Source of the DNA: Cupriavidus alkaliphilus
GTDB lineage: Bacteria; Pseudomonadota; Gammaproteobacteria; Burkholderiales; Burkholderiaceae
Direction: 5' to 3'
NCBI RefSeq assembly: GCF_900094595.1
Contig: NZ_FMAD01000014.1
Coordinates: forward strand, 1 to 64,000
DNA: 64,000 bases
Part shown: piece after piece, positions 1 through 64,000 of the stretch
Layout of the letters: each line of letters starts with the position of its first letter
Position numbering within the stretch: position 1 is the stretch's first letter
The notes under the pieces: generated by a model
What the model was told of the DNA's origin: nothing
The model's input: only the letters and a program-made list of their open reading frames with translations
The model's database searches: none
Position numbers and translations under genes: made by a program

Positions 1-277
1 GCTGCAAACCTCGCTGCGCCAACCTCCCGGCCGACCCCGCAACCCTTGCTGCGCCTGCCTTGCAGGGGCCGCGTTGTGTTGCGAGGGGGCGAATAGTAAG
101 CGAGCGCGGCGGGGTTGGCAAGCGTTTCAACGAAATAATTCGGTGACGCCGCAAAGCCGTCCCTAATGACACCAGTTTGTCAGCCGCAGCCCCATGATTC
201 ATGATCTGGGCCTGGAGTGAGCCAGGCACACCGCCGCCGCGGCACTGCATGGCGGACAGAGCCAAATCGGAATCCTC
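1..277. other. Intergenic leader at window edge
   Basis: No coding frame with convincing protein character was found here. The first ~60 bases are GC-rich; bases ~120-170 are richer in A/T and could hold the promoter of the DUF488 gene that follows, but no hexamer pair stands out. It may also contain the 5' flank of a gene lying left of the window. Confidence 0.4.
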
Positions 278-664
278 ATGACCATCAGAATCGTAAGACT
301 GGGTACACCGCGCGCGGCGGACGAGGGCCTGCGCGTCGGCACCGTGCGCCGGCCGCCGCGGGGCGTGCCCAAATCGGAGTTTGCGAGCCGCGATTACTAT
401 GATGTCTGGTATCCGGCTCTTTCGCCGTCGCCAGAACTGGTCGCCCAGGCGCTGCAAGCGACCGACGACAAGGAATGGCGCGCCTTCGTGCGGCATTTCC
501 GCAAGGAAATGGCCGAGCCGGACGCCAGCCGCACGCTGGACCTGCTGGCGGCGTTGTCGCACCAGACCAATTTCTCGGTGGGCTGCTATTGCGAGGACGA
601 AGCGCGTTGCCACCGCTCTGTCTTGCGCGAATTGCTCGCCGAGCGCGGGGCCGTGATCGACTGA
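278..664 (+). CDS. DUF488 family protein
   Basis: A 128-residue cytoplasmic protein matching the DUF488 family in its features: an N-terminal RIVRLGTPR strand, a WYPALSPSPELV segment, and a C-terminal CYCEDEARCHRSVLRELL block in which cysteines and a histidine cluster (residues ~103-111), the family's most conserved part. Biochemical function is not established for the family. No transmembrane or signal segment. The ATG at 278 has only a weak GGAATCC-type ribosome site. The next gene follows within about 65 bases on the same strand, so co-transcription is possible. Family assignment is by pattern recognition. Confidence 0.8.
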   Translation: MTIRIVRLGTPRAADEGLRVGTVRRPPRGVPKSEFASRDYYDVWYPALSPSPELVAQALQATDDKEWRAFVRHFRKEMAEPDASRTLDLLAALSHQTNFSVGCYCEDEARCHRSVLRELLAERGAVID

Positions 665-728
665 GTTGCGCGACGTGCCGGGATCTTCCCGGCTTTGTTT
701 TCACGTTTTCCCCGCTTCCCTTCTTCCG

Positions 729-1973
729 ATGGCGCTGAACGTAGTCTGGCTCGGCTTCTTCCTGATTTCCTTCTCTGCCGCCTGTGTCCGGGTGGCCCAG
801 GGTGACCTCGCCGTGTTTCCGGCGATGTTGAGCAGTCTGTTCGACAGCGCCCGCACCGCCTTCGAGATCGCGCTGGGACTGGCGGGGGTAATGAGTCTGT
901 GGCTGGGCATCATGCGCATCGGCGAGCGCGCCGGCGTTGTCGACGCCTTTGCCCGGCTGGTGAACCCGCTGCTGCGGCATTTCTTTCCCGGCGTGCCCCA
1001 GGGTCACCCGGCACAGGGCGCGATGATGATGAACGTGTCGGCCAACCTGCTCGGGCTCGACAACGCCGCCACGCCGCTGGGCCTGAATGCGATGCGCGAG
1101 TTGCAGACGCTGAACCGGCGCCCGGACGTCGCGACCGACGCGCAGATCATGTTCATCGTGCTCAATTCTGCCGGGCTGACGCTGATCCCGACTTCGGTCA
1201 TCGCCATCCGCCAGGCCATCGCGGTCAAGCAGGGTCTGGTCGGTTTCAACGCCGCCGATATCTTCTTGCCGACGCTGCTCGCCACCGGCGGCGCCTGCCT
1301 CGCCGGGTTGCTGGCGGTGGCCTGGGTTCAGCGGATCAACCTGCTACGCCCCGCCGTGCTGGTGGCGTTCGGGCTGGTGCTCGCGCTGCTTGGGGCGATG
1401 TTCGCCTGGTTGCAGCATGCGCCGCCCGAGCAGGTCGGTACCGTGACGGCGCTGGCGGGTGCCGGCTTCATCCTGTCCTTGATCACCCTCTTCCTGATTT
1501 GCGGGGCGCTGCGCCGGGTCAATGTCTATGAGGCGTTTATCGACGGCGCCAAGGAAGGCTTCGGCGTAGCCGTACAGATCATCCCCTATCTGGTTGCGAT
1601 CCTGGTCGCGATCGGCTTGTTCCGCGCCGCGGGCTGCATGGACGTACTGATGGCCTGGCTCACGCATGCGGTCGCGCTGCTGGGTGTCAACACAGACTTT
1701 GTCCCGGCGCTGCCGGTCGGGCTAATGAAGATCCTGTCCGGGGCCGGGGCGCGCGGGCTGATGGTCGACGTGATGACGACCTACGGCGTGGATTCGTTCC
1801 AGGGGCGGCTGGCCGCGATTATCCAAGGCTCGACCGAGACGACCTTCTATGTCCTCGCGGTTTACTTCGGCAGCATCAATGTACGCAACACGCGACATGC
1901 GCTGGGTTGCGCGCTGGTCGCGGACGCCGCAGGAATTGTCTGTGCCGTGGGCGCCGCATATCTTTTCCGATGA
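729..1973 (+). CDS. SpmA/SpmB-type nucleoside-recognition (Gate) membrane protein
   Basis: A 414-residue integral membrane protein resembling a fusion of spore maturation proteins SpmA and SpmB (two Gate/nucleoside-recognition domains). The first half has the family-typical MMMNVSANLLGLDNAATPLG stretch (residues ~98-117) and the second half a GARGLMVDVMTTYG / IIQGSTETTFYVLAVYFG pair near the C-terminus. In spore formers SpmA and SpmB act in spore-core dehydration; this organism does not sporulate, so the role is unknown, possibly small-molecule transport. The frame is open from a TTG at 666, but the ATG at 729 begins directly before the first hydrophobic helix and is preferred. Confidence 0.82.
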   Translation: MALNVVWLGFFLISFSAACVRVAQGDLAVFPAMLSSLFDSARTAFEIALGLAGVMSLWLGIMRIGERAGVVDAFARLVNPLLRHFFPGVPQGHPAQGAMMMNVSANLLGLDNAATPLGLNAMRELQTLNRRPDVATDAQIMFIVLNSAGLTLIPTSVIAIRQAIAVKQGLVGFNAADIFLPTLLATGGACLAGLLAVAWVQRINLLRPAVLVAFGLVLALLGAMFAWLQHAPPEQVGTVTALAGAGFILSLITLFLICGALRRVNVYEAFIDGAKEGFGVAVQIIPYLVAILVAIGLFRAAGCMDVLMAWLTHAVALLGVNTDFVPALPVGLMKILSGAGARGLMVDVMTTYGVDSFQGRLAAIIQGSTETTFYVLAVYFGSINVRNTRHALGCALVADAAGIVCAVGAAYLFR

Positions 1974-2047
1974 CCGTGCAGGTTGCCGAATATCGTTGTT
2001 TCCATACAACGACATTGTGCGCATCATCCTACATTGACACATTGGAC

Positions 2048-2076
2048 TTGGTGCGTCGCAACAAAGCATGTATAGT
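2048..2076 (+). promoter_or_regulatory. Sigma-70 type promoter for the sRNA candidate
   Basis: TTGGTG (2048-2053), a 17-base spacer and TATAGT (2071-2076; five of six to TATAAT) predict a start near 2083. Just upstream, 1994-2011 is an inverted repeat CGTTGT-N6-ACAACG that could be an operator. The promoter lies ~75 bases past the stop of the upstream gene and fires into a short region ending in a strong terminator. Confidence 0.5.
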
Positions 2077-2082
2077 GAAGTC

Positions 2083-2141
2083 TGTCTCCTCCACCACCTC
2101 GGTGGATTCCAACCCACGCATAACCTGCGTGGGTTTTTTTT
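2083..2141 (+). ncRNA. Candidate small RNA (~59 nt) with C-rich loop and terminator
   Basis: The predicted transcript contains CTCCTCC near its 5' end, a hairpin CCACC-ACCTC-GGTGG (2091-2105), then a perfect 10-bp terminator hairpin (arms 2111-2120 and 2126-2135, loop TAACC) followed by a T run to 2141. The exposed CTCC/ACCTC words are complementary to Shine-Dalgarno sequences, as in small RNAs that pair with ribosome-binding sites. No open frame is seen. The same terminator could simply end the SpmA/B-like mRNA; the separate promoter favours an independent RNA. Not matched to any named family. Confidence 0.5.
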
Positions 2142-2337
2142 CGCCTGTATCCAACCTCGGGCGCTAGGGATTTCCGCATCGCAACAATAACGCCGAGGGC
2201 GACGGCACGGCACCTCAACGGGACATGGCCCGCGGTGGGAAACATCCGCAGGATGTACCGCCTGGCCGCGGGACTTTACGGAATTCGGGCTTGGCCTATA
2301 TTGATTGGATACGTCCGCCGCCAGCACGAGGCACGCC

Positions 2338-2616
2338 ATGCCAGACATCACGTTCCCTCGCAGCCTTCCCACCTACTGTGCAGCCAGCCTGACGCTGTCC
2401 TGCCCCGCGACGGTCAACGGCAGTCCCACCTTGTATTCCGTCACCGCCGAGGCGCTCGAAGCCCACTTCGGCGCGCGCTCGCCCCGCGAAGAAGACCTGG
2501 TGGCGGCCTTCACCAATAACCGCCAGCGCATCGAGCGCCTGGCAGAAAGCCTGTTCGAACTGACCGAGGCGCGCGAAATCGTGCTGCGCAGCGGCCACTT
2601 CCGCTTTGCAGGCTGA
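2338..2616 (+). CDS. DUF1488 family protein
   Basis: A 92-residue soluble protein of the DUF1488 type: an N-terminal strand-rich half (ITFPRSLPTY, LTLSCPATVNG, LYSVTAEALEAHFG) and a helical C-terminal half with a NRQRIERLAESLF segment and the ending EIVLRSGHF. Family function is unknown. The frame is open from 2305, but the ATG at 2338 is preferred because a purine-rich GAGG lies about eight bases before it and family similarity begins there. It stands alone between the sRNA candidate and the convergent universal stress gene. Confidence 0.75.
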   Translation: MPDITFPRSLPTYCAASLTLSCPATVNGSPTLYSVTAEALEAHFGARSPREEDLVAAFTNNRQRIERLAESLFELTEAREIVLRSGHFRFAG

Positions 2617-2637
2617 GCGTAGCTGCGAAGGGCCGCT

Positions 2638-3108
2638 TCAATCGCCTTTCGCCGCGCCGCGCACCAGCAGCACTGGCACGGTGGACTGGCGGATCACCGC
2701 CTCGGCCACGCTGCCCAGCACCAGCCGGCGCACGCCGCGGCGGCCATGCGTGCCGATTACCAGCAGGTCTGCTCCCCATTGACGCGCGGCCTCATTGATG
2801 GAAGCACCGATGTCCCCAGGCACCGCAGCCGCGGTCACGAGTTGGGTTTCATGCGTGACGCCGGCACCAGCCAGTCGCCGTGCTGCGGCCTGCAGGGCGC
2901 GTTGCCCGCTTTCTTCGAAGGCCTTCTGCAACTGGCTTGGGTCATAGTAGCCGGCGTCGAACATGGGCGTGCCGGTATCGACCACATAGAGCGCCAGCAC
3001 GGTGGCACCGCCGGGGGATGCCACGCGAATGGCTTCATCAACCGCCAGGTCCGACGTGCTGCTGCCGTCCACCGCCACTACGATCTTGCCGTATGCCGCG
3101 CTTGTCAT
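2638..3108 (-). CDS. Universal stress protein, UspA family
   Basis: A 156-residue single-domain UspA-type protein: N-terminal KIVVAVDGSSTSDLAVDEAI and, near the C-terminus, the ATP-binding signature G-T-H-G-R-R-G-x9-G-S followed by VPVLLV. Such proteins are cytoplasmic nucleotide-binding stress proteins, often induced on growth arrest or anoxia. The ATG at 3108 is preceded by a strong GGAGGTA site; an in-frame start at 3216 would add 36 residues without family similarity. It is divergent from the paa operon and shares the 200-base intergenic region with it. Confidence 0.88.
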   Translation of the reverse strand: MTSAAYGKIVVAVDGSSTSDLAVDEAIRVASPGGATVLALYVVDTGTPMFDAGYYDPSQLQKAFEESGQRALQAAARRLAGAGVTHETQLVTAAAVPGDIGASINEAARQWGADLLVIGTHGRRGVRRLVLGSVAEAVIRQSTVPVLLVRGAAKGD

Positions 3109-3227
3109 GAGCGTACCTCCGTTGATGGAAAAGAGATGCGGCACAGTGCCGCCTGTCTTGGATAGTACACATCGGGCGAAGCCGGCGTTATGCGCCGACA
3201 CAAACCCCGCGGACATGCCCCCTTTAA

Positions 3228-3255
3228 TTGACCGACCGGTCGGCTTTTATATAAT
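3228..3255 (+). promoter_or_regulatory. paa promoter with embedded TetR/PaaR-type operator
   Basis: TTGACC (3228-3233) and TATAAT (3250-3255) are separated by 16 bases, an almost ideal sigma-70 promoter 54 bases before paaA. Between them sits the perfect 12-bp palindrome CCGACCGGTCGG (3232-3243), typical of TetR-family operators. Binding there would block RNA polymerase. The TetR gene at 8228-8845 downstream of the paa genes is the natural candidate repressor. In other Burkholderiales PaaR represses paa promoters and is released by phenylacetyl-CoA; direct evidence here is only the palindrome and its position. Confidence 0.8.
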
Positions 3256-3308
3256 AGGGCCAGCCGCGCCGGACCGAGCTGCCGCGGCGCCCCGCCAGAG
3301 GAGACGCT

Positions 3309-4328
3309 ATGTACACGCAGAGTCTTGACCTGCCCGGCCAGCACGCCGATGCAGCGCAGGCCAGCGCGCCCCCCGATGAAGCCGCCTGCCAGGCAGCGTT
3401 CGACGCCTGCATGGCCGCCGACGGCAAGATCGAGCCGCAGGACTGGATGCCGCAGGCCTACCGCAAGACCCTGGTGCGGCAGATCTCGCAGCATGCGCAC
3501 TCCGAGATCGTCGGCATGCTGCCGGAGGGCAACTGGATCAGCCGGGCGCCGTCGCTCAAACGCAAGGCTATCCTGCTTGCCAAGGTCCAGGATGAAGGCG
3601 GCCATGGCCTCTACCTGTATTCGGCGGCCGAGACCCTGGACGCCTCGCGCGATGACCTGGTCGACGCGCTGCACAGCGGCAAGGCCAAGTATTCGTCGAT
3701 CTTCAATTACCCGACGCTGACCTGGGCCGATGTCGGGGTGATCGGCTGGCTGGTCGACGGCGCCGCGATCATGAACCAGATCCCGTTGTGCCGCTGCTCG
3801 TACGGGCCGTATGCGCGCGCCATGATCCGCATCTGCAAGGAAGAATCGTTCCACCAGCGCCAGGGCTTCGACGCGCTGCTGGCCATGATGCGCGGCACCG
3901 ACGCCCAGCGCGACATGGTGCAGGACGCGGTCAACCGCTGGTGGTTCCCGGTGCTGATGATGTTCGGCCCGCCCGATGCCGCCTCCACCAATAGCGCGCA
4001 GACCATGGCCTGGGGTATCAAGCGCATCTCCAACGACGACCTGCGCCAGAAGTTTGTCGATGCCACGGTCGAGCAGGCGCGCGTGCTGGGCGTGACCCTG
4101 CCCGACCCAGGGCTGCAATGGAATGCCGAGCGCGGCCACTATGACTACAGCCCGCTGGACTGGGACGAATTCTGGCGTGTTATCAACGGCGACGGACCGT
4201 GCAACAAGGAACGTCTGGCCACCCGCGTGAAGGCGCACGAGGACGGCGCCTGGGTGCGCGAAGCCGCGCTGGCGCACGCCGCCAAGCTGGCCGAACGCGA
4301 AGCCGGCGCCGGCCGCGCCGCCGCCTGA
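3309..4328 (+). CDS. paaA: Phenylacetyl-CoA 1,2-epoxidase subunit PaaA (catalytic)
   Basis: The 339-residue catalytic subunit of the multicomponent monooxygenase PaaABCE, which converts phenylacetyl-CoA to its ring 1,2-epoxide in aerobic phenylacetate catabolism. It is a ferritin-like diiron protein: EGGH (residues 96-99) and EESFH (178-182) are ExxH motifs that supply diiron ligands. Length is normal for the family. The ATG at 3309 is preceded by GAGGAGACGCT. First gene of paaABCDE, directly behind a promoter with a TetR-type operator. Cytoplasmic. Confidence 0.96.
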
Positions 4329-4354
4329 TCATTGACCTCGCCGAGGAGACCACG

Positions 4355-4642
4355 ATGCAACGCAAGGAATGGCCGCTGTGGGAAGTGTTCGTGCGCAGCA
4401 AGCAAGGCCTGGAACACAAGCATTGCGGCAGCCTGCACGCGGCCGACGCGCAGCAGGCGCTGCACATGGCGCGCGACGTCTATACGCGGCGCCAGGAAGG
4501 CGTGTCGATCTGGGTGGTGCCGTCCGCGGCCATCACGGCCAGCGTGCCTGAGGAAAAGCCGGAGCTGTTCGACCCGATGGCGGACAAGATCTACCGGCAC
4601 CCGACGTTCTACCAGCTGCCCGACGAAGTCAACCACATGTAA
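4355..4642 (+). CDS. paaB: Phenylacetyl-CoA epoxidase subunit PaaB
   Basis: A 95-residue protein with the PaaB features: WPLWEVFVRSKQGLEHKH near the N-terminus and the ending YRHPTFYQLPDEVNHM. PaaB is a small accessory subunit of the epoxidase complex; published work indicates it helps join the oxygenase core to the reductase. The ATG at 4355 follows a clear GAGGAGACCACG site 26 bases after the paaA stop. The frame continues upstream into paaA, but that part is a shadow of paaA. Confidence 0.95.
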   Translation: MQRKEWPLWEVFVRSKQGLEHKHCGSLHAADAQQALHMARDVYTRRQEGVSIWVVPSAAITASVPEEKPELFDPMADKIYRHPTFYQLPDEVNHM

Positions 4643-4652
4643 GGCCCGCACC

Positions 4653-5504
4653 ATGACCGCGTCCCCACAGCCTGCCGTGCCTGCCTTGCTCGACCACCTG
4701 CCGCCGGCGCGCACCGCCGCGCTGCGCTACTTGCTGCGCCTGGCCGACAACGCCCTGATCCTCGGCCAGCGCAACGCCGAGTGGTGCGGCCATGGGCCGG
4801 TGCTGGAAGAAGACATCGCGCTGGCCAATATCAGCCTCGACCTGATCGGCCAGGCGCGGCTGCTGTATGGCCGCGCCGGCGAACTGGAGGGCGAGCTCAC
4901 CGGCTTGCCCCGCCATGAGGATGACTACGCCTACTGGCGCACCGAGCGCGAGTTCCGCAACTGGACGCTGCTGGAACTGCCGCATCGCGGCCCGCTCTCC
5001 GGCAACGCCGCCGCCGAACGCGACTACGCCGTCACCATCGTGCGCAACTTCCTGTACAGCGCGCTGATGGTCGAGCTGTGGCAGGCCTTGCAGGCGAGCC
5101 GGGACGACCAGCTGGCCGCGATCGCCGCCAAGGCGATCAAGGAGGCGCGCTATCACCTGCACCATGCGGCCGGCTGGGTGGTGCGGCTGGGCGACGGCAC
5201 CGAGGCCTCGCACGCGCGCATGCAGCACGCGCTGGAACACCTGCTGCCGTACATGAACGAGTGTTTTGCGGAGGACGCGGTCGAAAGCGAGGCGGCCGCG
5301 CAGGGGATCGGCGTAGTCACCGCCACGCTGCGCCCGGCCTGGGACGCCACCGTCGCCGAGACACTGCAGGCGGCCACGCTGGCCTTGCCGGCGGCCACCG
5401 GCTTTGTCTCGGCCGGCAAACACGGCGTGCATTCGGAACACATGAGCTACCTGCTGGGCGAGATGCAGGGGCTGGCGCGGGCCCATCCGGGCGCGCAATG
5501 GTGA
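4653..5504 (+). CDS. paaC: Phenylacetyl-CoA epoxidase subunit PaaC
   Basis: A 283-residue ferritin-like protein, the structural partner of PaaA in the epoxidase core. Family marks include LADNALILGQRNAEWCGHGPVLEEDIALANISLDLIGQAR near the N-terminus and the later KEARYHLHHAAGWVVRLGDGT block. PaaC has a degenerate metal site and stabilises PaaA. The ATG at 4653 begins 11 bases after the paaB stop; the TTG-led upstream extension overlaps paaB and is rejected. Confidence 0.95.
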   Translation: MTASPQPAVPALLDHLPPARTAALRYLLRLADNALILGQRNAEWCGHGPVLEEDIALANISLDLIGQARLLYGRAGELEGELTGLPRHEDDYAYWRTEREFRNWTLLELPHRGPLSGNAAAERDYAVTIVRNFLYSALMVELWQALQASRDDQLAAIAAKAIKEARYHLHHAAGWVVRLGDGTEASHARMQHALEHLLPYMNECFAEDAVESEAAAQGIGVVTATLRPAWDATVAETLQAATLALPAATGFVSAGKHGVHSEHMSYLLGEMQGLARAHPGAQW

Positions 5505-5535
5505 GCGCACGCTTCAGCGCAAAGGGTTGATCCAC

Positions 5536-6105
5536 ATGAACGTCACCCCCCTCCCTTCCCACAACGTGAACGACGCAAGCGCCACCGGTGCACGCGTCGC
5601 GCGCGCGTGGGCGGCGCTCGAGGCGGTGCCGGACCCGGAGATCCCGGTGGTGTCGATCCGCGAACTGGGCATCCTGCGCGAGGTCGTGGCAGCGCCGGAC
5701 GGCGCGTTGGAGATCGTCATCACGCCCACCTATTCCGGTTGCCCGGCGATGTCGCAGATCGGTGAGGACATCGGCCAGGCGCTGGACCGCGCCGGGCTGG
5801 CGCCGTGGCGCATCCGCACCGTGCTGGCGCCGGCCTGGACCACGGACTGGATCACGCCGGCCGCGCGCGAGCGCCTGCGCGCATTCGGCATCGCGCCGCC
5901 CGGACAGTGCGGCACGCCGGCCGGGGCGCAGCCGCTGCGCTTCGTGCCGCGCGCCGCGCGCGCCGGCGCGCCCGATGCCGTGGCCTGCCCGCGCTGCGGC
6001 AGCGTCCATACGCAGGAGATCTCGCGCTTTGCCTCGACCGCCTGCAAGGCGCTGTACCGGTGCCTGGACTGCCGCGAGCCGTTCGACTATTTCAAACCCT
6101 ACTGA
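5536..6105 (+). CDS. paaD: PaaD, MIP18/DUF59-type Fe-S assembly factor for the epoxidase
   Basis: A 189-residue protein with an N-terminal DUF59/MIP18 domain (VPDPEIPVVSIRELGI; TYSGCPAM with a conserved cysteine) and a C-terminal cysteine-pair region (CPRCGS ... CKALYRCLDC). PaaD is needed for epoxidase activity and is thought to help mature Fe-S centres, probably that of PaaE. The ATG at 5536 is preceded by AAAGGG with nine-base spacing; a TTG at 5527 is an alternative. It follows paaC by 31 bases. Confidence 0.93.
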   Translation: MNVTPLPSHNVNDASATGARVARAWAALEAVPDPEIPVVSIRELGILREVVAAPDGALEIVITPTYSGCPAMSQIGEDIGQALDRAGLAPWRIRTVLAPAWTTDWITPAARERLRAFGIAPPGQCGTPAGAQPLRFVPRAARAGAPDAVACPRCGSVHTQEISRFASTACKALYRCLDCREPFDYFKPY

Positions 6106-6129
6106 GCCCCCGGGCCGAGCCAGGCTGCC

Positions 6130-7227
6130 ATGACTCCACAGTTCCACCCGCTGCGCGTGGCGCAGGTGCGCCCCGAGACCGCCGACACCATCTCGATCGC
6201 GTTCGAGGTCCCGGACGCGCTGCGCGACGCCTATCGCTTCACGCAAGGGCAGTTCCTGACGCTGAAGGCGCCGGTCGACGGCAAGGACCTGCGGCGCTCT
6301 TACTCGATCTGCTCGGCGGTGCAGGACTATGACGCGCACGGCGAATTGCGCGTGGCGGTCAAGCTGGTGGAGGACGGGCTGTTTTCCAGCCATCTGCACG
6401 ATTCCATCGCCCCCGGGCAAGTGATCGACGTGATGACGCCCGACGGGCGCTTCCACGTGCCGCTCGACGCCAAGGCCGCGCGCCACTATGTCGCCTTTGC
6501 CGCCGGCAGCGGCATCACCCCGGTGCTGTCGCTGGTCCGCACCACGCTGCAGGCCGAGCCGCACAGCCGCTTTACGCTGGTCTATGGCAACCGCAATGTC
6601 GACAGCATCATCTTTTCCGAAGCGCTGGAGGACCTGAAGAACCAGTACCTGGCGCGCTTCACGCTCTACCACGTGCTGTCGCGCCAGCCGCAGGAGGTGG
6701 ACCTGCTGCACGGCCGGCTCGACCATGCGCGCGTGACCGCCTTCCTGCAGACGCTGATCCCGGTGGACGACATCGACGCGGCCTTTGTCTGCGGCCCGGC
6801 CTCGATGATCGACGAGGTCGAGGCGGCGCTGCGCGATGCGGGCCTGGACCCGCACCGCATCCACGCCGAGCGCTTCGGGGTGCCGCTGGCACCAACCCGG
6901 CGCAAGCCGGCCGCCGCCCATGCCGCGCACGCGGACCATGCCGGCACGGCGGAGCTGGTGGTTGTGCTCGATGGCAAGCAGCACAGCATGCGCCTGCCGC
7001 TGGAGGACGCCAACGTGCTCGACACCGCGCTCGCCGCCGGGCTGGACCTGCCCTACGCCTGCAAGGGCGGGGTCTGTTGCACCTGCCGGGCCAAGGTGCT
7101 GGAAGGCAAGGTCGAGATGGAGAAGAACTACACGCTCGAGCCCTGGGAGATGGACAAGGGTTTCGTGCTCACCTGCCAGGCACGCGCGCTCACGCCGCGG
7201 GTGGTGGTCAGCTACGACGAACGCTGA
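6130..7227 (+). CDS. paaE: Phenylacetyl-CoA epoxidase reductase PaaE
   Basis: A 365-residue NADPH-dependent reductase delivering electrons to PaaAC. The N-terminal ferredoxin-reductase half has the FAD-binding RRSYSICS motif and GSGITPVLSLV for nucleotide binding; the C-terminal half is a plant-type [2Fe-2S] ferredoxin with cysteines 311, 316, 319 (C-x4-C-x2-C) and 349. An alanine/histidine-rich linker joins them around residue 260. It starts 24 bases after paaD and closes the epoxidase gene set. Confidence 0.96.
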   Translation: MTPQFHPLRVAQVRPETADTISIAFEVPDALRDAYRFTQGQFLTLKAPVDGKDLRRSYSICSAVQDYDAHGELRVAVKLVEDGLFSSHLHDSIAPGQVIDVMTPDGRFHVPLDAKAARHYVAFAAGSGITPVLSLVRTTLQAEPHSRFTLVYGNRNVDSIIFSEALEDLKNQYLARFTLYHVLSRQPQEVDLLHGRLDHARVTAFLQTLIPVDDIDAAFVCGPASMIDEVEAALRDAGLDPHRIHAERFGVPLAPTRRKPAAAHAAHADHAGTAELVVVLDGKQHSMRLPLEDANVLDTALAAGLDLPYACKGGVCCTCRAKVLEGKVEMEKNYTLEPWEMDKGFVLTCQARALTPRVVVSYDER

Positions 7228-7422
7228 TCCCGGCACGCGCTCGCGTGCGTCGTCAGACAATCGCCGACATTGGCCAGCACTGGCCGTGACTACAATGGCG
7301 GCAGGCGGCGCCCTGCTGGCGCGATGCTTGCAGGCGGGTGATCGGGCGCGCGGTGCGGTCAGCTGTCGCGCCGCCGCCGCGGCGGCGCCAGCGAACCGCC
7401 CCACCCATATACAATCACGGCC

Positions 7423-8217
7423 ATGCAATATATCCACGTCGTCAACGGTGATGTAGCAGGCACGACCCTGCGCCAGGCGCTGGCCCAGGCGGCGCGGCCG
7501 GACCCTGTCGTGGTGCTGCGCGACGATCTCGCGGTCGGTCCGCTGGCGGACATCGACAGCACCGGCATGATCCGCTCCGGCTTCTGGCAGCGCGTCGCCC
7601 CGCACACCGACATCGACTTTGCCGCCGAGATGCGCCAGGCGCTGGACCAGCTGCTGGCGCTGCGGCAGGACGACATGGAAGTGGCCATCTGGCACGGCCA
7701 GAGCGCGGCCGACCAGCTGATGCTGCGCCGGGTGGTATTCCACCTGTACCAGGCACCACAGCGCATCAACGAGGTCGCGATGGACCTGCGCGAACTGGAA
7801 ACGCCCGCGCAGGGCAACCTGGCGGCGATCGGCATGTACTCACCGGCGCGGCTGGCGCGGCGCTTCTCCACCATCGCGCCGGTCTCGGTGCTGCGGCTGG
7901 GGCGCCTGGGTTACGAATGGCAGCAGAACGTCAAGGAAAACGCCGACGTGCGGCTGTGGAAGGGCAACACGCTGGTGCCGGCGGCCTACCGCACCATCGA
8001 CGACATCATCATGGAGCGCGCCCCGGCCGACTGGACCCCCGCGGCGCAGGTGGTCGGCAGCGTGATGGGCGCGATCGAGGGCCTGCTGGCCAGCGACTGG
8101 TTCGTGTTCTGGCGCTGCCGGGAACTGATCGCCATGGGCCAGCTGGTGCTGCGCGGCAACGCCGACTCGCTCGATACCTGCGAGCTGCGCCGCCATGCCG
8201 GCGGCGGGGGCGAATAA
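7423..8217 (+). CDS. DUF1835-domain protein between paaE and paaR
   Basis: A 264-residue soluble protein with a DUF1835-type N-terminal half: HVVNGDVAGTTLRQAL, VVLRDDLAVGPLADID, then a WHGQSAADQLMLRRVVFHL block resembling the family's adenylate/nucleotide-fold segment. The C-terminal half is helical with several tryptophans. No catalytic role is known. It lies 195 bases after paaE and 10 bases before the TetR gene on the same strand, suggesting co-transcription with the regulator. A possible promoter, TTGGCC(7270-7275)-N15-TACAAT(7291-7296), overlaps the palindrome GGCCAG-CA-CTGGCC (7272-7285). Confidence 0.75.
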   Translation: MQYIHVVNGDVAGTTLRQALAQAARPDPVVVLRDDLAVGPLADIDSTGMIRSGFWQRVAPHTDIDFAAEMRQALDQLLALRQDDMEVAIWHGQSAADQLMLRRVVFHLYQAPQRINEVAMDLRELETPAQGNLAAIGMYSPARLARRFSTIAPVSVLRLGRLGYEWQQNVKENADVRLWKGNTLVPAAYRTIDDIIMERAPADWTPAAQVVGSVMGAIEGLLASDWFVFWRCRELIAMGQLVLRGNADSLDTCELRRHAGGGGE

Positions 8218-8227
8218 TCAAGAATAT

Positions 8228-8845
8228 ATGGCCCGTACCAAGGCACCCGATTTCGAGGCGCAGCGCGAGCAGATCCTGGACCTGGCCGCCGCCGCCTTTG
8301 CCAACAGCAGCTACCCCAGCACCTCGATGGCCGACCTGGCCGCCGCCTGCGGCACTTCCAAGGCGCGGCTGTATCACTACTACGAGAGCAAGGAAGCGAT
8401 CCTGTTCGACCTGCTGGACCGCTACACGCGCCGGCTGATGCTGCTCGTCACCGAAGTCGAAGCCGACGCCGAGCGCCATGCGCGCACCGACAAGGACGCC
8501 TTCGGCAACCTGATCCGCGCCTTCCTGGCCGAGTACGAGACCTCGCAGACGCGCCATATCGCGCTGATCAATGACGTCAAGTTCCTGGCCGAGACCCAGC
8601 GCGACCTGATCCTGGGCCGCGAGCGCGACGTGGTCGCGGCGTTCTCGCGGCTGCTGCGCCGCGCCTACCCGGACCGCGTCACGCGCGAGAACCAGACCGC
8701 GCTGACCATGACCATCTTCGGCATGATCAACTGGACCTTCACCTGGCTCAAGCCGGGCGGCCGGCTCTCGTACGCCGACTTTGCCGAGATGGTGGTCGAC
8801 CTGCTCGAAGGCGGCCTGCCCGGGCGCGCGGCCGCCGGGCGCTGA
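8228..8845 (+). CDS. paaR: TetR-family repressor, probable PaaR
   Basis: A 205-residue TetR-family regulator: N-terminal helix-turn-helix (STSMADLAAACGTSKARLYHYYESKEAIL, roughly residues 30-58) followed by a helical ligand domain. It lies downstream of paaABCDE and the DUF1835 gene, an arrangement known for PaaR in Burkholderia. A TetR-type palindrome sits inside the paaA promoter. Inferred role: repression of phenylacetate genes relieved by phenylacetyl-CoA. The ATG at 8228 is chosen because the upstream extension overlaps the preceding gene. Confidence 0.85.
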   Translation: MARTKAPDFEAQREQILDLAAAAFANSSYPSTSMADLAAACGTSKARLYHYYESKEAILFDLLDRYTRRLMLLVTEVEADAERHARTDKDAFGNLIRAFLAEYETSQTRHIALINDVKFLAETQRDLILGRERDVVAAFSRLLRRAYPDRVTRENQTALTMTIFGMINWTFTWLKPGGRLSYADFAEMVVDLLEGGLPGRAAAGR

Positions 8846-8872
8846 GCCGCCCGGGCCGGGCTGCGCCCGCGC

Positions 8873-10687
8873 CTACATCCACTCGGCCTCTTCGCGCTGG
8901 CGCCGCTGCTCGCGGTCCTGGCGGAACATCTCTTCCAGCTCGTCGCGCGCCTGGCGCGCCAGCGAGACCAGCTTCTTCTGGTCGGTGTAGTGCGGGTAGA
9001 AGCGGTCGATTGCCTCGATATTGTGGCGGCGGAAGCGCAGCGCCACGTTGCGCGCCTCGCCCGGGTCGAAGCCCAGCCCTTCCAGCACGCGCCGGCCCAG
9101 CATCAGCGAGCCCTCGAACATCTCGCGCTCGAACAGCTGCACGCCGCGGTCCTTGAGTTGATAGACATGGGAGACATGGCGCGCGCGGGCGTAGATCTGC
9201 AGATCGGGGAAGCGCTCGCGCACGCGGTCGATCAGCGCCAGGCTGTCGTCCATGCTGTCGATGGCCACCACCAGGATGCGCGCGTCGGCAATGCCGGCGG
9301 CTTCCAGCAAGTCCAGCCGGGTGGCGTCGCCATAGAACACCTTGAAGCCGTACTGGCGCAGGAATTCGATCTGGTCCGGATCGTGGTCCAGCACCGTCAC
9401 GCCCACGCCCTGGCTGTACAGCAGGCGCCCGATGATCTGGCCGAAGCGCCCGAAGCCAGCGATCAGCACCGGGTTTTGCTGCGGCGTGATGACTTCGTCC
9501 GGACGCGCCTTGCCGGCGCCGATGCGTGGCGCCACCAGCCGGTCATAGGCCAGCAGCAGCAGCGGCGTGGCCACCATCGACAGCGCCACCACCAGCACCA
9601 GCAAGGCCTCGGTCTCGCGCGGCAGCAGTCCGGCGCCGCCGGCGACGCCGAACACCACGAAGGCGAATTCCCCGCCCTGCGAGATCAGCAGCGCGAACAG
9701 CAGGCGCTGGCCGCGGGCGATCGAAAAATGCCGCGCCAGCAGCGCCAGCACGGCGGTCTTGGCCACCACGAAGGCCGTCACCAGGCCCAGCACCAGCCAC
9801 GGCGAGCGTGCCAGCACGGCGAAGTCGATCGACATGCCGACCGCCATGAAGAACAGCCCCAGCAGCAGGCCCTTGAACGGCTCCAGATCGGCCTCGAGGG
9901 CGTGCCGGTATTCGGAATCGGCCAGCAGCACGCCGGCCAGGAAGGTGCCCAGCGCCATCGACAAGCCCACCGCGTCCATCATCAGCGCGATGCCTACTAC
10001 CAGCAGCAGCGCAAAGGCGGTGAACATCTCGCGCATGTCGGTGCGGGCGATAAACCGCAGCGCCGGGCGCACCAGGTAGCGGCCCCCGGCCACCACCGCG
10101 CCGATGACCGCCACCGCCTTGCCCGCCGCCAGCCACCCTGCCGCGCCGGCGCCGGCCCCTGCGGCGCCTTGCGTGGCCAGCAGCGGCAGCAGCGCGATCA
10201 TCGGGATCGCGGCGATGTCCTGGAACAGCAGGATGCCGAAGCTGGCGGCGCCCGCCGGCGTGCCGAACAGGTTGCGCTCGGTCAGCGTCGCCAGCGCGAT
10301 CGCGGTGGACGACAGCGCCAGCCCCAGGCCCGCCACCAGCGCCACCTGCCAGGGCGCGCCGGCCAGCGCCGCGACCGCGCCGATCATCAGCGCACAGGCG
10401 GCAAGCTGCACGCCGCCGTAGCCGAAGATGCTACGCCGCAGCGCCCACAGCTTGCGCGGCTCCAGCTCCAGGCCAATCACGAACATCATCAGCACCACGC
10501 CGAACTCGGAGAAGTGCAGGATCGATTCGACATCGGTCACCAGGCGCAGCGCGAACGGCCCGATCGCCGCCCCGGCCAGCAGGTAGCCCAGCACCGCCCC
10601 AAGCCCGCCGCGCCGCGCCAGCGGCACCGCCACCACCGCGGCGACCAGGAACACCAGCAGCGCAACCAGGAAATCATGCTGGTTCAT
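8873..10687 (-). CDS. kefC: KefC-type glutathione-regulated K+/H+ antiporter (CPA2)
   Basis: A 604-residue membrane protein with a CPA2 antiporter domain (about residues 1-380, ~12 hydrophobic helices) and a cytoplasmic RCK/TrkA-N domain from about residue 400 (PVLIAGFGRFGQIIGRLLYS, then YGDATRLDLLEAAG), ending in a charged tail. KefB/KefC proteins export K+ during electrophile stress and are gated by glutathione adducts. The start overlaps the stop of the KefF-like gene by ATGA, giving translational coupling to its ancillary flavoprotein, as in kefFC. KefB is the alternative name; the KefF-like neighbour favours kefC. Confidence 0.85.
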   Translation of the reverse strand: MNQHDFLVALLVFLVAAVVAVPLARRGGLGAVLGYLLAGAAIGPFALRLVTDVESILHFSEFGVVLMMFVIGLELEPRKLWALRRSIFGYGGVQLAACALMIGAVAALAGAPWQVALVAGLGLALSSTAIALATLTERNLFGTPAGAASFGILLFQDIAAIPMIALLPLLATQGAAGAGAGAAGWLAAGKAVAVIGAVVAGGRYLVRPALRFIARTDMREMFTAFALLLVVGIALMMDAVGLSMALGTFLAGVLLADSEYRHALEADLEPFKGLLLGLFFMAVGMSIDFAVLARSPWLVLGLVTAFVVAKTAVLALLARHFSIARGQRLLFALLISQGGEFAFVVFGVAGGAGLLPRETEALLVLVVALSMVATPLLLLAYDRLVAPRIGAGKARPDEVITPQQNPVLIAGFGRFGQIIGRLLYSQGVGVTVLDHDPDQIEFLRQYGFKVFYGDATRLDLLEAAGIADARILVVAIDSMDDSLALIDRVRERFPDLQIYARARHVSHVYQLKDRGVQLFEREMFEGSLMLGRRVLEGLGFDPGEARNVALRFRRHNIEAIDRFYPHYTDQKKLVSLARQARDELEEMFRQDREQRRQREEAEWM

Positions 10688-11238
10688 GCCTGCACCTCCG
10701 CCGGCGTGGGATGCGTGCCCAGCCGCCCGCAGACGTGGGCGATATGGTCGGCCAGCGCCTGGGCGTCGGCATTGTTGGCGTCGTGCAGCACCACCGGCGG
10801 CAGCCACGTCATGCCGCACAACAGGGCGGTCTGCTCCAGCGGCAGCAGGAATTCGGCGATCGGATGGCCATGCGTGCCGTCCGGCCCGTATGCGTCGGCC
10901 GTGCCGCCGGTGCTGACCACCGCCAGCAGCGACTTGCCACGCAGCGCGGTGCCGCCCGGGCCATAGGCCCAGCCGGGCTCGAGTACTTCATCCAGCCACA
11001 GCTTGAGCATGGCCGGCACGCTGTACCAGCGCACCGGGAACTGGAGCACGATGGTGTCCGACACCGACAGCACGCGCTGCTCGGCCACGACATCGATGTC
11101 GTAGTCGACATAGCTGCGGTAGAGGTCGCGTACCTGGACCTGCGGCAGTGCGTCCAGCGCGTCGGCCAGCGGCCGGTTCACGCGCGAGCGGCTGGGCGTC
11201 GGGTGCGCGTAGATCACAACGATGGGGGGCTCGGTCAT
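10684..11238 (-). CDS. kefF: KefF-like NAD(P)H oxidoreductase, ancillary to KefC
   Basis: A 184-residue flavodoxin-fold quinone reductase: IVVIYAHPTPSRSRVNR at the N-terminus, FPVRWYSVPAMLKLWLDEVL, GWAYGPGGTALRGK and VSTGG. The wording is closer to KefF than to KefG as recalled from the enterobacterial proteins. KefF binds KefC on the cytoplasmic side and is needed for full transport activity. It is the first gene of a two-gene unit and overlaps kefC by four bases. Confidence 0.83.
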   Translation of the reverse strand: MTEPPIVVIYAHPTPSRSRVNRPLADALDALPQVQVRDLYRSYVDYDIDVVAEQRVLSVSDTIVLQFPVRWYSVPAMLKLWLDEVLEPGWAYGPGGTALRGKSLLAVVSTGGTADAYGPDGTHGHPIAEFLLPLEQTALLCGMTWLPPVVLHDANNADAQALADHIAHVCGRLGTHPTPAEVQA

Positions 11239-11569
11239 GGAAAGACGTCAGGGCTGTCTGGGTGATCGGGAAATTCGCCGGGATGTCGATGAATTGACGC
11301 GTTGCACCAAATCCACACCTGACGGCGCGCAACAATTCATCACATTTTTTTAGGTCGTTGTTTTAATTGATTTTTATCTCACGGCGTAGCCGAAAGGAGT
11401 TCTGCTGCGGCGCAGGAAGCTTACGTCAAACTGACAATTCCACTACAATACTTTTCGTGCTGCATCAAGTTGGTGTTTCCCCGAGTCTCGCACGGTTTCC
11501 GGGAAAAGTGCCTGGAAAAACACCGCCGCAGTGCCTATTTTTTATCTGACTGCACCGGAAGGAATCATC
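11239..11569. other. Divergent promoter region, AT-rich
   Basis: About 330 bases between kefF (minus) and the acetyltransferase (plus). The middle (11335-11390) is markedly A/T-rich for this genome and probably contains both promoters. TACAAT at 11444-11449 is a good -10 candidate for the plus-strand gene but lacks a convincing -35. No open frame or RNA gene recognised. Confidence 0.45.
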
Positions 11570-12268
11570 GTGAACCCGCTCGAACTGAGCAAGGCCGTCG
11601 GCGCACTGACCGACGAAGATCTGCGCAAGGCAGCCGAAGCCGCCCAAGCCGCCCACCGCGCCACCGTCCTGGTGCGCGAGCTGTCGGCCCACCACCGCTC
11701 GCGCCTGCTGAAGCATTTCCTCGCCCTGGGCGAGGAGGATCGCCTGCTCCGTTTCGGCCAGTCGGTGGGCGACCACGTGATCGAGGCCTATGTCGACAGC
11801 ATCGACTTCGACCATGACAGCGTGTTCGGCGTCTACGACGACAAGCTCGAGCTGATCGGCGTCGGCCATTTCGCCAACCTGCGCGACAACGCCCAGGGTC
11901 GCGTGGCGGAGTTCGGCGTGTCGGTGTCCGGCAGCGCGCGCGGCCGCGGCATCGGCAGCGCGCTGTTCGAGCGTGCCGCCATCCATGGCCGCAATACCAG
12001 CGTGCGCACGCTCTACATGCACTGCCTGTCGCGCAACGCCGCGATGATGCATATCGCCAAGAAGGCCGGCATGAAGGTCCAGTATGCCTACGGCGAAGCC
12101 GACGCCTACCTGGAACTGCCGCCGGCGGATACCGCCAGCCGCCTGAGCGAGGCGCTCGACGAGCAGCTCGCCGACCTGGACTACGCGGTGCGCCGCAACC
12201 TGCGCGACGCACGCCGCTTTGGCCTGCGCTTCTGGCGCACCATGGTGCCGCAGAAGCATACCGCCTGA
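11570..12268 (+). CDS. GNAT-family N-acetyltransferase
   Basis: A 232-residue protein whose central part is a GNAT fold: a strand VAEFGVSVSGSARGRGIGSALF with the acetyl-CoA-binding RGRGIG motif, followed by TLYMHCLSRNAAMMHIAKKAGM, the usual fourth motif. The N-terminal ~60 residues and C-terminal helices (DLDYAVRRNLRDARRFGLRF) are extra. Substrate unknown. The GTG at 11570 is preceded by GGAAGGA at normal spacing; a GTG at 11531 lacks one. A strong terminator follows and is shared with the convergent Lrp gene. Confidence 0.82.
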   Translation: MNPLELSKAVGALTDEDLRKAAEAAQAAHRATVLVRELSAHHRSRLLKHFLALGEEDRLLRFGQSVGDHVIEAYVDSIDFDHDSVFGVYDDKLELIGVGHFANLRDNAQGRVAEFGVSVSGSARGRGIGSALFERAAIHGRNTSVRTLYMHCLSRNAAMMHIAKKAGMKVQYAYGEADAYLELPPADTASRLSEALDEQLADLDYAVRRNLRDARRFGLRFWRTMVPQKHTA

Positions 12269-12301
12269 GCGGCCGGACCTCCGGTCCGCACGGCATCGAC
12301 A

Positions 12302-12332
12302 AAAACGGCGCATCGCAACGATGCGCCGTTTT
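12302..12332. terminator. Bidirectional Rho-independent terminator
   Basis: A perfect 14-bp stem (AAAACGGCGCATCG, loop CAA, CGATGCGCCGTTTT) with A and T runs on either side, so it can end both the GNAT mRNA (plus) and the Lrp-type mRNA (minus) in this convergent gap. Confidence 0.9.
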
Positions 12333-12357
12333 GCTTTGCCGGCCCGGGCCGCGCCGT

Positions 12358-12852
12358 TCAGGCCGCGCCGCCCACCGGCAGCGCCGTGGTGTCCTTGATG
12401 CTTTCCAGCGCGAAGCTCGAGCGCACATCGATCACCGACGGGTGCGCCAGCAGCTGTTCCTGCATGAAGCGCGCGAAGTGCTCCATGTCCTCGACATAGA
12501 CCTTGAGCAGCAGGTCCATCTCGCCGGTCATGGCATGGCACGCCGCCACCTCCGGCCACACGGCGATCGAGGCGCGGAACAGGTCCAGCGGGGCCTTGCC
12601 CTTGGGCGCGCCCCCATGCTTTTCCAGCCGCACATTGATATAGGCCAGCAGGCCGAGCCCGATCTTGTTGGGCTCCAGCAGTGCCGCGTACTGCCGGATC
12701 ACGCCGATCTCTTCCAGCCGCCGGATGCGGCGCAGGCAGGGGCTGGGCGACAGGTTCACGCGCTCGGCCACCTCCAGGTTGGTTAGCCGGCCGTTGGTCT
12801 GCAGCACTTCCAGGATCTTCCGGTCGATCTTGTCCAACTCCACCTTGCTCAC
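12358..12852 (-). CDS. Lrp/AsnC-family transcriptional regulator
   Basis: A 164-residue Lrp-type regulator. An N-terminal HTH (LDKIDRKILEVLQTNGRLTNLEVAERVNLSPSPCLRRIRRLE, residues ~5-46) is followed by the ligand-sensing RAM domain (GLLAYINVRLE ... VAACHAMTGEMDLLLKVYVEDMEHF). Such proteins sense amino acids as octamers. The GTG at 12852 has CGGAG about ten bases upstream; a TTG at 12885 is possible but less likely. The A/T-rich flank upstream (12853-12950) is a likely autoregulated promoter. The target is unknown; no amino-acid gene is adjacent. Confidence 0.88.
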   Translation of the reverse strand: MSKVELDKIDRKILEVLQTNGRLTNLEVAERVNLSPSPCLRRIRRLEEIGVIRQYAALLEPNKIGLGLLAYINVRLEKHGGAPKGKAPLDLFRASIAVWPEVAACHAMTGEMDLLLKVYVEDMEHFARFMQEQLLAHPSVIDVRSSFALESIKDTTALPVGGAA

Positions 12853-12885
12853 GATATTGTTGCTCCGCAATATGTTTATTGGCAA

Positions 12886-13183
12886 TTTTTTTGCGCAAAT
12901 TTAGCAAGCCGTGCACAAGTACGCAATTTTTTGTGAAATTACATCCGATCTGCGCCCGATTTTGTGGGGTGGGCGGCCTTATCGGTCACTCGCGCGTCAG
13001 CCGTTCGGGCCGGGCAAATCCCAGTCTGGCGGCGCTGCCGGGTGTCGCGGAGGCGCGCTGACCGGAGAACGGGCGAGGTGGCGCGCAGGTTCCGGCAAAC
13101 AGGGAAGCGGCATTCTACGGGCGTTTGGGTCCGCGCCAGTGCGTTCCTGTGCCGGAGCAGTCCACGTTGTCCGCTGAACGGAC
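12886..13183. other. Intergenic region upstream of the Lrp gene
   Basis: The first ~70 bases are A/T-rich, matching the promoter and binding region of the minus-strand Lrp-type gene. The rest is GC-rich without a convincing frame and leads to the terminator of the EF-hand gene at 13184. No RNA gene recognised. Confidence 0.4.
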
Positions 13184-13216
13184 AAAAAAGCGCGCGGCCC
13201 TCGGGCTCGCGCGCTT
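13184..13216 (-). terminator. Rho-independent terminator of the EF-hand gene
   Basis: Read on the minus strand: a 9-bp stem AAGCGCGCG/CGCGCGCTT with an inner GCCC/GGGC pairing, followed by a six-T run. It lies 50 bases past the stop of the EF-hand gene. Confidence 0.85.
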
Positions 13217-13266
13217 GGTCGGTAGGCTGGCAGCGGCGCTCAGGCGGCGCTGCCGGGGCCGTCCGC

Positions 13267-13890
13267 TCAGCCGCCGCTGGTCGACGGCGCCGCCGGGTTG
13301 GCGGGTGCCGGCTGGTTGTCCGGGGCGGCCTGGCCGCGCGGACCGCGTTCGCCACGCTCGCCACGATGGGGACGATCGCGGTGCATCTTCTCCATGCCGG
13401 CGCGGATTTCATCGCGGGTCAGCTTGCCGTCGCGGTTGGCGTCGAGCTGGTCAAAGCGCTTGGCCAGGCGCGGCAGGCCGGCGTTGGCCTCGGCCTTGGT
13501 CAGCGCGCCGTCGCCGTTCTTGTCGGCGGCCTTGAACTTCTCGTCGAAGGCGGCCTGCATGCGCGCGTGATGTTCGGCCATGGCGGCCTTGCGCTGCGCG
13601 TCCATCTCGGCCTTGTCGATCTTGCCGTCGCGGTTGATGTCGAGCTTGTTGAACCACGCGTCGGCCTCGGCCTTGGAAATGGCGCCGTCGCCATCGGTAT
13701 CGATCGCCTTCATCCACATGCCGCCGCCGTGGTGGCGGTGGTGGTGGTGGCCCATGCCGGGCTTGCCGGCCGGTGCTGCGCCCGGTGCAGCGGGAGCGCT
13801 GGCCTGGGCAAAGGCGCCGCCGGCGACCAGCAGCGCGGCCGAGACGGCCAGGAACTGTTTCAGGATCTGCGGCTTGTGATTGCGTTGCAT
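13267..13890 (-). CDS. Periplasmic EF-hand calcium-binding protein
   Basis: A 207-residue protein with a Sec signal peptide (KQFLAVSAALLVAGGAFAQA, cleavage near residue 29), a histidine/glycine patch (HHHHRHHGGG, about residues 48-57) that could bind metals, and four EF-hand loops: DTDGDGAISKAE, DINRDGKIDKAE, DKNGDGALTKAE and DANRDGKLTRDE. All keep aspartates at loop positions 1, 3 and 5 and Glu at 12. The C-terminal ~40 residues are Pro/Ala-rich and disordered. Probable calcium buffer or sensor in the periplasm; partner unknown. It lies beside type II secretion genes but on its own transcript with its own terminator. Confidence 0.88.
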   Translation of the reverse strand: MQRNHKPQILKQFLAVSAALLVAGGAFAQASAPAAPGAAPAGKPGMGHHHHRHHGGGMWMKAIDTDGDGAISKAEADAWFNKLDINRDGKIDKAEMDAQRKAAMAEHHARMQAAFDEKFKAADKNGDGALTKAEANAGLPRLAKRFDQLDANRDGKLTRDEIRAGMEKMHRDRPHRGERGERGPRGQAAPDNQPAPANPAAPSTSGG

Positions 13891-14044
13891 GTCGTGCTCC
13901 TTTTCATCACGTTGGCATGTACGGATTAGAACGCAGACGATGCAGCGAAGTTGGCGCTTTTAATACGATGTTACCCGCCTCACAGAAAGCCGGGAGCGGC
14001 GTAAGGGAACGCAAGCAAGGGCGAATATTCGATCTGCCGGCAGC

Positions 14045-14806
14045 CTAGGGCTGCGCTTTCGGCACGATCTGGCCTTCATCCGCCGCCTCGGCCGACATGC
14101 CGGGCTGGTACTGGCGCGGATCGACGGGTTGAGGCTGGGGCTGGGCCGGCTGGACCGACGGTGCCGGCTGAACCGGTTGTGGCTGGGGCTGGGCTTGCGG
14201 CTGTGGCTGGGCCTGTTGCCCTGGCGGCTGGCCGCGCGGCGGCTGGGCCGGTGCGGGCTGCGCAGCAGCCTGCGCCGGCGGCGGCATGGGCGTTGCCATG
14301 GGCGCCGCCGCGCCGGCGGGCGGCGTCGGCAGCGGGCTGGCGGCACGCGGCGCACCGCGCGTGGCAGCCGCCTGCAGCGGCAGGGCAATTTCCTGGCGCA
14401 CGCCATTGCGCTCGATCACCACGCCGCGCTGGCGCACTTCCACCAGCCGGATCTGCGGCGCCAGGTCGGCACCCATGCGCACCGCCTTGGCCGGACCGCC
14501 GTCGATGGAGACGATTGCCGCGCTGGCGCCACCGCCGAGCTCGGCCACCACGCCGAGCAGCTGCACGTTGCTCGGTCCGGCCTGGGCCGAGCCGCCGAAC
14601 AGCGTCGCGATCGCGCCGGTCTCGACCGCCTCGGTCTGCGCCACCCGCGCGCTCTTGGGCACCGGGATGGTCCGCATCGCACTGAACGTCAGCACCCAAT
14701 AGGTGACCAGCGCGCACAGCGCGATAAACAGCGCCACGCTGGCCAGGCGCGGCAGCCACAGCGCGGAGGCATCGAAGCGGAACGAAGGCCGGAGGGACAA
14801 TTGCAT
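14045..14806 (-). CDS. gspC: Type II secretion system protein GspC
   Basis: A 253-residue inner-membrane protein: cytoplasmic N-terminus, one transmembrane helix (about residues 18-40, LPRLASVALFIALCALVTYW), then a homology-region domain (QLLGVVAELGGGASAAIVSIDGGPAKAVRMG) typical of GspC, which couples the inner-membrane platform to the secretin GspD. The C-terminal ~110 residues are Pro/Ala/Gln-rich repeats instead of a PDZ domain. The ATG at 14806 is chosen because it begins just before the helix. Unusually, it is on the strand opposite the gspG-F operon and separated from it by hmp and nsrR. Confidence 0.85.
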   Translation of the reverse strand: MQLSLRPSFRFDASALWLPRLASVALFIALCALVTYWVLTFSAMRTIPVPKSARVAQTEAVETGAIATLFGGSAQAGPSNVQLLGVVAELGGGASAAIVSIDGGPAKAVRMGADLAPQIRLVEVRQRGVVIERNGVRQEIALPLQAAATRGAPRAASPLPTPPAGAAAPMATPMPPPAQAAAQPAPAQPPRGQPPGQQAQPQPQAQPQPQPVQPAPSVQPAQPQPQPVDPRQYQPGMSAEAADEGQIVPKAQP

Positions 14807-14932
14807 GGATCGGGACCCTGGATACCCGCCGCGGCGGGTCATGGCGCGAGAGCGCGGACGCGCCAAGCGTACCAGAGCCCCATGACGCTGTCTGCCGCGC
14901 CGGCGATGCTGCCGCCGGCGCGGCCGGGACGC

Positions 14933-16153
14933 TTACAGCAGGTCGTCCAGCAGGTCAGGGCCGAACACTTCGCGCTCAACGTGCGCCGCCGGCACGCCCG
15001 CGCTGAGCAGCGCGTGACGCTGCGCCTGCATGAAGCCGAGCGGTCCGCACAGGTAGAAACGGCCATCGACAAAGCGTTGCAGGTCGGGCTGGCGCAGCAT
15101 CTCGGCCAGCGGCATGGTGCCGGCGTGGTCGTAATCGCGGCCCGCAAGGTCTTCCGCTTGCGGGGACTCATAGCTGATGTGCGTGACCAGCCCCGGCAGG
15201 CGCTCACGCGCCCATTGCAGGTCGGCGCGATGGGCATGGTGGCGGCCGTCGCGGGCGGCGTGGGCGAACAGCACCGCACGCTGCGAGCCTTGCGCGGCCA
15301 GCGTGCGCAGCACCGACAGCATCGGCGTGATGCCGATCCCGCCCGACAGCAGCACCAGGGGCCGGTGGCTTTCCAGCGCCGGCGTGAACTCGCCGAACGG
15401 CGCGCTCACCTTGAGCTCGGCGCCCTCGTGGGCGTTGGCGTGCAGCCAGTTGGACACCGCGCCGGCCGGCGTAGCCTGGCCGCCATCCTCGCGCTTGACC
15501 GAGATGCGCCAGGTCGGCAGTCCGGCCTCGGCCGACAGCGAATACTGGCGCAGCTGGCGCGTGCCGTTGTCCAGGCGCGCTTCGACGCTGATGTACTGGC
15601 CCGGCCGGAAATCACGCAGCGGCTGGCCGTCGGCCGCGGCCAGCGTCAGCGCCACCACCTGGCCGCCCTGCGCCTCGCGGCGCACCACGCGCACCGGCAT
15701 CAGCGCGCCGGCGGTCACGCCGGTGCGCTGGTACAGGCGCGCCTCGGCGGCGATCAGCTCGCCCGCCAGCAGCCAGTAAGCCTCGTCCCAGGCCGCCAGC
15801 AGCGGCGGCGTGGCGGCTTCGCCCAGCACCGCGGAGATCGCGCCGAGCAGGTGGCGGCCGACGATCGGGTAGTGCGCGGGCGTGATGCCCACGGCCGCGT
15901 GCTTGTGCACGATGCGCTCGACCACCGGCCCCAGGGCCGCCGCGTTGTCGATGTTGGCCGCGTAGGCGAATACGGCCGACGCCAGCGACTGCTGCTGGCT
16001 GCCGTTGGCCTGGTTACCCATGTTGAACAGCTGGGTCAGCTCGGGCCGGTCGGCGAACATCTCGCGGTAGAAATGCGTGGTGATGGCCAGGCCATGCTCG
16101 CGCAGCACGGGCACGCTTGCATCGATATAGGGGCGGGAAGCGGCGGACAGCAT
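14933..16153 (-). CDS. hmp: Flavohaemoprotein (nitric oxide dioxygenase) Hmp
   Basis: A 406-residue flavohaemoglobin converting NO to nitrate with O2 and NAD(P)H. The globin domain (1-140) keeps Tyr29, Gln53 and proximal His85. The FAD domain carries RQYSLSAE and the NAD domain GGIGITPMLSVLRTL, ending in EVFGPDLL. It differs clearly from the published Ralstonia eutropha FHP sequence as recalled, so it is a distinct member. The promoter region carries an NsrR-type inverted repeat and the nsrR gene is 93 bases upstream on the same strand. Cytoplasmic. Confidence 0.95.
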   Translation of the reverse strand: MLSAASRPYIDASVPVLREHGLAITTHFYREMFADRPELTQLFNMGNQANGSQQQSLASAVFAYAANIDNAAALGPVVERIVHKHAAVGITPAHYPIVGRHLLGAISAVLGEAATPPLLAAWDEAYWLLAGELIAAEARLYQRTGVTAGALMPVRVVRREAQGGQVVALTLAAADGQPLRDFRPGQYISVEARLDNGTRQLRQYSLSAEAGLPTWRISVKREDGGQATPAGAVSNWLHANAHEGAELKVSAPFGEFTPALESHRPLVLLSGGIGITPMLSVLRTLAAQGSQRAVLFAHAARDGRHHAHRADLQWARERLPGLVTHISYESPQAEDLAGRDYDHAGTMPLAEMLRQPDLQRFVDGRFYLCGPLGFMQAQRHALLSAGVPAAHVEREVFGPDLLDDLL

Positions 16154-16175
16154 CAGGTATCACTCCGTTTTATTC

Positions 16176-16192
16176 ATGCAAACAGGATGCAT
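16176..16192. promoter_or_regulatory. NsrR-type operator upstream of hmp
   Basis: The inverted repeat ATGCA-N7-TGCAT lies 23 bases before the hmp start codon. NsrR operators in proteobacteria contain ATGCAT/ATGYAT-type half sites, and a similar word is found before nsrR itself. The pairing of the two sites with these two genes is the main evidence. Confidence 0.65.
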
Positions 16193-16246
16193 GTTTTAGC
16201 ACAACAAAAAACCGGCATTCGCCAGCCACGTGCGGATCCCGTCCGC

Positions 16247-16699
16247 TCAGGCCGAACGCCGGTTCAGGAAATCACGATGCAGGCGGATGATCGATTCGGC
16301 GGTGTGGCTGCCGGTGACATCGGCCAGCGTGACGTCGTCGAGCGCGCGGTAGAAGGCTTGCTCGGCCACGTCCAGCGCGCGCTTCAGGTGGCAGTTGCCA
16401 TTCAGCGCGCAGGGCGGGTTGTCGCAGTCGATCACCGGCCGGTGCCCTTCCAGCTCGCGCAGGATGGTGCCGATGGTGAGCCGCTCGGCGCCGGGGCCAA
16501 GCTGCAGGCCGCCATGGCGGCCGCGCGTGGCGCTGACCCAGCCCAGCTTCGACAGCCGCGCCGCCACCTTGACCAGGTGGTTGTGCGAGATGCCGAACTG
16601 CTGGCCCACCTCGGCGATCGTGATCGGCCGGCTGCCGTCGCCACGGGCGACGTACATCAACAGGCGCAGCGCATAGTCGGAGAAGCGGGTCAGTTGCAT
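16247..16699 (-). CDS. nsrR: Rrf2-family nitric oxide sensor NsrR
   Basis: A 150-residue Rrf2-family repressor. The winged helix is at residues ~5-65 (FSDYALRLLMYVA; ISHNHLVKVAARLSKLGWV). Cys92, Cys97 and Cys103 match the spacing of the Fe-S ligands in E. coli NsrR (91, 96, 102). NO attacks the cluster and relieves repression, here presumably of hmp and nsrR itself. The ATG at 16699 lies nine bases downstream of a -10-like TAACAT, implying a very short leader. Divergent from gspG. Confidence 0.93.
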   Translation of the reverse strand: MQLTRFSDYALRLLMYVARGDGSRPITIAEVGQQFGISHNHLVKVAARLSKLGWVSATRGRHGGLQLGPGAERLTIGTILRELEGHRPVIDCDNPPCALNGNCHLKRALDVAEQAFYRALDDVTLADVTGSHTAESIIRLHRDFLNRRSA

Positions 16700-16708
16700 C
16701 GTGGCGTC

Positions 16709-16737
16709 ATGTTAAAAAAGATGCATCCCGGATGCAA
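16709..16737 (-). promoter_or_regulatory. nsrR promoter with internal palindromic operator
   Basis: On the minus strand TTGCAT (16737-16732) and TAACAT (16714-16709) are 17 bases apart. The perfect 7-1-7 palindrome TGCATCC-C-GGATGCA (16722-16736) overlaps the -35 and the spacer, so bound NsrR would autorepress. This resembles the site before hmp. Confidence 0.65.
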
Positions 16738-16941
16738 GTTATATTTTTTCCCGGCGTGCTAGGGTTCGGGTTCGCCAAAAAGCGCTGGCCGGCTTTGTGA
16801 TTCATATCAGACATTGCCGCGACCCCGACGGGGGCTGCCCATAAAAGAGTCATAAGGCGCCGGTTATACTGATCGGCGAACCCGGCCCCGCCAGCCCCCT
16901 GGCGCGGGTCCCGCCATTCCAGCAACGAGGTCTTACCAACA

Positions 16942-17403
16942 ATGCGCAGAATCACTTCCCAGCTTGCCCGCCCCGCCCGTCCTGCCCGCCGCGCGCGCGG
17001 CTTCACCCTGATCGAGATCATGGTCGTGATCGTGATCCTCGGCGTGCTGGCGGCACTGGTGGTGCCCAAGATCATGAGCCGTCCGGACGAAGCCCGCATC
17101 GTCGCGGCGCGCCAGGATATCTCGTCGATCATGCAGGCGCTCAAGCTGTACCGTCTCGACAACAGCCGCTATCCGACCACCGAGCAGGGCCTGGGCGCAC
17201 TGGTGGCCAAGCCTACCACCGAGCCGGTGCCCAACAACTGGAAGGGCGGCGGTTACCTGGAAAAGCTGCCCAAGGATCCTTGGGGCCATCCGTATCAGTA
17301 CCTGAACCCCGGCGTGCGCGGCGAAATCGACGTGTTCAGCTTCGGTGCCGACGGCCAGGCCGGCGGCAACGCCAACGACGCCGATATCGGCAACTGGGAG
17401 TAA
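16942..17403 (+). CDS. gspG: Type II secretion major pseudopilin GspG
   Basis: A 153-residue pseudopilin. The prepilin peptidase site is ARG|FTLIEIMVVIVILG (cleavage after Gly20), followed by the hydrophobic helix. The C-terminal region has KDPWGHPYQYLNPGVRGEIDVFSFGADGQ, the conserved calcium-site loop of GspG. It is the main component of the pseudopilus that pushes substrates through the secretin. First gene of gspGHIJKLMNDEF; the ~200-base region upstream is shared with divergent nsrR. Confidence 0.96.
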   Translation: MRRITSQLARPARPARRARGFTLIEIMVVIVILGVLAALVVPKIMSRPDEARIVAARQDISSIMQALKLYRLDNSRYPTTEQGLGALVAKPTTEPVPNNWKGGGYLEKLPKDPWGHPYQYLNPGVRGEIDVFSFGADGQAGGNANDADIGNWE

Positions 17404-17436
17404 GCGCCCCTGCCGCCCGCCCCTGCCGCTTCCCTG

Positions 17437-17937
17437 ATGACCACGGCGCCGCGCCGCCGCGCCTCCCGGCAGCGGCACTCCGGCTTTACGCTGCTGGAAC
17501 TGCTGGTGGTGATGGTGATCGCCGGCATCGTGATCTCGCTGGTCGCGGTCAATGCCTCGCCCAACGAGCGCGGCCGCGTGCTTGACGACGGCCAGCGCAT
17601 CGCGCGGCTGTTCGAGCTGGCGCAGGAAGAGGCGCAGCTGGGCGCACGCCCGCTCGCCTGGGAAGGCGACGCCGGCGGCTGGCGCTTCCTCGAGTCGACC
17701 CCCAACGGCTGGATCCCCCTGCGCACCGACGTGTTCGCGCCCGGCACCTGGCGCCTGGCGCTGGACCAGGTCATCGTCGCCGAAGGCGGCCGCAGCACCG
17801 GCACCAACAGCCCGCCGCGGCTGATTTTCGGGCGCGAGCTGATCGATGCCCCGCAGCGCCTGGTGCTGGTGCGCGGCGATATCCGCGTCGACGTGGCCGG
17901 CGACGGCAGCGGCCGCTATTTCGCCAGCACGCCATGA
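17437..17937 (+). CDS. gspH: Type II secretion minor pseudopilin GspH
   Basis: A 166-residue minor pseudopilin: basic leader, prepilin cleavage motif HSG|FTLLELLVVMVIAG (after Gly16) and a C-terminal globular domain ending VLVRGDIRVDVAGDGSG. GspH links the GspG shaft to the tip complex. It begins 33 bases after gspG and overlaps gspI by four bases. Confidence 0.92.
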   Translation: MTTAPRRRASRQRHSGFTLLELLVVMVIAGIVISLVAVNASPNERGRVLDDGQRIARLFELAQEEAQLGARPLAWEGDAGGWRFLESTPNGWIPLRTDVFAPGTWRLALDQVIVAEGGRSTGTNSPPRLIFGRELIDAPQRLVLVRGDIRVDVAGDGSGRYFASTP

Positions 17938-18347
17938 CGTCCCCGCGCTCCCCCGCACGCCGGCGCGCCCGCGCGGCCGGCTTCACGCTGATCGAAGTGC
18001 TGGTGGCGCTGACCATCCTGGCGGTGGCACTGACCGCGGCGATGCGCGCGATGGGCTCGATGATCGATGCCGGCGCGTCGCTGCAGACCCGCATGCTGGC
18101 CGAATGGAGCGCCGAGAACCACCTGGCCTCGCTGCGCCTTGCCAAGACCTGGCCCGAGCCCGGCGTCAGCGGCTATGCCTGCCCGCAGGGCGGCACGCCG
18201 CTGTACTGCGAGCAATCCGTGTCGGCCACGCCCAATCCGGTGTTCCGCCGCGTCGAGATCGCGGTCTATCCGTCGGCCACCGACAAGTCGGTGCGGCTGG
18301 CGTGGCTCGTCACCATCGTTCCCAATGAAATCCGCAACGTGCTCTGA
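17934..18347 (+). CDS. gspI: Type II secretion minor pseudopilin GspI
   Basis: A 137-residue pseudopilin with the cleavage motif AAG|FTLIEVLVALTILAVAL and the MLAEWSAENHLASLRL segment characteristic of GspI. It forms the tip of the pseudopilus with GspJ and GspK. It overlaps gspH by ATGA and gspJ by 23 bases, so translation is tightly coupled. Confidence 0.93.
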   Translation: MTSPRSPARRRARAAGFTLIEVLVALTILAVALTAAMRAMGSMIDAGASLQTRMLAEWSAENHLASLRLAKTWPEPGVSGYACPQGGTPLYCEQSVSATPNPVFRRVEIAVYPSATDKSVRLAWLVTIVPNEIRNVL

Positions 18348-19032
18348 GCGCCGGCGCGGGCGCCGATCCGCCAGCGGCTTCACGCTGCTGGAAATGCTGG
18401 TCGCCATCACGCTGCTGGCGGTGATGGCGGTGATCGGCTGGCGCGCGCTCGACAGCCTGACGCGCGGCCGCGAACGGCTGATCGACCATGACGCCCGGCT
18501 GGATGCACTGAAGGTGCTGTACGGCCAGATGCAGGCCGATTGCGAGCACCTGGCCAACCCCACGCTGCTGCAGGGCAGCCCGGTCGAGATCGGCCAGAAC
18601 CGCGTGCTGCTGGTGCGCGACCGCCGCGACGAAGGCCAGCCGCCGGCATGGCAGGCACTGTCTTACCAGCTGGACGGCAACACGCTGGTGCGCGTGGCCG
18701 CGCCGCCGGTGAGTAACCGCGCCGCGCTGCAGTCGTCGCTGCTGGCACTGCGCCAGGGCGGCGGCAACGACGCGCAGGTGCGGCGCCTGCTGGCCAACGT
18801 CGACGGCATGAGCGCGCGCGCCTGGGTCGAACCCGGCGGCTGGCAGGCCGACAGCAACCGGATCCGCAACGTGCTGTTCAGCGGCAACGCTGCCAGCGCG
18901 GTGCAAGCGTCGGAGGCCGGCGCGGCGGTGCCCAATACCGCGGTGCGGGCGGTGGAACTGACCATCCTCGCCCGCATGGGCGACGGCGACGCGCCGCGGC
19001 AGTTCCAGAAGATCTGCATGTCGGGGCTATGA
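18325..19032 (+). CDS. gspJ: Type II secretion minor pseudopilin GspJ
   Basis: A 235-residue pseudopilin with the motif ASG|FTLLEMLVAITLLAVMAVIGWRALD and a C-terminal VRAVELTILARMG strand. It is part of the I-J-K tip complex. The ATG at 18325 lies inside the end of gspI and gives a normal short basic leader; the longer upstream frame is a gspI shadow. The stop overlaps the gspK start by four bases. Confidence 0.92.
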   Translation: MKSATCSERRRGRRSASGFTLLEMLVAITLLAVMAVIGWRALDSLTRGRERLIDHDARLDALKVLYGQMQADCEHLANPTLLQGSPVEIGQNRVLLVRDRRDEGQPPAWQALSYQLDGNTLVRVAAPPVSNRAALQSSLLALRQGGGNDAQVRRLLANVDGMSARAWVEPGGWQADSNRIRNVLFSGNAASAVQASEAGAAVPNTAVRAVELTILARMGDGDAPRQFQKICMSGL

Positions 19033-20075
19033 CGCACGCCCGCAGCCCCCTCCGCTTCCGGCCTTTGCGCCGCGCGCGCGGCGCGGCCGTGGTCACCGCG
19101 CTGCTGATGGTGACGCTGGCCGTGGTGGTGGTGTCGGGGATGCTGTGGCGACAGCAGGTGCAGATTCGCGCCATCGAAAACCAGCGGCTGCTGGCCCAGG
19201 CCACCTGGATCGAGCGCGCCGCGGTCGACTGGGCGCGGCTGATCCTGCGCGACGACCAGCGCCGCAGCAACGTCGACGAGCTGGGCGAGCCGTGGGCGGT
19301 GCCGATCGCCGAAACCCGCCTGTCGGATTTCCTGGGCGCGTCGCTGCGCACCGACGTTGCGGGCGAGACCTCGTTCCTGTCCGGGCGCATCCTCGATGCG
19401 CAGGCGCGCTTCAACCTTGCCAACCTGGTGACATGGTCAGCCACCGGCGGCCAGGGCGCGCCGGTCGGGCGCGTTGCCAATATCGACCAGTCGGCGCAGG
19501 CCGCCTATGGCCGGCTGCTGCGGACCGTGGGCCTGAACCCGGCGCTGGCCGAATCCACCGCGCGCCACATGCTGCAGGCCGCGCAAGGTGGCCACGGCGC
19601 CGAGGGCTCGGGCCGGCAGGCGCCGCGCCCGCTCGACAGCGTGCAGGGCCTGCTGGCGCTGCCCGGCTACACGCCCGAGATGGTGGCGGTGCTGGAGCCC
19701 TTCGTGATCGTGCTGCCCGAGCGCACCCTGGTCAATGCCAACACCGCCGAGGCCGAGGTGCTGGCCGCGATGATCGACAAGCTGCCGCTGGAACGCGCGC
19801 GCGAGCTGGTGCGCCAGCGCGACCGCGCCTACTTCAACAACATCGGCAACCTGCAGACGCAGCTGTCCGCGCTGGCGCCGCAGGCGAGCAGCGGCAACCT
19901 CGGCAACCTGCTCGACGTGCGCTCGCATTACTTCCTGGTCTACGGGCTGGTGCGGCACGAGCGCGCCAGCCGGCTGCAGGTGTCGCTGATCTATCGCGGC
20001 GAACCGCTCGGTGCGGCCAACACCACCCGCGTGGTCTGGATCCAGGACGCGGACCGGCTGCCGGACCTGCGCTGA
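19029..20075 (+). CDS. gspK: Type II secretion minor pseudopilin GspK
   Basis: A 348-residue large minor pseudopilin. The leader RARGAAVVTALLMVTLAVVVVSGML replaces the usual FTL motif with AAVVTALL, as is common in GspK. The globular domain has QARFNLANLV, LLALPGYTPEMVAVLEPFV and LVNANTAEAEVLAAMIDKLP, typical of the family's SAM-like alpha domain. It caps the pseudopilus. It starts within the gspJ stop; a 270-base gap follows before gspL. Confidence 0.92.
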   Translation: MTHARSPLRFRPLRRARGAAVVTALLMVTLAVVVVSGMLWRQQVQIRAIENQRLLAQATWIERAAVDWARLILRDDQRRSNVDELGEPWAVPIAETRLSDFLGASLRTDVAGETSFLSGRILDAQARFNLANLVTWSATGGQGAPVGRVANIDQSAQAAYGRLLRTVGLNPALAESTARHMLQAAQGGHGAEGSGRQAPRPLDSVQGLLALPGYTPEMVAVLEPFVIVLPERTLVNANTAEAEVLAAMIDKLPLERARELVRQRDRAYFNNIGNLQTQLSALAPQASSGNLGNLLDVRSHYFLVYGLVRHERASRLQVSLIYRGEPLGAANTTRVVWIQDADRLPDLR

Positions 20076-20345
20076 GCATGGCAAGGCGGCCTGGCCCACA
20101 TATGAATACAGCACACCGGAGCAACCGGGGAGAATGGTATTGACGCGATTTTGTCACGCAGGCAAGGTATGCTGCGGCGCTGGCGCGAGCCTGACACCAG
20201 CCCGCTCGCCGCTGATCGGCCTCCCAGGCCGCCCGCCGGCATCCCCGCACTCCGGCAAGTTTCCTGCGCCGGGGCGTTCCCGGGCGCACCCCCATGGGCC
20301 ATGCGCCTTATCGAGCCGTTCTACTGAAGCCAAAGCAAGGACACC
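20076..20345. other. Gap inside the gsp operon between gspK and gspL
   Basis: The other plus-strand gsp genes overlap or lie within about 35 bases of each other, so 270 non-coding bases are unusual here. TTGACG at 20140-20145 could be a -35, but no -10 sits at a normal distance (TATGCT at 20168 is 22 bases away). No strong terminator or open frame was seen. The gap could hold a second promoter for gspLMNDEF. Confidence 0.4.
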
Positions 20346-21791
20346 TTGAGCACCACTCTGTACGTGCGCTTGCCGCACCGGCCGCATGACCAGCCGCAAC
20401 CGTGGCAGTTCGGCGCCCTGCCCTTTGCGCTGGTGCGCACGGCGGCGGCCGATGCCACGCGGCGCGGTTTGCCCCGTGCCGCACCGGAAGTGTTGCGAGA
20501 AGGCCACGCCCGCATCGCTGACCTGCCCGCGGCGGAGCGGCTGGTGCTGATCCTGGCCGCCAGCGACGTACTGCTGACCAGCGCCAGCGTGCCGCCGCTG
20601 CCGCCCGCGCGTTTGAAGCAGGCGCTGCCCAACCTGGTCGAGGATGCCCTCGCCACTGACGCGCAGCCCTGCCATATCGGCATCGGCCCCACCCTCGACG
20701 GCGCCGCATCCGCGCGCGGGCCGCGCCAGCGCCTGTTGATGGTGGCGGACCGCGCCTGGCTGCGCGCGGTGCTCGATGCCTTTGCCGAGCACCGCCATCG
20801 CCGCCGCCACGTGCTGGCCGCGCAGCTGTGCGTGCCCCTGGCCGCGCCGGCAGAAGAGGAAGCCGGCGCCGAGCCGACGCTGGCGCCGCCCGGGGCGGCG
20901 CCGGCTGCGGTGCAGCCGGCCACGCTGGTGGTCGAGGCCGCCGCCAGCGCACTCGCCGAAGGCGGCGCGCTCGGCGACGCATTGGGCGAAGCCTTGCCGG
21001 ACACCGCCAGCAGCACCGCACGCCAGTGGCAGCTGACCGTGCGCACCGGTGCGTACACCGGATACGGCCTGCTGCTGGGCGACGACGCGCTGGCCGCATG
21101 GCAGGCGCTGGCGCCTGAAGGCACCTGGTATGCCGATGGCGAGGCCGCGGCGATGGCGCCGGTGCCCGGGCTGCGCCAGGCCGGTCGCACCGGCTGGCGG
21201 CTGTGGATCGACGGTGCGCAGGAATGCCTGCGCGAGCCGGGGCTGGACCTGGCCCAGTTCGAATTCGCGCAGGGCCGCGCCGACCGCTGGAACCTGGTGG
21301 CGTGGCGCCTGCCGCTGGCGCTGGCGGCGGGCCTGGTGCTGGTCCAGCTGATCGGCATGAACACCCACTGGCTGCTGCTGCGCAACGAACAGCAACGGCT
21401 CGAAGCCGCGCAGGCGCAGACGCTGCGCGGCACCTTCCCGCAGACGCCGACGGTGATCGACCCCCCGCTGCAGATGCGCCGCCAGGTCGAGCAGCTGCGC
21501 ATCGCCAGCGGACGCAGCACGCCCGATGATTTCCTGCCGCTGGCCGACCGCTTCGCCCAGGCCGCGCGCCGGCTGCCGCCCGACGCGCTGCAGGCGCTCG
21601 AGTACCGCGGCCGCATGCTGGTGGTGACGCTCAAGCCCGGCACCGACACCGCCGGCCTGCGCAGCGCGGCGCGCCAGGCCGGACTGCAGATGGACGAAGA
21701 CAAGGCCGGCAATGCCGCGGGCAGCACCGGCTCCAGCGCAGGCACGCCTGTGACACCCGGCTCGCGCTGGACCATCAAGCCTGGCCTTTGA
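20346..21791 (+). CDS. gspL: Type II secretion inner-membrane protein GspL
   Basis: A 481-residue bitopic protein: an actin-like cytoplasmic domain (residues ~1-315) that binds the ATPase GspE, one transmembrane helix (AWRLPLALAAGLVLVQLIG, about 319-337), and a periplasmic ferredoxin-like domain (LPPDALQALEYRGRMLVVTLKPG). The start is a TTG at 20346 with AAGCAAGGA upstream; no ATG is better placed. The cytoplasmic domain has a Pro/Ala-rich insertion around residues 165-195. It precedes gspM by 16 bases. Confidence 0.9.
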   Translation: MSTTLYVRLPHRPHDQPQPWQFGALPFALVRTAAADATRRGLPRAAPEVLREGHARIADLPAAERLVLILAASDVLLTSASVPPLPPARLKQALPNLVEDALATDAQPCHIGIGPTLDGAASARGPRQRLLMVADRAWLRAVLDAFAEHRHRRRHVLAAQLCVPLAAPAEEEAGAEPTLAPPGAAPAAVQPATLVVEAAASALAEGGALGDALGEALPDTASSTARQWQLTVRTGAYTGYGLLLGDDALAAWQALAPEGTWYADGEAAAMAPVPGLRQAGRTGWRLWIDGAQECLREPGLDLAQFEFAQGRADRWNLVAWRLPLALAAGLVLVQLIGMNTHWLLLRNEQQRLEAAQAQTLRGTFPQTPTVIDPPLQMRRQVEQLRIASGRSTPDDFLPLADRFAQAARRLPPDALQALEYRGRMLVVTLKPGTDTAGLRSAARQAGLQMDEDKAGNAAGSTGSSAGTPVTPGSRWTIKPGL

Positions 21792-21807
21792 CCGGCGCAC
21801 GCCCGAC

Positions 21808-22413
21808 ATGAACCCATTGAAAGATTCCACCCGCAGCCCTTCGCCCGCCGCCCGCCGCAGCGGTGCCGCCACGCTGCGCACGCGCATGGCGCGGCTGCGC
21901 CCGTCGGTGCCGCAAGCCTGGCGGGAACGCTTCGACGCCTTCTGGTCGGCGCGCAACCCGCGCGAGCAGGCTATCCTGGGCGGCGGTGCCGCGGTGCTGG
22001 CACTGGTGCTCGGCTACCTGCTGCTGTGGGAGCCGGCCGCCGACGGCCGCGAGCGGGCCGCGCGCAACCTGCCGCAGCTGCGTGCCGACCTGGCCGAGAT
22101 GGAAACGCTGGCTCAGGAAGCCCGCGGCCTCAAGGCCACGCCGGCGCCGTCGCTGCGCGGCGATGCGCTGACCGAGGCGCTGCAGGAAAGCCTGGGCCAG
22201 TACGGCCTGAAAGCCACGCGCCTGGCGGCCGCCGCCGACAACAGCGTGCAGGTGCAGCTGGACAAGGTCCCGTTCGGGGCGGTCAGCACCTGGCTGCAGG
22301 ACGTGCGCCAGCAGCAGCGCATGAAGGTGATCGATGCGCGCGTGGTCTATGTCGGCGCCACGGCGCTGGTGAACGTTACCGCGACCCTGCAGGGTCCGGG
22401 CGGCCGCAGCTGA
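21808..22413 (+). CDS. gspM: Type II secretion inner-membrane protein GspM
   Basis: A 201-residue bitopic protein: a long basic cytoplasmic tail with a FWSARNPREQAILGGGAAVLALVLGYLLLW segment (helix about residues 52-74), then a periplasmic domain with LTEALQESLGQYGLKATRL and VPFGAVSTWLQDVRQQQRMKV, standard GspM features. It pairs with GspL in the assembly platform. Its stop TGA shares bases with the gspN ATG (TGATG). Confidence 0.92.
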   Translation: MNPLKDSTRSPSPAARRSGAATLRTRMARLRPSVPQAWRERFDAFWSARNPREQAILGGGAAVLALVLGYLLLWEPAADGRERAARNLPQLRADLAEMETLAQEARGLKATPAPSLRGDALTEALQESLGQYGLKATRLAAAADNSVQVQLDKVPFGAVSTWLQDVRQQQRMKVIDARVVYVGATALVNVTATLQGPGGRS

Positions 22414-23222
22414 TGGTGCGGCTGGAAACCCTGCGCCTGCCGCGGCGCGCGCTGCGCCAGCCGGCCGCCGCGCGGCGCCTGCGCTGGCTCGGGCTGGGCC
22501 TGGCCACGGCCGCGGTGACCACGGTGGCGATGCTGCCGGCAACATGGATCGCTACGCGCGTCGCCACGCAGACCCAGGGACGCGTCCTGCTGGCCGATGC
22601 CAGCGGCTCGCTGTGGCGCGGCAGCGCCACGCTGGCGCTGTCGGCCGGCGCCGGCAGCCAGACCGCCACCGTGCTGCCCGGGCGGCTGCAGTGGACGCTG
22701 GCGTTCTGGCCGCTGCTGACCGGCCGCGCGCGGCTGGTGCTGACCCATGCCGAGGCCATGGCGGCGCCGGTCGCCATTACCGCGACCCCGGGCGGCTGGA
22801 CCGCGCAGTCGGGCGCGATGCGGCTGCCCGCGTCGCTGCTCGAGGGCGTGGGCGCGCCGTTCAACACGCTGCGCCCGGACGGCCTGATGCGGGTGGACTG
22901 GTCCACGCTGCAGGGCCGGTTTTCCGGCCAGGGCATGACCGGCCATATGACGCTGCGCATCGAGCAGGTATCGGCCGCGGTCAGCCGGCTGCGCCCGCTC
23001 GGCAGCTACCGCGCCGAGATCGACTGGACCGGCGCAGGCGGCGGCAAGCTGCAGCTGAGCACCATCGATGGTCCGCTGCACCTGGAGGGCAGCGGCACCC
23101 TCGGGCGGCAGGCGCGCTTCGAAGGTACCGCGCATGCCGAACCCGAGGCGGCGACGCAGCTGACCAGCCTGCTGAGCCTGCTGGGACGACGAGACAACAA
23201 TGTGACTAGGCTGCGTTTCTGA
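22413..23222 (+). CDS. gspN: Type II secretion system protein GspN
   Basis: A 269-residue inner-membrane protein with one N-terminal helix (LGLGLATAAVTTVAMLPATW, about residues 28-47) and a large periplasmic domain: GRVLLADASGSLWRGSATLAL near its start and IDGPLHLEGSGTLG later, typical of GspN. GspN occurs in only some type II systems and its precise role is unclear. Translation is coupled to gspM through overlapping TGATG. Confidence 0.88.
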   Translation: MVRLETLRLPRRALRQPAAARRLRWLGLGLATAAVTTVAMLPATWIATRVATQTQGRVLLADASGSLWRGSATLALSAGAGSQTATVLPGRLQWTLAFWPLLTGRARLVLTHAEAMAAPVAITATPGGWTAQSGAMRLPASLLEGVGAPFNTLRPDGLMRVDWSTLQGRFSGQGMTGHMTLRIEQVSAAVSRLRPLGSYRAEIDWTGAGGGKLQLSTIDGPLHLEGSGTLGRQARFEGTAHAEPEAATQLTSLLSLLGRRDNNVTRLRF

Positions 23223-23250
23223 TGCCACGCAGAGCGCACAGCCCACGGAA

Positions 23251-25746
23251 ATGACTATGACCACCCACGCCAACCGACCTGTTTTCAAGACCGCCTGCGC
23301 CCGCGCCGTGGCATTGCTCTGCGGGCTCTCCTTGCTGGCGCCCGCGCCGCTGTGGGCCCAGCCCGGCGCGCCGGCCGCGCGCAGCCAAGGCACGCCGCCG
23401 GCGCCGCCCGACGTCACCCCGGCCAATCGCGACCAGGTGGTGCTGAACTTCGTCAACGCCGACCTCGACTCCGTGATCAAGGCGGTCGGCCAGGCCACCG
23501 GCAAGAACTTCGTCATCGACCCGCGCGTGAAGGGCACCGTCAACCTCGTCACCGAGCAGCCGGTCTCGCGCGCGCAGGCGCTGCAGACGCTGGGCTCGGT
23601 GCTGCGCATGCAGGGCTATGCCATGGTCGAGAGCAACGGCTTCACCAAGGTCGTGCCCGAGGCCGACGCCAAGCTGCAGGGCTCGCCCACCGTGATCGGC
23701 GGCAGCCCCAGCCGCGGCGACCAGGTGGTGACGCAGGTGTTCCGGCTGAACTACGAGTCGGCCAACAACCTGGTGCCGGTGCTGCGGCCGATGATCGCGC
23801 CCAACAACACCATCACCGCCTATCCGGCCAACAACACCCTGGTCATCACCGACTACGCCGACAACCTGCGCCGCATCGCCCGCATCATCGCCGCGGTCGA
23901 TGCGCCGGCCTCGGGTGAGGTCGAACTGGTGCCGCTCAAGCATGCGCTGGCCAGCGATACCGCGGCGGTGCTGCAGCGCCTGCTGGACCCGGCCGCCGCG
24001 GGCGCGGCCGGCGGCGGCGGCGGTGGCGCGGCCGTCGATGCCAGCCTGCGCACCTCGGTGGTGGCCGAGCCGCGCAGCAATTCACTGATGATCCGCGCCA
24101 CCAGCCGAGCGCGCCTGCAGCAGGCGCGCCAGCTGATCGAGAAGCTCGACCAGCCCTACGCGCGCCCCGGCAACATCTGGGTAGTGCCGCTGAAGAACGC
24201 CGATGCGATCAAGCTGGCCGCCACGCTGCGCGCCATCGTCGCCGCCGACAGCAGCTTCGCCACCTCGACCCAGCCCGGCGGACAGCCTGGCGGCCTCGGC
24301 GGCGCGGCGGGCATGACCAATGTCTCGACGCCGACCGGCGGCCAGTTCACCGGCGGCGCAACCACGACCCAGACCGGCATGCGCAGCGGCACCGGCACCG
24401 GGAGCGGCACCGGCGCCTCTGGCAGCTCGGCCTTCGCCGCCTCGTTCGGCACCAATACCCAGCCGACCACCGGCGGCATCATCCAGGCGGACCCGTCCAC
24501 CAACTCGCTGATCATCACCGCCAGCGAACCGGTCTACCGCAACCTGCGCGGCGTGATCGACGACCTCGACGCGCGCCGCGCGCAGGTCTACATCGAGTCG
24601 ATGATCGTCGAGGTGACCGCGACCCAGGCCAGCGAGCTGGGGATCCAGTGGCAGGGCCTGATCAGCTCGCCCGGCGGCAACAACAACGTCTTTGCCGGCA
24701 CCAACTTCGGCACCGGCGGGCAGAACATCCTGAACCTGACCCTGGCCGGGGCGCTGGCCGACAGCAACCGCACCGCCGGCATCGCCGCGGCGCAGGGGCT
24801 GGTGCAGGACATCGGCGGCCTGAACCTGGGCATCGTCAACCGGGCCATGGGGCTGGGTGCGCTGCTGCGCGCCCTGGGCACCAACGGCAGCGTCAACCTG
24901 CTGTCCACGCCGAACCTGATCACGCTGGAGAACGAAGAAGCCAAGATCCTGATCGGCCAGAACATCCCGATCACCACCGGCTCCTACGCCCAGACCGGCG
25001 GCGCGGCCTCGGTCACGCCGTTCCAGACTTTCGACCGCAAGGACGTCGGCATCACGCTGCGGGTGAAGCCGCAGATCACCGACGGCGGCCTGGTGAAGAT
25101 GCAGATCTTCCAGGAATCGTCGAACGTGGTGCAGGCCACCGCCAACCTGATCCAGGGCCCGACCACCAATGTGCGCTCGATCGAGACCAACGTGCTGGTC
25201 GACGACGGCCAGATCATCGTGCTGGGCGGCCTGATCGAGGACAACTATGGCGACGGCGTGCAGAAGGTGCCGCTGCTGGGCGACATCCCCCTGATCGGCG
25301 GCCTGTTCCGCTACGAGAACAAGAACCGCTCGAAGACCAACCTGCTGGTGTTCCTGCGGCCCTATGTGATGCGCACGGCCGGCGCCACCGACCGCCTGAC
25401 CGCGGACCGCTACGACTATATGCGCGCGCAGCAGCAGGGCTTCGTATCGCCTAACATCATGGTGCGGGACACCAACACGCCGATGCTGCCGCCGGCCGAC
25501 GCGCCGACCACGCCGTTCGTCAACCCGCGCACCAACGGCGCCGTGCCCGGGCCGCTGCCGCTGCCCCAGACGCTGCCGCAGAGCGCGCCGCAAGCGGGCG
25601 TGCCGGGTCAGCCACAGCCGCTGCAGGCGGCCCCGCAACCGGTGCCGGAACCGGTCCCGCAACCCCTGCCGCAACCCGCGCCGCAAGCGCCGGTGAGCGC
25701 CCCGCAACCGCTCAACCAGCGCGGCGAAGCCGCACTTCCGTACTGA
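23251..25746 (+). CDS. gspD: Type II secretion outer-membrane secretin GspD
   Basis: An 831-residue secretin. A signal peptide (ALLCGLSLLAPAPLWAQ) is followed by N0-N3 periplasmic domains (FVIDPRVKGTVNLVTEQPVS; NTLVITDYADNLRRI). A Gly/Thr/Ser-rich insertion (about residues 340-400) lies within N3, then comes the secretin core with VPLLGDIPLIGGLFRYENKNRSKTNLLVFLRPYV. The C-terminal ~90 residues are Pro/Gln repeats. It forms the channel for folded exoproteins. In this operon gspD follows gspN rather than standing first. Confidence 0.95.
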   Translation: MTMTTHANRPVFKTACARAVALLCGLSLLAPAPLWAQPGAPAARSQGTPPAPPDVTPANRDQVVLNFVNADLDSVIKAVGQATGKNFVIDPRVKGTVNLVTEQPVSRAQALQTLGSVLRMQGYAMVESNGFTKVVPEADAKLQGSPTVIGGSPSRGDQVVTQVFRLNYESANNLVPVLRPMIAPNNTITAYPANNTLVITDYADNLRRIARIIAAVDAPASGEVELVPLKHALASDTAAVLQRLLDPAAAGAAGGGGGGAAVDASLRTSVVAEPRSNSLMIRATSRARLQQARQLIEKLDQPYARPGNIWVVPLKNADAIKLAATLRAIVAADSSFATSTQPGGQPGGLGGAAGMTNVSTPTGGQFTGGATTTQTGMRSGTGTGSGTGASGSSAFAASFGTNTQPTTGGIIQADPSTNSLIITASEPVYRNLRGVIDDLDARRAQVYIESMIVEVTATQASELGIQWQGLISSPGGNNNVFAGTNFGTGGQNILNLTLAGALADSNRTAGIAAAQGLVQDIGGLNLGIVNRAMGLGALLRALGTNGSVNLLSTPNLITLENEEAKILIGQNIPITTGSYAQTGGAASVTPFQTFDRKDVGITLRVKPQITDGGLVKMQIFQESSNVVQATANLIQGPTTNVRSIETNVLVDDGQIIVLGGLIEDNYGDGVQKVPLLGDIPLIGGLFRYENKNRSKTNLLVFLRPYVMRTAGATDRLTADRYDYMRAQQQGFVSPNIMVRDTNTPMLPPADAPTTPFVNPRTNGAVPGPLPLPQTLPQSAPQAGVPGQPQPLQAAPQPVPEPVPQPLPQPAPQAPVSAPQPLNQRGEAALPY

Positions 25747-25754
25747 GGCCCGTC

Positions 25755-27311
25755 ATGGCCAGCGAAGTCCAAACCGCCCTTTCCACCGGCAGCGCCGGCA
25801 TCAACCCGCCGGCCGAACTCGAGCCACCCTCGCCGATGGCGGCGCGGCTGGTTTCCTACGGCTTCGCGCGCGAGGCGCCGCTGCTGATCGCGCACCAGCG
25901 TCCCGACGGGCTCGAGGTGTGGGTCAGCCGCGCCACCTCGCCCACGGCGCTGGCCGAAGTGGCGCGCGTGCACGGCGCGCTGCGCCTGCGCGTGCTGGAA
26001 CCCGAGGCGCTGGAGCATGCCATGTCCGACGCCTATAACCGCCAGGACGGCAGCGCCGCGCAGGTGGTGGGCGAGGTCGAGGGCGAGGTCGACCTGTCGC
26101 GCCTGATGCAGGACATTCCCGCGGTGGAAGACCTGCTGGAATCCGAAGACGATGCGCCGATCATCCGCATGATCAACGCGCTGCTGACGCAGGCCGCGCG
26201 CGAGGGCGCCTCGGATATCCATATCGAGCCGTTCGAATCGTCGTCGGTGGTGCGCTTCCGCGTCGACGGCACGCTGCGCGACGTGGTGCGGCCCAAGAAG
26301 GCGCTGCACGGCGCGCTGATCTCGCGCATCAAGATCATGGCGCAGCTCGACATTGCCGAGAAACGCCTGCCGCAGGACGGCCGCATCACGTTGCGCGTGG
26401 GCGGGCGGCCGGTCGACGTGCGTGTGTCGACGCTGCCCACCGGCCACGGCGAGCGCGCGGTGCTGCGCCTGCTGGACAAGGAAGCCGGCCGGCTCGACCT
26501 GGCCAAGCTGGGCATGGCGCCCGACACGCTGCGCGGCTTCGACCACCTGATCCGACAGCCGCACGGCATCGTGCTGGTGACCGGGCCGACCGGCTCGGGC
26601 AAGACCACCACGCTGTATGCCGCGCTGTCGCGGCTGGATGCGCGCACCACCAACATCATGACGGTGGAAGACCCGGTCGAGTACGACCTCGACGGCATCG
26701 GCCAGACCCAGGTCAACCCGCGCATCGACATGACCTTCGGCAAGGCCCTGCGCGCGATCCTGCGCCAGGACCCGGACGTGGTCATGATCGGCGAGATCCG
26801 CGACCTGGAAACCGCGCAGATCGCGGTGCAGGCGTCGCTGACCGGCCACCTGGTGCTGGCCACGCTGCACACCAACGACTCGGCCTCGGCGGTGACGCGG
26901 CTGGTCGACATGGGCATCGAGCCGTTCCTGCTGTCGTCGTCGCTGCTGGGGGTGCTGGCGCAGCGGCTGGTACGGCGCCTGTGCCCGCACTGCAAGCGCG
27001 AGGAAGTGATCGAGGTCACGCCCGCCGAGGCCGACGTGCTGCACGCGCAGGGCAAGCCGCTGCAGACCCTCTGGCATCCGGTCGGCTGCGACAAGTGCAG
27101 CCAGTCGGGCTACCAGGGTCGCATGGGCGTCTACGAGCTGCTCACGGTCGACGATGAAATCCGCACCATGATCCACCGCCAGGCGCCCGAATCGGAAATC
27201 AAGCACGTGGCGCTGGCGCACGGCATGCACACCATGCGCGGCGACGCGCAGCGCTGGATCGACAGCGGCGCGACCTCGCTCGAGGAAGTGCTGCGCGTCA
27301 CGCGCGACTGA
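25755..27311 (+). CDS. gspE: Type II secretion ATPase GspE
   Basis: A 518-residue cytoplasmic secretion ATPase. Walker A GPTGSGKTTTLY is near residues 277-288, the Asp box and Walker B lie in VMIGEIRDLETAQIAVQAS, and the His box in LATLHTNDSASAVTRL. The tetracysteine zinc motif is CPHC (about residue 410) with CDKC (about 445). It powers pseudopilus assembly and docks on GspL and GspF. It begins eight bases after gspD and 15 bases before gspF. Confidence 0.96.
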   Translation: MASEVQTALSTGSAGINPPAELEPPSPMAARLVSYGFAREAPLLIAHQRPDGLEVWVSRATSPTALAEVARVHGALRLRVLEPEALEHAMSDAYNRQDGSAAQVVGEVEGEVDLSRLMQDIPAVEDLLESEDDAPIIRMINALLTQAAREGASDIHIEPFESSSVVRFRVDGTLRDVVRPKKALHGALISRIKIMAQLDIAEKRLPQDGRITLRVGGRPVDVRVSTLPTGHGERAVLRLLDKEAGRLDLAKLGMAPDTLRGFDHLIRQPHGIVLVTGPTGSGKTTTLYAALSRLDARTTNIMTVEDPVEYDLDGIGQTQVNPRIDMTFGKALRAILRQDPDVVMIGEIRDLETAQIAVQASLTGHLVLATLHTNDSASAVTRLVDMGIEPFLLSSSLLGVLAQRLVRRLCPHCKREEVIEVTPAEADVLHAQGKPLQTLWHPVGCDKCSQSGYQGRMGVYELLTVDDEIRTMIHRQAPESEIKHVALAHGMHTMRGDAQRWIDSGATSLEEVLRVTRD

Positions 27312-27326
27312 CGCGGAGCCGCCCGC

Positions 27327-28544
27327 ATGCCAGCTTTCCGCTATGAAGCCGCCGACGCCGCCGGCAAGACCGACCGCGGCGTGATCGAGGCCGACAGCGC
27401 GCGCCAGGCCCGCACCCAGTTGCGCGCGCGCGGACTGACGCCGCTGACCGTCGATGCGCTCGCCGGCGCCGGCCTGGCGCCGCGCGCCGGCAGCCAGCTG
27501 TTCGCGCGCAAGCTGTCGACGCAGGAGCAGGCGCTGTTCACGCGCCAGCTGGCCAGCCTGATCGTCGCCGGCCTGCCGCTGGACGAAGCGCTGGGCGCGC
27601 TGGCCGACCAGGCCGAGCGGCCCTATGTGCATGAACTGCTGGCCGGCATCCGCGCCGAGGTGATGGGCGGCAGCGCGCTGTCGGTCGCGCTGGCGCAGCA
27701 TCCGCGCGATTTTCCGGACATCTACCGCGCACTGGTCTCGGCCGGCGAGCACTCCGGCCACCTGGGCGTGGTGCTGGAGCGGCTGGCCGGCTATATCGAG
27801 TCGCGCAACACGCTGACCTCCAAGATCCGGCTGGCCTTCACCTATCCGGCCATCGTCACGGTGGTGGCGTTCGCGATCGTGATCTTCCTGCTGTCGTACG
27901 TGGTGCCGCAGGTGGTGAGCGTGTTCGCCAACACCAAGCAGAAGCTGCCCACGCTGACCATCATCATGCTGTGGCTGTCGGATTTCGTGCGCAACTGGTG
28001 GTGGGCCGCGCTGGCGGTGATCGCAGTGGCCGCGTTCAGCATCCGCCGGCTGCTGCGCCAGCCCGCGGTGCGGCTGGAATGGCACCGCTGGCTGCTGACC
28101 GCGCCGCTGCTGGGCAAGCTGGTGCGCGGCTACAACACCGCGCGCTTTGCCGGCACGCTGGCGATCCTGGTTTCCGCAGGGGTGCCGATCCTGCGCAGCC
28201 TGCAGGCCGCCGGCGAAACCCTGACCAACGAGGCGCTGCGCGCCAACGTGGAGGACGCCAACACCCGCGTGCGCGAAGGCGCCTCATTGGCGCGCGCGCT
28301 GGCGGCGCAGAACCAGTTTCCGCCGGTGCTGGTGCACCTGATCCGCTCGGGCGAAGCCACCGGCAACCTGCCGATCATGCTGGAGCGCGCCGCGCAAGGC
28401 GAAGCGCAGGAACTGGAACGCCGCACGCTGTTCCTGACCAGCCTGCTGGAACCGCTGCTGATCCTGACCATGGGGGTGGTGGTGCTGCTGATCGTGCTGG
28501 CGGTGTTGATGCCGATTATCGAGATCAATCAGCTGGTGCGGTAG
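27327..28544 (+). CDS. gspF: Type II secretion platform protein GspF
   Basis: A 405-residue polytopic protein with two GspF domains, each headed by the typical words (LFTRQLASLIVAGLPLDEALGAL; FAGTLAILVSAGVPILRSLQ), and hydrophobic helices near residues 170-190, 215-235 and 375-400 (ILTMGVVVLLIVLAVLMPII). It is the core of the inner-membrane platform engaged by GspE. It is the last gene of the operon; a perfect 34-bp palindrome follows 60 bases later in the convergent gap. Confidence 0.95.
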   Translation: MPAFRYEAADAAGKTDRGVIEADSARQARTQLRARGLTPLTVDALAGAGLAPRAGSQLFARKLSTQEQALFTRQLASLIVAGLPLDEALGALADQAERPYVHELLAGIRAEVMGGSALSVALAQHPRDFPDIYRALVSAGEHSGHLGVVLERLAGYIESRNTLTSKIRLAFTYPAIVTVVAFAIVIFLLSYVVPQVVSVFANTKQKLPTLTIIMLWLSDFVRNWWWAALAVIAVAAFSIRRLLRQPAVRLEWHRWLLTAPLLGKLVRGYNTARFAGTLAILVSAGVPILRSLQAAGETLTNEALRANVEDANTRVREGASLARALAAQNQFPPVLVHLIRSGEATGNLPIMLERAAQGEAQELERRTLFLTSLLEPLLILTMGVVVLLIVLAVLMPIIEINQLVR

Positions 28545-28603
28545 CGGCCGGGAGACGGCGGCGCACTGAGGCGTCGGGGCTGGACTGACATCTTTGGCGG
28601 ACG

Positions 28604-28637
28604 CTCCCCTCTCCCGCAAGCTTGCGGGAGAGGGGAG
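28604..28637. repeat. Perfect 34-bp CCCTCTCCC palindrome
   Basis: Arms 28604-28620 and 28621-28637 are exact reverse complements with the centre AAGCTT. It shares the CCCTCTCCC core with two palindromes at 33.9-34.0 kb. It sits between convergent gspF and the NYN-domain gene and could act as a transcription barrier; no T run follows, so it is not a classical terminator. Confidence 0.8.
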
Positions 28638-28654
28638 AAAACCAACAGCCGGTT

Positions 28655-29920
28655 TTACTCCGCCTTCTTGCTCGGACGCTTGCGCGTCTTGCGTGCCGGT
28701 GCCGGCGCGGGCGCGGGCGCCGTCTCAACCTCGGCGGCGGCCGGTTCCGCCTCCACCGTCGCAGTCAACACCGTAGTCCCCGGCGCCGCGAACACCGACT
28801 GGTCGATCGGCCACGGCGTCTCGCTCAGCGTCACCTCCGGCCGGCGCGCCGCGCGCTTGCGCGCGCCGCTGCGGTTGCCCGCCTTCGGCTCCGGGTCGGG
28901 CTGCGGCGCGGCTTCGAGCGGCGGCACCGGTTGCGGCTCCGGCTCGGCCTCCACCACGTCGGCCGCGACAAACGGCGGCTCGGCTTGCGCCGGCGCCTCG
29001 GGTTCGGGGTCAACCGTCTCCGGCGTCGGCAGCGGCTCGACCCCGCGGGCCGGCTCCGGCGCTCCCGCAGGAACGGGAGCGGCCTGGCGGCGCGCCGGCT
29101 CGGCATGCTGGGCCGGCGGCTGCGGCGCGCGCTGCTGCGGCTCTCCGCCCTTGGCGCGCTTCTTCAGCCGTACCCAGATGGTCTTGTTGTTGCCGCCGTT
29201 GCGGGTCTCGACCTCGAACAGGCCGGTCGCCGCGACCAGCTCCGACAGCTTGCCGTAGCCGTAGTTGCGCGAGTCGAATTCCGGCGCCTGCTTGGCGATG
29301 TGGTTGCCCATGCTGCCCAGCGTCAGCCAGCCGTCTTCGTCCGATACCGCTTGCGCCGCATTCTGCAGCAGGCGCACCAGGCGCGAGTCCTGGCGCAGCT
29401 CGCCGGTGCTGCGCTTGCGCGTGGGCGCGGCGGCGCCGTCGGTGCCGTCCGCGCCGTCGGTGTCGACCTCGGCGCGCAACACGTCGGAATAGATGAACTT
29501 GTCGCAGGCGGTGACGAACGGCTTGGGCGTCTTGCGCTCGCCAAAGCCGTACACCGTCAGGCCCTGCTCGCGGATGCGCGAGGCCAGCCGGGTGAAGTCG
29601 CTGTCGCTGGAGACGATGCAGAAGCCATCGAAGCGCCCGGTATAGAGCAGGTCCATGGCGTCGATGATCATGGCGCTGTCGGTCGCGTTCTTGCCGACGG
29701 TGTAGCGGAACTGCTGGATCGGCTGGATCGAGTGCGACAGCAGCCGCTCCTTCCATCCGGCCAGGTTGGGCCGGGTCCAGTCGCCGTAGATGCGCTTGAC
29801 GGCGGCCACGCCGTACTTGGCGACCTCGGCCAGCAGGCCTTCGACAATAGCGGGCGCCGCGTTGTCGGCGTCGATCAGCACGGCCAGGGTCGCGGTGCCC
29901 TGGCGGGGGGAAATGGTCAT
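28655..29920 (-). CDS. NYN-LOTUS (OST-HTH) domain protein, putative RNase
   Basis: A 421-residue soluble protein. Residues ~10-150 form an NYN/PIN-like nuclease domain: LIDADN (Asp17, Asp19), GKNATDSAM (Asp81) and SSDSDFTRLA (Asp106, Asp108) provide the acidic metal site. Residues ~175-250 form an OST-HTH/LOTUS RNA-binding domain (DGWLTLGSMGNHIAKQAPEF, YGYGKLSELVAATGLFEVE). The last ~165 residues are Pro/Ala/Glu-rich and end in KTRKRPSKKAE, likely disordered. Bacterial NYN-LOTUS proteins are little studied; eukaryotic relatives act in RNA control. The ATG at 29920 begins family similarity; upstream extension rejected. Confidence 0.85.
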   Translation of the reverse strand: MTISPRQGTATLAVLIDADNAAPAIVEGLLAEVAKYGVAAVKRIYGDWTRPNLAGWKERLLSHSIQPIQQFRYTVGKNATDSAMIIDAMDLLYTGRFDGFCIVSSDSDFTRLASRIREQGLTVYGFGERKTPKPFVTACDKFIYSDVLRAEVDTDGADGTDGAAAPTRKRSTGELRQDSRLVRLLQNAAQAVSDEDGWLTLGSMGNHIAKQAPEFDSRNYGYGKLSELVAATGLFEVETRNGGNNKTIWVRLKKRAKGGEPQQRAPQPPAQHAEPARRQAAPVPAGAPEPARGVEPLPTPETVDPEPEAPAQAEPPFVAADVVEAEPEPQPVPPLEAAPQPDPEPKAGNRSGARKRAARRPEVTLSETPWPIDQSVFAAPGTTVLTATVEAEPAAAEVETAPAPAPAPARKTRKRPSKKAE

Positions 29921-30259
29921 GTTCGGATATTCGCTGGCAAGCCGCGCACCGGCGCGGGCGGACAAGGGATCGGGTTGCACCAGGCTGGCAACGCAGATAT
30001 GACGCACAAGAGACCGCCCGGCCTTGGCGCGGGCGCTCTCGATGCAACGCAGTGTACACGCCAGGCCCTGTCGATACGGGAAATCACGGGCCCGGCCGGC
30101 ACGCTTTGTGCTGCATTGCAAGGTACCGCCGGTTTTGTGGCGGTGCTACCATGCCGCGCAGAGACACAGCCACCCGGCGCCTTCACAAGAGGCAACGAGG
30201 CGGTTGCCCACAACTGCAGGTTTCGGTGATCCCGACAGCACGCCCATAGAGGAGCACGC
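29921..30259. other. Divergent intergenic region
   Basis: 339 bases between the NYN-LOTUS gene (minus) and the ferredoxin oxidoreductase (plus). No open frame with protein character and no clear hairpin with a T run. It presumably holds both promoters, but no good hexamer pair was identified. The plus-strand gene has a ribosome site GAGGAG about ten bases before its ATG. Confidence 0.4.
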
Positions 30260-33200
30260 ATGAATGCCCCCCTGACCTCGCCGGTCAGCGACGCCATCCG
30301 CCAGGCGCTCGCCAACGTTTCCCTCGAAGACAAATACACGCTCGAACGCGGCCGCATCTATATCAGCGGCACGCAGGCGCTGGTGCGCCTGCCGATGCTG
30401 CAGCAGGAGCGCGACCACGCCGCCGGGCTGAACACCGCCGGCTTTATCTCCGGCTACCGCGGCTCGCCGCTGGGCGCGCTGGACCAGTCGCTGTGGAAGG
30501 CCAAGAAGCACCTGGCCGCGCACAATATCGTGTTCCAGGCCGGCCTGAACGAAGACCTCGCCGCCACCTCGGTATGGGGCTCGCAGCAGGTCAACATGTA
30601 CCCCGATGCGAAGTTCGACGGGGTCTTCGGCATGTGGTACGGCAAGGGGCCGGGCGTGGACCGCACCGGCGACGTGTTCAAGCACGCCAACTCGGCCGGC
30701 TCGTCGAAGCACGGCGGCGTGCTGGTGCTGGCCGGCGACGACCACTCCGCCAAGTCGTCGACGCTGGCGCACCAGTCCGAGCACATCTTCAAGGCCTGCG
30801 GCCTGCCGGTGCTGTATCCGTCCAACGTGCAGGAGTACCTGGACTACGGCCTGCACGGCTGGGCCATGAGCCGCTACTCGGGGCTATGGGTGGCGATGAA
30901 GTGCGTGACCGACGTGGTGGAATCGTCGGCCTCGGTCGAGCTTGACCCTCACCGCGTGCAGATCGCGCTGCCGGGCGACTTCATCATGCCGCCGGGCGGC
31001 CTGAATATCCGCTGGCCCGATCCGCCGCTGGAGCAGGAAGCGCGGCTGCTCGACTACAAGTGGTACGCCGGCCTGGCCTATGTGCGTGCCAACAAGCTGG
31101 ACCGCATCGAGATCGACTCTCCCCACGCGCGCTTCGGCATCATGACCGGCGGCAAGGCCTACCTGGACACGCGCCAGGCACTAGCCGACCTGGGCCTGGA
31201 CGACGCCACCTGCGCGCAGATCGGCATCCGGCTGTACAAGGTCGGCTGCGTGTGGCCGCTAGAAGCGCATGGCGCGCGCGCCTTTGCCGAGGGCCTGCAG
31301 GAAATCCTGGTGGTCGAAGAGAAGCGCCAGATCATGGAATACGCGCTCAAGGAAGAGCTGTACAACTGGCGCGACGATGTCCGTCCCAAGGTCTACGGCA
31401 AGTTCGACGAGAAGGACAACGCCGGCGGCGAATGGTCGATTCCGCAGGGCCACTGGCTGCTGCCGGCGCACTATGAGCTGTCGCCGGCGATCATCGCCAA
31501 GGCCATCGCCACGCGCCTGGACAAGTTCGACCTGCCGGTGGACGTGCGCGCGCGCATCACCGCGCGCCTGGCCATCATCGAGGCCAAGGAGAAGGCACTG
31601 GCCACGCCGCGCCTGGTCGGCCAGCAGAAGGCCGAGCGCAAGCCGTGGTTCTGCTCGGGCTGCCCGCACAACACCTCCACCAACGTGCCCGAGGGCTCGC
31701 GCGCGCTGGCCGGCATCGGCTGCCATTACATGACGGTGTGGATGGACCGCAGCACCAGCACCTTCAGCCAGATGGGCGGCGAAGGCGTGGCGTGGATCGG
31801 CCAGGCGCCGTTTGCCGGCGACAAGCATGTGTTCGCCAACCTGGGCGACGGCACCTATTTCCACTCCGGGCTGCTGGCGATCCGCGCGTCGATCGCCGCG
31901 GGCGTCAACATCACCTACAAGATCCTGTACAACGACGCGGTGGCGATGACCGGCGGCCAGCCAGTCGACGGCCAGCTGTCGGTGCAGGACATCGCCTGGC
32001 AGGTGCACAGCGAGGGCGCGAAGCAGATCGTCATCGTCAGCGACCAGCCCGAGAAATACAACGCGGCGATCAAGCTGCCGCCAGGCATCGACATCCATCA
32101 CCGCGACCAGCTCGACCGCGTGCAGCGCGAGCTGCGCGAGGTGCCGGGCTGCACCATCCTGATCTACGACCAGACCTGCGCCACCGAGAAGCGCCGCCGC
32201 CGCAAGCGCGGCACCATGGAAGACCCGCCGCGGCGCGCCTTTATCAACGATGCGGTGTGCGAGGGCTGCGGCGACTGCTCGGTCAAGTCCAACTGCCTGT
32301 CGGTGGAACCGCTGGAAACCGAGTTCGGCACCAAGCGGCAGATCAACCAGTCGTCGTGCAACAAGGATTTCTCGTGCCTGAACGGGTTCTGCCCCAGCTT
32401 TGTCACGGCCGAGGGCGCGCAGGTGCGCAAGCCCGAGCAGCATGGCGTGTCGATGGACAGCCTGCCGCCGCTGCCTGAGCCGCAACTGCCCGCGATCCGC
32501 CGCGCCTACGGCATCCTCGTGACCGGCGTCGGCGGCACCGGCGTGGTGACCATCGGCGGCCTGCTCGGCATGGCCGCGCACCTCGAGAACAAAGGTGTCA
32601 CCGTGCTCGACATGGCCGGGCTGGCGCAGAAGGGCGGCGCGGTGCTGTCGCACGTGCAGCTGGCGGCGCGCCCCGACGACCTGCATGCCACCCGCATCGC
32701 CATGGGCGAGGCCGACCTGGTGATCGGCTGCGACGCCATCGTCTCGGCCACCGACGAGGTCATCTCCAAGACCCAGGCCGGCCGCACCCGTGCCGTGGTC
32801 AACACCGCGCAAACCCCGACCGCGGACTTCATCAAGAACCCGAAGTGGCAGTTCCCGGGCCTGTCGGCCGAGCAGGACGTGCGCAATGCGGTGGGCGAGA
32901 AGTGCGACTTCATCAATGCCTCGGGCCTGGCCGTGGCGCTGCTGGGCGACGCCATCTACACCAACCCGCTGGTGCTCGGATACGCCTGGCAGAAAGGCTG
33001 GATCCCGCTGACGCTGCAGGCGCTGGAGCGAGCCATCGAGCTGAACGGGGTGGCGGTGGAAAAGAACAAGGCCGCCTTCGACTGGGGCCGCCATATGGCG
33101 CACGACCCGGAGCACGTGCTGTCGCTGAGCGGCAAGCTCAAGAGCGCCGCCGAAGGCGCGGCCGTGGTCAAGCTGCCGGCGTCTACCGGCGCCCTGCTCG

Positions 33201-33865
33201 ACAAGCTGATCGCGCGCCGCGTCGAACATCTGACGGCGTACCAGGATGCGGCTTATGCCGGCCGCTACCGCGAAGCGATCGAGCGCGTGCGCGCGGCCGA
33301 GGGCGCGCTGCTGGGCAGCGGCAAGGCCCTGCCGCTGACCGAGGCGGCGGCGCGCAACCTGGCCAAGCTGATGGCGTACAAGGACGAGTACGAAGTGGCG
33401 CGCCTCTATACGGACCCGGCCTTCCTTGACAAGCTGCGCGCGCAGTTCGAGGGCGAGCCCGGGCGCGACTACCAGCTCAACTTCTGGCTGGCCCCGCCGC
33501 TGAACGCGAAGCGCGACGACAAGGGCCAGCTGGTCAAGCGCAGGTTCGGCCCTTCGACGATGAAGCTGTTCCGCGTGCTGGCGAAGCTGAGGGGACTGCG
33601 CGGCGGCATCCTCGACATCTTCGGCAAGACCGAAGAGCGCCGCACCGAGCGCGCGCTGATCGGCGAGTACCGGGCCTTGCTGGATGAACTGGTGGCGGGC
33701 CTCAATGCCGCCAACCACGACACCGCGGTGGCGCTGGCCAACCTGCCCGACGACATCCGCGGCTTCGGCCACGTGAAGGAAAACAACCTGAAGGCGGTGC
33801 GCGCGCGCTGGGCGAAACTGCTGGAGCAGTTCCGGCATCCGGAGACGGCGCAGCGGGCGGCCTGA
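30260..33865 (+). CDS. Fused indolepyruvate (2-oxoacid) ferredoxin oxidoreductase
   Basis: A 1201-residue single-chain 2-oxoacid:ferredoxin oxidoreductase of the indolepyruvate type. The N-terminal TPP-pyrimidine domain (FISGYRGSPLGALDQSLW) is followed by a transketolase-like region. CSGCPHN lies near residue 466, then a TPP-binding domain (ANLGDGTYFHSGLLAIR). A cysteine cluster CEGCGDCSVKSNC near residue 667 is a likely Fe-S site. A gamma domain (VTGVGGTGVVTIGGLLG ... DMAGLAQKGGAVLSHVQLA) and a C-terminal extension end it. Such enzymes oxidise aryl-pyruvates to aryl-acetyl-CoA. With paaABCDE in the same window, production of phenylacetyl-CoA from phenylpyruvate is plausible but inferred. Confidence 0.9.
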   Translation: MNAPLTSPVSDAIRQALANVSLEDKYTLERGRIYISGTQALVRLPMLQQERDHAAGLNTAGFISGYRGSPLGALDQSLWKAKKHLAAHNIVFQAGLNEDLAATSVWGSQQVNMYPDAKFDGVFGMWYGKGPGVDRTGDVFKHANSAGSSKHGGVLVLAGDDHSAKSSTLAHQSEHIFKACGLPVLYPSNVQEYLDYGLHGWAMSRYSGLWVAMKCVTDVVESSASVELDPHRVQIALPGDFIMPPGGLNIRWPDPPLEQEARLLDYKWYAGLAYVRANKLDRIEIDSPHARFGIMTGGKAYLDTRQALADLGLDDATCAQIGIRLYKVGCVWPLEAHGARAFAEGLQEILVVEEKRQIMEYALKEELYNWRDDVRPKVYGKFDEKDNAGGEWSIPQGHWLLPAHYELSPAIIAKAIATRLDKFDLPVDVRARITARLAIIEAKEKALATPRLVGQQKAERKPWFCSGCPHNTSTNVPEGSRALAGIGCHYMTVWMDRSTSTFSQMGGEGVAWIGQAPFAGDKHVFANLGDGTYFHSGLLAIRASIAAGVNITYKILYNDAVAMTGGQPVDGQLSVQDIAWQVHSEGAKQIVIVSDQPEKYNAAIKLPPGIDIHHRDQLDRVQRELREVPGCTILIYDQTCATEKRRRRKRGTMEDPPRRAFINDAVCEGCGDCSVKSNCLSVEPLETEFGTKRQINQSSCNKDFSCLNGFCPSFVTAEGAQVRKPEQHGVSMDSLPPLPEPQLPAIRRAYGILVTGVGGTGVVTIGGLLGMAAHLENKGVTVLDMAGLAQKGGAVLSHVQLAARPDDLHATRIAMGEADLVIGCDAIVSATDEVISKTQAGRTRAVVNTAQTPTADFIKNPKWQFPGLSAEQDVRNAVGEKCDFINASGLAVALLGDAIYTNPLVLGYAWQKGWIPLTLQALERAIELNGVAVEKNKAAFDWGRHMAHDPEHVLSLSGKLKSAAEGAAVVKLPASTGALLDKLIARRVEHLTAYQDAAYAGRYREAIERVRAAEGALLGSGKALPLTEAAARNLAKLMAYKDEYEVARLYTDPAFLDKLRAQFEGEPGRDYQLNFWLAPPLNAKRDDKGQLVKRRFGPSTMKLFRVLAKLRGLRGGILDIFGKTEERRTERALIGEYRALLDELVAGLNAANHDTAVALANLPDDIRGFGHVKENNLKAVRARWAKLLEQFRHPETAQRAA

Positions 33866-33897
33866 CGGCGAGAAGTTTTGCAGGGCCCCCGCGTTTT

Positions 33898-33925
33898 CTC
33901 CCCTCTCCCGCTTGCGTGAGAGGGG
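33898..33925. repeat. CCCTCTCCC palindrome copy
   Basis: CCCCTCTC (33900-33907) and GAGAGGGG (33918-33925) form an 8-bp stem with a ten-base loop, preceded by CT. The core matches the 34-bp palindrome at 28604 and the hairpin at 33985. All lie between convergent genes. Confidence 0.65.
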
Positions 33926-33984
33926 CCGGGGGAGAGGCGGGAGTATCTCGATGCGTGGTGCCTTGCTAAACCACCCCTCACCCT

Positions 33985-34010
33985 GCCCTCTCCCCATGCG
34001 GGGAGAGGGC
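33985..34010. repeat. CCCTCTCCC hairpin copy
   Basis: GCCCTCTCCCC (33985-33995), loop ATGC, GGGGAGAGGGC (34000-34010): an 11-bp perfect stem 18 bases before the stop codon of the HD-domain gene on the other strand. Third copy of the family in the window. Confidence 0.7.
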
Positions 34011-34027
34011 AACACCGTCGGTCTGCC

Positions 34028-34639
34028 CTACGGCTGCGCCAGCTCCTTCTCCCCCGGCTTGAGATACATGGAGTTCTTCGGCTGCGACAGTACCCGGCGT
34101 ACCATCGGCTCGAAGAACGACAGCGGCAGCGTGTCGTAGTCGGTCATGAAGGCGGCGGCATCGTACTTGCGGCAGAACTCCGCGGTGCGCTCGAACAACT
34201 CCGGCTGGCTGCGGTACTGCTCGCGCAGGTTGCGATCGAGCCCGAGGTGATGGAAGAAATAGTAGCCCTGGAACACGCCATGCTTCTCCACCATCCACAG
34301 GTTTTCGGCGCTGACGAAGGGCTTGAGGATGGCGGCGGCGATGTCGGGATGGTTGAAGCTGCCCAGCGTATCGCCGATATCGTGCAGCAGCGCGCAGACC
34401 ACGTATTCCTCGTCCTGGCCGTCGCGGTGGGCGAGCGTCGCGGTCTGCAGCGAATGTGTGAGCCGGTCCACCGGGAAGCCGCCGCAGTCGCCGTCGAGCA
34501 GGCGCAGGTGCGCCAGAACGCGGTCAGGCAGCGCGCGTGCGAACGGCATGAACTCGGCGGAGATGGCGGCCCAGTCGTCGCGGGTGCCGTGTTCCATATG
34601 GCTGAAGGTGGCGCGTGCAGGCGTGGGGGTGTCGCTCAT
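34028..34639 (-). CDS. HD-domain protein resembling MIOX/PhnZ diiron oxygenases
   Basis: A 203-residue soluble HD-domain protein. Candidate metal ligands are His62, His86-Asp87, His97, His120 and Asp160. The 24-residue spacing between the first His and the HD pair, and the final Asp after a Cys-Arg-Lys-Tyr run, match the MIOX/PhnZ group of mixed-valent diiron oxygenases more than phosphohydrolases. Substrate unknown. The ATG at 34639 has AAAGGAG at good spacing, and its leader contains three CGCCCACAAAA-type repeats. A hydrolase role cannot be excluded. Confidence 0.72.
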   Translation of the reverse strand: MSDTPTPARATFSHMEHGTRDDWAAISAEFMPFARALPDRVLAHLRLLDGDCGGFPVDRLTHSLQTATLAHRDGQDEEYVVCALLHDIGDTLGSFNHPDIAAAILKPFVSAENLWMVEKHGVFQGYYFFHHLGLDRNLREQYRSQPELFERTAEFCRKYDAAAFMTDYDTLPLSFFEPMVRRVLSQPKNSMYLKPGEKELAQP

Positions 34640-34649
34640 GCGGGTCTCC

Positions 34650-34688
34650 TTTTGTGGGCGATTTTTTGTGGGCGATTTTTGTGGGCGA
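34650..34688. repeat. Three tandem TTTTGTGGGCGA repeats in the HD-gene leader
   Basis: Identical 12-base units start at 34650, 34664 and 34677, separated by one or two T residues. On the minus strand they form the last ~50 bases before the start codon of the HD-domain gene, and the final A run merges into its AAAGGAG ribosome site. Slippage in copy number would alter the leader. Confidence 0.85.
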
Positions 34689-34847
34689 TGCGTGGGCGTG
34701 CCGCCATCGTCTTGAAACAGCTTGCAGGCATTGTGGCACCCGTGACCGGACTACACTGTCAAAAACCAAACAATGTGCCGGCATATTGCGGCGCAGCAGC
34801 GTTGCTGTGATGCCGGCGCGAACGAACCCAGTCGCAAGGAGTCAGAC

Positions 34848-35198
34848 ATGACCTTCAACGGAAGCTGCCATTGCGGCAACATCGCCTTCGCGGTCGAGGC
34901 CGACAGCATTCCCAGCGTGATCCGCTGCAACTGCTCGATCTGCCGCCGGCGCGGCCACCTGCTGTGGTTCGTCCCGCGCGCGTCCTTCAAGCTGGACACG
35001 CCCGAGGGCAACGCCTCCACCTACCGCTTCAACACCATGAAGATCGCGCACCGCTTCTGCCCGGTGTGCGGCTGCGGCCCGTATGCGGATGGCCAGGACA
35101 AGGACGGCAAGCCGATGGCCGCGGTCAATGTGCGCTGCCTGGACAATGTCGACCTGGATAACCTCAAGATCATCGACTATGACGGACTACACCACTGA
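34848..35198 (+). CDS. GFA/CENP-V family zinc-binding protein
   Basis: A 116-residue GFA (glutathione-dependent formaldehyde-activating-like) domain protein with the zinc cysteines Cys7, Cys9, Cys27, Cys29, Cys32 and Cys71, Cys74, Cys76 (CHC, CNCSIC, CPVCGC). The family binds two zinc ions; catalytic claims for formaldehyde are doubtful for most members. The ATG at 34848 follows AAGGAG. The stop lies 20 bases inside the following glyoxalase-like gene, so the pair is translationally coupled and probably works together. Confidence 0.88.
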   Translation: MTFNGSCHCGNIAFAVEADSIPSVIRCNCSICRRRGHLLWFVPRASFKLDTPEGNASTYRFNTMKIAHRFCPVCGCGPYADGQDKDGKPMAAVNVRCLDNVDLDNLKIIDYDGLHH

Positions 35199-35622
35199 CG
35201 CGACGTTCCGCATCCTCGGCCTCGACCACCTGGTGTTGCGCAGCGCCGATGTGGACGCGCTGCGGCGCTTCTATGTCGACGTGCTCGGCTGCAGCGTCGA
35301 GCGCGAGCAGACCGACCTGGGCCTGACCCAGTTGCGCGCCGGTGGCAGCCTGATCGACCTGGTCACGCTCGATGGCCCGCTGGGCCGCGCGGGTGGCGCC
35401 GGTCCGGGCGCGCAGGGCCGCAACCTCGACCATTTCTGCCTGCGCATCGACCCGTTCGACGCGCAGGCGCTGCGCGCGCACCTGGCGGCGCATGGCATCG
35501 ACGCGGGCGAAGTGGCGCAGCGCTTCGGCGCCGAAGGCAAGGGACCCTCGCTCTATGTGCAGGACCCCGACGGCAACGTGGTCGAGCTGAAAGGACCGCC
35601 CACGCCGGTGACCGCACAGTAA
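35179..35622 (+). CDS. VOC (glyoxalase/dioxygenase superfamily) protein
   Basis: A 147-residue vicinal-oxygen-chelate protein with two beta-alpha-beta-beta-beta modules (ILGLDHLVLRSADVDALRRFY; LDHFCLRIDPFDAQALRAHL). Probable metal ligands are His17, His85 and Glu136 (VVELKGP). Its substrate is unknown; candidates include glyoxalase-, fosfomycin-resistance- or catechol-type chemistry. The ATG at 35179 overlaps the GFA-domain gene by 20 bases. It is followed 110 bases later by a pair of MFS transporter genes. Confidence 0.85.
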   Translation: MTDYTTDATFRILGLDHLVLRSADVDALRRFYVDVLGCSVEREQTDLGLTQLRAGGSLIDLVTLDGPLGRAGGAGPGAQGRNLDHFCLRIDPFDAQALRAHLAAHGIDAGEVAQRFGAEGKGPSLYVQDPDGNVVELKGPPTPVTAQ

Positions 35623-35732
35623 CGCGCGTTGCGGCCGGCGCGCCGCGAGCAGCCGGCGCGCGGCATCGCTACAATTTCCGACTGGCCCCAGGCGCGCCGC
35701 TTCTGTGGCGGCCATCCCCCGCCGGGCCCGCC

Positions 35733-37022
35733 ATGACCACACTCGAAGCCAGCACCGGCACGGACGCTGCCGACACCGATCCTGACGCCAGCCCGGCCCG
35801 CGCCGGACCCGCGCAGCCCGCCACGCCGCCGCGCCGGCTGGTGTGGATCCTCGGCCTGACCGAGACCATCTCCTGGGGCACGCTGTTCTTCGCCTTCACC
35901 GTCTTCATCGACCCGATGATCCGCAGCCTGGGCTGGTCCAAGCCTTTCCTGGCGGGCGGCTATTCGCTGGGACTGCTGGTGTGGGCGCTGTGCTCGTTCG
36001 CGGTCGGGCGGCTGCTGGACCGCGCGCCGGCGCGCAAGGTGATGGGCGCGGGCTCGGTGCTGGCCGGGCTGGGCCTGCTGCTGTGGGCGTGGACACCGTC
36101 GCAATCCGTGTTCCTGCTGATGTGGGTGCCGCTCGGCCTGGCCATGGCGACCACGCTGTACGAGCCCGCCTTCGTGGTGCTGCGCCAGGCCTATGGCGAC
36201 CAGTACCAGAAGCCGATCGTCGCGGTCACGCTGATGGCCGGCTTTGCCAGCACGATTTTCGTGCCGCTGGCGCAATGGCTGGTGCTGCATGTCGGCTGGC
36301 GCCCGACCCTGGTCGGCTTTGCTTTGCTTAACCTGCTGGTCTGCGCGCCGCTGCATGCGCGCATGCGCTACGCCCTGCATCCCTCTTACTCGGGCGCGGG
36401 CGCCGGCACGGCCGCCGCCGGCGGCCGCGACATTGCCCGCGCCACGCTGCGCCAGCCGGTGTTCTGGGCGGTGGTGCTGGCCTTTACCGCGACCGCGGTG
36501 GTGGCGTCGCTGCTCGGCGCGCACCTGATCCCGATGCTGACGGAGAAGGGCATGCCGGTGGCGCAGCAACTGGCGGTCGCGGCGCTGATCGGGCCGGCCC
36601 AGGTGGCGGGCCGCATGCTGATGATGCGCGCGGGCGTGCGCCACCCGGTGCGGCTGTCGCTGCCGGTCTATGCGCTGATGAGCGTCGGCCTGCTGTGCTT
36701 CGCGCTCGGGCATGGCGCATGGCTGATGGTGGCGGCCGTGCTGTACGGCTGCGCCAACGGCGTCAACACTATGCTGCGCGCGATGGCGATGCCCGAGCTG
36801 ATTTCGCGCCACCACTATGCCACCCTCAACGGCCTGATGATGACGCCGGTGCTGCTGATGCAGGCGGCGGCGCCGTGGCTGGGCGCGCTGCTGTGGCGCG
36901 CGGCCGGGGGCTACTGGCTGATGCTGTGGGTGATGCTGGCGCTGGCGCTGGCCGCGCTGCTGGCCTTCGGCTACGCGCTGCACCGGCGCGGGCTGCTGCG
37001 CGTGGAGGCAGGCCGCCCATGA
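35733..37022 (+). CDS. MFS transporter
   Basis: A 429-residue, 12-helix major facilitator permease with a soluble, Ala/Pro/Thr-rich N-terminus of about 35 residues. MFS loop features include GRLLDRAPARKVMGAG after the second helix (a degenerate motif A) and a central cytoplasmic loop near residues 210-235. The substrate cannot be read from the sequence. It overlaps the next MFS gene by ATGA, making a coupled two-transporter unit. Confidence 0.85.
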   Translation: MTTLEASTGTDAADTDPDASPARAGPAQPATPPRRLVWILGLTETISWGTLFFAFTVFIDPMIRSLGWSKPFLAGGYSLGLLVWALCSFAVGRLLDRAPARKVMGAGSVLAGLGLLLWAWTPSQSVFLLMWVPLGLAMATTLYEPAFVVLRQAYGDQYQKPIVAVTLMAGFASTIFVPLAQWLVLHVGWRPTLVGFALLNLLVCAPLHARMRYALHPSYSGAGAGTAAAGGRDIARATLRQPVFWAVVLAFTATAVVASLLGAHLIPMLTEKGMPVAQQLAVAALIGPAQVAGRMLMMRAGVRHPVRLSLPVYALMSVGLLCFALGHGAWLMVAAVLYGCANGVNTMLRAMAMPELISRHHYATLNGLMMTPVLLMQAAAPWLGALLWRAAGGYWLMLWVMLALALAALLAFGYALHRRGLLRVEAGRP

Positions 37023-38218
37023 CCGGCTCCCCGGCGTCCGCCGCCGCGCTGCCGGCCGGCCAGGTCGCGCGCGCCACGCGCGGCACCATGGCGCTGTTCT
37101 TCGTCAACGGCGCCACCTTCGCCACCTGGGGCGTGCATATCCCCACCATCAAGGCCCGCTTCGGCCTGTCCGACGCGATGCTGTCGCTGGCGATGCTGGC
37201 GGTGGCCGGCGGCGCCATCGTGGCGATGGGCCCGGTCGGGCGCTGGGTGGCGCGCGCCGGCAGTGCGCGCGCCTCGATGGCCGGCGGGCTGCTGTTCGCG
37301 CTGGCCACGGTGGCGATCCTGGCGATGCCTTCGTTCTGGCTGCTGCTGCCCGCGCTGCTGGCCTTCGGCATGACCAATGCGGCCTTCGATGTCGCCATGA
37401 ACGCGCAGGCCGCCACGGTCGAGGCCAGCCGCACGCGCCCGGTGATGTCGTCGCTGCACGGCATGTTCAGCCTGGGCGGCATGGCGGGGGCGGGCTTTGG
37501 CGGCCTGATGCTGGCGCTGGACGTGCCGCCGCTGGCGCATGCGGCAATGATGGGCGGCGTGACCGCGGCGGTGGCAGTGGCCACGCTGCCGGGGCTGCTG
37601 GCCGACCATCCGGTGCCGCCTTCCGCGCCCCACCATCGCGATCATGCGGTGCGGGCGCTATGGCTGCTGGGGCTGCTGGCCTTTCTCGGGCTGATCGGCG
37701 AAGGCGCGATGTACGACTGGACCAGCGTCTACATGCGCGACGTGGCACGCGCGCCCGACGGCTGGATCAGCCTGGGCTATGCCGCATTTTCGGGCGGCAT
37801 GGCGTGCGGGCGCTTCGGCGGCGACCGCCTGCGCGCGCGCCTGGGCGACAGCGCCACGCTGACCGGCAGCGCCTGGCTGGGCTTTGCCGGCATTGCGCTG
37901 GCCCTGGCGGTGCCGTTGCCGCTGGCCGCGCTGGCAGGCTTCGCGCTGATGGGGCTGGGCGCGGCCAATATGGTGCCGATCTTCTTTGTCGCCGCGTCGC
38001 GGCTGCCTGGCGTGGCGCCGGCGGAAGCGATTGCGCGCGTGGCGCGCTTCGCCTACGTGGGGCTGCTGCTGGGCCCGGTGCTGATCGGCGGGGTGGCGCA
38101 CCTGGCCAGCCTGCGCGCGGGCCTGGCGCTGGTGGCCGTGACCATGGGCTGGATCGCGCTGGCGGGGGCGCGCTCGGCGCGGCGCTACCTGCCGCCGCGC
38201 GCGCCGTCGCGCCGGTAA
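37019..38218 (+). CDS. MFS transporter, YbjJ-like
   Basis: A 399-residue, 12-helix MFS permease. The first helices read MALFFVNGATFATWGVHIPTIKARFGLSDAMLSLAMLA, the type seen in E. coli YbjJ-like transporters. A later GEGAMYDWTSVYMRDV segment is also typical of that group. Substrate unknown. Its start is inside the stop of the preceding MFS gene. It converges with the DODA gene with only four bases between the stops. Confidence 0.85.
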   Translation: MTGSPASAAALPAGQVARATRGTMALFFVNGATFATWGVHIPTIKARFGLSDAMLSLAMLAVAGGAIVAMGPVGRWVARAGSARASMAGGLLFALATVAILAMPSFWLLLPALLAFGMTNAAFDVAMNAQAATVEASRTRPVMSSLHGMFSLGGMAGAGFGGLMLALDVPPLAHAAMMGGVTAAVAVATLPGLLADHPVPPSAPHHRDHAVRALWLLGLLAFLGLIGEGAMYDWTSVYMRDVARAPDGWISLGYAAFSGGMACGRFGGDRLRARLGDSATLTGSAWLGFAGIALALAVPLPLAALAGFALMGLGAANMVPIFFVAASRLPGVAPAEAIARVARFAYVGLLLGPVLIGGVAHLASLRAGLALVAVTMGWIALAGARSARRYLPPRAPSRR

Positions 38219-38222
38219 GCGT

Positions 38223-39107
38223 TCAGGCCGCGGCGCGCAGCGGCGCCCCGGCGCCCATGCCTTCGAACACGAAGCTGTCCATCGCCAGCACGCCATAGGT
38301 GACCTCGTCCGCCACCCGCGACACCGTGGCCGGCCCCGCCAGCACCGGGTCAGCGCCCTCCGGGCCGAGCGCCGCGCCCAGCGCCACATAGAACGGCAGC
38401 AGGTGTTCGTCGGTCGGGTGCGCCCGGCGCGCATAGGGCGCCTGGGCACGGTAGTCGGCAATCAGGCGGGTGTCGCCGGTGGCCAGGGCCTGGTCCAGCG
38501 CCTCGCCCATCCACTTGCGGAACGCTTCGACGTACGGCTCGGCCTGCGGGCCGTGCTGTTCACGTCGGCCGCCGCCAAACACTTCCTGCAGGTTGTGCGT
38601 GAAGCTGCCGGAGGCCAGCACCAGCACGCCCTCGTCGCGCAGCGGTGCCAGTGCGCGCCCGATCGCGATCTGCGTCGCGGGCGGCAGGTAGGGATTCAGC
38701 GCCAGCTGCACCACCGGCATGTCGGCATCGGGGAAGAAGTGGCGCATCGGCATCCAGGCGCCATGGTCGAGCGGGCGCTCGTCGTCGTGGCCGACAAAGC
38801 CCGCGCCGGGAATCGCCGCCGACTCGACCAGCGCCTTCACGCGCGCCGCCAGTTCCGGCGAACCCGGCGCGTCGTAGCGCAATGCGTACAGCTCGCGCGG
38901 GAAGCCGCCGAAATCGTGCCAGGCCTCCTGGCGTTCGCGGCTGGTGACGGCGAGCGTGCTGTAGATCCAGTGCGCCGAAATCACCAGCACCGCGCGCGGC
39001 CGCTGCGCGCGCAGCCGGGCGCCCAAGGCCTCGAACGCGGCACCGGTGGGGCCGGGATCGATGGCCAGCATCGGCGAGCCGTGGGAGATATAAAGCGAGG
39101 GAAGCAT
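38223..39107 (-). CDS. DODA-type extradiol aromatic ring-opening dioxygenase
   Basis: A 294-residue LigB-superfamily protein of the 4,5-DOPA dioxygenase (E. coli YgiD) type. N-terminal LYISHGSPMLAID supplies a metal-binding His; GFVGHDDERPLDHGAWMPMRHFFPDADMPVVQLALN contains further conserved histidines, and LVLASGSFTHNL follows. Members bind zinc or iron and open catechol-like rings; the natural substrate here is unknown. The ATG at 39107 starts directly before family similarity, with GAGGGAAG upstream. Confidence 0.88.
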   Translation of the reverse strand: MLPSLYISHGSPMLAIDPGPTGAAFEALGARLRAQRPRAVLVISAHWIYSTLAVTSRERQEAWHDFGGFPRELYALRYDAPGSPELAARVKALVESAAIPGAGFVGHDDERPLDHGAWMPMRHFFPDADMPVVQLALNPYLPPATQIAIGRALAPLRDEGVLVLASGSFTHNLQEVFGGGRREQHGPQAEPYVEAFRKWMGEALDQALATGDTRLIADYRAQAPYARRAHPTDEHLLPFYVALGAALGPEGADPVLAGPATVSRVADEVTYGVLAMDSFVFEGMGAGAPLRAAA

Positions 39108-39377
39108 GGCAATACCGCCTTCAAACGGTTTGTGTACTGGCTTCCAGTTTGGCGAAGAACGGCGGCGCTCGCGGACGCCGTTTGCGGACACCTCATGCAA
39201 AAAAATTGAACCCGCGGCACGCTCCGTGGCCCGGCCCACACAAGCCGTGCCGCACCGGCACCGTGGCCGATGCGAGAGGCTTATGCTGCAGCCGGAAGCC
39301 CGCTACAGGCGCTTCGCAGGAACTTCCGCAACGCAGACGCCACGGCGCTTTTCCCGCGCGCATGGCAGGAGACTCAG

Positions 39378-39716
39378 GTGGCCTCGCGCAACCCGCGCCG
39401 TGCCGGACGGCACAACCGCATCCCCGGCCAATGGTGGCAGCCGGGCGTCTACGGCAGCATGCCCGCCGTCGCGCTATGGATTCTGGCGCGGCTGCCGGCC
39501 GGCCTGCTGCTGTCCGTGACCGGCATGCCGGCCGCGGCCGCCTGGTTGAACCTGGCCGGGGACACGGTATTCGTGGCGGGCTGGGTCGCCAGCGCCCTGC
39601 TGCTGTGGCTCACGCGACGCCGCCCCGCCCCCGTCCGCTCGGCGGATGCCGCCACCCCCGCCGAGAGTTCGCCAAAGCCCGACCACCGGGCGACTGAACC
39701 TGCACTGCCCGGCTGA
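39378..39716 (+). CDS. Hypothetical two-helix membrane protein
   Basis: A 112-residue protein not assigned to a known family. It has a basic N-terminus (ASRNPRRAGRHNRIPG), a WWQPGVYGSMP turn, two hydrophobic helices (AVALWILARLPAGLLLSVTG and LAGDTVFVAGWVASALLLWL) and an acidic/Pro-rich tail. The GTG at 39378 has AGGAG eight bases upstream; the frame continues to an ATG at 39270 without supporting features. It precedes the MHS transporter by 47 bases and may be co-transcribed. Confidence 0.55.
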   Translation: MASRNPRRAGRHNRIPGQWWQPGVYGSMPAVALWILARLPAGLLLSVTGMPAAAAWLNLAGDTVFVAGWVASALLLWLTRRRPAPVRSADAATPAESSPKPDHRATEPALPG

Positions 39717-39763
39717 AGTCGCGCACGAGGGCGCGGCGGCCCGGGATTAAGGAATCGCTTAAT

Positions 39764-41104
39764 ATGGCGATTTCCCTGCATGAGCAACGCTTCATGACCG
39801 CGACTACCGCCCCCGTTCCAGAACTGACCAACGCCACCCGACGCAAGGCGATTATCGCCGCCACCATCGGCAATGGCCTGGAGTGGTTCGACTTCACCGT
39901 CTACAGCTTCTTTGCCGTCATCATCGCCAAGCTGTTCTTTCCCACCGGCAATGACCTGACCTCGTTCCTGCTCACCGTCGCCACCTTCGGCGTGGGCTTC
40001 TTCATGCGCCCGGTCGGCGCCATCGTGCTGGGCGTCTATGCCGACCGCGTCGGCCGCAAGGCGGCGCTGACGCTGACCATCCTGCTGATGGCGCTGGGCA
40101 CGGCCATCATCGGCCTGGCCCCGACCTACGACCAGATCGGCCTGTGGGCCCCGGCGCTGATCGTGATCGCGCGCCTGATCCAGGGCTTTTCCGCCGGCGG
40201 CGAAGTCGGCGGCGCCACCGCCTTCCTGATCGAGCACGCGCCCGACGCCGAGCGCGGCGCCTATGCCAGCTGGCAGCAGGCCAGCCAGGGCATCTCGTTC
40301 ATGCTGGGCGCGGCCATGGGCGCGCTCGTCACCAATGGCCTGTCGCCCGAGCAGATCGACGCCTGGGGCTGGCGCATCCCGTTCCTGTTCGGCCTGCTGA
40401 TCGGCCCGGTGGGCATGTATATCCGCTCGCACCTGCACGAGCCGCCCGAGTTCGAGGCGCGCCAGGCCGCCCGCAAGGCCGCGCAGGTAAAGTTTTCGCC
40501 GCTGTCGCAGGTGCTGCGCGACCACCCGCGCGAAGTGCTGGCGGGCCTGGGCGTGACCATCCTGTGGACGGTCTGCACCTACGTGCTGGTGTTCTACATG
40601 CCGTCGTACGCCAAGCAGCAGCTGGGCCTGCCGCTGGGCGCCACGTTCCAGTCGACCGCGCTGTGCGGCGCCATCATCCTGGCGCTGTGCCCGCTGATGG
40701 GCATGCTGTCGGACCGCGTCGGCCGCAAGCGCATGCTGGGCGTGGTGGCGCTGCTGATCGGCGTGCTCGCCTATCCGCTGTTCCACTGGCTCAATGTGGC
40801 GCCGACCACGCAGACGCTGCTGCAGGTGCAGATCGTGCTGGGCATCCTGCTGGCGGCCTTTACCGGCCCGGCGCCGGCGGTGCTGGCCGAGCAGTTCCCG
40901 ACCGAGGTGCGCTCCACCGGCCTGTCGCTGGCCTATAACTTCGCCGTCACCATCTTCGGCGGCTTTGCCCCGCTGATCGTGACGTGGCTGATCGAGTCGA
41001 CCCAGAACAAGCTGGCGCCGGCCTACTACGTGATCGCCGCCGCCGTGGTGAGCTTTGTCGCGCTGGTGTTCATGCACGACCGGACCGGCAAGCGCCTGGC
41101 CTGA
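39764..41104 (+). CDS. MFS transporter of the metabolite:H+ symporter (MHS) family
   Basis: A 446-residue MHS-type permease close to citrate/alpha-ketoglutarate/proline-betaine symporters. Signature words are IGNGLEWFDFTVYSFFAVIIAKLFFP, GFFMRPVGAIVLGVYADRVGRKAAL (motif A), RLIQGFSAGGEVGGATAFLIEHAP and QFPTEVRSTGLSLAYN. The FPTEVRSTG word and ending favour an organic-acid substrate, but this is inference. The ATG at 39764 has AAGGA upstream; an ATG at 39794 is also possible. A strong terminator follows. Confidence 0.88.
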   Translation: MAISLHEQRFMTATTAPVPELTNATRRKAIIAATIGNGLEWFDFTVYSFFAVIIAKLFFPTGNDLTSFLLTVATFGVGFFMRPVGAIVLGVYADRVGRKAALTLTILLMALGTAIIGLAPTYDQIGLWAPALIVIARLIQGFSAGGEVGGATAFLIEHAPDAERGAYASWQQASQGISFMLGAAMGALVTNGLSPEQIDAWGWRIPFLFGLLIGPVGMYIRSHLHEPPEFEARQAARKAAQVKFSPLSQVLRDHPREVLAGLGVTILWTVCTYVLVFYMPSYAKQQLGLPLGATFQSTALCGAIILALCPLMGMLSDRVGRKRMLGVVALLIGVLAYPLFHWLNVAPTTQTLLQVQIVLGILLAAFTGPAPAVLAEQFPTEVRSTGLSLAYNFAVTIFGGFAPLIVTWLIESTQNKLAPAYYVIAAAVVSFVALVFMHDRTGKRLA

Positions 41105-41125
41105 GCGCGCCGCGCGTCTGCATCG

Positions 41126-41154
41126 AAAAAGCCAGCCGCGAGGCTGGCTTTTTT
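41126..41154 (+). terminator. Rho-independent terminator after the MHS transporter
   Basis: AAAAAGCCAGCC, loop GCGA, GGCTGGCTTTTTT: a 12-bp stem with flanking A and T runs, 22 bases after the stop. It could also serve the convergent gene on the minus strand. Confidence 0.92.
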
Positions 41155-41184
41155 GTGGCCGGCGGCTGGCCGCTCGCGTGCGGC

Positions 41185-41541
41185 TCAAGCGTCCTCGTCG
41201 CCTTCCCGATAGATATTGATCACGTGCCGGGCCTCGAAACAAAGCGGCATGCCGGGATTCATCTCGTCGGTGCAGTACGGCTGGTTGTCGAGTTCGCCGG
41301 TATAGAGCGCGCCTTCGCGTCCGGTCACATTGACCCACATCCGCTCGACGTGGACTTCCTCGTTGCCATCCTCGTCCGCGACGAGGATGCGGAAGATCAG
41401 CTTGACCTGCTGGCCCGCGGCAAGCGCGTCGCGTTCCGCGCGCGGCGGCATCCAGAAGGTGTCGGGGTGGGCGGCGGCGATGGGCTCGGCGTCGTCGAGC
41501 TCCCATCCGTCCTCGTCCAGGGTGGTCAATCGCATGTCCAT
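41185..41541 (-). CDS. Small acidic protein, DUF2314-like
   Basis: A 118-residue acidic protein. The pattern HPDTFWMPPRAERDALAAGQ, KLIFRILVADEDGNEEVHVERMWVNVTG, LYTGELDNQPYCTD and PGMPLCFEARHVINI resembles the DUF2314/DUF2185 group (an E-x-M-W-V strand, then a G-x-L-x-N-x-P turn). Function unknown; some relatives are immunity-like proteins, but no toxin gene is adjacent. The ATG at 41541 has AAGG six bases upstream; an ATG at 41535 is the alternative. Confidence 0.65.
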   Translation of the reverse strand: MDMRLTTLDEDGWELDDAEPIAAAHPDTFWMPPRAERDALAAGQQVKLIFRILVADEDGNEEVHVERMWVNVTGREGALYTGELDNQPYCTDEMNPGMPLCFEARHVINIYREGDEDA

Positions 41542-41646
41542 TTTCAGCCTTCCGCTATCTCTCAGGTGCGGGCATGATCGCAGCAAATGCGCCGGCCGGC
41601 GAGAGCCAGACCGGCGCCCCATTCATTCAATACTGGAAAGGTACGC

Positions 41647-42273
41647 ATGACGAGCAACAAGGAAGCGCTGGCCGCGCCGGTGCGCTGCGGCTGGTGCGGC
41701 ACGCTGGAGGACTATTGCCACTACCACGACACCGAGTGGGGCTTTCCGGTGGCCGACGACCGCCGGCTGTTCGAGAAACTGTGCCTGGAGGGATTCCAGT
41801 CCGGCCTCAGCTGGCTGACCATCCTGCGCAAGCGCGAAGCCTTCCGCAAGGCGTTTGCCAATTTCGACATCGAGAAAGTCGCGCGCTTCACCGAGCGCGA
41901 TATCGCGCGCCTGCTGGGCGATGCCGGCATCGTGCGCCATCGCGGCAAGATCGAGGCCGCGATCAACAATGCCCAACGGGCCCGCGAACTGCTGGAATCG
42001 GAGTCATCGCTGGCGGCCTACTTCTGGCGCTTCGAGCCCGATCCCGCCAGCCGGCCGAAGGTGCTGACGCCAGAGGTACTGCGCACCATGGCCATTTCGC
42101 CCGAGTCCACCGCGCTGTCCAAGGACCTGAAGAAGCGCGGCTGGCGTTTCGTCGGCCCCACCACGATGTATGCGCTGATGCAGGCCATGGGCCTGGTCAA
42201 CGACCACCAGGAAGGCTGCGCCACGCGCGCGCAGGTGCTGGCGGCGCGCAAGGTATTCAAGGTGCCGCGCTAG
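41647..42273 (+). CDS. tag: DNA-3-methyladenine glycosylase I
   Basis: A 208-residue Tag-type glycosylase removing 3-methyladenine from alkylated DNA. Zinc ligands match the E. coli pattern: Cys14 (RCGW), His27 (YHDTEWG), His187 and Cys191. The catalytic/binding Glu48 lies in LEGFQSGLSW. RGWRFVGPTTMYALMQAMGLVNDH is the conserved C-terminal block. It is followed by a palindrome-rich intergenic segment. Confidence 0.95.
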   Translation: MTSNKEALAAPVRCGWCGTLEDYCHYHDTEWGFPVADDRRLFEKLCLEGFQSGLSWLTILRKREAFRKAFANFDIEKVARFTERDIARLLGDAGIVRHRGKIEAAINNAQRARELLESESSLAAYFWRFEPDPASRPKVLTPEVLRTMAISPESTALSKDLKKRGWRFVGPTTMYALMQAMGLVNDHQEGCATRAQVLAARKVFKVPR

Positions 42274-42651
42274 CCGGTATACGGGCCGCCGCGTATACGT
42301 GGCGGCCAGGTACTACCGCCACGCGCAATGGTCCTGGCTGTCGTCTTTATATTGTTTACGTATGTAAACATAGTAGTAGTAGGTAAACCTCGCTGCGGGC
42401 CGTGGATAAGTCACCTTTTTCCTTCCGGCTCAGTGACTTGCAGCAAAGATAACGGCCCCGGGATAACCCTGATTTCCCGGGACAAGACGCCGGCAACGTA
42501 TACATCTGCCGCGCGCCCCCATGAGTTGTTCGTATACGTTTCACAGCGCATCCCCAACCGCGACACAGCTTGTCCGGCCGGTTATCCCCAGCCTGGGCGA
42601 AGCTGTCCACAGCCCGGCTCAACCCTCGGCAGCGGCTGCGCCCACGTATAC
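42274..42651. repeat. Intergenic cluster of CGTATAC palindromes and DnaA-box-like words
   Basis: GTATAC occurs five times (42277, 42293, 42498, 42532, 42646), mostly as CGTATACG-like palindromes; the copy at 42293 is the centre of a near-perfect 24-bp palindrome (42284-42307). Two single-mismatch DnaA boxes occur: TTATCCACG on the minus strand (42401-42409) and TTATCCCCA on the plus strand (starting about 42582). An A/T-rich patch lies at 42343-42392. AAGTCAC/GTGACTT arms (42408, 42433) form another hairpin. The flanking genes are convergent, so this is not an ordinary promoter gap. Function unknown. Confidence 0.6.
42353..42370. promoter_or_regulatory. Perfect 7-4-7 inverted repeat, protein-binding site candidate
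   Basis: TGTTTAC-GTAT-GTAAACA inside an A/T-rich patch between convergent tag and the CDF gene. The form suits a dimeric DNA-binding protein (TetR, GntR or a ParB-like protein), but no regulator gene is adjacent. Confidence 0.5.
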
Positions 42652-43584
42652 CGGGTCGACGTGCGTCATCACGTTCAGCACATGGTGGTGTTCCAGCGTG
42701 CGGCGCCGCGCTTCCACGGCGATGGCATGGCCCTGCGCCACGGTCAGGGTGGCGTCGATCTCGAGGTGCACGTCGACCAGGACCTGGTCGCCCATCTTGC
42801 GCGTGCGCAGTTCGTGCAGGCCCAGCACGCCGGGCGTGGCCAGCATGGTCGCGCGGATCGCGGTGACGGTTTCCTCGTCGGCGGCGCGGTCCATCAGGTC
42901 GTTGAGCGCGTCCCAGCCGAAGCGCAGCCCCATGCGCGCCACCATCAGCCCGACCACGAGCGCCGCGATCGGGTCGAGGACGTGGTAGCCCAGCAGGTTG
43001 CCGCCGATGCCGAGCGCCACCACCAGCGAAGACGCCGCATCGGAGCGCGCATGCCAGGCGTTGGCCACCAGCATGCTCGACCGCACCCGCCGCGCCACGG
43101 CCAGCATGTAGCGGAACAGCAGTTCCTTGGACGCCAGCGTGGCCAGCGCCACCCACAGTGCCACCGGCTGCACCGGCTGCGCGCCGCCCGCGGACTGCAG
43201 CTTGCCCAGCGCCGCCCACAGCATGCCGGCCCCCACCGTCAGCAGCAGCACGCCCAGGGCGAGCGACGCGGCGGTCTCGAAGCGCAGGTGGCCGTACTGG
43301 TGATCGGCATCGGGGTCCTTGCGGCTTTGCCAGCCGGCGGCCAGCACGACGAAGTCTGAAAGCAGGTCGGACAGCGAATGCGCGGCGTCGGCGATCAGCG
43401 CCTGCGAGCCGGAGATCACGCCCGCGACCGCCTGCACCGCGGTCAGGCCGATATTGACCGCCACGCTGACCAGCGTGCTGTTCCGGCCGGCGCGATGGCG
43501 CGCCTCGGCTTGCGCCGCGGGAGGGGCGTCGTCGTCGGGCAGGCTGCCCGGTTTTGCGCGCATGCGGGGCGAGTGCGAATCCAT
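42619..43584 (-). CDS. Cation diffusion facilitator (CDF) metal exporter
   Basis: A 321-residue CDF transporter with six hydrophobic helices. Metal site A is formed by HSLSD in helix 2 (ADAAHSLSDLLSD) and HARSD in helix 5 (ANAWHARSDAASS), i.e. His/Asp pairs as in FieF/MamM rather than the His-rich Zn-only type. The C-terminal cytoplasmic domain has the fold marks GVLGLHELRTRKMGDQVLVDVHLEID and ends in a His-rich TLEHHHVLNVMTHVDP. It exports Zn(II), Fe(II) or related ions by proton exchange. The last CGTATAC word of the flanking segment lies within its final codons. Confidence 0.9.
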   Translation of the reverse strand: MDSHSPRMRAKPGSLPDDDAPPAAQAEARHRAGRNSTLVSVAVNIGLTAVQAVAGVISGSQALIADAAHSLSDLLSDFVVLAAGWQSRKDPDADHQYGHLRFETAASLALGVLLLTVGAGMLWAALGKLQSAGGAQPVQPVALWVALATLASKELLFRYMLAVARRVRSSMLVANAWHARSDAASSLVVALGIGGNLLGYHVLDPIAALVVGLMVARMGLRFGWDALNDLMDRAADEETVTAIRATMLATPGVLGLHELRTRKMGDQVLVDVHLEIDATLTVAQGHAIAVEARRRTLEHHHVLNVMTHVDPVYVGAAAAEG

Positions 43585-43748
43585 CGGGTGACTATAGCCG
43601 AACCTGGGGGCCGCGCCATCGTGCCGATTTCGTAACAGCGCTGGCTAACTTATTGCGCCGCCTTTACCGTAGACAGGACGGGCACCGCACGAAGCGTGCG
43701 CGCCAGCGCCAGCGGGCGCACCCGGTCTTTGCAAGGAGGGCTCTCACG

Positions 43749-44000
43749 ATGGCGATCCGTTCGCTAGCCTCGCACAGCACATCTCAGTTACGCCGCCTGG
43801 TCGGACAGATGCAGGCGGAAGTCGACGCACTCGAAAACCTTTCCACGCCCGATGCCGATGCGCAAAGCCGCCTGGGCTATGCCACCGGCCGCCTGCGCGA
43901 CGGTATCGAAGCGGTCGAGGATGCCCTGCAGTCACTGCGCGCGCTGCAACAGGTACGCCCGTCGGCGATGAAGGCCAGGCGGCCTGCGCGGGTGGCCTAG
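43749..44000 (+). CDS. Small hypothetical helical protein
   Basis: An 83-residue protein, strongly supported by AAGGAGGG at ideal spacing before the ATG at 43749. It is predicted to be almost all helix with heptad-like spacing (LRRLVGQMQAEVDALENL; GRLRDGIEAVEDALQSLRAL) and a basic C-terminus (KARRPARVA). Possibly a small coiled-coil or nucleoid-type protein; no family recognised. It is divergent from the CDF gene and converges with the racemase-like gene. Confidence 0.65.
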   Translation: MAIRSLASHSTSQLRRLVGQMQAEVDALENLSTPDADAQSRLGYATGRLRDGIEAVEDALQSLRALQQVRPSAMKARRPARVA

Positions 44001-44017
44001 CCCACACCTCAGGTCGC

Positions 44018-44731
44018 TCAAGCGCCTGCCGCGGCCGCAGCCGGCGAATCCGCCGGCCCCTGGCGAGGCGCCAGCCCCAGGGCGCGGGCCAGCGCTTCGC
44101 ACGCGGCCGGGATGGGCCCGATCACGGGTACCGCGAAGCGCTGTTCCAGCGCCCGCGCGGCCTCGCCCAGCGGCCCGCCGCCGATGATCACGGCCTGCGC
44201 GCCATCGTCAATGCACGCCTGCACCGCGCCTGCGAGCCGTTCCTCCTGTTGCTGCGGGGCGCTGCCCAGCGCGCGGGGGTCGCCATCGGTGAAGCGCGCA
44301 CCGGTAAACCAGGCCTCCAGCCCGTGCCGGCGCACGCCCGACGCGATCGACACCGCCAGCCGCGGCGTGGTGGTGGCGATGCCGAAGCGCCGCTTGCCCG
44401 CCGCGGCGGCGCGCATCGCCGCCTCGCCGATGCCCACCACCGGCACTGCCAGTTGCGCGCGCAGGGCTTCCAAGCCCGGATCCCCGAAGGCGCCCACGAT
44501 CACGCCCCCGGCAAGGCCGGCCAGGCGCACCATGTCCGCGTCATTGACCGCGTCGGCGGCCACCGCCAGATCGCCATCGTCGACGATCATCGGCGCGCCG
44601 CGCGTCGCCGTCGCGCCGACCACGGCCGGCGGCGCGGCCAGGCGCTGCGCCAGCCAGGCGCGGGCGATGCCGACCATCATCTGCGTGGTGGCGCTGGAAG
44701 TATTCGGGTTGATCAGCAGGATATGGCTCAT
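44018..44731 (-). CDS. Asp/Glu/hydantoin racemase-like protein lacking both catalytic cysteines
   Basis: A 237-residue protein of the aspartate/glutamate/hydantoin racemase superfamily: ILLINPNTSSATTQMM at the N-terminus, VGAFGDPGLEALRAQL and AVIIGGGPLGEAARAL in the two half-domains, VPVIGPIPAACEALA near the end. In active racemases a cysteine precedes F-G-D-P-G and another lies in the second motif; here they are Ala and Gly. Either chemistry differs or it is a binding or lyase-type protein. It follows the MFS gene by 14 bases on the same strand and likely shares its substrate. Confidence 0.8.
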   Translation of the reverse strand: MSHILLINPNTSSATTQMMVGIARAWLAQRLAAPPAVVGATATRGAPMIVDDGDLAVAADAVNDADMVRLAGLAGGVIVGAFGDPGLEALRAQLAVPVVGIGEAAMRAAAAGKRRFGIATTTPRLAVSIASGVRRHGLEAWFTGARFTDGDPRALGSAPQQQEERLAGAVQACIDDGAQAVIIGGGPLGEAARALEQRFAVPVIGPIPAACEALARALGLAPRQGPADSPAAAAAGA

Positions 44732-44745
44732 TCACGTCTCGGGAT

Positions 44746-46194
44746 TCAGGAACGCTGGCCGGCGGCGGGCTGGCCGGCCGGATGCCGCGGTGCGTCGCCG
44801 GGCTCGTCGTCGGCGCCGTCCAGCGCCCGGCCAAAGGTCTCGGGGGCGAACTGCAGCACCAGCGCGAACACCGCGTACATGCCGGCCATCATCCCGAACA
44901 TGCCGCCGATGCCGTACTGGTCGAACACGCGGCCGGCGATCAGCGGCATGGCCGCGCCGGCCATGGTGCCGAGCGCCAGGATGAAGGCGGTGCCGAAGGC
45001 GCGCACGCGGGTCGGATACAGCTCCGGCGCGTAGATCCAGATCGAGGTGTTCAGCAGCAGCACGCAGAACTGGAAGGCCGCGCCGAACACCAGGACCAGC
45101 GCCGCGGAGCTGGACAGGAAGCCGAAGCACAGGCCGATCACGCACGCCAGCAGCGCGCCCAATGTGAGCACACGCTTGCGCGGGCAGCGGTAGCCGAAAT
45201 ACGAGGCCGCCACCGCACCCAGCAGGCTGCCGGATTGCATCACGATGGTGAAGGCAAAGCTCTTGGTCAGCGTATAGCCCTGCGCCATCAGGATCGTCGG
45301 CATCAGCGTCAGCACCGAAATCTGCGCGCCGTAGGTCATGCATACGGCAATCCCCACCGCGATCGTGCGGCGTGCCAGGCGGCCGGTGAAGACTTCGCTC
45401 AGACGGACCTTTTCCGGCTGGATATCGCCCTCGCGCGCGGCACTCAGGTATTCCGTCGACTGCGCCGTGCGCCGCGACAGCTTGCCCGAGGCGAGGATGT
45501 TGAGCACGTGGTTGGCCTCGGCGACGCGCCCCTTCGACAGCAAAAAGCGCGGCGTCTCCGGGATAAAGCGCCGGTACAGCAGCACGAAAAATGCCGGCAG
45601 CACCAGGCAGCCGAACAGCCAGCGCCAGCTATCCGGGCCGGGGAACAGGGCAAACACCGCCAGCCCGAAGGCCGGCGCCAGCATATTGCCCAACCCGCCG
45701 CCCGCCACGTTGATGGCCCCGACCGCCACGCCGCGGAAACGCGACGAGCAGAACTCGGCCAGCATGGTCACCGCGATCGAGATCTCGCCACCCAGCCCGA
45801 AGCCCACAATGAAACGCCCCGCGGCCAGCACCGCGTAATTCGGCGCCAGCGCGCAGACCAGCGCACCCAGCGTGAACAGCATCAGGTTGATGCTCAGCAT
45901 CGCGCGGCGCCCATACCGGTCCGCGATATAGCCGGAACCCAGCCGGCCCAGCGCCGCCGCGCCGAAGGTCAGGGTGTTGAGAAAGCCGATTTCCGCCGCC
46001 GACACGCCCCAGTGTTCCCGCAGCAGCGGCCCCACCAGGCCCACGGCATTTTGCTCGAACACGTCGAACAGCACGCCGAACAAAATCAGCGCCAGGATTT
46101 TCTTGTGCGACGGGGTGACGCCGATCCCGTCCAGCGCCTGCTCAAGTTGCTGCAGCCGCGGCTGCGTCGAGGAAACGATGACTTTCGCACCCAT
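44746..46194 (-). CDS. MFS metabolite transporter
   Basis: A 482-residue, 12-helix MFS permease of the sugar/organic-acid:H+ symporter class: GSGYIADRYGRRAMLSINL (motif A), RFIVGFGLGGEISIAVTMLAEFC, then a large central loop with RRFIPETPRFLLSKGR, and YAPELYPTRVRAFGTAF in the second half. The substrate is unknown; the racemase-like gene directly downstream suggests an amino-acid- or hydantoin-like compound. The promoter region contains a TGAAAA-N4-TTTTCA inverted repeat and the RpiR regulator gene lies upstream on the same strand. Confidence 0.87.
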   Translation of the reverse strand: MGAKVIVSSTQPRLQQLEQALDGIGVTPSHKKILALILFGVLFDVFEQNAVGLVGPLLREHWGVSAAEIGFLNTLTFGAAALGRLGSGYIADRYGRRAMLSINLMLFTLGALVCALAPNYAVLAAGRFIVGFGLGGEISIAVTMLAEFCSSRFRGVAVGAINVAGGGLGNMLAPAFGLAVFALFPGPDSWRWLFGCLVLPAFFVLLYRRFIPETPRFLLSKGRVAEANHVLNILASGKLSRRTAQSTEYLSAAREGDIQPEKVRLSEVFTGRLARRTIAVGIAVCMTYGAQISVLTLMPTILMAQGYTLTKSFAFTIVMQSGSLLGAVAASYFGYRCPRKRVLTLGALLACVIGLCFGFLSSSAALVLVFGAAFQFCVLLLNTSIWIYAPELYPTRVRAFGTAFILALGTMAGAAMPLIAGRVFDQYGIGGMFGMMAGMYAVFALVLQFAPETFGRALDGADDEPGDAPRHPAGQPAAGQRS

Positions 46195-46287
46195 GCCTTG
46201 CCTCCATGCGCACGCCGGCGCTTTTTTAAAGGCCGGGACTCAGCCGCTCCCGACGTAATGTTTTGTTTTTTTCATATGATAAATATT

Positions 46288-46303
46288 TGAAAAGAATTTT
46301 TCA
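46288..46303. promoter_or_regulatory. RpiR-type operator candidate before the MFS gene
   Basis: TGAAAA-GAAT-TTTTCA, a perfect 6-4-6 inverted repeat in an A/T-rich patch ~95 bases before the MFS start. TTTTTTCATATGA about 15 bases away repeats the half site. RpiR/HexR-like regulators often bind TGAAA-N4/5-TTTCA-like sites, and such a gene is adjacent. Confidence 0.6.
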
Positions 46304-46425
46304 TACGGGTTTATACCGACGCGTGCCGGGTGCGTGTCGGCTGCGTGGGGATTTAAGGCTGCCGGCAACGCAGCGGAACGTGGGAAATGGGGTTGCATCC
46401 CGCCGCAGGCGGCGGGTGGTGACGC

Positions 46426-47277
46426 TCAGAGTTCGTCGAGCGCGTCGTGGAAGGCCTCGACCAGCCCCAGATGCCGCCGGCCCGGCGTACCGGCCAGTTC
46501 CATCACCTGGGTGACGATCAGGTGGCACAGGCCGATCACGGCGGCATGGTTGTCCAGCACGCCAGGAGCCTGAACATCGCAGCGCAGCACCCACCGGGCT
46601 GGCACCTTGGTCGCCGCGCCCTGCTCCGTAACGTAGAGCAGCCTGGGACACGCCTTTGCCGCCTGGGCCACGACCGACGGCAGTTCGCGCACGCGCCGGC
46701 GCAAGGCCAGCACGATCACCACGTCGTCTTCGGTCATGCCGGCGAGATGTTCGCCCATGGTCTCGCCGGCGCCGGGCACCGCCTGTGCGCTCGGCACGAT
46801 CTGCAACAGTTGCCAGCGCAGGTACAGGGCCAGCGGCTGGCTCGAGCGAAAGCCGACGATCCACACCTTGCGCGCGTTGAGGATGGCCTCGGCGATTTCC
46901 CGCAACTGCGCCTCGGACAGGCGCCGGTATGTGGCGCCGAGGTTGGCCAGCCCCTGCTGCAGATGCGCGCCGAGCGAGCCGGTATCGGCCGCGCCGGGCC
47001 CGCTTTCGGTGCCGGCCAGCAGCAGCGGCGAGCCTGCGCTTTTCTCCGAGCGCACATGTTTGCGCGCGTCGTCATACGAGGCATAGCCCATGCGCCGCAC
47101 GAAGCGCGTCACGGTGGCATTCGACACATTGGCCAGCCCGGCCAGTTCCGACGCGGTATAGCCGGCGAGATCGCCGGGGAAATCCAGCGCGAACTCCGCC
47201 AGCCTGCGCTCCGAAGGCGACAACTGGTCCAGCTGTTCGCGGATGCGTCCGACGAACGATTTCCTGGTGGCTTGCAT
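46426..47277 (-). CDS. RpiR/MurR-family transcriptional regulator
   Basis: A 283-residue regulator with an N-terminal HTH_6 domain (LSPSERRLAEFALDFPGDLAGYTASELAGLANVSNATVTRFVRRMGY, residues ~19-64) and a C-terminal SIS sugar-phosphate-binding domain (KVWIVGFRSSQPLALYLRWQL, DDVVIVLALRRRVREL). It probably controls the adjacent MFS and racemase-like genes through the inverted repeat at 46288. Members usually sense phosphosugars or amino-acid-derived ligands. The region upstream (47278 on) is GC-rich. Confidence 0.9.
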   Translation of the reverse strand: MQATRKSFVGRIREQLDQLSPSERRLAEFALDFPGDLAGYTASELAGLANVSNATVTRFVRRMGYASYDDARKHVRSEKSAGSPLLLAGTESGPGAADTGSLGAHLQQGLANLGATYRRLSEAQLREIAEAILNARKVWIVGFRSSQPLALYLRWQLLQIVPSAQAVPGAGETMGEHLAGMTEDDVVIVLALRRRVRELPSVVAQAAKACPRLLYVTEQGAATKVPARWVLRCDVQAPGVLDNHAAVIGLCHLIVTQVMELAGTPGRRHLGLVEAFHDALDEL

Positions 47278-47888
47278 GGGACGAGGCGGCTTTGGTGCGC
47301 ACGGTCGGTCGACTGAGCCCGGCGCGCGCGCGGGGCTCCAAGGGGCTCAACGATAACGTATGGCGCCGCGCGATGCGAGCCGCAGGCGCAGGCCTGCCTG
47401 ACCCGTCGCGCGTGGCGCTTAACGCTGCGCGCCGCTGGCATTCATGTGGGATTCAGGTGGCATTAACCCGTCGCGGCGCTGGCGTTGCGCCGGCATTAAA
47501 TGCCCGTCCTGGCCTGGCCCGAGCCAGCGCAATTACCGGATTCTTTAGCCGCGAAAATCGCGCGCGATGATATTGGCGCGTACGGAAGGCTGTCCACAAA
47601 TCGAACAAATCCTTACATGTGATCCACAGGCGAGTAATCGTTACGTCGCAACCACGCACTGCAATAGTGCACAGGTGCCCCGCCCGAAAATCACACGTAA
47701 CCCATTGTTACCGCTCTGTACGGTGTCGGACGCGTACCCCTAGTATCGCCGCTGCCGGGTTTTCCAAGGGGTTAACCCGATCCGCTTTTTATGCCACTGC
47801 AATTCGTCGCGCACACTGCAAACCGGCACAAGAACGGGCGTGGTGATGTTTATTCACTTTCATCTTTTATCCATTTACTTAAAAATCA
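47278..47888. other. Long intergenic region before the lipoprotein gene
   Basis: About 610 bases without a convincing frame. It holds small inverted repeats: GCACT-GCAAT-AGTGC (47656-47670) and GTAAC-CCATT-GTTAC (47697-47711). There is a TAGTAT -10 candidate at 47741, and an A/T-rich stretch directly before the ATG at 47889. GTGATCCACA and CTGTCCACA words (47585-47630) resemble DnaA boxes loosely. The long leader suggests regulated expression of the lipoprotein; no named element recognised. Confidence 0.4.
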
Positions 47889-49913
47889 ATGACTGGGAAA
47901 AATCTACCTCGCGATAACCCATCCGACCTGCGCAGAGCGCGCAATTCTTACATTCTCCCGAGCCTGAACTTCCTGGCTGCTGCCTGCGCCGCTGTGGTGC
48001 TTACGGCATGCGGCGGCGGCGGCGAGGGAAGCGATTCCACCACCTCCGGTAGCACCTCCTCCAGCGAAGCTTCGCGCAGCCCGACCACTCCGGCCGAATC
48101 CACCCAGGTTGCCGACGAGATTTTCGACGGCTCCGGTAATCTGAATGCCGACGAATATGTCGCCATTGCCTCGGATTACACCAGCGAAAAAGCCATGGCT
48201 TATCGCTTCGGCGCGAGTAATACGGCCGCCGCAGCAGTTGGTACTGTCTGGAAACCCGAGGACAAGACCTTTTACCCGCACGGTAATACCTGCTTCCAGC
48301 AGGAATACCCGGGCGCCCAGATGGATACCAGCACCAACGTCATTTATCAGCTGGGTGACATCGACTGCGCCCGTAACGACTACGGCAGCAACATGGGCGA
48401 CGTGATTTACCGTTCGGACGTCGCTTCGGACTCCGCCGTCACGCCGCTGCTGACGCTCGCGCTGAGCGCCGGCACCATTGCCGAAAAGCCGCAAACCCCG
48501 TGGTTCTGGGGCCATACCACCACCAATCCGCTGCTGAAGGACCACGTCGCGGCCAACGGTGGTGCGATGCCCACGCAGCCTATCGCCATGGGCCGCTGCA
48601 GCGAGCACGATTGCGCACAATCGCTGGTGGCTTTCCAGAACGGCCTGATTGCCTCGGTCGGCATGAATACGGCCTCGCACTCGGCATCGGTGAAGCTGCC
48701 CGAGGGCAAGGTGCCCACGGCAATCGCGATCACGTCGAATTCCGAGTTTGCGCTGGTCACCATCTGGGACACCAAGAACCTGAAGGGCCAGGTGGCGGTG
48801 ATTGCGCTGGGCAGCCTCGCCGACGGCAGCAAGGTGGGCGGTCCGTATGACTCGAGCGATATGTCGTGGCACGGCCTGTATCCGGGCCTGCGCAACATGT
48901 CGAACTTCGTCTTCATGAAGCTGCTGGGCTTCGTTGACCTGCCGGACATGAAGGCGCCGACGGACATTTCCGCCGTGACCGACTTCAGCACCATGCAGGA
49001 CAACACCACCCAGGGCTGGCTGCGTGACCCGGTGGGAGACCGCGGCGCGAGCCTGGGCCTGCCGGCAGCGACGCCTGGCCTGAGCGAAGCCAACCAGAAG
49101 AGCTTTGCCGCGGGTGGCGTCAACGCCAACCTGATCTCCCGCTCCGGCGTTGCCGCGGTGATCTCGAAGTCGGAAAAGAAGGTGGTGTTCCTGGACCTGA
49201 AGCCGCTGTTCGACAAGGTCATCAATACCTACTTCGAAGGCAGCTTCAACGACCTGCAGAACACGCTGAACAATACCGGCCTGGAAGACTCGCAGTGGCC
49301 GCAGACGTTCTCGGTGGACAACTACGCCCCGACCATCGTCAAGACCATGAACCTGGCCGAGAAGCCGACCGCGGTGAAGCTCTCGCTGCTGGCCAACCCG
49401 GGCCAGGCCTGGGTGGCGACGGAAGACGGCGTGATCCACGCCATCTCGGTGGCTGGCGTGCAGTCCGGTACCAACCTCGATCCGGAACTGATCAAGGAAG
49501 TGACCACCCTGCAAGTGGGCAAGAACCCGACCAGCATGATCCACCAGGTGAATCGCGAGAGCTTCGGCAGCTCGAACACCAAGCTGTGGGTGGTGTCGCG
49601 CGGCGAGCAGAAGGTCCAGCTGGTCGACATGGCAACGCTGACGGTCGAAAAGACGCTGCAGGATTCGCGCATCGTCGACCCGATCACGGTGTCTGAAAGC
49701 CAGCAAAGCCCGCTGCTGACCAGCGTGATCTCGCTGACCGACTATTCCGGCAAGCAGGTGCTGAACTATCGCTACGCACCGATCAACCTCCAGGGTGCCA
49801 ACACCCCGCTGTATATCGGCGTGGGCCAGTCGGGCAATGAAGAGTTCGAGTTCGGCGGTTCCTATGCGGTGGCCGGCAAGCCGTTCAACTTCACCCAGAG
49901 CAATGTACCCTGA
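47889..49913 (+). CDS. Large lipoprotein, YVTN-like beta-propeller
   Basis: A 674-residue predicted lipoprotein. A long basic leader, a hydrophobic stretch and the lipobox LTA|C (Cys ~41) are followed by GGGGEGSDSTTSGSTSSSE, a Gly/Ser linker. The body has repeated beta-propeller-like strands (PTAIAITSNSEFALVTIWDTKNLKGQVAVIALGS; NPTSMIHQVNRESFGSSNTKLWVVSRGEQKVQLVDMATLTVEKTL), as in YVTN-type proteins. Function unknown; surface or periplasmic binding is possible. The ATG at 47889 lacks a clear ribosome site. A good terminator follows. Confidence 0.75.
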   Translation: MTGKNLPRDNPSDLRRARNSYILPSLNFLAAACAAVVLTACGGGGEGSDSTTSGSTSSSEASRSPTTPAESTQVADEIFDGSGNLNADEYVAIASDYTSEKAMAYRFGASNTAAAAVGTVWKPEDKTFYPHGNTCFQQEYPGAQMDTSTNVIYQLGDIDCARNDYGSNMGDVIYRSDVASDSAVTPLLTLALSAGTIAEKPQTPWFWGHTTTNPLLKDHVAANGGAMPTQPIAMGRCSEHDCAQSLVAFQNGLIASVGMNTASHSASVKLPEGKVPTAIAITSNSEFALVTIWDTKNLKGQVAVIALGSLADGSKVGGPYDSSDMSWHGLYPGLRNMSNFVFMKLLGFVDLPDMKAPTDISAVTDFSTMQDNTTQGWLRDPVGDRGASLGLPAATPGLSEANQKSFAAGGVNANLISRSGVAAVISKSEKKVVFLDLKPLFDKVINTYFEGSFNDLQNTLNNTGLEDSQWPQTFSVDNYAPTIVKTMNLAEKPTAVKLSLLANPGQAWVATEDGVIHAISVAGVQSGTNLDPELIKEVTTLQVGKNPTSMIHQVNRESFGSSNTKLWVVSRGEQKVQLVDMATLTVEKTLQDSRIVDPITVSESQQSPLLTSVISLTDYSGKQVLNYRYAPINLQGANTPLYIGVGQSGNEEFEFGGSYAVAGKPFNFTQSNVP

Positions 49914-49982
49914 GCGCCATGTCAGCCTGAAGCGCGCCGGTTGATTCCGGCAAGCTTCTCTCCCTGATATCGCTTGTCAGAG

Positions 49983-50011
49983 GCCCGCACGGTTCGCCGT
50001 GCGGGCTTTTT
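49983..50011 (+). terminator. Rho-independent terminator after the lipoprotein gene
   Basis: GCCCGCACGG, loop TTCG, CCGTGCGGGC and five T residues: a perfect 10-bp stem with a stable UUCG tetraloop, about 70 bases after the stop. Confidence 0.93.
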
Positions 50012-50115
50012 CCATTGTGCAGACGCCGGCCGCGCCGTGACGCCGCGTGCGCTGGAGCACAGATATCCTGCCCGGGGACATGACAACCTCGCCATATGCG
50101 CAAGGAGCCAGTCCC

Positions 50116-51147
50116 ATGCCGAATCCGTCCACCCACGACCTGAACGCCCGCGGCATCGGCGCCACCATCAGCCTGGTCGCGCCCGGCGAAGGTGGCGTCA
50201 GGGACTATGCCGCGACGCTCAACGGGCTGCTGCAGGGACATCTGGTCGAAGCAACGCCCGACCTGCCGGTGGCCGCGCTGGCCGGCGCCGACGTGATCCT
50301 CCATTACGTCGGCTACGGCTACGCCCGGCGCGGCACGCCGCTGTGGCTGCTGCGGCGCCTGCGCGAGGCCCGGCCGCACATGCGCCGCCTCGGCATCTTC
50401 TTCCACGAACTGTATGCCGACGGCGCGCCATGGCGCTCGGCGTTCTGGCTCTCCCCGGTGCAGCGATACATTGCCGCCGAACTGGCATCGCTGGCCGATT
50501 TCTGGGTGACCAACCGCGAGGGTTCGGCGCGCTGGCTCAACGCCCACGCGCCGGCGCGGCCGCACCGGGTGCTGCCGGTGTTCTCCAACCTGGGCGAAAG
50601 CGGCGCCCAGCAGCAGGACCGGCAGGCTGCGGTGGTGGTGCTCGGGGGCTCCGCGCTGCGCGCCCAGACTTACCAGGAGGCGGGCGAGGCCCTGTTCGAC
50701 TGGATCGGCCGTGCCGGCTTCACGCTGCATGACGTCGGCCCACCCCTGGGCGATAGCGGCCTCGCCACCCGCATTGCCCGGCGCGGCGCGGTGGTGCACG
50801 GCCGCGTCGAAGCCGCCGAAGCCGCGCGGCTGCTGTCAGTGTCGACCTACGGCGTGCTGGCCTACCCCGTCGACTATGCGGCCAAGAGCGGGGTCTTCGC
50901 CGCGTACTGCGCCCACGCGCTCTGCCCCGTGCTGCTGTCCCGCCACGGCGGCGTGCACGATGGCATCACGCCCGCCCACTACCTGCCTTCGATCGAGGCC
51001 ATGACGCCGGACCTGGACGCCGCCTGGCGCATCGGCCGGGCCGCCAACGCCTGGTATGCGCCGCACGCGCTGCGGCATCACGAGGCGGGATTCAGGGAGT
51101 TGCTGGGGCTGGAAACGCTGCCGGTGCAGGTCGCTGCGGCGTTGTGA
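50116..51147 (+). CDS. Glycosyltransferase-like protein (GT-B fold suspected)
   Basis: A 343-residue soluble protein with features of GT-B glycosyltransferases: an N-terminal Rossmann-like strand (GATISLVAPGEGGVRDYAATL), FFHELYADGAPWRSAFWLSPVQRYIAAEL, DFWVTNREGSARWLNAH, and a C-terminal domain starting AAVVVLGGSALRAQTYQEAGE with VVHGRVEAAEAARLLSVSTYGVLAYP. Donor and acceptor are unknown and no other polysaccharide genes are near. The ATG at 50116 has AAGGAG eight bases upstream; an ATG at 50080 is less likely. Confidence 0.65.
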   Translation: MPNPSTHDLNARGIGATISLVAPGEGGVRDYAATLNGLLQGHLVEATPDLPVAALAGADVILHYVGYGYARRGTPLWLLRRLREARPHMRRLGIFFHELYADGAPWRSAFWLSPVQRYIAAELASLADFWVTNREGSARWLNAHAPARPHRVLPVFSNLGESGAQQQDRQAAVVVLGGSALRAQTYQEAGEALFDWIGRAGFTLHDVGPPLGDSGLATRIARRGAVVHGRVEAAEAARLLSVSTYGVLAYPVDYAAKSGVFAAYCAHALCPVLLSRHGGVHDGITPAHYLPSIEAMTPDLDAAWRIGRAANAWYAPHALRHHEAGFRELLGLETLPVQVAAAL

Positions 51148-51171
51148 GGGGGCGGCGGGAACGCCGCCAAC

Positions 51172-51203
51172 AAAAAACCCCGGCAGCCTGGCGGCTCCGG
51201 GGT
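51172..51203 (-). terminator. Rho-independent terminator of the tRNA-Ala transcript
   Basis: On the minus strand ACCCCGG...CCGGGGT with an additional inner pairing is followed by six T residues. It lies 35 bases past the 3' end of the tRNA gene. Confidence 0.8.
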
Positions 51204-51237
51204 ATTCGGCGCGTATTGCGGATACTGGCAAGAATTC

Positions 51238-51313
51238 TGGTGGACCGAAGGAGGATCGAACTCCCGACCTCTGCATTGCGAACGCAGCGCTCTCCCAGCT
51301 GAGCTATCGGCCC
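51238..51313 (-). tRNA. tRNA-Ala (anticodon CGC)
   Basis: A 76-base tRNA on the minus strand. The acceptor stem pairs GGGCCGA with TCGGTCC and the encoded CCA is present. The D-arm contains AGCTCAGCTGGGAGAGC, the anticodon stem-loop CTGCG-TTCGCAA-TGCAG gives anticodon CGC (reads GCG), and the T-arm contains GTTCGATC. A GCG-reading tRNA fits the high GC. It lies downstream of soxB in the same direction but has its own promoter and terminator. Confidence 0.95.
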
Positions 51314-51323
51314 GTCGCGGAGG

Positions 51324-51353
51324 ATTGTAGCGTACTTGGGCGGCGCGCTTCAA
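51324..51353 (-). promoter_or_regulatory. tRNA-Ala promoter
   Basis: On the minus strand TTGAAG (51353-51348), an 18-base spacer and TACAAT (51329-51324) place the start near 51317, just before the tRNA. A GC-rich discriminator follows, as in stable-RNA promoters. Both hexamers lie within an 11-bp inverted repeat (GCGGAGGATTG 51317-51327; CAATCCTCCGC 51351-51361). Confidence 0.75.
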
Positions 51354-51386
51354 TCCTCCGCGTCCCCATGCGTGCCGTTGGCCACA

Positions 51387-53108
51387 TCACGCCGCGATGC
51401 CGGCATTGCCGTCCATGCCGCGCACGCGCGGCAGGTTCAGCGGGCGCGCGCTGACTTCGCGGGCGCTGCGCAGCCATTGCGCCATCACGTCCCAGATCGG
51501 CGCCCCGCCTGATTCACGCGCTTCCTCCGCGACCGGTGCCCAGCCGGCTACCTTGTAGGTCTTGCCGGCCTCCAGCGGCTTGCCCGCAAGGCGCATGTCG
51601 GTGATGCGCTTGCCCATGCCGGCGGCCGGATCGATGGTGTACTGCAGGCCGCCGACGCGCACCATGTCGCCGCCCTGCTGGTAGTACGGGTCGGGATTGA
51701 ACAGGTTGTCGGCGACGTCTTCGAGGATGGTCTTGATGGTCGCGCCGCTCATCTGCGTCACCGTGGTGTACGGGTACGTGATGGCGGTCTGGTCCATCAG
51801 GTGCTCCATGGTGATGGCCTGGCCCGGCAGCAGCGTGGTGCCCCAGCGGAAGCCCGGCGAGAACGCGATCTGCGCGCCTTGCGCCTGCATCAGGCCGTCG
51901 AGGATCAGCTGGTCGAAGGTGCCGTTGAAATTGCCGCGGCGGTACAGCAGGCCACGGTTGACGGCGAGGACTTCGGACAGCTTCTTTTCATACGGCGCCC
52001 GAACCTTGCTGATGAGCGCATCCATGGCCGGGTCGGCCGGCAGGTAGTTGGCGAAGACCGGCAGCAGCCGGTAGCGGAAGTCCGCCACCTTGCCGTTTTT
52101 CACGTCGAAATCGAGCACGCCGAGGAACTTGCCGTTGGAGCCGGCATTGGTCACGAGCGTGGTGCCGCCGGCGTTCTTCACCGCCACCGGCGCGGGCACA
52201 CCGTCATGGGTATGGCCGCCGAGGATGGCGTCGAGCCCGCGCACGCGCGAGGCCAGTTTCAGGTCGACATCCATGCCGTTGTGCGACAGCAGCACCACCG
52301 CCTGCGCGCCCTTGCCGCGCGCGGCGTCGATGACCTGCTGCAGGTTCTCTTCCTGGATGCCGAAGGTCCAGTCCGGCACGAAGTAGCGCGGATTGGCGAT
52401 GGGGGTGTAGGGGAACGCCTGGCCGATGATGGCCACCGGCACGCCGTTGATCTCGCGGATCACGTACGGATCGAACACCGGGTCGCCGAAGTCGTTGGTC
52501 TTGATGTTCTGCGCCAGGAACGCGACCTTGCCCTTGAAGTCCTTGTCGACGATCTCCCTGACGCGCTCGGCGCCCAGGGTCATCTCCCAGTGCGGCGTCA
52601 TCACGTCGACGCCCAGCGCCAGCGCGGCATCGACCATGTCCTGGCCCTTGGTCCACAGCGCCGTGGCCGAGCCCTGCCAGGTATCGCCGCCGTCGAGCAG
52701 CAAGGCGCCCGGCCGGCCGGCCTTGAGCCGCTTCACCAGCGTGGCCAGGTGTGCAAACCCGCCGACCTTGCCGTAGCGGCGCGCCGCCTCGTTGAAATCG
52801 AGGTAGGTGAAGGCATGCGCCTGCGCAGTGCCGGGGCGGATGCCGTAGTGGCGCAGCAGCGCCTCGCCGACCAGGTGCGGCGGCTTGCCGGCATAGTCGC
52901 CGATGCCGAGGTTGACGTTGGGTTCGCGGAAGTACACCGGCCGCAGCTGCGCATGGCAGTCGGTGAAATGCAGCAGGTGCACGTTGCCGAAGCGCGGCAG
53001 GTCGTACATGGCCTCGGCGGCCTGCGCGGCGTGCGCATCCTGGTGGGGGAACGTCATGCCGCCGGCGCCGGCGATGGCCAGCACCTGCAGGAACTCGCGT
53101 CGGTTCAT
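51387..53108 (-). CDS. soxB: Sox thiosulfohydrolase SoxB
   Basis: A 573-residue periplasmic dimanganese hydrolase that releases sulfate from the SoxY-bound sulfur substrate. A Tat-type signal (NRREFLQVLAIAGAGG) is followed by the 5'-nucleotidase-family metallophosphatase domain: HFTDCHAQ, LLDGGDTWQGSA, LSHNGMDVDL and LGGHTHDG, then a C-terminal domain with FNGTFDQLILDGLM. It is the last gene of the sox series. The ATG at 53108 is preceded by GGAAGAG. Confidence 0.96.
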   Translation of the reverse strand: MNRREFLQVLAIAGAGGMTFPHQDAHAAQAAEAMYDLPRFGNVHLLHFTDCHAQLRPVYFREPNVNLGIGDYAGKPPHLVGEALLRHYGIRPGTAQAHAFTYLDFNEAARRYGKVGGFAHLATLVKRLKAGRPGALLLDGGDTWQGSATALWTKGQDMVDAALALGVDVMTPHWEMTLGAERVREIVDKDFKGKVAFLAQNIKTNDFGDPVFDPYVIREINGVPVAIIGQAFPYTPIANPRYFVPDWTFGIQEENLQQVIDAARGKGAQAVVLLSHNGMDVDLKLASRVRGLDAILGGHTHDGVPAPVAVKNAGGTTLVTNAGSNGKFLGVLDFDVKNGKVADFRYRLLPVFANYLPADPAMDALISKVRAPYEKKLSEVLAVNRGLLYRRGNFNGTFDQLILDGLMQAQGAQIAFSPGFRWGTTLLPGQAITMEHLMDQTAITYPYTTVTQMSGATIKTILEDVADNLFNPDPYYQQGGDMVRVGGLQYTIDPAAGMGKRITDMRLAGKPLEAGKTYKVAGWAPVAEEARESGGAPIWDVMAQWLRSAREVSARPLNLPRVRGMDGNAGIAA

Positions 53109-53165
53109 GTCTCTTCCTGTGGATAAGTGCGTGCCGGTGTGCGCGTGGCGTCCGGCATCGCATCG

Positions 53166-53660
53166 CTATGGCTTTGCGTAACGCTCCAGCGCGGCCACGT
53201 CGTCTTCGAGCATCTCGCCCACTTCCTTCTGCACCACGCGGCCGCGCGCGTCGATCACGTACAGTTCCGGCAGCCCCTTGCGCTTGCCGAACACCGCCTG
53301 CAGCGCGGGCGAATCCATGGTCGCGGCGAAGGTGTAGCCGCGCTTCTTCATGTAATCGGCGGCTTCGCGCGGATCCTTGTCGATGCTGATGGTCAGCACC
53401 TGCAGCGGCGTGCCGCGCGTGCGCTCGTACAGCTTCTGCAGGCGCGGGTTCTGCATCGCGCAGAACGGACACCACGTGGCCCAGTACTCGACCACCAGCG
53501 GCTTGCCGGACAGCGCGGCCGCGCTCAGCGTGCGGCCGTCGAGGGTGCGGACCTCGGGCAGGCGCACGGTGTCGCCCACCTCCAGCGCGGCGGCGCCGGC
53601 CGCGGCCAGCATCAGGCTCGCGGCCAGCAGCGCGCGCAGCAGCATGGCGGGCGCGCGCAT
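53166..53660 (-). CDS. TlpA/SoxW-type periplasmic thioredoxin
   Basis: A 164-residue exported thioredoxin-like protein: signal peptide (MLLRALLAASLMLAAAGAAA), active site WATWCPFC with Cys64 and Cys67, then LPELYVIDARGRVVQKEVG. Placed between soxX and soxB, it fits SoxW/SoxS-type proteins that keep SoxYZ or c-type cytochrome cysteines reduced. It starts five bases after the soxX stop, so it is certainly in the operon. The upstream extension in this frame is a soxX shadow. Confidence 0.85.
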   Translation of the reverse strand: MRAPAMLLRALLAASLMLAAAGAAALEVGDTVRLPEVRTLDGRTLSAAALSGKPLVVEYWATWCPFCAMQNPRLQKLYERTRGTPLQVLTISIDKDPREAADYMKKRGYTFAATMDSPALQAVFGKRKGLPELYVIDARGRVVQKEVGEMLEDDVAALERYAKP

Positions 53661-53665
53661 CGGCG

Positions 53666-54340
53666 TTACTGGTTGACCGGCGAGGCCGGGTCGAGCAGCA
53701 GCGCCATCACGTCGCGGATCTGGGCCTCGGTCAGGATGCCCTTGTGGCCGAAGCGCGGCATGTTGGAGCAGGCGGCGTAGGCGCTGGAGTCCCAGATCTT
53801 GCCCCAGGTGTACTTGATGACTTCCTGCGAGTTGCCGCGCAGCTTGCCGTACTGGTACAGCGACGGACCGATATTGCCGAACGAGATCTCGGCCTTGGTC
53901 ATCTGGTGGCAGGCGTAGCAGTTGCCGCCATTGGTGCCGCCGACCTGGTCGGTGAACTGCATGCCGCGGCCGTTCTGGGCGACCTTCTCGCCTTCCTTCC
54001 AGTCGCCGAGCCATTTGTCGTCGGCCGGGTACTTGATCTGCTTCAGCTCGGCGGCTTCGACCTTCTTCGCCACTTTCGCCGGCACCCTGGTGCGGTCCGG
54101 GTACTGGCTGCAGGCCTGCTGCATGCCGTCCTGGTTCAGCACGCCCTCGACCGTGACCGGGCCGCGCGAAGAGAACGAGTCTTCGATCAGGTGCTTCATG
54201 TCGGCGCCGCTGACGGCGGCGGGCCTGGCCTTGGCGGGGCGGGCCTTGGCGCCGCCCTGTGCGCTCTCCTGTGCGTAGGCGCCGGTCGCCAGCAGGGCGG
54301 CCAGGGCCGCGACGGCCACTGCCTTGGTATGTCGTTGCAT
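53666..54340 (-). CDS. soxX: Sox c-type cytochrome SoxX
   Basis: A 224-residue periplasmic monohaem cytochrome c. A signal peptide (AVAVAALAALLATGAYA) and a Lys/Ala/Pro linker precede the haem motif CYACH (residues 141-145). The distal Met is likely in CSNMPRFGHKGILT. With SoxA it forms SoxAX, which joins thiosulfate oxidatively to the SoxY cysteine. The N-terminal region (residues 45-110) makes it longer than the short SoxX of Paracoccus. It starts 19 bases after soxA. Confidence 0.93.
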   Translation of the reverse strand: MQRHTKAVAVAALAALLATGAYAQESAQGGAKARPAKARPAAVSGADMKHLIEDSFSSRGPVTVEGVLNQDGMQQACSQYPDRTRVPAKVAKKVEAAELKQIKYPADDKWLGDWKEGEKVAQNGRGMQFTDQVGGTNGGNCYACHQMTKAEISFGNIGPSLYQYGKLRGNSQEVIKYTWGKIWDSSAYAACSNMPRFGHKGILTEAQIRDVMALLLDPASPVNQ

Positions 54341-54359
54341 GGTGTCTCTCCCGTCCTGG

Positions 54360-55187
54360 TCAGCGCTTCATCGCCGGGCCGTCGTAAGTGCCGCCGTTGG
54401 CGTTCCTGGCCAGGAACATGGTCAGCGCGGTGATCACGTCCGAGCCATAGGCGGGTTCGGGAAAGCGCTGCTGGCGCAGGCAGTCGTACAGGCGGTGCTG
54501 CATGGTGCGGACCTCGCCCTGCGACACGCGATAGGCGGGCCAGGTGGTGTAGGCCGCCTGCGCGCCCTTGTCGGTCAGCAGGTTGGGCAGGTCTTGCAGG
54601 CGGATGCGCTGGCCGTCAACCGCATGGCAGGTGGCGCAGGCAAAGTCATAGGCACCGCCGCGGTAGAAGAACATCTTCTCGCCCAGCGCATAGGTGCGCT
54701 TCTCTTCCGGATGGCTGAGCTGCACGTTCATCTTCACGCCGCGCGACTCGCCGGTCAGGTAGGCCGCCAGCCGTTCGATCTCGGATGGCTTGCCCGACGA
54801 CGAGAACGGGTTTTTGGTGGCCTCTTCCTTGCTCAGCCCCTGCAACGTCATGCGGCAGTGGGCCAGCCGCTGCTCCAGGTCCATCACCTTGTTGGTGTCC
54901 TTGAAGTAGCGCGGCAGCTCGGCGTAGGCGCCCTTGGTCACGCCCGGGCCCTTGCCCAGGTCGCATTGCTCGAGCGAGGCGTTTTTCGGCCCCGCGGGCT
55001 TTTTCCACAGCTCTTCGCCGGCGGCTTCCCACAGCTCGGCGGGATTGCCTTCGGCCAGCATCTGGCGATATTTGGCGATTTCGTCGGCGGTGCTGCCCTG
55101 CGCGTGCACGGCGGCAGCGCCTGCGGCCGCCGCGGTGGCGGCCAGCGCCAGCGCAGCACGCCGGGCCAGGCTTGGGATCGGTTTCAT
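54360..55187 (-). CDS. soxA: Sox c-type cytochrome SoxA
   Basis: A 275-residue monohaem SoxA. Signal peptide (LALAATAAAAGAAAVHA) and the haem motif CATCH (residues 184-188). Cys236 is in DCLRQQRFP, the position of the cysteine persulfide haem ligand in SoxA. Cys75 and Cys111 remain from a lost N-terminal haem and probably form a disulfide. It is the catalytic partner of SoxX, transcribed immediately before it. Confidence 0.93.
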   Translation of the reverse strand: MKPIPSLARRAALALAATAAAAGAAAVHAQGSTADEIAKYRQMLAEGNPAELWEAAGEELWKKPAGPKNASLEQCDLGKGPGVTKGAYAELPRYFKDTNKVMDLEQRLAHCRMTLQGLSKEEATKNPFSSSGKPSEIERLAAYLTGESRGVKMNVQLSHPEEKRTYALGEKMFFYRGGAYDFACATCHAVDGQRIRLQDLPNLLTDKGAQAAYTTWPAYRVSQGEVRTMQHRLYDCLRQQRFPEPAYGSDVITALTMFLARNANGGTYDGPAMKR

Positions 55188-55268
55188 GGGGCTTCTCCTC
55201 GCGGCCGCGCCTTGCGGGACGGGCCGTTTTTTCTGTCTTGTCTTGCCGTCAGGCCGCGCCAGCCCGGC

Positions 55269-55733
55269 TCAGGGCTTGATATACGCGTAGCCTTCCTCGG
55301 CCTGCAGGCGGGCGATCTCGACCACGCCGGCCTGGACCACCTTGGCTTCCATCAACAGCTGCGACTCGCTGATCTTGCGCGCGGTCAGCGTATTGCGGCA
55401 CACGCGGAACTCCACGCCTTCGGCGGCCAGCGCGCCTACCGGGCTCTCGAAGCTGTTGCCGCGCGCGTCCTTGGCGCCTTCCACCAGAAAGTCGATGCCG
55501 TAGCCGAACGCGACCACCACGATCTTGGTGCCGGGGGCGCCATTCAGGTGGTTGCGCAGGTTGCCCATCGCGCGCACCGCCTGGTCGATGCCTTCCGACA
55601 GCTGGTACACCACCTTCACGCGCCCGCCCTTGCCCGGCCCCGCCGCTGCGGACTGGCCGGACTGTGCCGAGGCCTTCGCCGCCAGGCCGATGGCAGCCAG
55701 CGCCGCCGATGCTCGAATAAATGCTCGCCGCAT
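55269..55733 (-). CDS. Periplasmic DsrE-like sulfur protein in the sox operon
   Basis: A 154-residue exported protein: N-terminal signal with an arginine pair (MRRAFIRASAALAAIGLAAKASA), then a DsrE/DsrF-like fold (RVKVVYQLSEGIDQAVRAMGNLRNHLNG, KIVVVAFGYGIDFLVEGAKD, GVEFRVCRNTLTARKI). The single cysteine in FRVCRNTL is at the DsrE-family active position. Cytoplasmic relatives carry persulfides; an exported version between soxZ and soxA suggests a periplasmic sulfur carrier. Function here is inferred. Confidence 0.8.
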   Translation of the reverse strand: MRRAFIRASAALAAIGLAAKASAQSGQSAAAGPGKGGRVKVVYQLSEGIDQAVRAMGNLRNHLNGAPGTKIVVVAFGYGIDFLVEGAKDARGNSFESPVGALAAEGVEFRVCRNTLTARKISESQLLMEAKVVQAGVVEIARLQAEEGYAYIKP

Positions 55734-55831
55734 AATGCTCCTTCGGGCCGGGTCCGTCCCGGCATTCCGCCCCGAACCTTAGCAGAGGACGGCGCGGCGT
55801 GCCGGCGCCATGCAAGCGTGGCCGCGCGGCC

Positions 55832-56143
55832 TCAGGCGATGGTGGCCTCGTCGGTGCGCTTGTCGCCCTTGTTGTCGATCCAGGTCACGGCGACCTTGTC
55901 GCCCTTGGCGCCGCCCTTGAACTTGAAGTTCAGGAACGGGTCCTTGGACACCGCCGGGCCGAACTGGGCGCGGAACACTTCCTTGCCCTTGCACTGGGCG
56001 GTCACGGTCTGGATATGCCAGGCCGGCACGACCTTGCCGGACGCATCCTTGCGCTGGCCGGTCTCCATGTCGTGCTTCATCAGAATCTTGACGTCCACCA
56101 CGCCGCCGTTTTCGGTGGCGCGTACGCGCATCGGGTCTGCCAT
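55832..56143 (-). CDS. soxZ: Sulfur carrier complex subunit SoxZ
   Basis: A 103-residue SoxZ: MRVRATENGGVVDVKILMKHDMETGQRKDASGKVVPAWHIQTV near the N-terminus and DPFLNFKFKGGAKGDKVAVTWIDNKG are family hallmarks. It has no signal peptide and is exported with SoxY. SoxYZ carries the intermediates on the SoxY cysteine. It starts 49 bases after the soxY stop. Confidence 0.96.
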   Translation of the reverse strand: MADPMRVRATENGGVVDVKILMKHDMETGQRKDASGKVVPAWHIQTVTAQCKGKEVFRAQFGPAVSKDPFLNFKFKGGAKGDKVAVTWIDNKGDKRTDEATIA

Positions 56144-56192
56144 GTGTTTCTCCTGTTGCAGTTTGGCGGGAATCTCGGTCGGGGACGCGGCG

Positions 56193-56648
56193 TCAGCCGC
56201 CGCAGCCGCCCAGCGTGACCTTGATTTCCTTCGATGCCACGTACCACTTGCCGCCGGCCTTGACCGCGGCGTGCACCACCGAGGTCTGGCCCATCTTCAC
56301 GCGCGTGGAGACGAACGGCTCGGTGCCGGCCGGGATGATGAAATCTGCGGCCAGGGTGTTGGGGTTCTTTTCCACCAGGATGGCGATCTGCTCGGTATCC
56401 GGCAGGGTGCTGGTCACGGCCACCGGCACCACGGCGCCGTTTTCGGCGATATCGGGGGCGTTGAAGGTAATGGCGGTGCTTTTCTCGGTGCCACTGCCGC
56501 CGAGGGCCTTGATCACGTCGGCAACGCTCTTGCCGTCAAAGGCGTTCTTGTTCCACTCGGCCGCCTGCGCTTCGCTGATCAGGCCGGTGGCGGCCATCAG
56601 CGACAGGACAGCGGTGACCCGCAGCACTTCTCGTCGTTTGGAATTCAT
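56193..56648 (-). CDS. soxY: Sulfur carrier subunit SoxY
   Basis: A 151-residue SoxY with a Tat-like leader (SKRREVLRVTAVLSLMAATG) and the swinging C-terminal arm EIKVTLGGCGG, whose Cys149 carries sulfur intermediates. The body has AEWNKNAFDGKSVADVIKALGG and NAPDIAENGAVVPVAVTS. The ATG at 56648 has GGAGAGCAAG upstream; the longer upstream frame is rejected. Confidence 0.96.
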   Translation of the reverse strand: MNSKRREVLRVTAVLSLMAATGLISEAQAAEWNKNAFDGKSVADVIKALGGSGTEKSTAITFNAPDIAENGAVVPVAVTSTLPDTEQIAILVEKNPNTLAADFIIPAGTEPFVSTRVKMGQTSVVHAAVKAGGKWYVASKEIKVTLGGCGG

Positions 56649-56804
56649 TGCTTGCTCTCCGGCTACTCCGTTCCAGTCGGTCGTGGACCGTTCCAGGGGT
56701 GTTGCATGCGGCCGGTACATCGCCGGCCGCTGGTTGTCCCGGGCCGCGCGGCTTTCACTGCCCGGCCCGGTGCATCGGCGGACTGCCCGCTGTGGCAGTC
56801 GGTC

Positions 56805-57131
56805 TTACTTGGCGGGGGCGCCTGCCAGCACCCACTCGACCACGGTCTTCAGGTCGGCGTCGCTGATGGCGGCGTTGGCCGGCATCGGCACCGGACCCCA
56901 GACGCCAGAGCCACCGCTCTTGACCTTCTTGCTCAGGGTCGCCAGGGCGTTCTTGTCGCCCTTGTACTTGGTCGCCACTTCCTTGTAGGACGGGCCGACC
57001 AGCTTCTTGTCGACCTGGTGGCAACCCATGCAGGCGTTCTTGTTGGCGATCTCCTGTGCCTTGGCGGCATCGACCGCGTGGGCCGATGCGGCGGCGCCGA
57101 GCATCAGCGCTGCGATGACAAACTGCTTCAT
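56805..57131 (-). CDS. Small c-type cytochrome in the sox operon
   Basis: A 108-residue periplasmic class I cytochrome c (c551/c552 type): signal peptide (QFVIAALMLGAAASAHA), haem motif CMGCH, KLVGPSYKEVATKYKG, and Met ligand in VWGPVPMPANAAISDADLKTVVEWVLAG. It closely resembles the C-terminal haem domain of the neighbouring SoxD, suggesting duplication. Probable electron acceptor for SoxAX or SoxCD. It lies between soxD and soxY. Confidence 0.88.
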   Translation of the reverse strand: MKQFVIAALMLGAAASAHAVDAAKAQEIANKNACMGCHQVDKKLVGPSYKEVATKYKGDKNALATLSKKVKSGGSGVWGPVPMPANAAISDADLKTVVEWVLAGAPAK

Positions 57132-57248
57132 TGTTAAGCTCTCCAAGCTCTGTAAAGCCGTGGGGACGGCAAAGGCCACGCGGCCGTGCTGCAATGGCCT
57201 GGCGGCACACACCGGCCGCCGCCTGGGGGCACTGCGGCGGCCAGTCCG

Positions 57249-58295
57249 CTATTTTGCCTCAAGAATCCAGCCCACCATGGCCTGCACGTCCGAATCCGGG
57301 ATTTGCGGCTGCGGCGGCATCGGCACGGCGCCCCACGCGCCCTGCCCGCCCGCCTTGACCTTGCGCGCCAGTGCCGCATGCGCATCCTGCCCCTTGTACT
57401 TGCCCGCGATGTCGGCGAACGACGGCCCCACCAGCTTGCGATCCATCGCGTGGCAGGCCACGCATTGATACTGGCTGGCCAGGCGCGCGCCCGGCGCGGG
57501 CGCCGTCGCGGCCACGGCTGCGCCGCCTGGCCTGGCCGCGCCCGCGGCCGCGATGCCGCGCACCGGGCCGAAGGCGCGCTGCTGCTGCGCCAGGTCGCCG
57601 TGGGCGTCGCGGGCATAGTCCGGCATCGACGAGGCGATCGAAACCTGCTCCGCGCAGCGCGACATGCACGCGGTGTTGCGGGTATCCGGCCGGCCGCGTC
57701 CCGGCCACAGGCCGTGTTCGGTGGTCATGCCGGCGCGGTTGGGCATGCGCCGCTGGACCTCGGCGATATTGGCGTCGGACAGCGCGAAGTCGGCCGGCAC
57801 GATCTCGCCCAGGTGGAGCAGGTAGGCGGTCACCGCATAGACCTCGCTCACGCTCAGGCTCTTGGGCGCGTTCCACGGCATCGCGCGGTGGATATAGTCC
57901 CACAGCGTGCTGACCGTGCTGACCTTCATCAGCGTGGTGCGGTACGGCTGGTTGCCGGTCATGCCGGCGACGCGCCCGCGCCGGATGTCCTCGGCGGTGG
58001 TGCCGCCCACCAGCGGCGTGAACACCTCGTTCGATTCGCCGAAGTCGCCGTGGCACGACGCGCACTTGCCGTCCCAGACCTTCTGGCCCTGCGCCACCGT
58101 GCCGCTGCCCTTGGGCAGGCCCTTGAAGTCCGGGCGCACGTCGATGTCCCACGCGGCCAGCTCGGCCGGCGTGGCGGTGCGGCCAAGTGCCGCACGCGCT
58201 TCACTCGTGCCGCTTGCCGCCGCGGATGGCGACACGGCGCAGCCGGCCGCCAGCATCAGCGCCGCAGCGATCCTGAGCTCAACCCACATGGACAT
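57249..58295 (-). CDS. soxD: Sulfane dehydrogenase dihaem cytochrome SoxD
   Basis: A 348-residue dihaem cytochrome c. Signal with an LMLAAGCAVS stretch, first haem CASCH (region GKCASCHGDFGESNEVFTPL), a long middle with MPNRAGMTTEHGLWPGRG and an extra Cys pair (TACMSRCAEQ), then an Ala/Pro linker and a C-terminal haem CVACH in a c551-like domain with KLVGPSFADIAGKYKG. It is the electron-accepting partner of SoxC. Its start overlaps the soxC end by 17 bases. Confidence 0.92.
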   Translation of the reverse strand: MSMWVELRIAAALMLAAGCAVSPSAAASGTSEARAALGRTATPAELAAWDIDVRPDFKGLPKGSGTVAQGQKVWDGKCASCHGDFGESNEVFTPLVGGTTAEDIRRGRVAGMTGNQPYRTTLMKVSTVSTLWDYIHRAMPWNAPKSLSVSEVYAVTAYLLHLGEIVPADFALSDANIAEVQRRMPNRAGMTTEHGLWPGRGRPDTRNTACMSRCAEQVSIASSMPDYARDAHGDLAQQQRAFGPVRGIAAAGAARPGGAAVAATAPAPGARLASQYQCVACHAMDRKLVGPSFADIAGKYKGQDAHAALARKVKAGGQGAWGAVPMPPQPQIPDSDVQAMVGWILEAK

Positions 58296-59628
58296 TGGTC
58301 ACCTCGCCGCCGGCCGCCACCTGCCAGCTCTGGATCGCGTTGTTGTGATAGATCGAGCGCGTGCCGCGCACCGCGCGCAGCTGCCCCAGCATCGGCTGCA
58401 CGTAGCCGGTCTCGTCGATGGCGCGGCTTTGCAGGATGGCCGGGCCGCCGTCCCAGACCCAGTCCAGGTTGAAGCGCGTCAGGCATTTGGACAGCACCGG
58501 CGCCTCCAGCCTTGCGGTGCGCCAGTTGCGCCCGCCGTCGGTCGAGACATCGACCCGCTTGACGCGGCCGCGCCCGGACCACGCCAGGCCGCTGATGTTG
58601 TAGAAGCCCTTGCCCACCAGCTGCTGCCCTCCCGACGGCGTGGTGATGACCGACTTGCACTCCTGGATCGAGGTGTACTGGCGCAGCTTGCCGTCGGGCA
58701 TCATGTCGACGTAGTGGATGGTCTCGTCCTTGGCGTTCCAGGGCTGGTCGCCCAGCTCTAGCCGGCGCAGCCACTTGACCCACGACACGCCCTGCACGCC
58801 CGGCACCACCAGCCGCAGCGGGTAGCCGTTCTCGGGGCGCAGCATCTCGCCGTTCATGCCCCAGGCGACGATGATCTCGTCGGCCAGCTCCATCGGGATG
58901 GTGCGCGTCATCGACGAGCCGTCGCCGCCCTCGGCCAGCAGGTAGCGGCCGCGGCGCAGGTCGGCGCCGGCGTCGTCCAGCAGCACCCGCAGCGGCACCC
59001 CGGTGAATTCGCAGCACGAGAGCATGCCGTGGGTGTACTGCACCGTGGGCACCGCGACGTTGCCCCATTCCATGCCGGTATTGGCGCCGCATTCGATGAA
59101 ATGCATGCGCGACACCGCCGGCAGGCGCATCAGGTCGTCCATGGTGTAGACCCGCGGCCTGCGCACCAGGCCGTTGATCATCAGGCGATGGCGCGCCGGA
59201 TCGATATCGTGCCAGCCCTGGTGGTGGCGCTCGAAGTGCAGGCCGTTGGGAGTGATGATGCCGAAGAAGCCCTGCAGCGGCGCGAACGCCACCGAAGCCG
59301 CCGACACCCGGGTCAGGCCGGGCGACTCGCGCCGGATCAGGTTTTTCTCATGGACCGAGGGCTGGCCATAGGGTCGCGCCGCAACCGGCTGACCCAGCGA
59401 CGTGGCCCACGGCTGCGGCTGCAGGATGGCGGCATCGCCGTCCGCGGCCAGCGCCTGCCGGCCCGCCGCCGCCGTGGCAATGCCCGCGGCGGCGCCCAGG
59501 AAGCTCTTGCGCAGGAAGTCGCGCCGCGGCGCGTCGAGGCCGTGCCGGCCGATGTCCTGCTGCAGCGATGCGCTGACGAAGTGCTCGGGCGCGGGCACGA
59601 TGCGCCCGGGCCGGTTCCGTTCCTGCAA
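58279..59628 (-). CDS. soxC: Sulfane dehydrogenase molybdopterin subunit SoxC
   Basis: A 449-residue sulfite-oxidase-family molybdenum protein. A Tat motif (RRDFLRKSFLG, residues 35-45) follows a ~34-residue extension. The Mo-ligand cysteine is Cys180 in HFIECGANTG. GRGRVKRVDVSTDGGRNW marks the dimerisation domain. SoxCD oxidises the sulfane sulfur on SoxY, so its presence predicts full oxidation of thiosulfate to sulfate without sulfur globules. It heads the structural sox genes downstream of soxR. Confidence 0.95.
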   Translation of the reverse strand: MQERNRPGRIVPAPEHFVSASLQQDIGRHGLDAPRRDFLRKSFLGAAAGIATAAAGRQALAADGDAAILQPQPWATSLGQPVAARPYGQPSVHEKNLIRRESPGLTRVSAASVAFAPLQGFFGIITPNGLHFERHHQGWHDIDPARHRLMINGLVRRPRVYTMDDLMRLPAVSRMHFIECGANTGMEWGNVAVPTVQYTHGMLSCCEFTGVPLRVLLDDAGADLRRGRYLLAEGGDGSSMTRTIPMELADEIIVAWGMNGEMLRPENGYPLRLVVPGVQGVSWVKWLRRLELGDQPWNAKDETIHYVDMMPDGKLRQYTSIQECKSVITTPSGGQQLVGKGFYNISGLAWSGRGRVKRVDVSTDGGRNWRTARLEAPVLSKCLTRFNLDWVWDGGPAILQSRAIDETGYVQPMLGQLRAVRGTRSIYHNNAIQSWQVAAGGEVTNVHVG

Positions 59629-59744
59629 TGCGGTCTCCTCCGGCGCGCTCGCCCTGGTCGGTCAGACCGGTCGGCATGCCTGTTGTACAGGGCGCTGCAA
59701 CGGGTGCGGCGCCGCCGTTTGCTGCCGGAAGAGTGGTGGCGCGG

Positions 59745-60128
59745 CTACCCTGCGGGGCGCCGCCGGCGCGCCGGGGCTTCCGGCGCGGGCTGTGCCATGA
59801 AGCGGTCTACCACGCCGGAGGGCAAGGCGTTGTCCTCCAGCCGGCTCGCCACCTGCACGCAGACCGTGCGGCACAGCTCGATCACGCTTTCGTCCGCAAT
59901 GGCGTAGAACACCAGGTTCGCCTCCTTGCGGCGCGACAGCACGCCCGAGCGGTACATCGCGTTGAGATGCCGCGACACGTTGGTCTGCGACGAACCCACC
60001 GTCTCGACCACCGTGCTGACCGGCTTCTCGCCATCGCACAAGGCGTGCAGGATCTTCAGCCGCGTCGGCTCCGCCAGCAGGCTGAAATAACCCGATACCT
60101 TTTCGAACACGCGATCCAGCTCTTCCAT
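59745..60128 (-). CDS. soxR: ArsR-family sulfur-responsive repressor SoxR
   Basis: A 127-residue (short start) ArsR-family regulator: YFSLLAEPTRLKILHALCDGEKPVSTVVETVGSSQTNVSRHLNAMYRSGVLSRRKEANLVFYAI is the winged helix. Cys31 in the second helix and Cys86/Cys90 in the last helix are placed like the persulfide-sensing cysteines of SqrR/BigR/SoxR. The ATG at 60128 is preferred because the upstream starts (60164, 60179) would put an 8-6-8 operator palindrome inside the gene; they remain possible. It precedes soxC by 116 bases. Confidence 0.87.
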   Translation of the reverse strand: MEELDRVFEKVSGYFSLLAEPTRLKILHALCDGEKPVSTVVETVGSSQTNVSRHLNAMYRSGVLSRRKEANLVFYAIADESVIELCRTVCVQVASRLEDNALPSGVVDRFMAQPAPEAPARRRRPAG

Positions 60129-60145
60129 GCCGTCCAATATATTCG

Positions 60146-60167
60146 TATATGCGTGAATGCGCATATA
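60146..60167. promoter_or_regulatory. SoxR operator candidate
   Basis: TATATGCG-TGAATG-CGCATATA, a perfect 8-6-8 inverted repeat 18 bases before the preferred soxR ATG, in an A/T-rich patch that stands out from the surroundings. Suits binding of an ArsR-family dimer and autoregulation. Confidence 0.7.
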
Positions 60168-60215
60168 GTGTTTACCCATTGATGCAGCACAACATGAGGC
60201 GCCGCGCGCGCCGGC

Positions 60216-61118
60216 TCAGCGGCGCGCCAGCGCCCTGCCCGCCCACAGGCGCTGGCCGAACACGTTGAGCAGCAGCCCCGCCATCACCACCGCGGCGCCG
60301 ATCCACTGGGTACCGGACAGGTCCTCGCCCAGCAGCACGTGCGCCGACACCAGCCCCACCACCGGCACCAGCAGCGTCAGCGGCGCCACCTGGCTGGCCG
60401 GATAGCGCGTCAGCAGCCGGCCCCACATGGTGTAGCCGAACACCGTCGCCGCGAACGCCAGGTACGCCACCGCGAACACCGCCATGCCCGACACCTGCGT
60501 CACGCTTTGCACGATGCGGGCCGGCCCCTCGAACCACAGCGACAGCAGCGCGAACGGCACGATCGGCACCAGCGCGCCCCAGATTACCAGCCCGAGCAAG
60601 TCCACGGGGCCGATCTTCTTGCTGACGATATTGCCGCTGGCCCAGCAGAATGCCGCGCACAGCGTCAGCACGAAGCCGGCCGCGCTCATGCCGCCCATGC
60701 CCCCCGATAGGTCACCCGCGCCGGCGCCGATCAGCGCCAGCCCGCCGGCCGCCACCGCCATGCCGGCGAAGTTGTGCCAGCGCACCGGCTCGCCCAGCCA
60801 CAGCGCGGCGATCGCCAGGGTGAAGAAGGCCTGCGACTGCAGCACCAGCGATGCCAGGCCGGCCGGCATGCCGACCGCCATGGCGTAGAACAGGAAGGCA
60901 AACTGGCCCAGGCTGATGGTGGCGCCGTAGGCCAGCAGCAGCCGCCACGGCACGCGCGGGCGCGGCACGAAGAAGATGGCCGGGAACACCACCAGCAGGA
61001 AGCGCAGTGCCCCCAGCAGCATCGGCGGCACGCCCGCCAGCCCGACCTTGATCACGACGAAGTTGACGCCCCAGACGCAGATGATGGCGAGGGCGAGGAG
61101 ACGGTCTCTGGCTTGCAT
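60216..61118 (-). CDS. EamA/DMT-family permease
   Basis: A 300-residue, ten-helix drug/metabolite-type permease with two EamA repeats: ALAIICVWGVNFVVIKVGL at the start of the first, AAFCWASGNIVSKKIG at the start of the second, then ALTLLVP-type and LLGEDLSGTQWIGAAVVMAGLLL ends. Substrate unknown. It sits between the sulfide-oxidising pair and soxR on the same strand; a role in sulfur metabolism (for instance export of a sulfur compound or precursor) is only suggested by position. Confidence 0.87.
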   Translation of the reverse strand: MQARDRLLALAIICVWGVNFVVIKVGLAGVPPMLLGALRFLLVVFPAIFFVPRPRVPWRLLLAYGATISLGQFAFLFYAMAVGMPAGLASLVLQSQAFFTLAIAALWLGEPVRWHNFAGMAVAAGGLALIGAGAGDLSGGMGGMSAAGFVLTLCAAFCWASGNIVSKKIGPVDLLGLVIWGALVPIVPFALLSLWFEGPARIVQSVTQVSGMAVFAVAYLAFAATVFGYTMWGRLLTRYPASQVAPLTLLVPVVGLVSAHVLLGEDLSGTQWIGAAVVMAGLLLNVFGQRLWAGRALARR

Positions 61119-61244
61119 GGAAATGCCGTGCGCGGGCGCGCGGAGTTCAATCGGGACGCCTAGCGTAGCAGCGCAGGCGCGCGCGGCATTGCACGTTCTT
61201 GCGGTTTTGTGCGGGCAGCCGTGCCGCCCGCACCGCCGCCAGTG

Positions 61245-62510
61245 TCAGGCCAGCATCTCCGCCCAGATTCCCCGTGCCCATGCCAGCGCATAATCGCCCT
61301 CCAGCACCGTCGGCGCCGGCGACAGCCCGCCCGAGCCCGGCACCGTGACCATGGTCTTCTGTGCCGCGTCGTAGCGATGCACGCTGGACACATGCACTGC
61401 CTCGCGGTCGGAGGTAAAGCTGTAGCAGGTGTTGTTGTACAGCGGCTCCGGGTCCGGGGCGCGGTTTGACAGCAGCGCCACCAGCGCCGCCGCCGCGACC
61501 TTGCCGTGCTGGTTGGCCATATGGCCGGACTTGGGCATCAGCGGCGCGATCTGGATCGCATCGCCGATCACATGGATATGCGTCGCGGCGCGCGACTCGA
61601 AGCTGAGGAAGTCCACCTCGCACCACTTGCCATTGGCCGTGGCCAGCCCGGCCGACACCGCGATCGCGCCGGCCCGCTGCGGCGGCAACAGGTTGAGCAC
61701 ATCGGCGCGCACATCATCCTGCACCTCGAACTTGAGCGTGCGCGTGGCGGGGTCGACATCGGCCACCTCGTGCTGCGGCCGGTATTCCACCATGCCCGGG
61801 TATTGCGTGGCCCACACCTGGCGGAACAGCGCGGCCTTGGAGGTAATGTCGGCATTGGCGTCCAGGATCAGCACCTTGCTGCGCGGCTTGTGCTGCCTGA
61901 AATAGTGCGCCACCTGGCATGCGCGCTCGTACGGGCCCGGCGGGCAGCGGTACGGCGCCAGCGGCACGCTGATGGCGTAGGTGCCGCCGTCGGGCATCGT
62001 CTCCAGCTGGCGGCGCAGCGCGACGGTCTCGGGGCCGGCCTTCCAGGCATGCAGGATCTGGTCGCCGCCGGGCCGCTTCAGCCCCGGCAGCGCGTCGCGC
62101 ATCATCTCGACGCCGGGCGACAGCAGCAGGCGGTCATAGGGCAGCACGCTGCCGCCCGCGAGGCGCACGGTCCGCTTGGCCGGGTCGATGGCGACCGCGG
62201 TGTCGCGCACGAGTTGCACGCCGTGACGGCGCACCAGCGCGTCGTACGGCAGCGTCAGGTCGCCGAGCTGGCGGCTGCCGCCCAGCACCAGGTTCGACAA
62301 CGGGCACGAGACAAAGGCCGGATTCGGTTCGACCAGCGTCACCTCGATCGCCTGCCCGCTCCATTCGCGCAGGTAGCGCGCCGCCGTGGCGCCGCCATAG
62401 CCGCCGCCGACCACCACCACCCTGGCACGGGCCGCGGCGCGCGCCGGCCGGATCCCGGCCGTACCCAGTACTGCGGCGCCCGCGGCGCCGAGGAAGCTTC
62501 GTCTGTGCAT
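61245..62510 (-). CDS. soxF: FAD flavoprotein, SoxF/FccB-type sulfide dehydrogenase
   Basis: A 421-residue exported flavoprotein of the flavocytochrome c sulfide dehydrogenase family: Tat signal (HRRSFLGAAGAAVLG), FAD-binding RVVVVGGGYGGATAARYL, a cysteine in FVSCPLSNLVLGG (first redox Cys), a second region APYRCPPGPYERACQ, and HIHVIGDAIQIAPLMPKSGHMANQHG for the second FAD motif. Together with the adjacent cytochrome it probably oxidises sulfide or acts as SoxF stimulating the Sox system. It begins 12 bases after the cytochrome gene. Confidence 0.9.
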   Translation of the reverse strand: MHRRSFLGAAGAAVLGTAGIRPARAAARARVVVVGGGYGGATAARYLREWSGQAIEVTLVEPNPAFVSCPLSNLVLGGSRQLGDLTLPYDALVRRHGVQLVRDTAVAIDPAKRTVRLAGGSVLPYDRLLLSPGVEMMRDALPGLKRPGGDQILHAWKAGPETVALRRQLETMPDGGTYAISVPLAPYRCPPGPYERACQVAHYFRQHKPRSKVLILDANADITSKAALFRQVWATQYPGMVEYRPQHEVADVDPATRTLKFEVQDDVRADVLNLLPPQRAGAIAVSAGLATANGKWCEVDFLSFESRAATHIHVIGDAIQIAPLMPKSGHMANQHGKVAAAALVALLSNRAPDPEPLYNNTCYSFTSDREAVHVSSVHRYDAAQKTMVTVPGSGGLSPAPTVLEGDYALAWARGIWAEMLA

Positions 62511-62522
62511 GGCTTGCTCCTG

Positions 62523-62900
62523 TCAGCGCACGGCGGCAAACCACGCCGCGATCGCGGCGATCTGGTCGTCGCTGTAACCCTTGGCAATCTGGTGCATCAC
62601 CGTGGCCGGGCGCGTGCCGGCCTTGAAGGCCTGCATCTGCGCGGCCAGCTCTGCCTGCGGGCGGCCGGCCAGCGGCGGGATCGTGCTGCCCGCCGGTGCC
62701 CGGCCGGCCGGGCCATGGCAGCTGGTGCAGGCGGCGGCCTGGCTGCGCGCGCGCAGCGCGGCATCGGTGGCCGGGACAGGCGCCGCGGCGGGCGCACCGC
62801 CCGGTGCGGCCGACAGGACCGGCTGGGCGCACAGCATCGCGGTCAGCAGCGCCCATCGCAGCGGCAGACGCCAGGCAGGCCGGGGGTTCGTTGTTGTCAT
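62523..62900 (-). CDS. Monohaem c-type cytochrome, FccA/SoxE-like
   Basis: A 125-residue periplasmic cytochrome c: signal peptide (LPLRWALLTAMLCAQPVLS), haem motif CTSCHGP, and Met ligand in RPATVMHQIAKGYSDDQIAAIAAWFAAV. It has one haem like the small FccA, and it directly precedes the SoxF/FccB-like flavoprotein, so the pair likely forms a flavocytochrome c. Length is within the usual range. Confidence 0.87.
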   Translation of the reverse strand: MTTTNPRPAWRLPLRWALLTAMLCAQPVLSAAPGGAPAAAPVPATDAALRARSQAAACTSCHGPAGRAPAGSTIPPLAGRPQAELAAQMQAFKAGTRPATVMHQIAKGYSDDQIAAIAAWFAAVR

Positions 62901-63011
62901 GGTCTCGCTCCGTCTGGGGCCGGTGCAGCGCTATCGCAGTCGGCGCAGTCAGCCGGCGTGGCAACCGTAGCACATTGGCCGGGCCCGGTGTGCGTTGCAA
63001 ACCGCAGAACG

Positions 63012-63040
63012 AAAAACGGCGCCCGCATATGCGGGCGCCG
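63012..63040 (-). terminator. Rho-independent terminator of the BON lipoprotein gene
   Basis: CGGCGCCCGCATATGCGGGCGCCG (63017-63040) is a perfect palindrome followed on the minus strand by a T run (63016-63012). It lies 47 bases beyond the stop of the BON gene. Confidence 0.9.
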
Positions 63041-63086
63041 CCTTGACGGACCAGAGCCGGTCGGAGCCGGGCGAGCGCTGCGCGCT

Positions 63087-63965
63087 TCAGGGCAGGTTGC
63101 GGCCGGGCGGCAGCGCCACCGGCGAAGTGACCGGGGCCGCGACCGGCGCGGTGGTGGCGCCCGCGGGGCCGGCGGTACCCGGTGCCGCGCCGGCCGGCGC
63201 ATCGATCGGCCCGCCCACGCCCGGCACCGACTGCACCGGCGCCGGCGTGCCGACGCTGCCATCGAACGACGGGTTCTGCGAGGTCGAGGCCGCATCCAGG
63301 CGCGCGCGCTCGGTGTCGTTGACGTAGTCGAAGGCCTTGACCACCTTGGTCACGCCCGAGGCATTGCGCGCCACGTCGGTAGCGCGGTCGCCCTCGGCGC
63401 TGGTGACCACGCCGAGCAGGTAGACCACGCTCTTTTCCGTGGTGACCTTGATCGAGTTGGACGGCACGCCGTCGGCGGTCATCAGCAGCGTCTTGACCTT
63501 GCTGGTCAGGTAGGCGTCCTGGCTCTGGGTCATGAAGCCGGGCGAGTTGACCACCTCCAGCTCATTGATCACCACCCGCGCATTCTGCAGGCCACGCACG
63601 TACTGCTCGATCTGCTGCTTGACGCTGTCGTTCCTGGCCTCGCCGGTCAGCAGCACCTTGCGGTTGAACACGGTCACGTTGACGCGGGCCTGGCCGCTGT
63701 AGCGCGAGTTGATGGTGTTCTCGGCCTCGAGCTGCAGGCCGCGGTCGACGGTCTGGGTGGCAGCCGGGCGGCGGTCGGTGGCCATGGCCACGCCGGTGCC
63801 CATGGCGCCGGCGATCACCGGGAAGCAGCCGGCCAGCTGCGTGGCGCACACCAGCGCGGCCGCGGCCAGGCCGGCGCGGCCCAGGCCGGAACTGGCCAGC
63901 GGGCGGGAAGGATGGCGCGTGTCCGCGCCGTTCCGGGGAGCTTGCGTAGTGGGCAGATGGGTCAT
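63087..63965 (-). CDS. BON-domain outer-membrane lipoprotein, DolP/YraP-like
   Basis: A 292-residue lipoprotein: leader with LVCATQLAG|C (lipobox Cys ~47), then two BON domains (LEAENTINSRYSGQARVNVTVFNRKVLLTGEARND and LTSKVKTLLMTADGVPSNSIKVTTEKSVVYLLGVV). The C-terminal ~80 residues are Pro/Ala/Gly-rich and disordered, an addition to the compact E. coli DolP. DolP maintains outer-membrane integrity and binds anionic phospholipid near BAM. The start at 63965 is the only one that gives a complete signal. Genes right of the window are not visible. Confidence 0.87.
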   Translation of the reverse strand: MTHLPTTQAPRNGADTRHPSRPLASSGLGRAGLAAAALVCATQLAGCFPVIAGAMGTGVAMATDRRPAATQTVDRGLQLEAENTINSRYSGQARVNVTVFNRKVLLTGEARNDSVKQQIEQYVRGLQNARVVINELEVVNSPGFMTQSQDAYLTSKVKTLLMTADGVPSNSIKVTTEKSVVYLLGVVTSAEGDRATDVARNASGVTKVVKAFDYVNDTERARLDAASTSQNPSFDGSVGTPAPVQSVPGVGGPIDAPAGAAPGTAGPAGATTAPVAAPVTSPVALPPGRNLP

Positions 63966-64000
63966 GCGGTCCTTGCTGTGTCGGGATGATAGGAATGGGA

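Follow-up and report, generated by a model that had tools for sequence, protein, structure and literature searches.

At oriC of Bacillus subtilis, the basal unwinding system (BUS) has a DnaA box from which a filament of DnaA is loaded onto 3'-GAT-5' repeats, the DnaA-trios (PMC6669920). Recognition sites of an orphan adenine methyltransferase are also dense at some bacterial origins, as in the GATC/Dam/SeqA system of E. coli oriC (PMC7364216) and the CcrM/GANTC system of Caulobacter. In Burkholderia cenocepacia, GTWWAC sites lie near the replication origins; two or more of them fall between DnaA boxes, and the dominant motif there is CACAG (PMC7364216). In Ralstonia, the intergenic region between SET and HU genes has three methylated GTWWAC sites that have been read as promoter control (PMC5390034).

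One origin per chromosome is the accepted rule in bacteria, and the proposed multi-origin exceptions considered here were argued from counts of DnaA boxes, from indicator genes and from skew. A proposal of two origins on one chromosome, the same as the one made here, exists for a related genus: Gao (2015) lists two putative origins, one at dnaA and one at hemE, for Ralstonia pickettii 12D (PMC4403523). For CHR1 of Cupriavidus metallidurans CH34, a skew transition near 3,837,500 has been described, with DnaA boxes and ~90 kb from dnaA (PMC2864759). In a marker-frequency panel with a Cupriavidus among its members, all chromosomes are said to have clear roofs, and the accessible part of that report mentions no two-peak profile (PMC13342612).

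Here, we consider an intergenic gap of Cupriavidus alkaliphilus within a window of 64,000 nt (the whole stretch of DNA that was analysed; contig NZ_FMAD01000014.1, positions 1 to 64,000). Judging from sequence, the gap is a putative second oriC-type element of Cupriavidus chromosome 1, locus A, that is marked by methylation, while the main oriC is probably another locus, B; we put the probability of this reading at roughly 0.56. It is built on what is observed at A and B: their anatomy, conservation, pairing and orientation, the enrichment of a methylation motif, and the presence of a methyltransferase gene. In the literature searched, parts of it seen as partial text and most subscription papers, supplements and DoriC tables lying outside the search, neither A, nor paired modules, nor GTWWAC crowding at Cupriavidus origins is described.

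An unwinding module between tag and a transporter gene

The gap is 345 bp long (42274-42618) and is bounded, as an earlier note on this DNA had it, by convergent genes: tag on the left, for DNA-3-methyladenine glycosylase I (41647-42273, plus strand; PF03352, E 1.4e-72), and on the right a gene for a cation-efflux (CDF) transporter (42619-43584, minus strand; PF01545, E 3.3e-48, and PF16916). On its minus strand, the gap contains a basal origin-unwinding module that consists of a DnaA box, a spacer, four DnaA-trios and a melting site. The order of the minus-strand core is TTATCCACG, a G/C-rich spacer, TTTAC, CTACTACTACTA, TGTTTACATACGTAAACA and A/T-rich DNA. The DnaA box TTATCCACG, with which the module starts (42401-42409, minus strand), has one mismatch to TTATCCACA and is conserved in alignment A1. 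The four trios, recognised from the sequence and the same alignment, occupy 42371-42382 (minus strand CTACTACTACTA; four TAG on the plus strand). A putative DNA unwinding element, 42338-42387, contains TGTTTACGTATGTAAACA and is the least stable 50-mer of the gap (nearest-neighbour stability, z 4.8); it coincides with the A/T-rich patch of the earlier note and ranks within the least stable 0.06% of 50-mers in the window, where three other sites are less stable. The whole module (42343-42418, minus strand) scores 65.8 bits with a sequence model, R1.

Locus A and the B. subtilis BUS have in common a DnaA box, then 3'-GAT-5' trios, then an A/T-rich site (PMC6669920). At A, the box is beside the trios on the right strand and in the right order, and the easily melted site adjoins the trios. 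The B. subtilis elements have the same relative orientation as those of the Cupriavidus module. There are also differences: the Cupriavidus module occurs twice per chromosome, far from dnaA, and has one trio-side box rather than two. Where an oriC would have at least three DnaA boxes with no more than one mismatch, A has two with one mismatch, as previously noticed (42401-42409 on the minus strand and TTATCCCCA, 42582-42590, on the plus strand), and a third, weak box with two mismatches (CTGTCCACA, 42603-42611, plus strand).

Because R1 includes A loci, it matches A partly by construction. A second model, R2, therefore keeps 16 of the 30 rows of R1, all of them from B, from C (a third module, described below) or from other genera, and none from A. 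R2 matches A at 42346-42414 with 44.3 bits (E 2e-12) and has no other match in the window at E 1; it also finds A in all nine named Cupriavidus loci. Over 1.47 Mb, comprising three relatives and 12 kb around dnaA of the source genome, R2 gives six strong matches, one at A and one at B in each relative, and two weak ones (E 0.02 and 0.05) that adjoin B.

The module is conserved in the genus. The trio run TACTACTACTA is exact at A in 16/16 genomes and at B in eight of the same 16, a count biased towards A, since only genomes in which A had a DNA match were eligible (20 of the 22 genus genomes). Loci can also be picked by tag: the nine top-ranked of the 80 tag-homologue loci kept are Cupriavidus (82-100% identity), and all nine have the module within ~1.1 kb of tag, with TACTACTACTA exact in eight and altered in the ninth, L223. 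In the remaining 71 of the 80 loci, a model search at E 0.1 found no module near tag. Several stray matches to TACTACTACTA were rejected by eye: one ~5 kb from B, which is coding for a Tyr-rich stretch, those in L126, L130 and L145, which read as coding, and one in L142, which has no DnaA box.

Two palindromes reported in the gap are present. The repeat TGTTTAC-GTAT-GTAAACA (42353-42370) has perfect arms and an imperfect centre, and this is the sole occurrence in the genome of the arm pair at that spacing; a 24-bp near-palindrome with GTATAC at its centre (42284-42307) has one mismatched pair. The ParB parS consensus is a palindrome of the TGTTTCACGTGAAACA type. The palindrome in the gap is TGTTTACGTATGTAAACA, so the suggestion of a partition site is unsupported. 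Elsewhere in the window, Rfam has a match at 2083-2142 to RF02278, a Betaproteobacteria toxic small RNA (54 bits).

A second module, B, faces the other way

In the source genome, the module model finds A and B and no others at E 0.01. B is on contig C8 at 244.1 kb, between HU and SET-domain genes and ~104 kb from dnaA, and has its own GTATAC/GTWWAC cluster and DnaA boxes (L085 3700-4500, which is C8 243.7-244.5 kb). Exactly two modules are present in 56 of 60 Cupriavidus genomes; C. necator H16, a strain amenable to laboratory work, belongs to this genus. Three genomes have one module (G089, G159 and G208), and the remaining exception, G205, which is 54% complete, has none; a more sensitive search of these four left the counts unchanged.

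A and B share a contig in 32 genomes. In 31 of these, the lower module is on the minus strand and the higher on the plus strand, meaning that each module has its trios on the outer side; the spacing in these outward pairs is 134.6-219.8 kb, and the 32nd pair (G217) lies near the two ends of its contig. G089 and G159, both 99% complete, have one module and no DNA match to A, so the surviving module is probably B, and A looks dispensable.

How do these loci relate to origins proposed before? First, the CH34 origin call fits B, which is at 3,835,904 in G219; another cluster of boxes at 3,707,588 is 24 kb from A (3,683,260 in G219), and A itself is not described in the accessible part of that paper (PMC2864759). 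Second, the R. pickettii 12D sites adjoin dnaA and hemE (PMC4403523), whereas the dnaA-adjacent DNA of four genomes lacks the module. The gene hemE lies between A and B in all six same-contig genomes inspected (G131, G222, G129, G067, G024 and G144), so the 12D sites are probably neither A nor B. Third, the region upstream of dnaA was considered as an origin and rejected: it has DnaA boxes, and R1 found no module in the dnaA-adjacent regions of four genomes. One such region, L084 3601-3796, has four DnaA boxes with no more than one mismatch, and neither a trio module nor GTATAC. Fourth, the gene neighbours of the SET/HU region described in Ralstonia (PMC5390034) agree with those of B, which identifies that region as locus B.

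GTWWAC sites and their methyltransferase

The five GTATAC hexamers reported for 42274-42651 start at 42277, 42293, 42498, 42532 and 42646 and are every copy in the window. Their number was correct, and their placement needs one change: with the end of the transporter ORF at 42619, the coding end of that gene includes the fifth copy. In shuffled versions of the window, at least five copies in the whole window were seen in 3/100 shuffles. Given a background of 0.043 per kb (1.45 Mb sampled from three relatives), ~0.016 copies would be expected in 378 bp, far below the five observed. In those 1.45 Mb, at least four GTATAC come together in 800 bp at five of the six module loci (A and B of each relative) and nowhere else; locus A of G227, the one left over, is divided between two sequence stretches. 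The earlier note would have given up its claim had there been many similar clusters elsewhere or no conservation; the regions sampled hold no such surplus, and the gap module is conserved across the genus.

GTATAC, GTTTAC and GTAAAC are all instances of GTWWAC, the motif of a known methyltransferase discussed below. Eight GTWWAC sites form a cluster at 42277-42651 (starts 42277, 42293, 42354, 42364, 42383, 42498, 42532 and 42646), and they are 8 of the 12 in the window. The background is 0.145 per kb in the 1.45 Mb of three relatives. In these sequences and in 0.8 Mb of one Ralstonia-like genome, at least six GTWWAC in 800 bp were found only in the three Cupriavidus relatives, at five of their six module loci, the split A locus of G227 again being the exception. 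Per 800 bp, each of 17/17 A loci has 5-12 sites and the 12 B loci have 11-18, and the A loci of the nine named loci picked by tag have 7-9 in every case. Seven control hexamer families have 0-2 sites per 800 bp at A and B of the source genome. Compared with B. cenocepacia, then, two loci of a single Cupriavidus chromosome have 5-18 GTWWAC per 800 bp.

Three side observations concern these words in the source genome. A further small cluster of CGTATAC, four sites in 56 bp, lies at contig C10 181030-181085, and two palindromic copies of CGTATACG lie 650 bp apart at C9 170696-171353; the module model has no match at either. Genome-wide, CGTATAC has 86 strand matches, compared with 291 for the reversed control word, and thus seems to be avoided outside origin loci.

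C. necator H16 is methylated at GTWWAC, with 95.3% of sites detected (PMC6742796), and an orphan methylase has been assigned to the motif in that strain (PMC12645576). The Ralstonia enzyme for GTWWAC and its conservation across Burkholderiaceae have also been described (PMC5390034). In a domain search for N6/N4-methylases, the source genome has one strong and two marginal matches, and a strong PF01555 match is present in 11/11 genomes searched. The gene sits between trpB and trpA in the source genome with nothing else between (trpB was called as a PLP-enzyme gene, PF00291; trpA as PF00290 in G131 and by eye in the source genome). Its product matches PDB 8urk (E 4.5e-127) and, more weakly, CcrM/RsrI-type enzymes. 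We infer that this is the GTWWAC enzyme. As would be expected of a methylation-gated origin, the motif of an orphan methyltransferase is enriched at the locus and a methyltransferase gene is present, with the motif assignment taken from PMC6742796 and PMC5390034. The likeness to Dam and CcrM has limits: the motif is GTWWAC, and the enzyme resembles CcrM/RsrI-type methyltransferases.

Where does replication start?

In G131, where A is at 42 kb, both the DNA left of A and the A-B interval have negative raw GC skew. Over the ~100 kb to the right of B the skew stays near zero, and past ~315 kb it is mostly positive. Cumulative skew has minima near 215 and 315 kb (about 200-315 kb). On each arm, FtsK-type GGGNAGGG words have a preferred polarity (18:1 and 2:16), which changes in G131 at ~320-350 kb, beyond both B and dnaA. 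Between A and B, they are mostly of the left-arm kind, with right-arm words making up 0/12 in G131, 2/17 in G222 and 4/19 in G227, and the left-arm kind persists beyond B.

A first coding-corrected skew analysis was flawed in that long shadow reading frames were counted as genes, and a gene check retained 121/257, 123/222 and 137/242 of them. That analysis had suggested a switch near A and another, in the reverse sense, within the A-B interval, as would be produced by two active origins; with the frame-checked genes, the signal at A is gone. At four-fold sites of these genes, skew left of B is negative in three genomes (-0.041, -0.061 and -0.078), and from A to A+50 kb it is +0.005 to +0.024, with errors of ~0.02 and at most two standard errors from zero. 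Coding-corrected skew is +0.041 and -0.031 on the far arms of G131, so the test lacks power for a 145-kb interval. The main switch in strand asymmetry is at or beyond B, not at A, and B is probably the main oriC. A main oriC would lie at such a switch and beside dnaA or indicator genes; in G131, A is away from the switch and ~248 kb from dnaA.

What could locus A do?

We propose that DnaA would bind the box at 42401-42409 and, as an ATP filament, would be guided from the box onto the TAG trios. The filament could then melt the adjoining A/T-rich site, after which helicase loading would be possible. B, ~145 kb away in relatives, in the HU/SET intergenic region and facing the opposite way, would probably serve as the main oriC. 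Because A and B are both packed with GTWWAC sites, both would be hemimethylated after fork passage, and hemimethylation would probably gate re-initiation or DnaA access in a Dam/SeqA- or CcrM-like manner. The likeliest role of A is that of a secondary element of origin type, open to melting by DnaA, that may fire in some cycles or act as a control locus. That the trio run is exact and the GTWWAC cluster is kept makes A look functional. The second-oriC reading is supported by the match of R2 to A, by the two modules in 56/60 genomes, and by dnaA regions that lack the module. It is weakened by skew without a switch at A, by the mostly left-arm GGGNAGGG words between A and B, by the two genomes in which A seems to be missing, by the altered trios of L223, by the presence of just two DnaA boxes with no more than one mismatch, and by published roofs without two peaks.

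Some of these weaknesses are what would be expected if A starts no forks and is instead a DnaA-control site, similar to datA or DARS, that binds, titrates or recharges DnaA and is timed through GTWWAC by the fork from B. We regard this as possible, though on the unlikely side. Strand asymmetry without a switch at A and the apparent absence of A from two genomes that retain one module both suit a control site, as does the distance of 145 kb from B, which would allow timing by gene dosage. However, neither titration nor recharging needs trios or a melting site, yet the trios of A are exact in 16/16 genomes picked for A and in 8/9 loci picked by tag, and there are just two or three DnaA boxes. 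The earlier suggestion of a replication or DnaA-titration element pointed in the right direction, and what the gap has is a genus-conserved module of DnaA box, trios and melting site.

It is quite improbable that A is the main oriC and B an auxiliary. The trio run is cleaner at A than at B in the genomes compared, and the core of A resembles the single module of another genus, g10. However, skew in G131 is lowest near B or past it, the CH34 authors place their skew transition at B (PMC2864759), and A can be missing, as in two genomes. GTWWAC sites are also commoner at B, where the SET and HU-side neighbours are kept in both genera compared.

Bacteria do not usually have a second oriC-like site, which gives some appeal to the idea that A has no function and is what remains of an integrated replicon or of a relocated origin. 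We consider this very unlikely: two modules are found in 56/60 genomes with conserved orientation, the trios are conserved, and no plasmid or phage match was found. The same absence of plasmid or phage matches, with conservation across the genus, leaves the earlier idea of a relic replicon unsupported. An iteron origin of plasmid type was likewise rejected: the hexamers, once called iteron-like, are irregularly spaced (16, 205, 34 and 114 bp from start to start) and fit GTWWAC, the neighbours are tag and the transporter gene with no rep gene, and there is no plasmid match.

Least credible of all is that the GTWWAC cluster regulates neighboring genes or a small RNA, as PMC5390034 reads the three methylated sites at SET/HU, the equivalent of B, in terms of promoter control; the genes at A converge, so that the gap is upstream of neither, and it has no Rfam match at the gathering threshold, which also leaves a hidden small RNA unsupported.

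What are the implications of a second oriC-type element at A? First, the Cupriavidus modules make a break with the one-origin rule testable, and they do so with a model of the melting module itself. Second, they suggest an origin-related job for the conserved orphan GTWWAC methyltransferase of Burkholderiaceae. Third, the multiply methylated SET/HU region of Ralstonia can be reinterpreted as an origin, and its reading as promoter control deserves revision. A bolder claim would be that the main chromosomes of Cupriavidus (two modules) and Ralstonia-like genomes (three) normally use more than one DnaA-dependent origin within ~220 kb, with the GTWWAC methyltransferase, whose motif is dense at both Cupriavidus modules, synchronising once-per-cycle firing. 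This is doubtful. If true, it would provide a natural multi-origin bacterial chromosome and a control of origins by methylation at a motif that is neither that of Dam nor that of CcrM.

Modules in other Burkholderiaceae genera

In a sample of the family, 177/200 genomes match the module at E 0.001. Genus g24, labelled Ralstonia-like from its genome layout and the published SET/HU methylation site, has three modules in 14 of 16 listed genomes and two in the other two, which are less complete. In G129, a member of g24, B retains the SET neighbour and the same genes beyond. The third module, C, is 18-34 kb from B where both share a contig, and its neighbours in G129 are genes for an HTH regulator and a member of the low-molecular-weight phosphatase family. 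In g24, there are no GTWWAC sites within 400 bp of A (10 loci) and 2-3 at B and C (6 loci); compared with these sparse sites, GTWWAC crowding is a Cupriavidus trait.

Genus g10 has a single module in 21 of 22 listed genomes. In a set of 18 genomes from seven further genera, the three of g11 have an outward-facing pair 46-61 kb apart, with lower scores. Taken across genera, these counts indicate that more than one module per chromosome is common in the family. Of the same 18 genomes, nine (G050, G171, G150, G085, G044, G097, G083, G045 and G099) have an inward-facing pair ~3 kb apart, again with lower scores. These close inward-facing pairs resemble bipartite origins.
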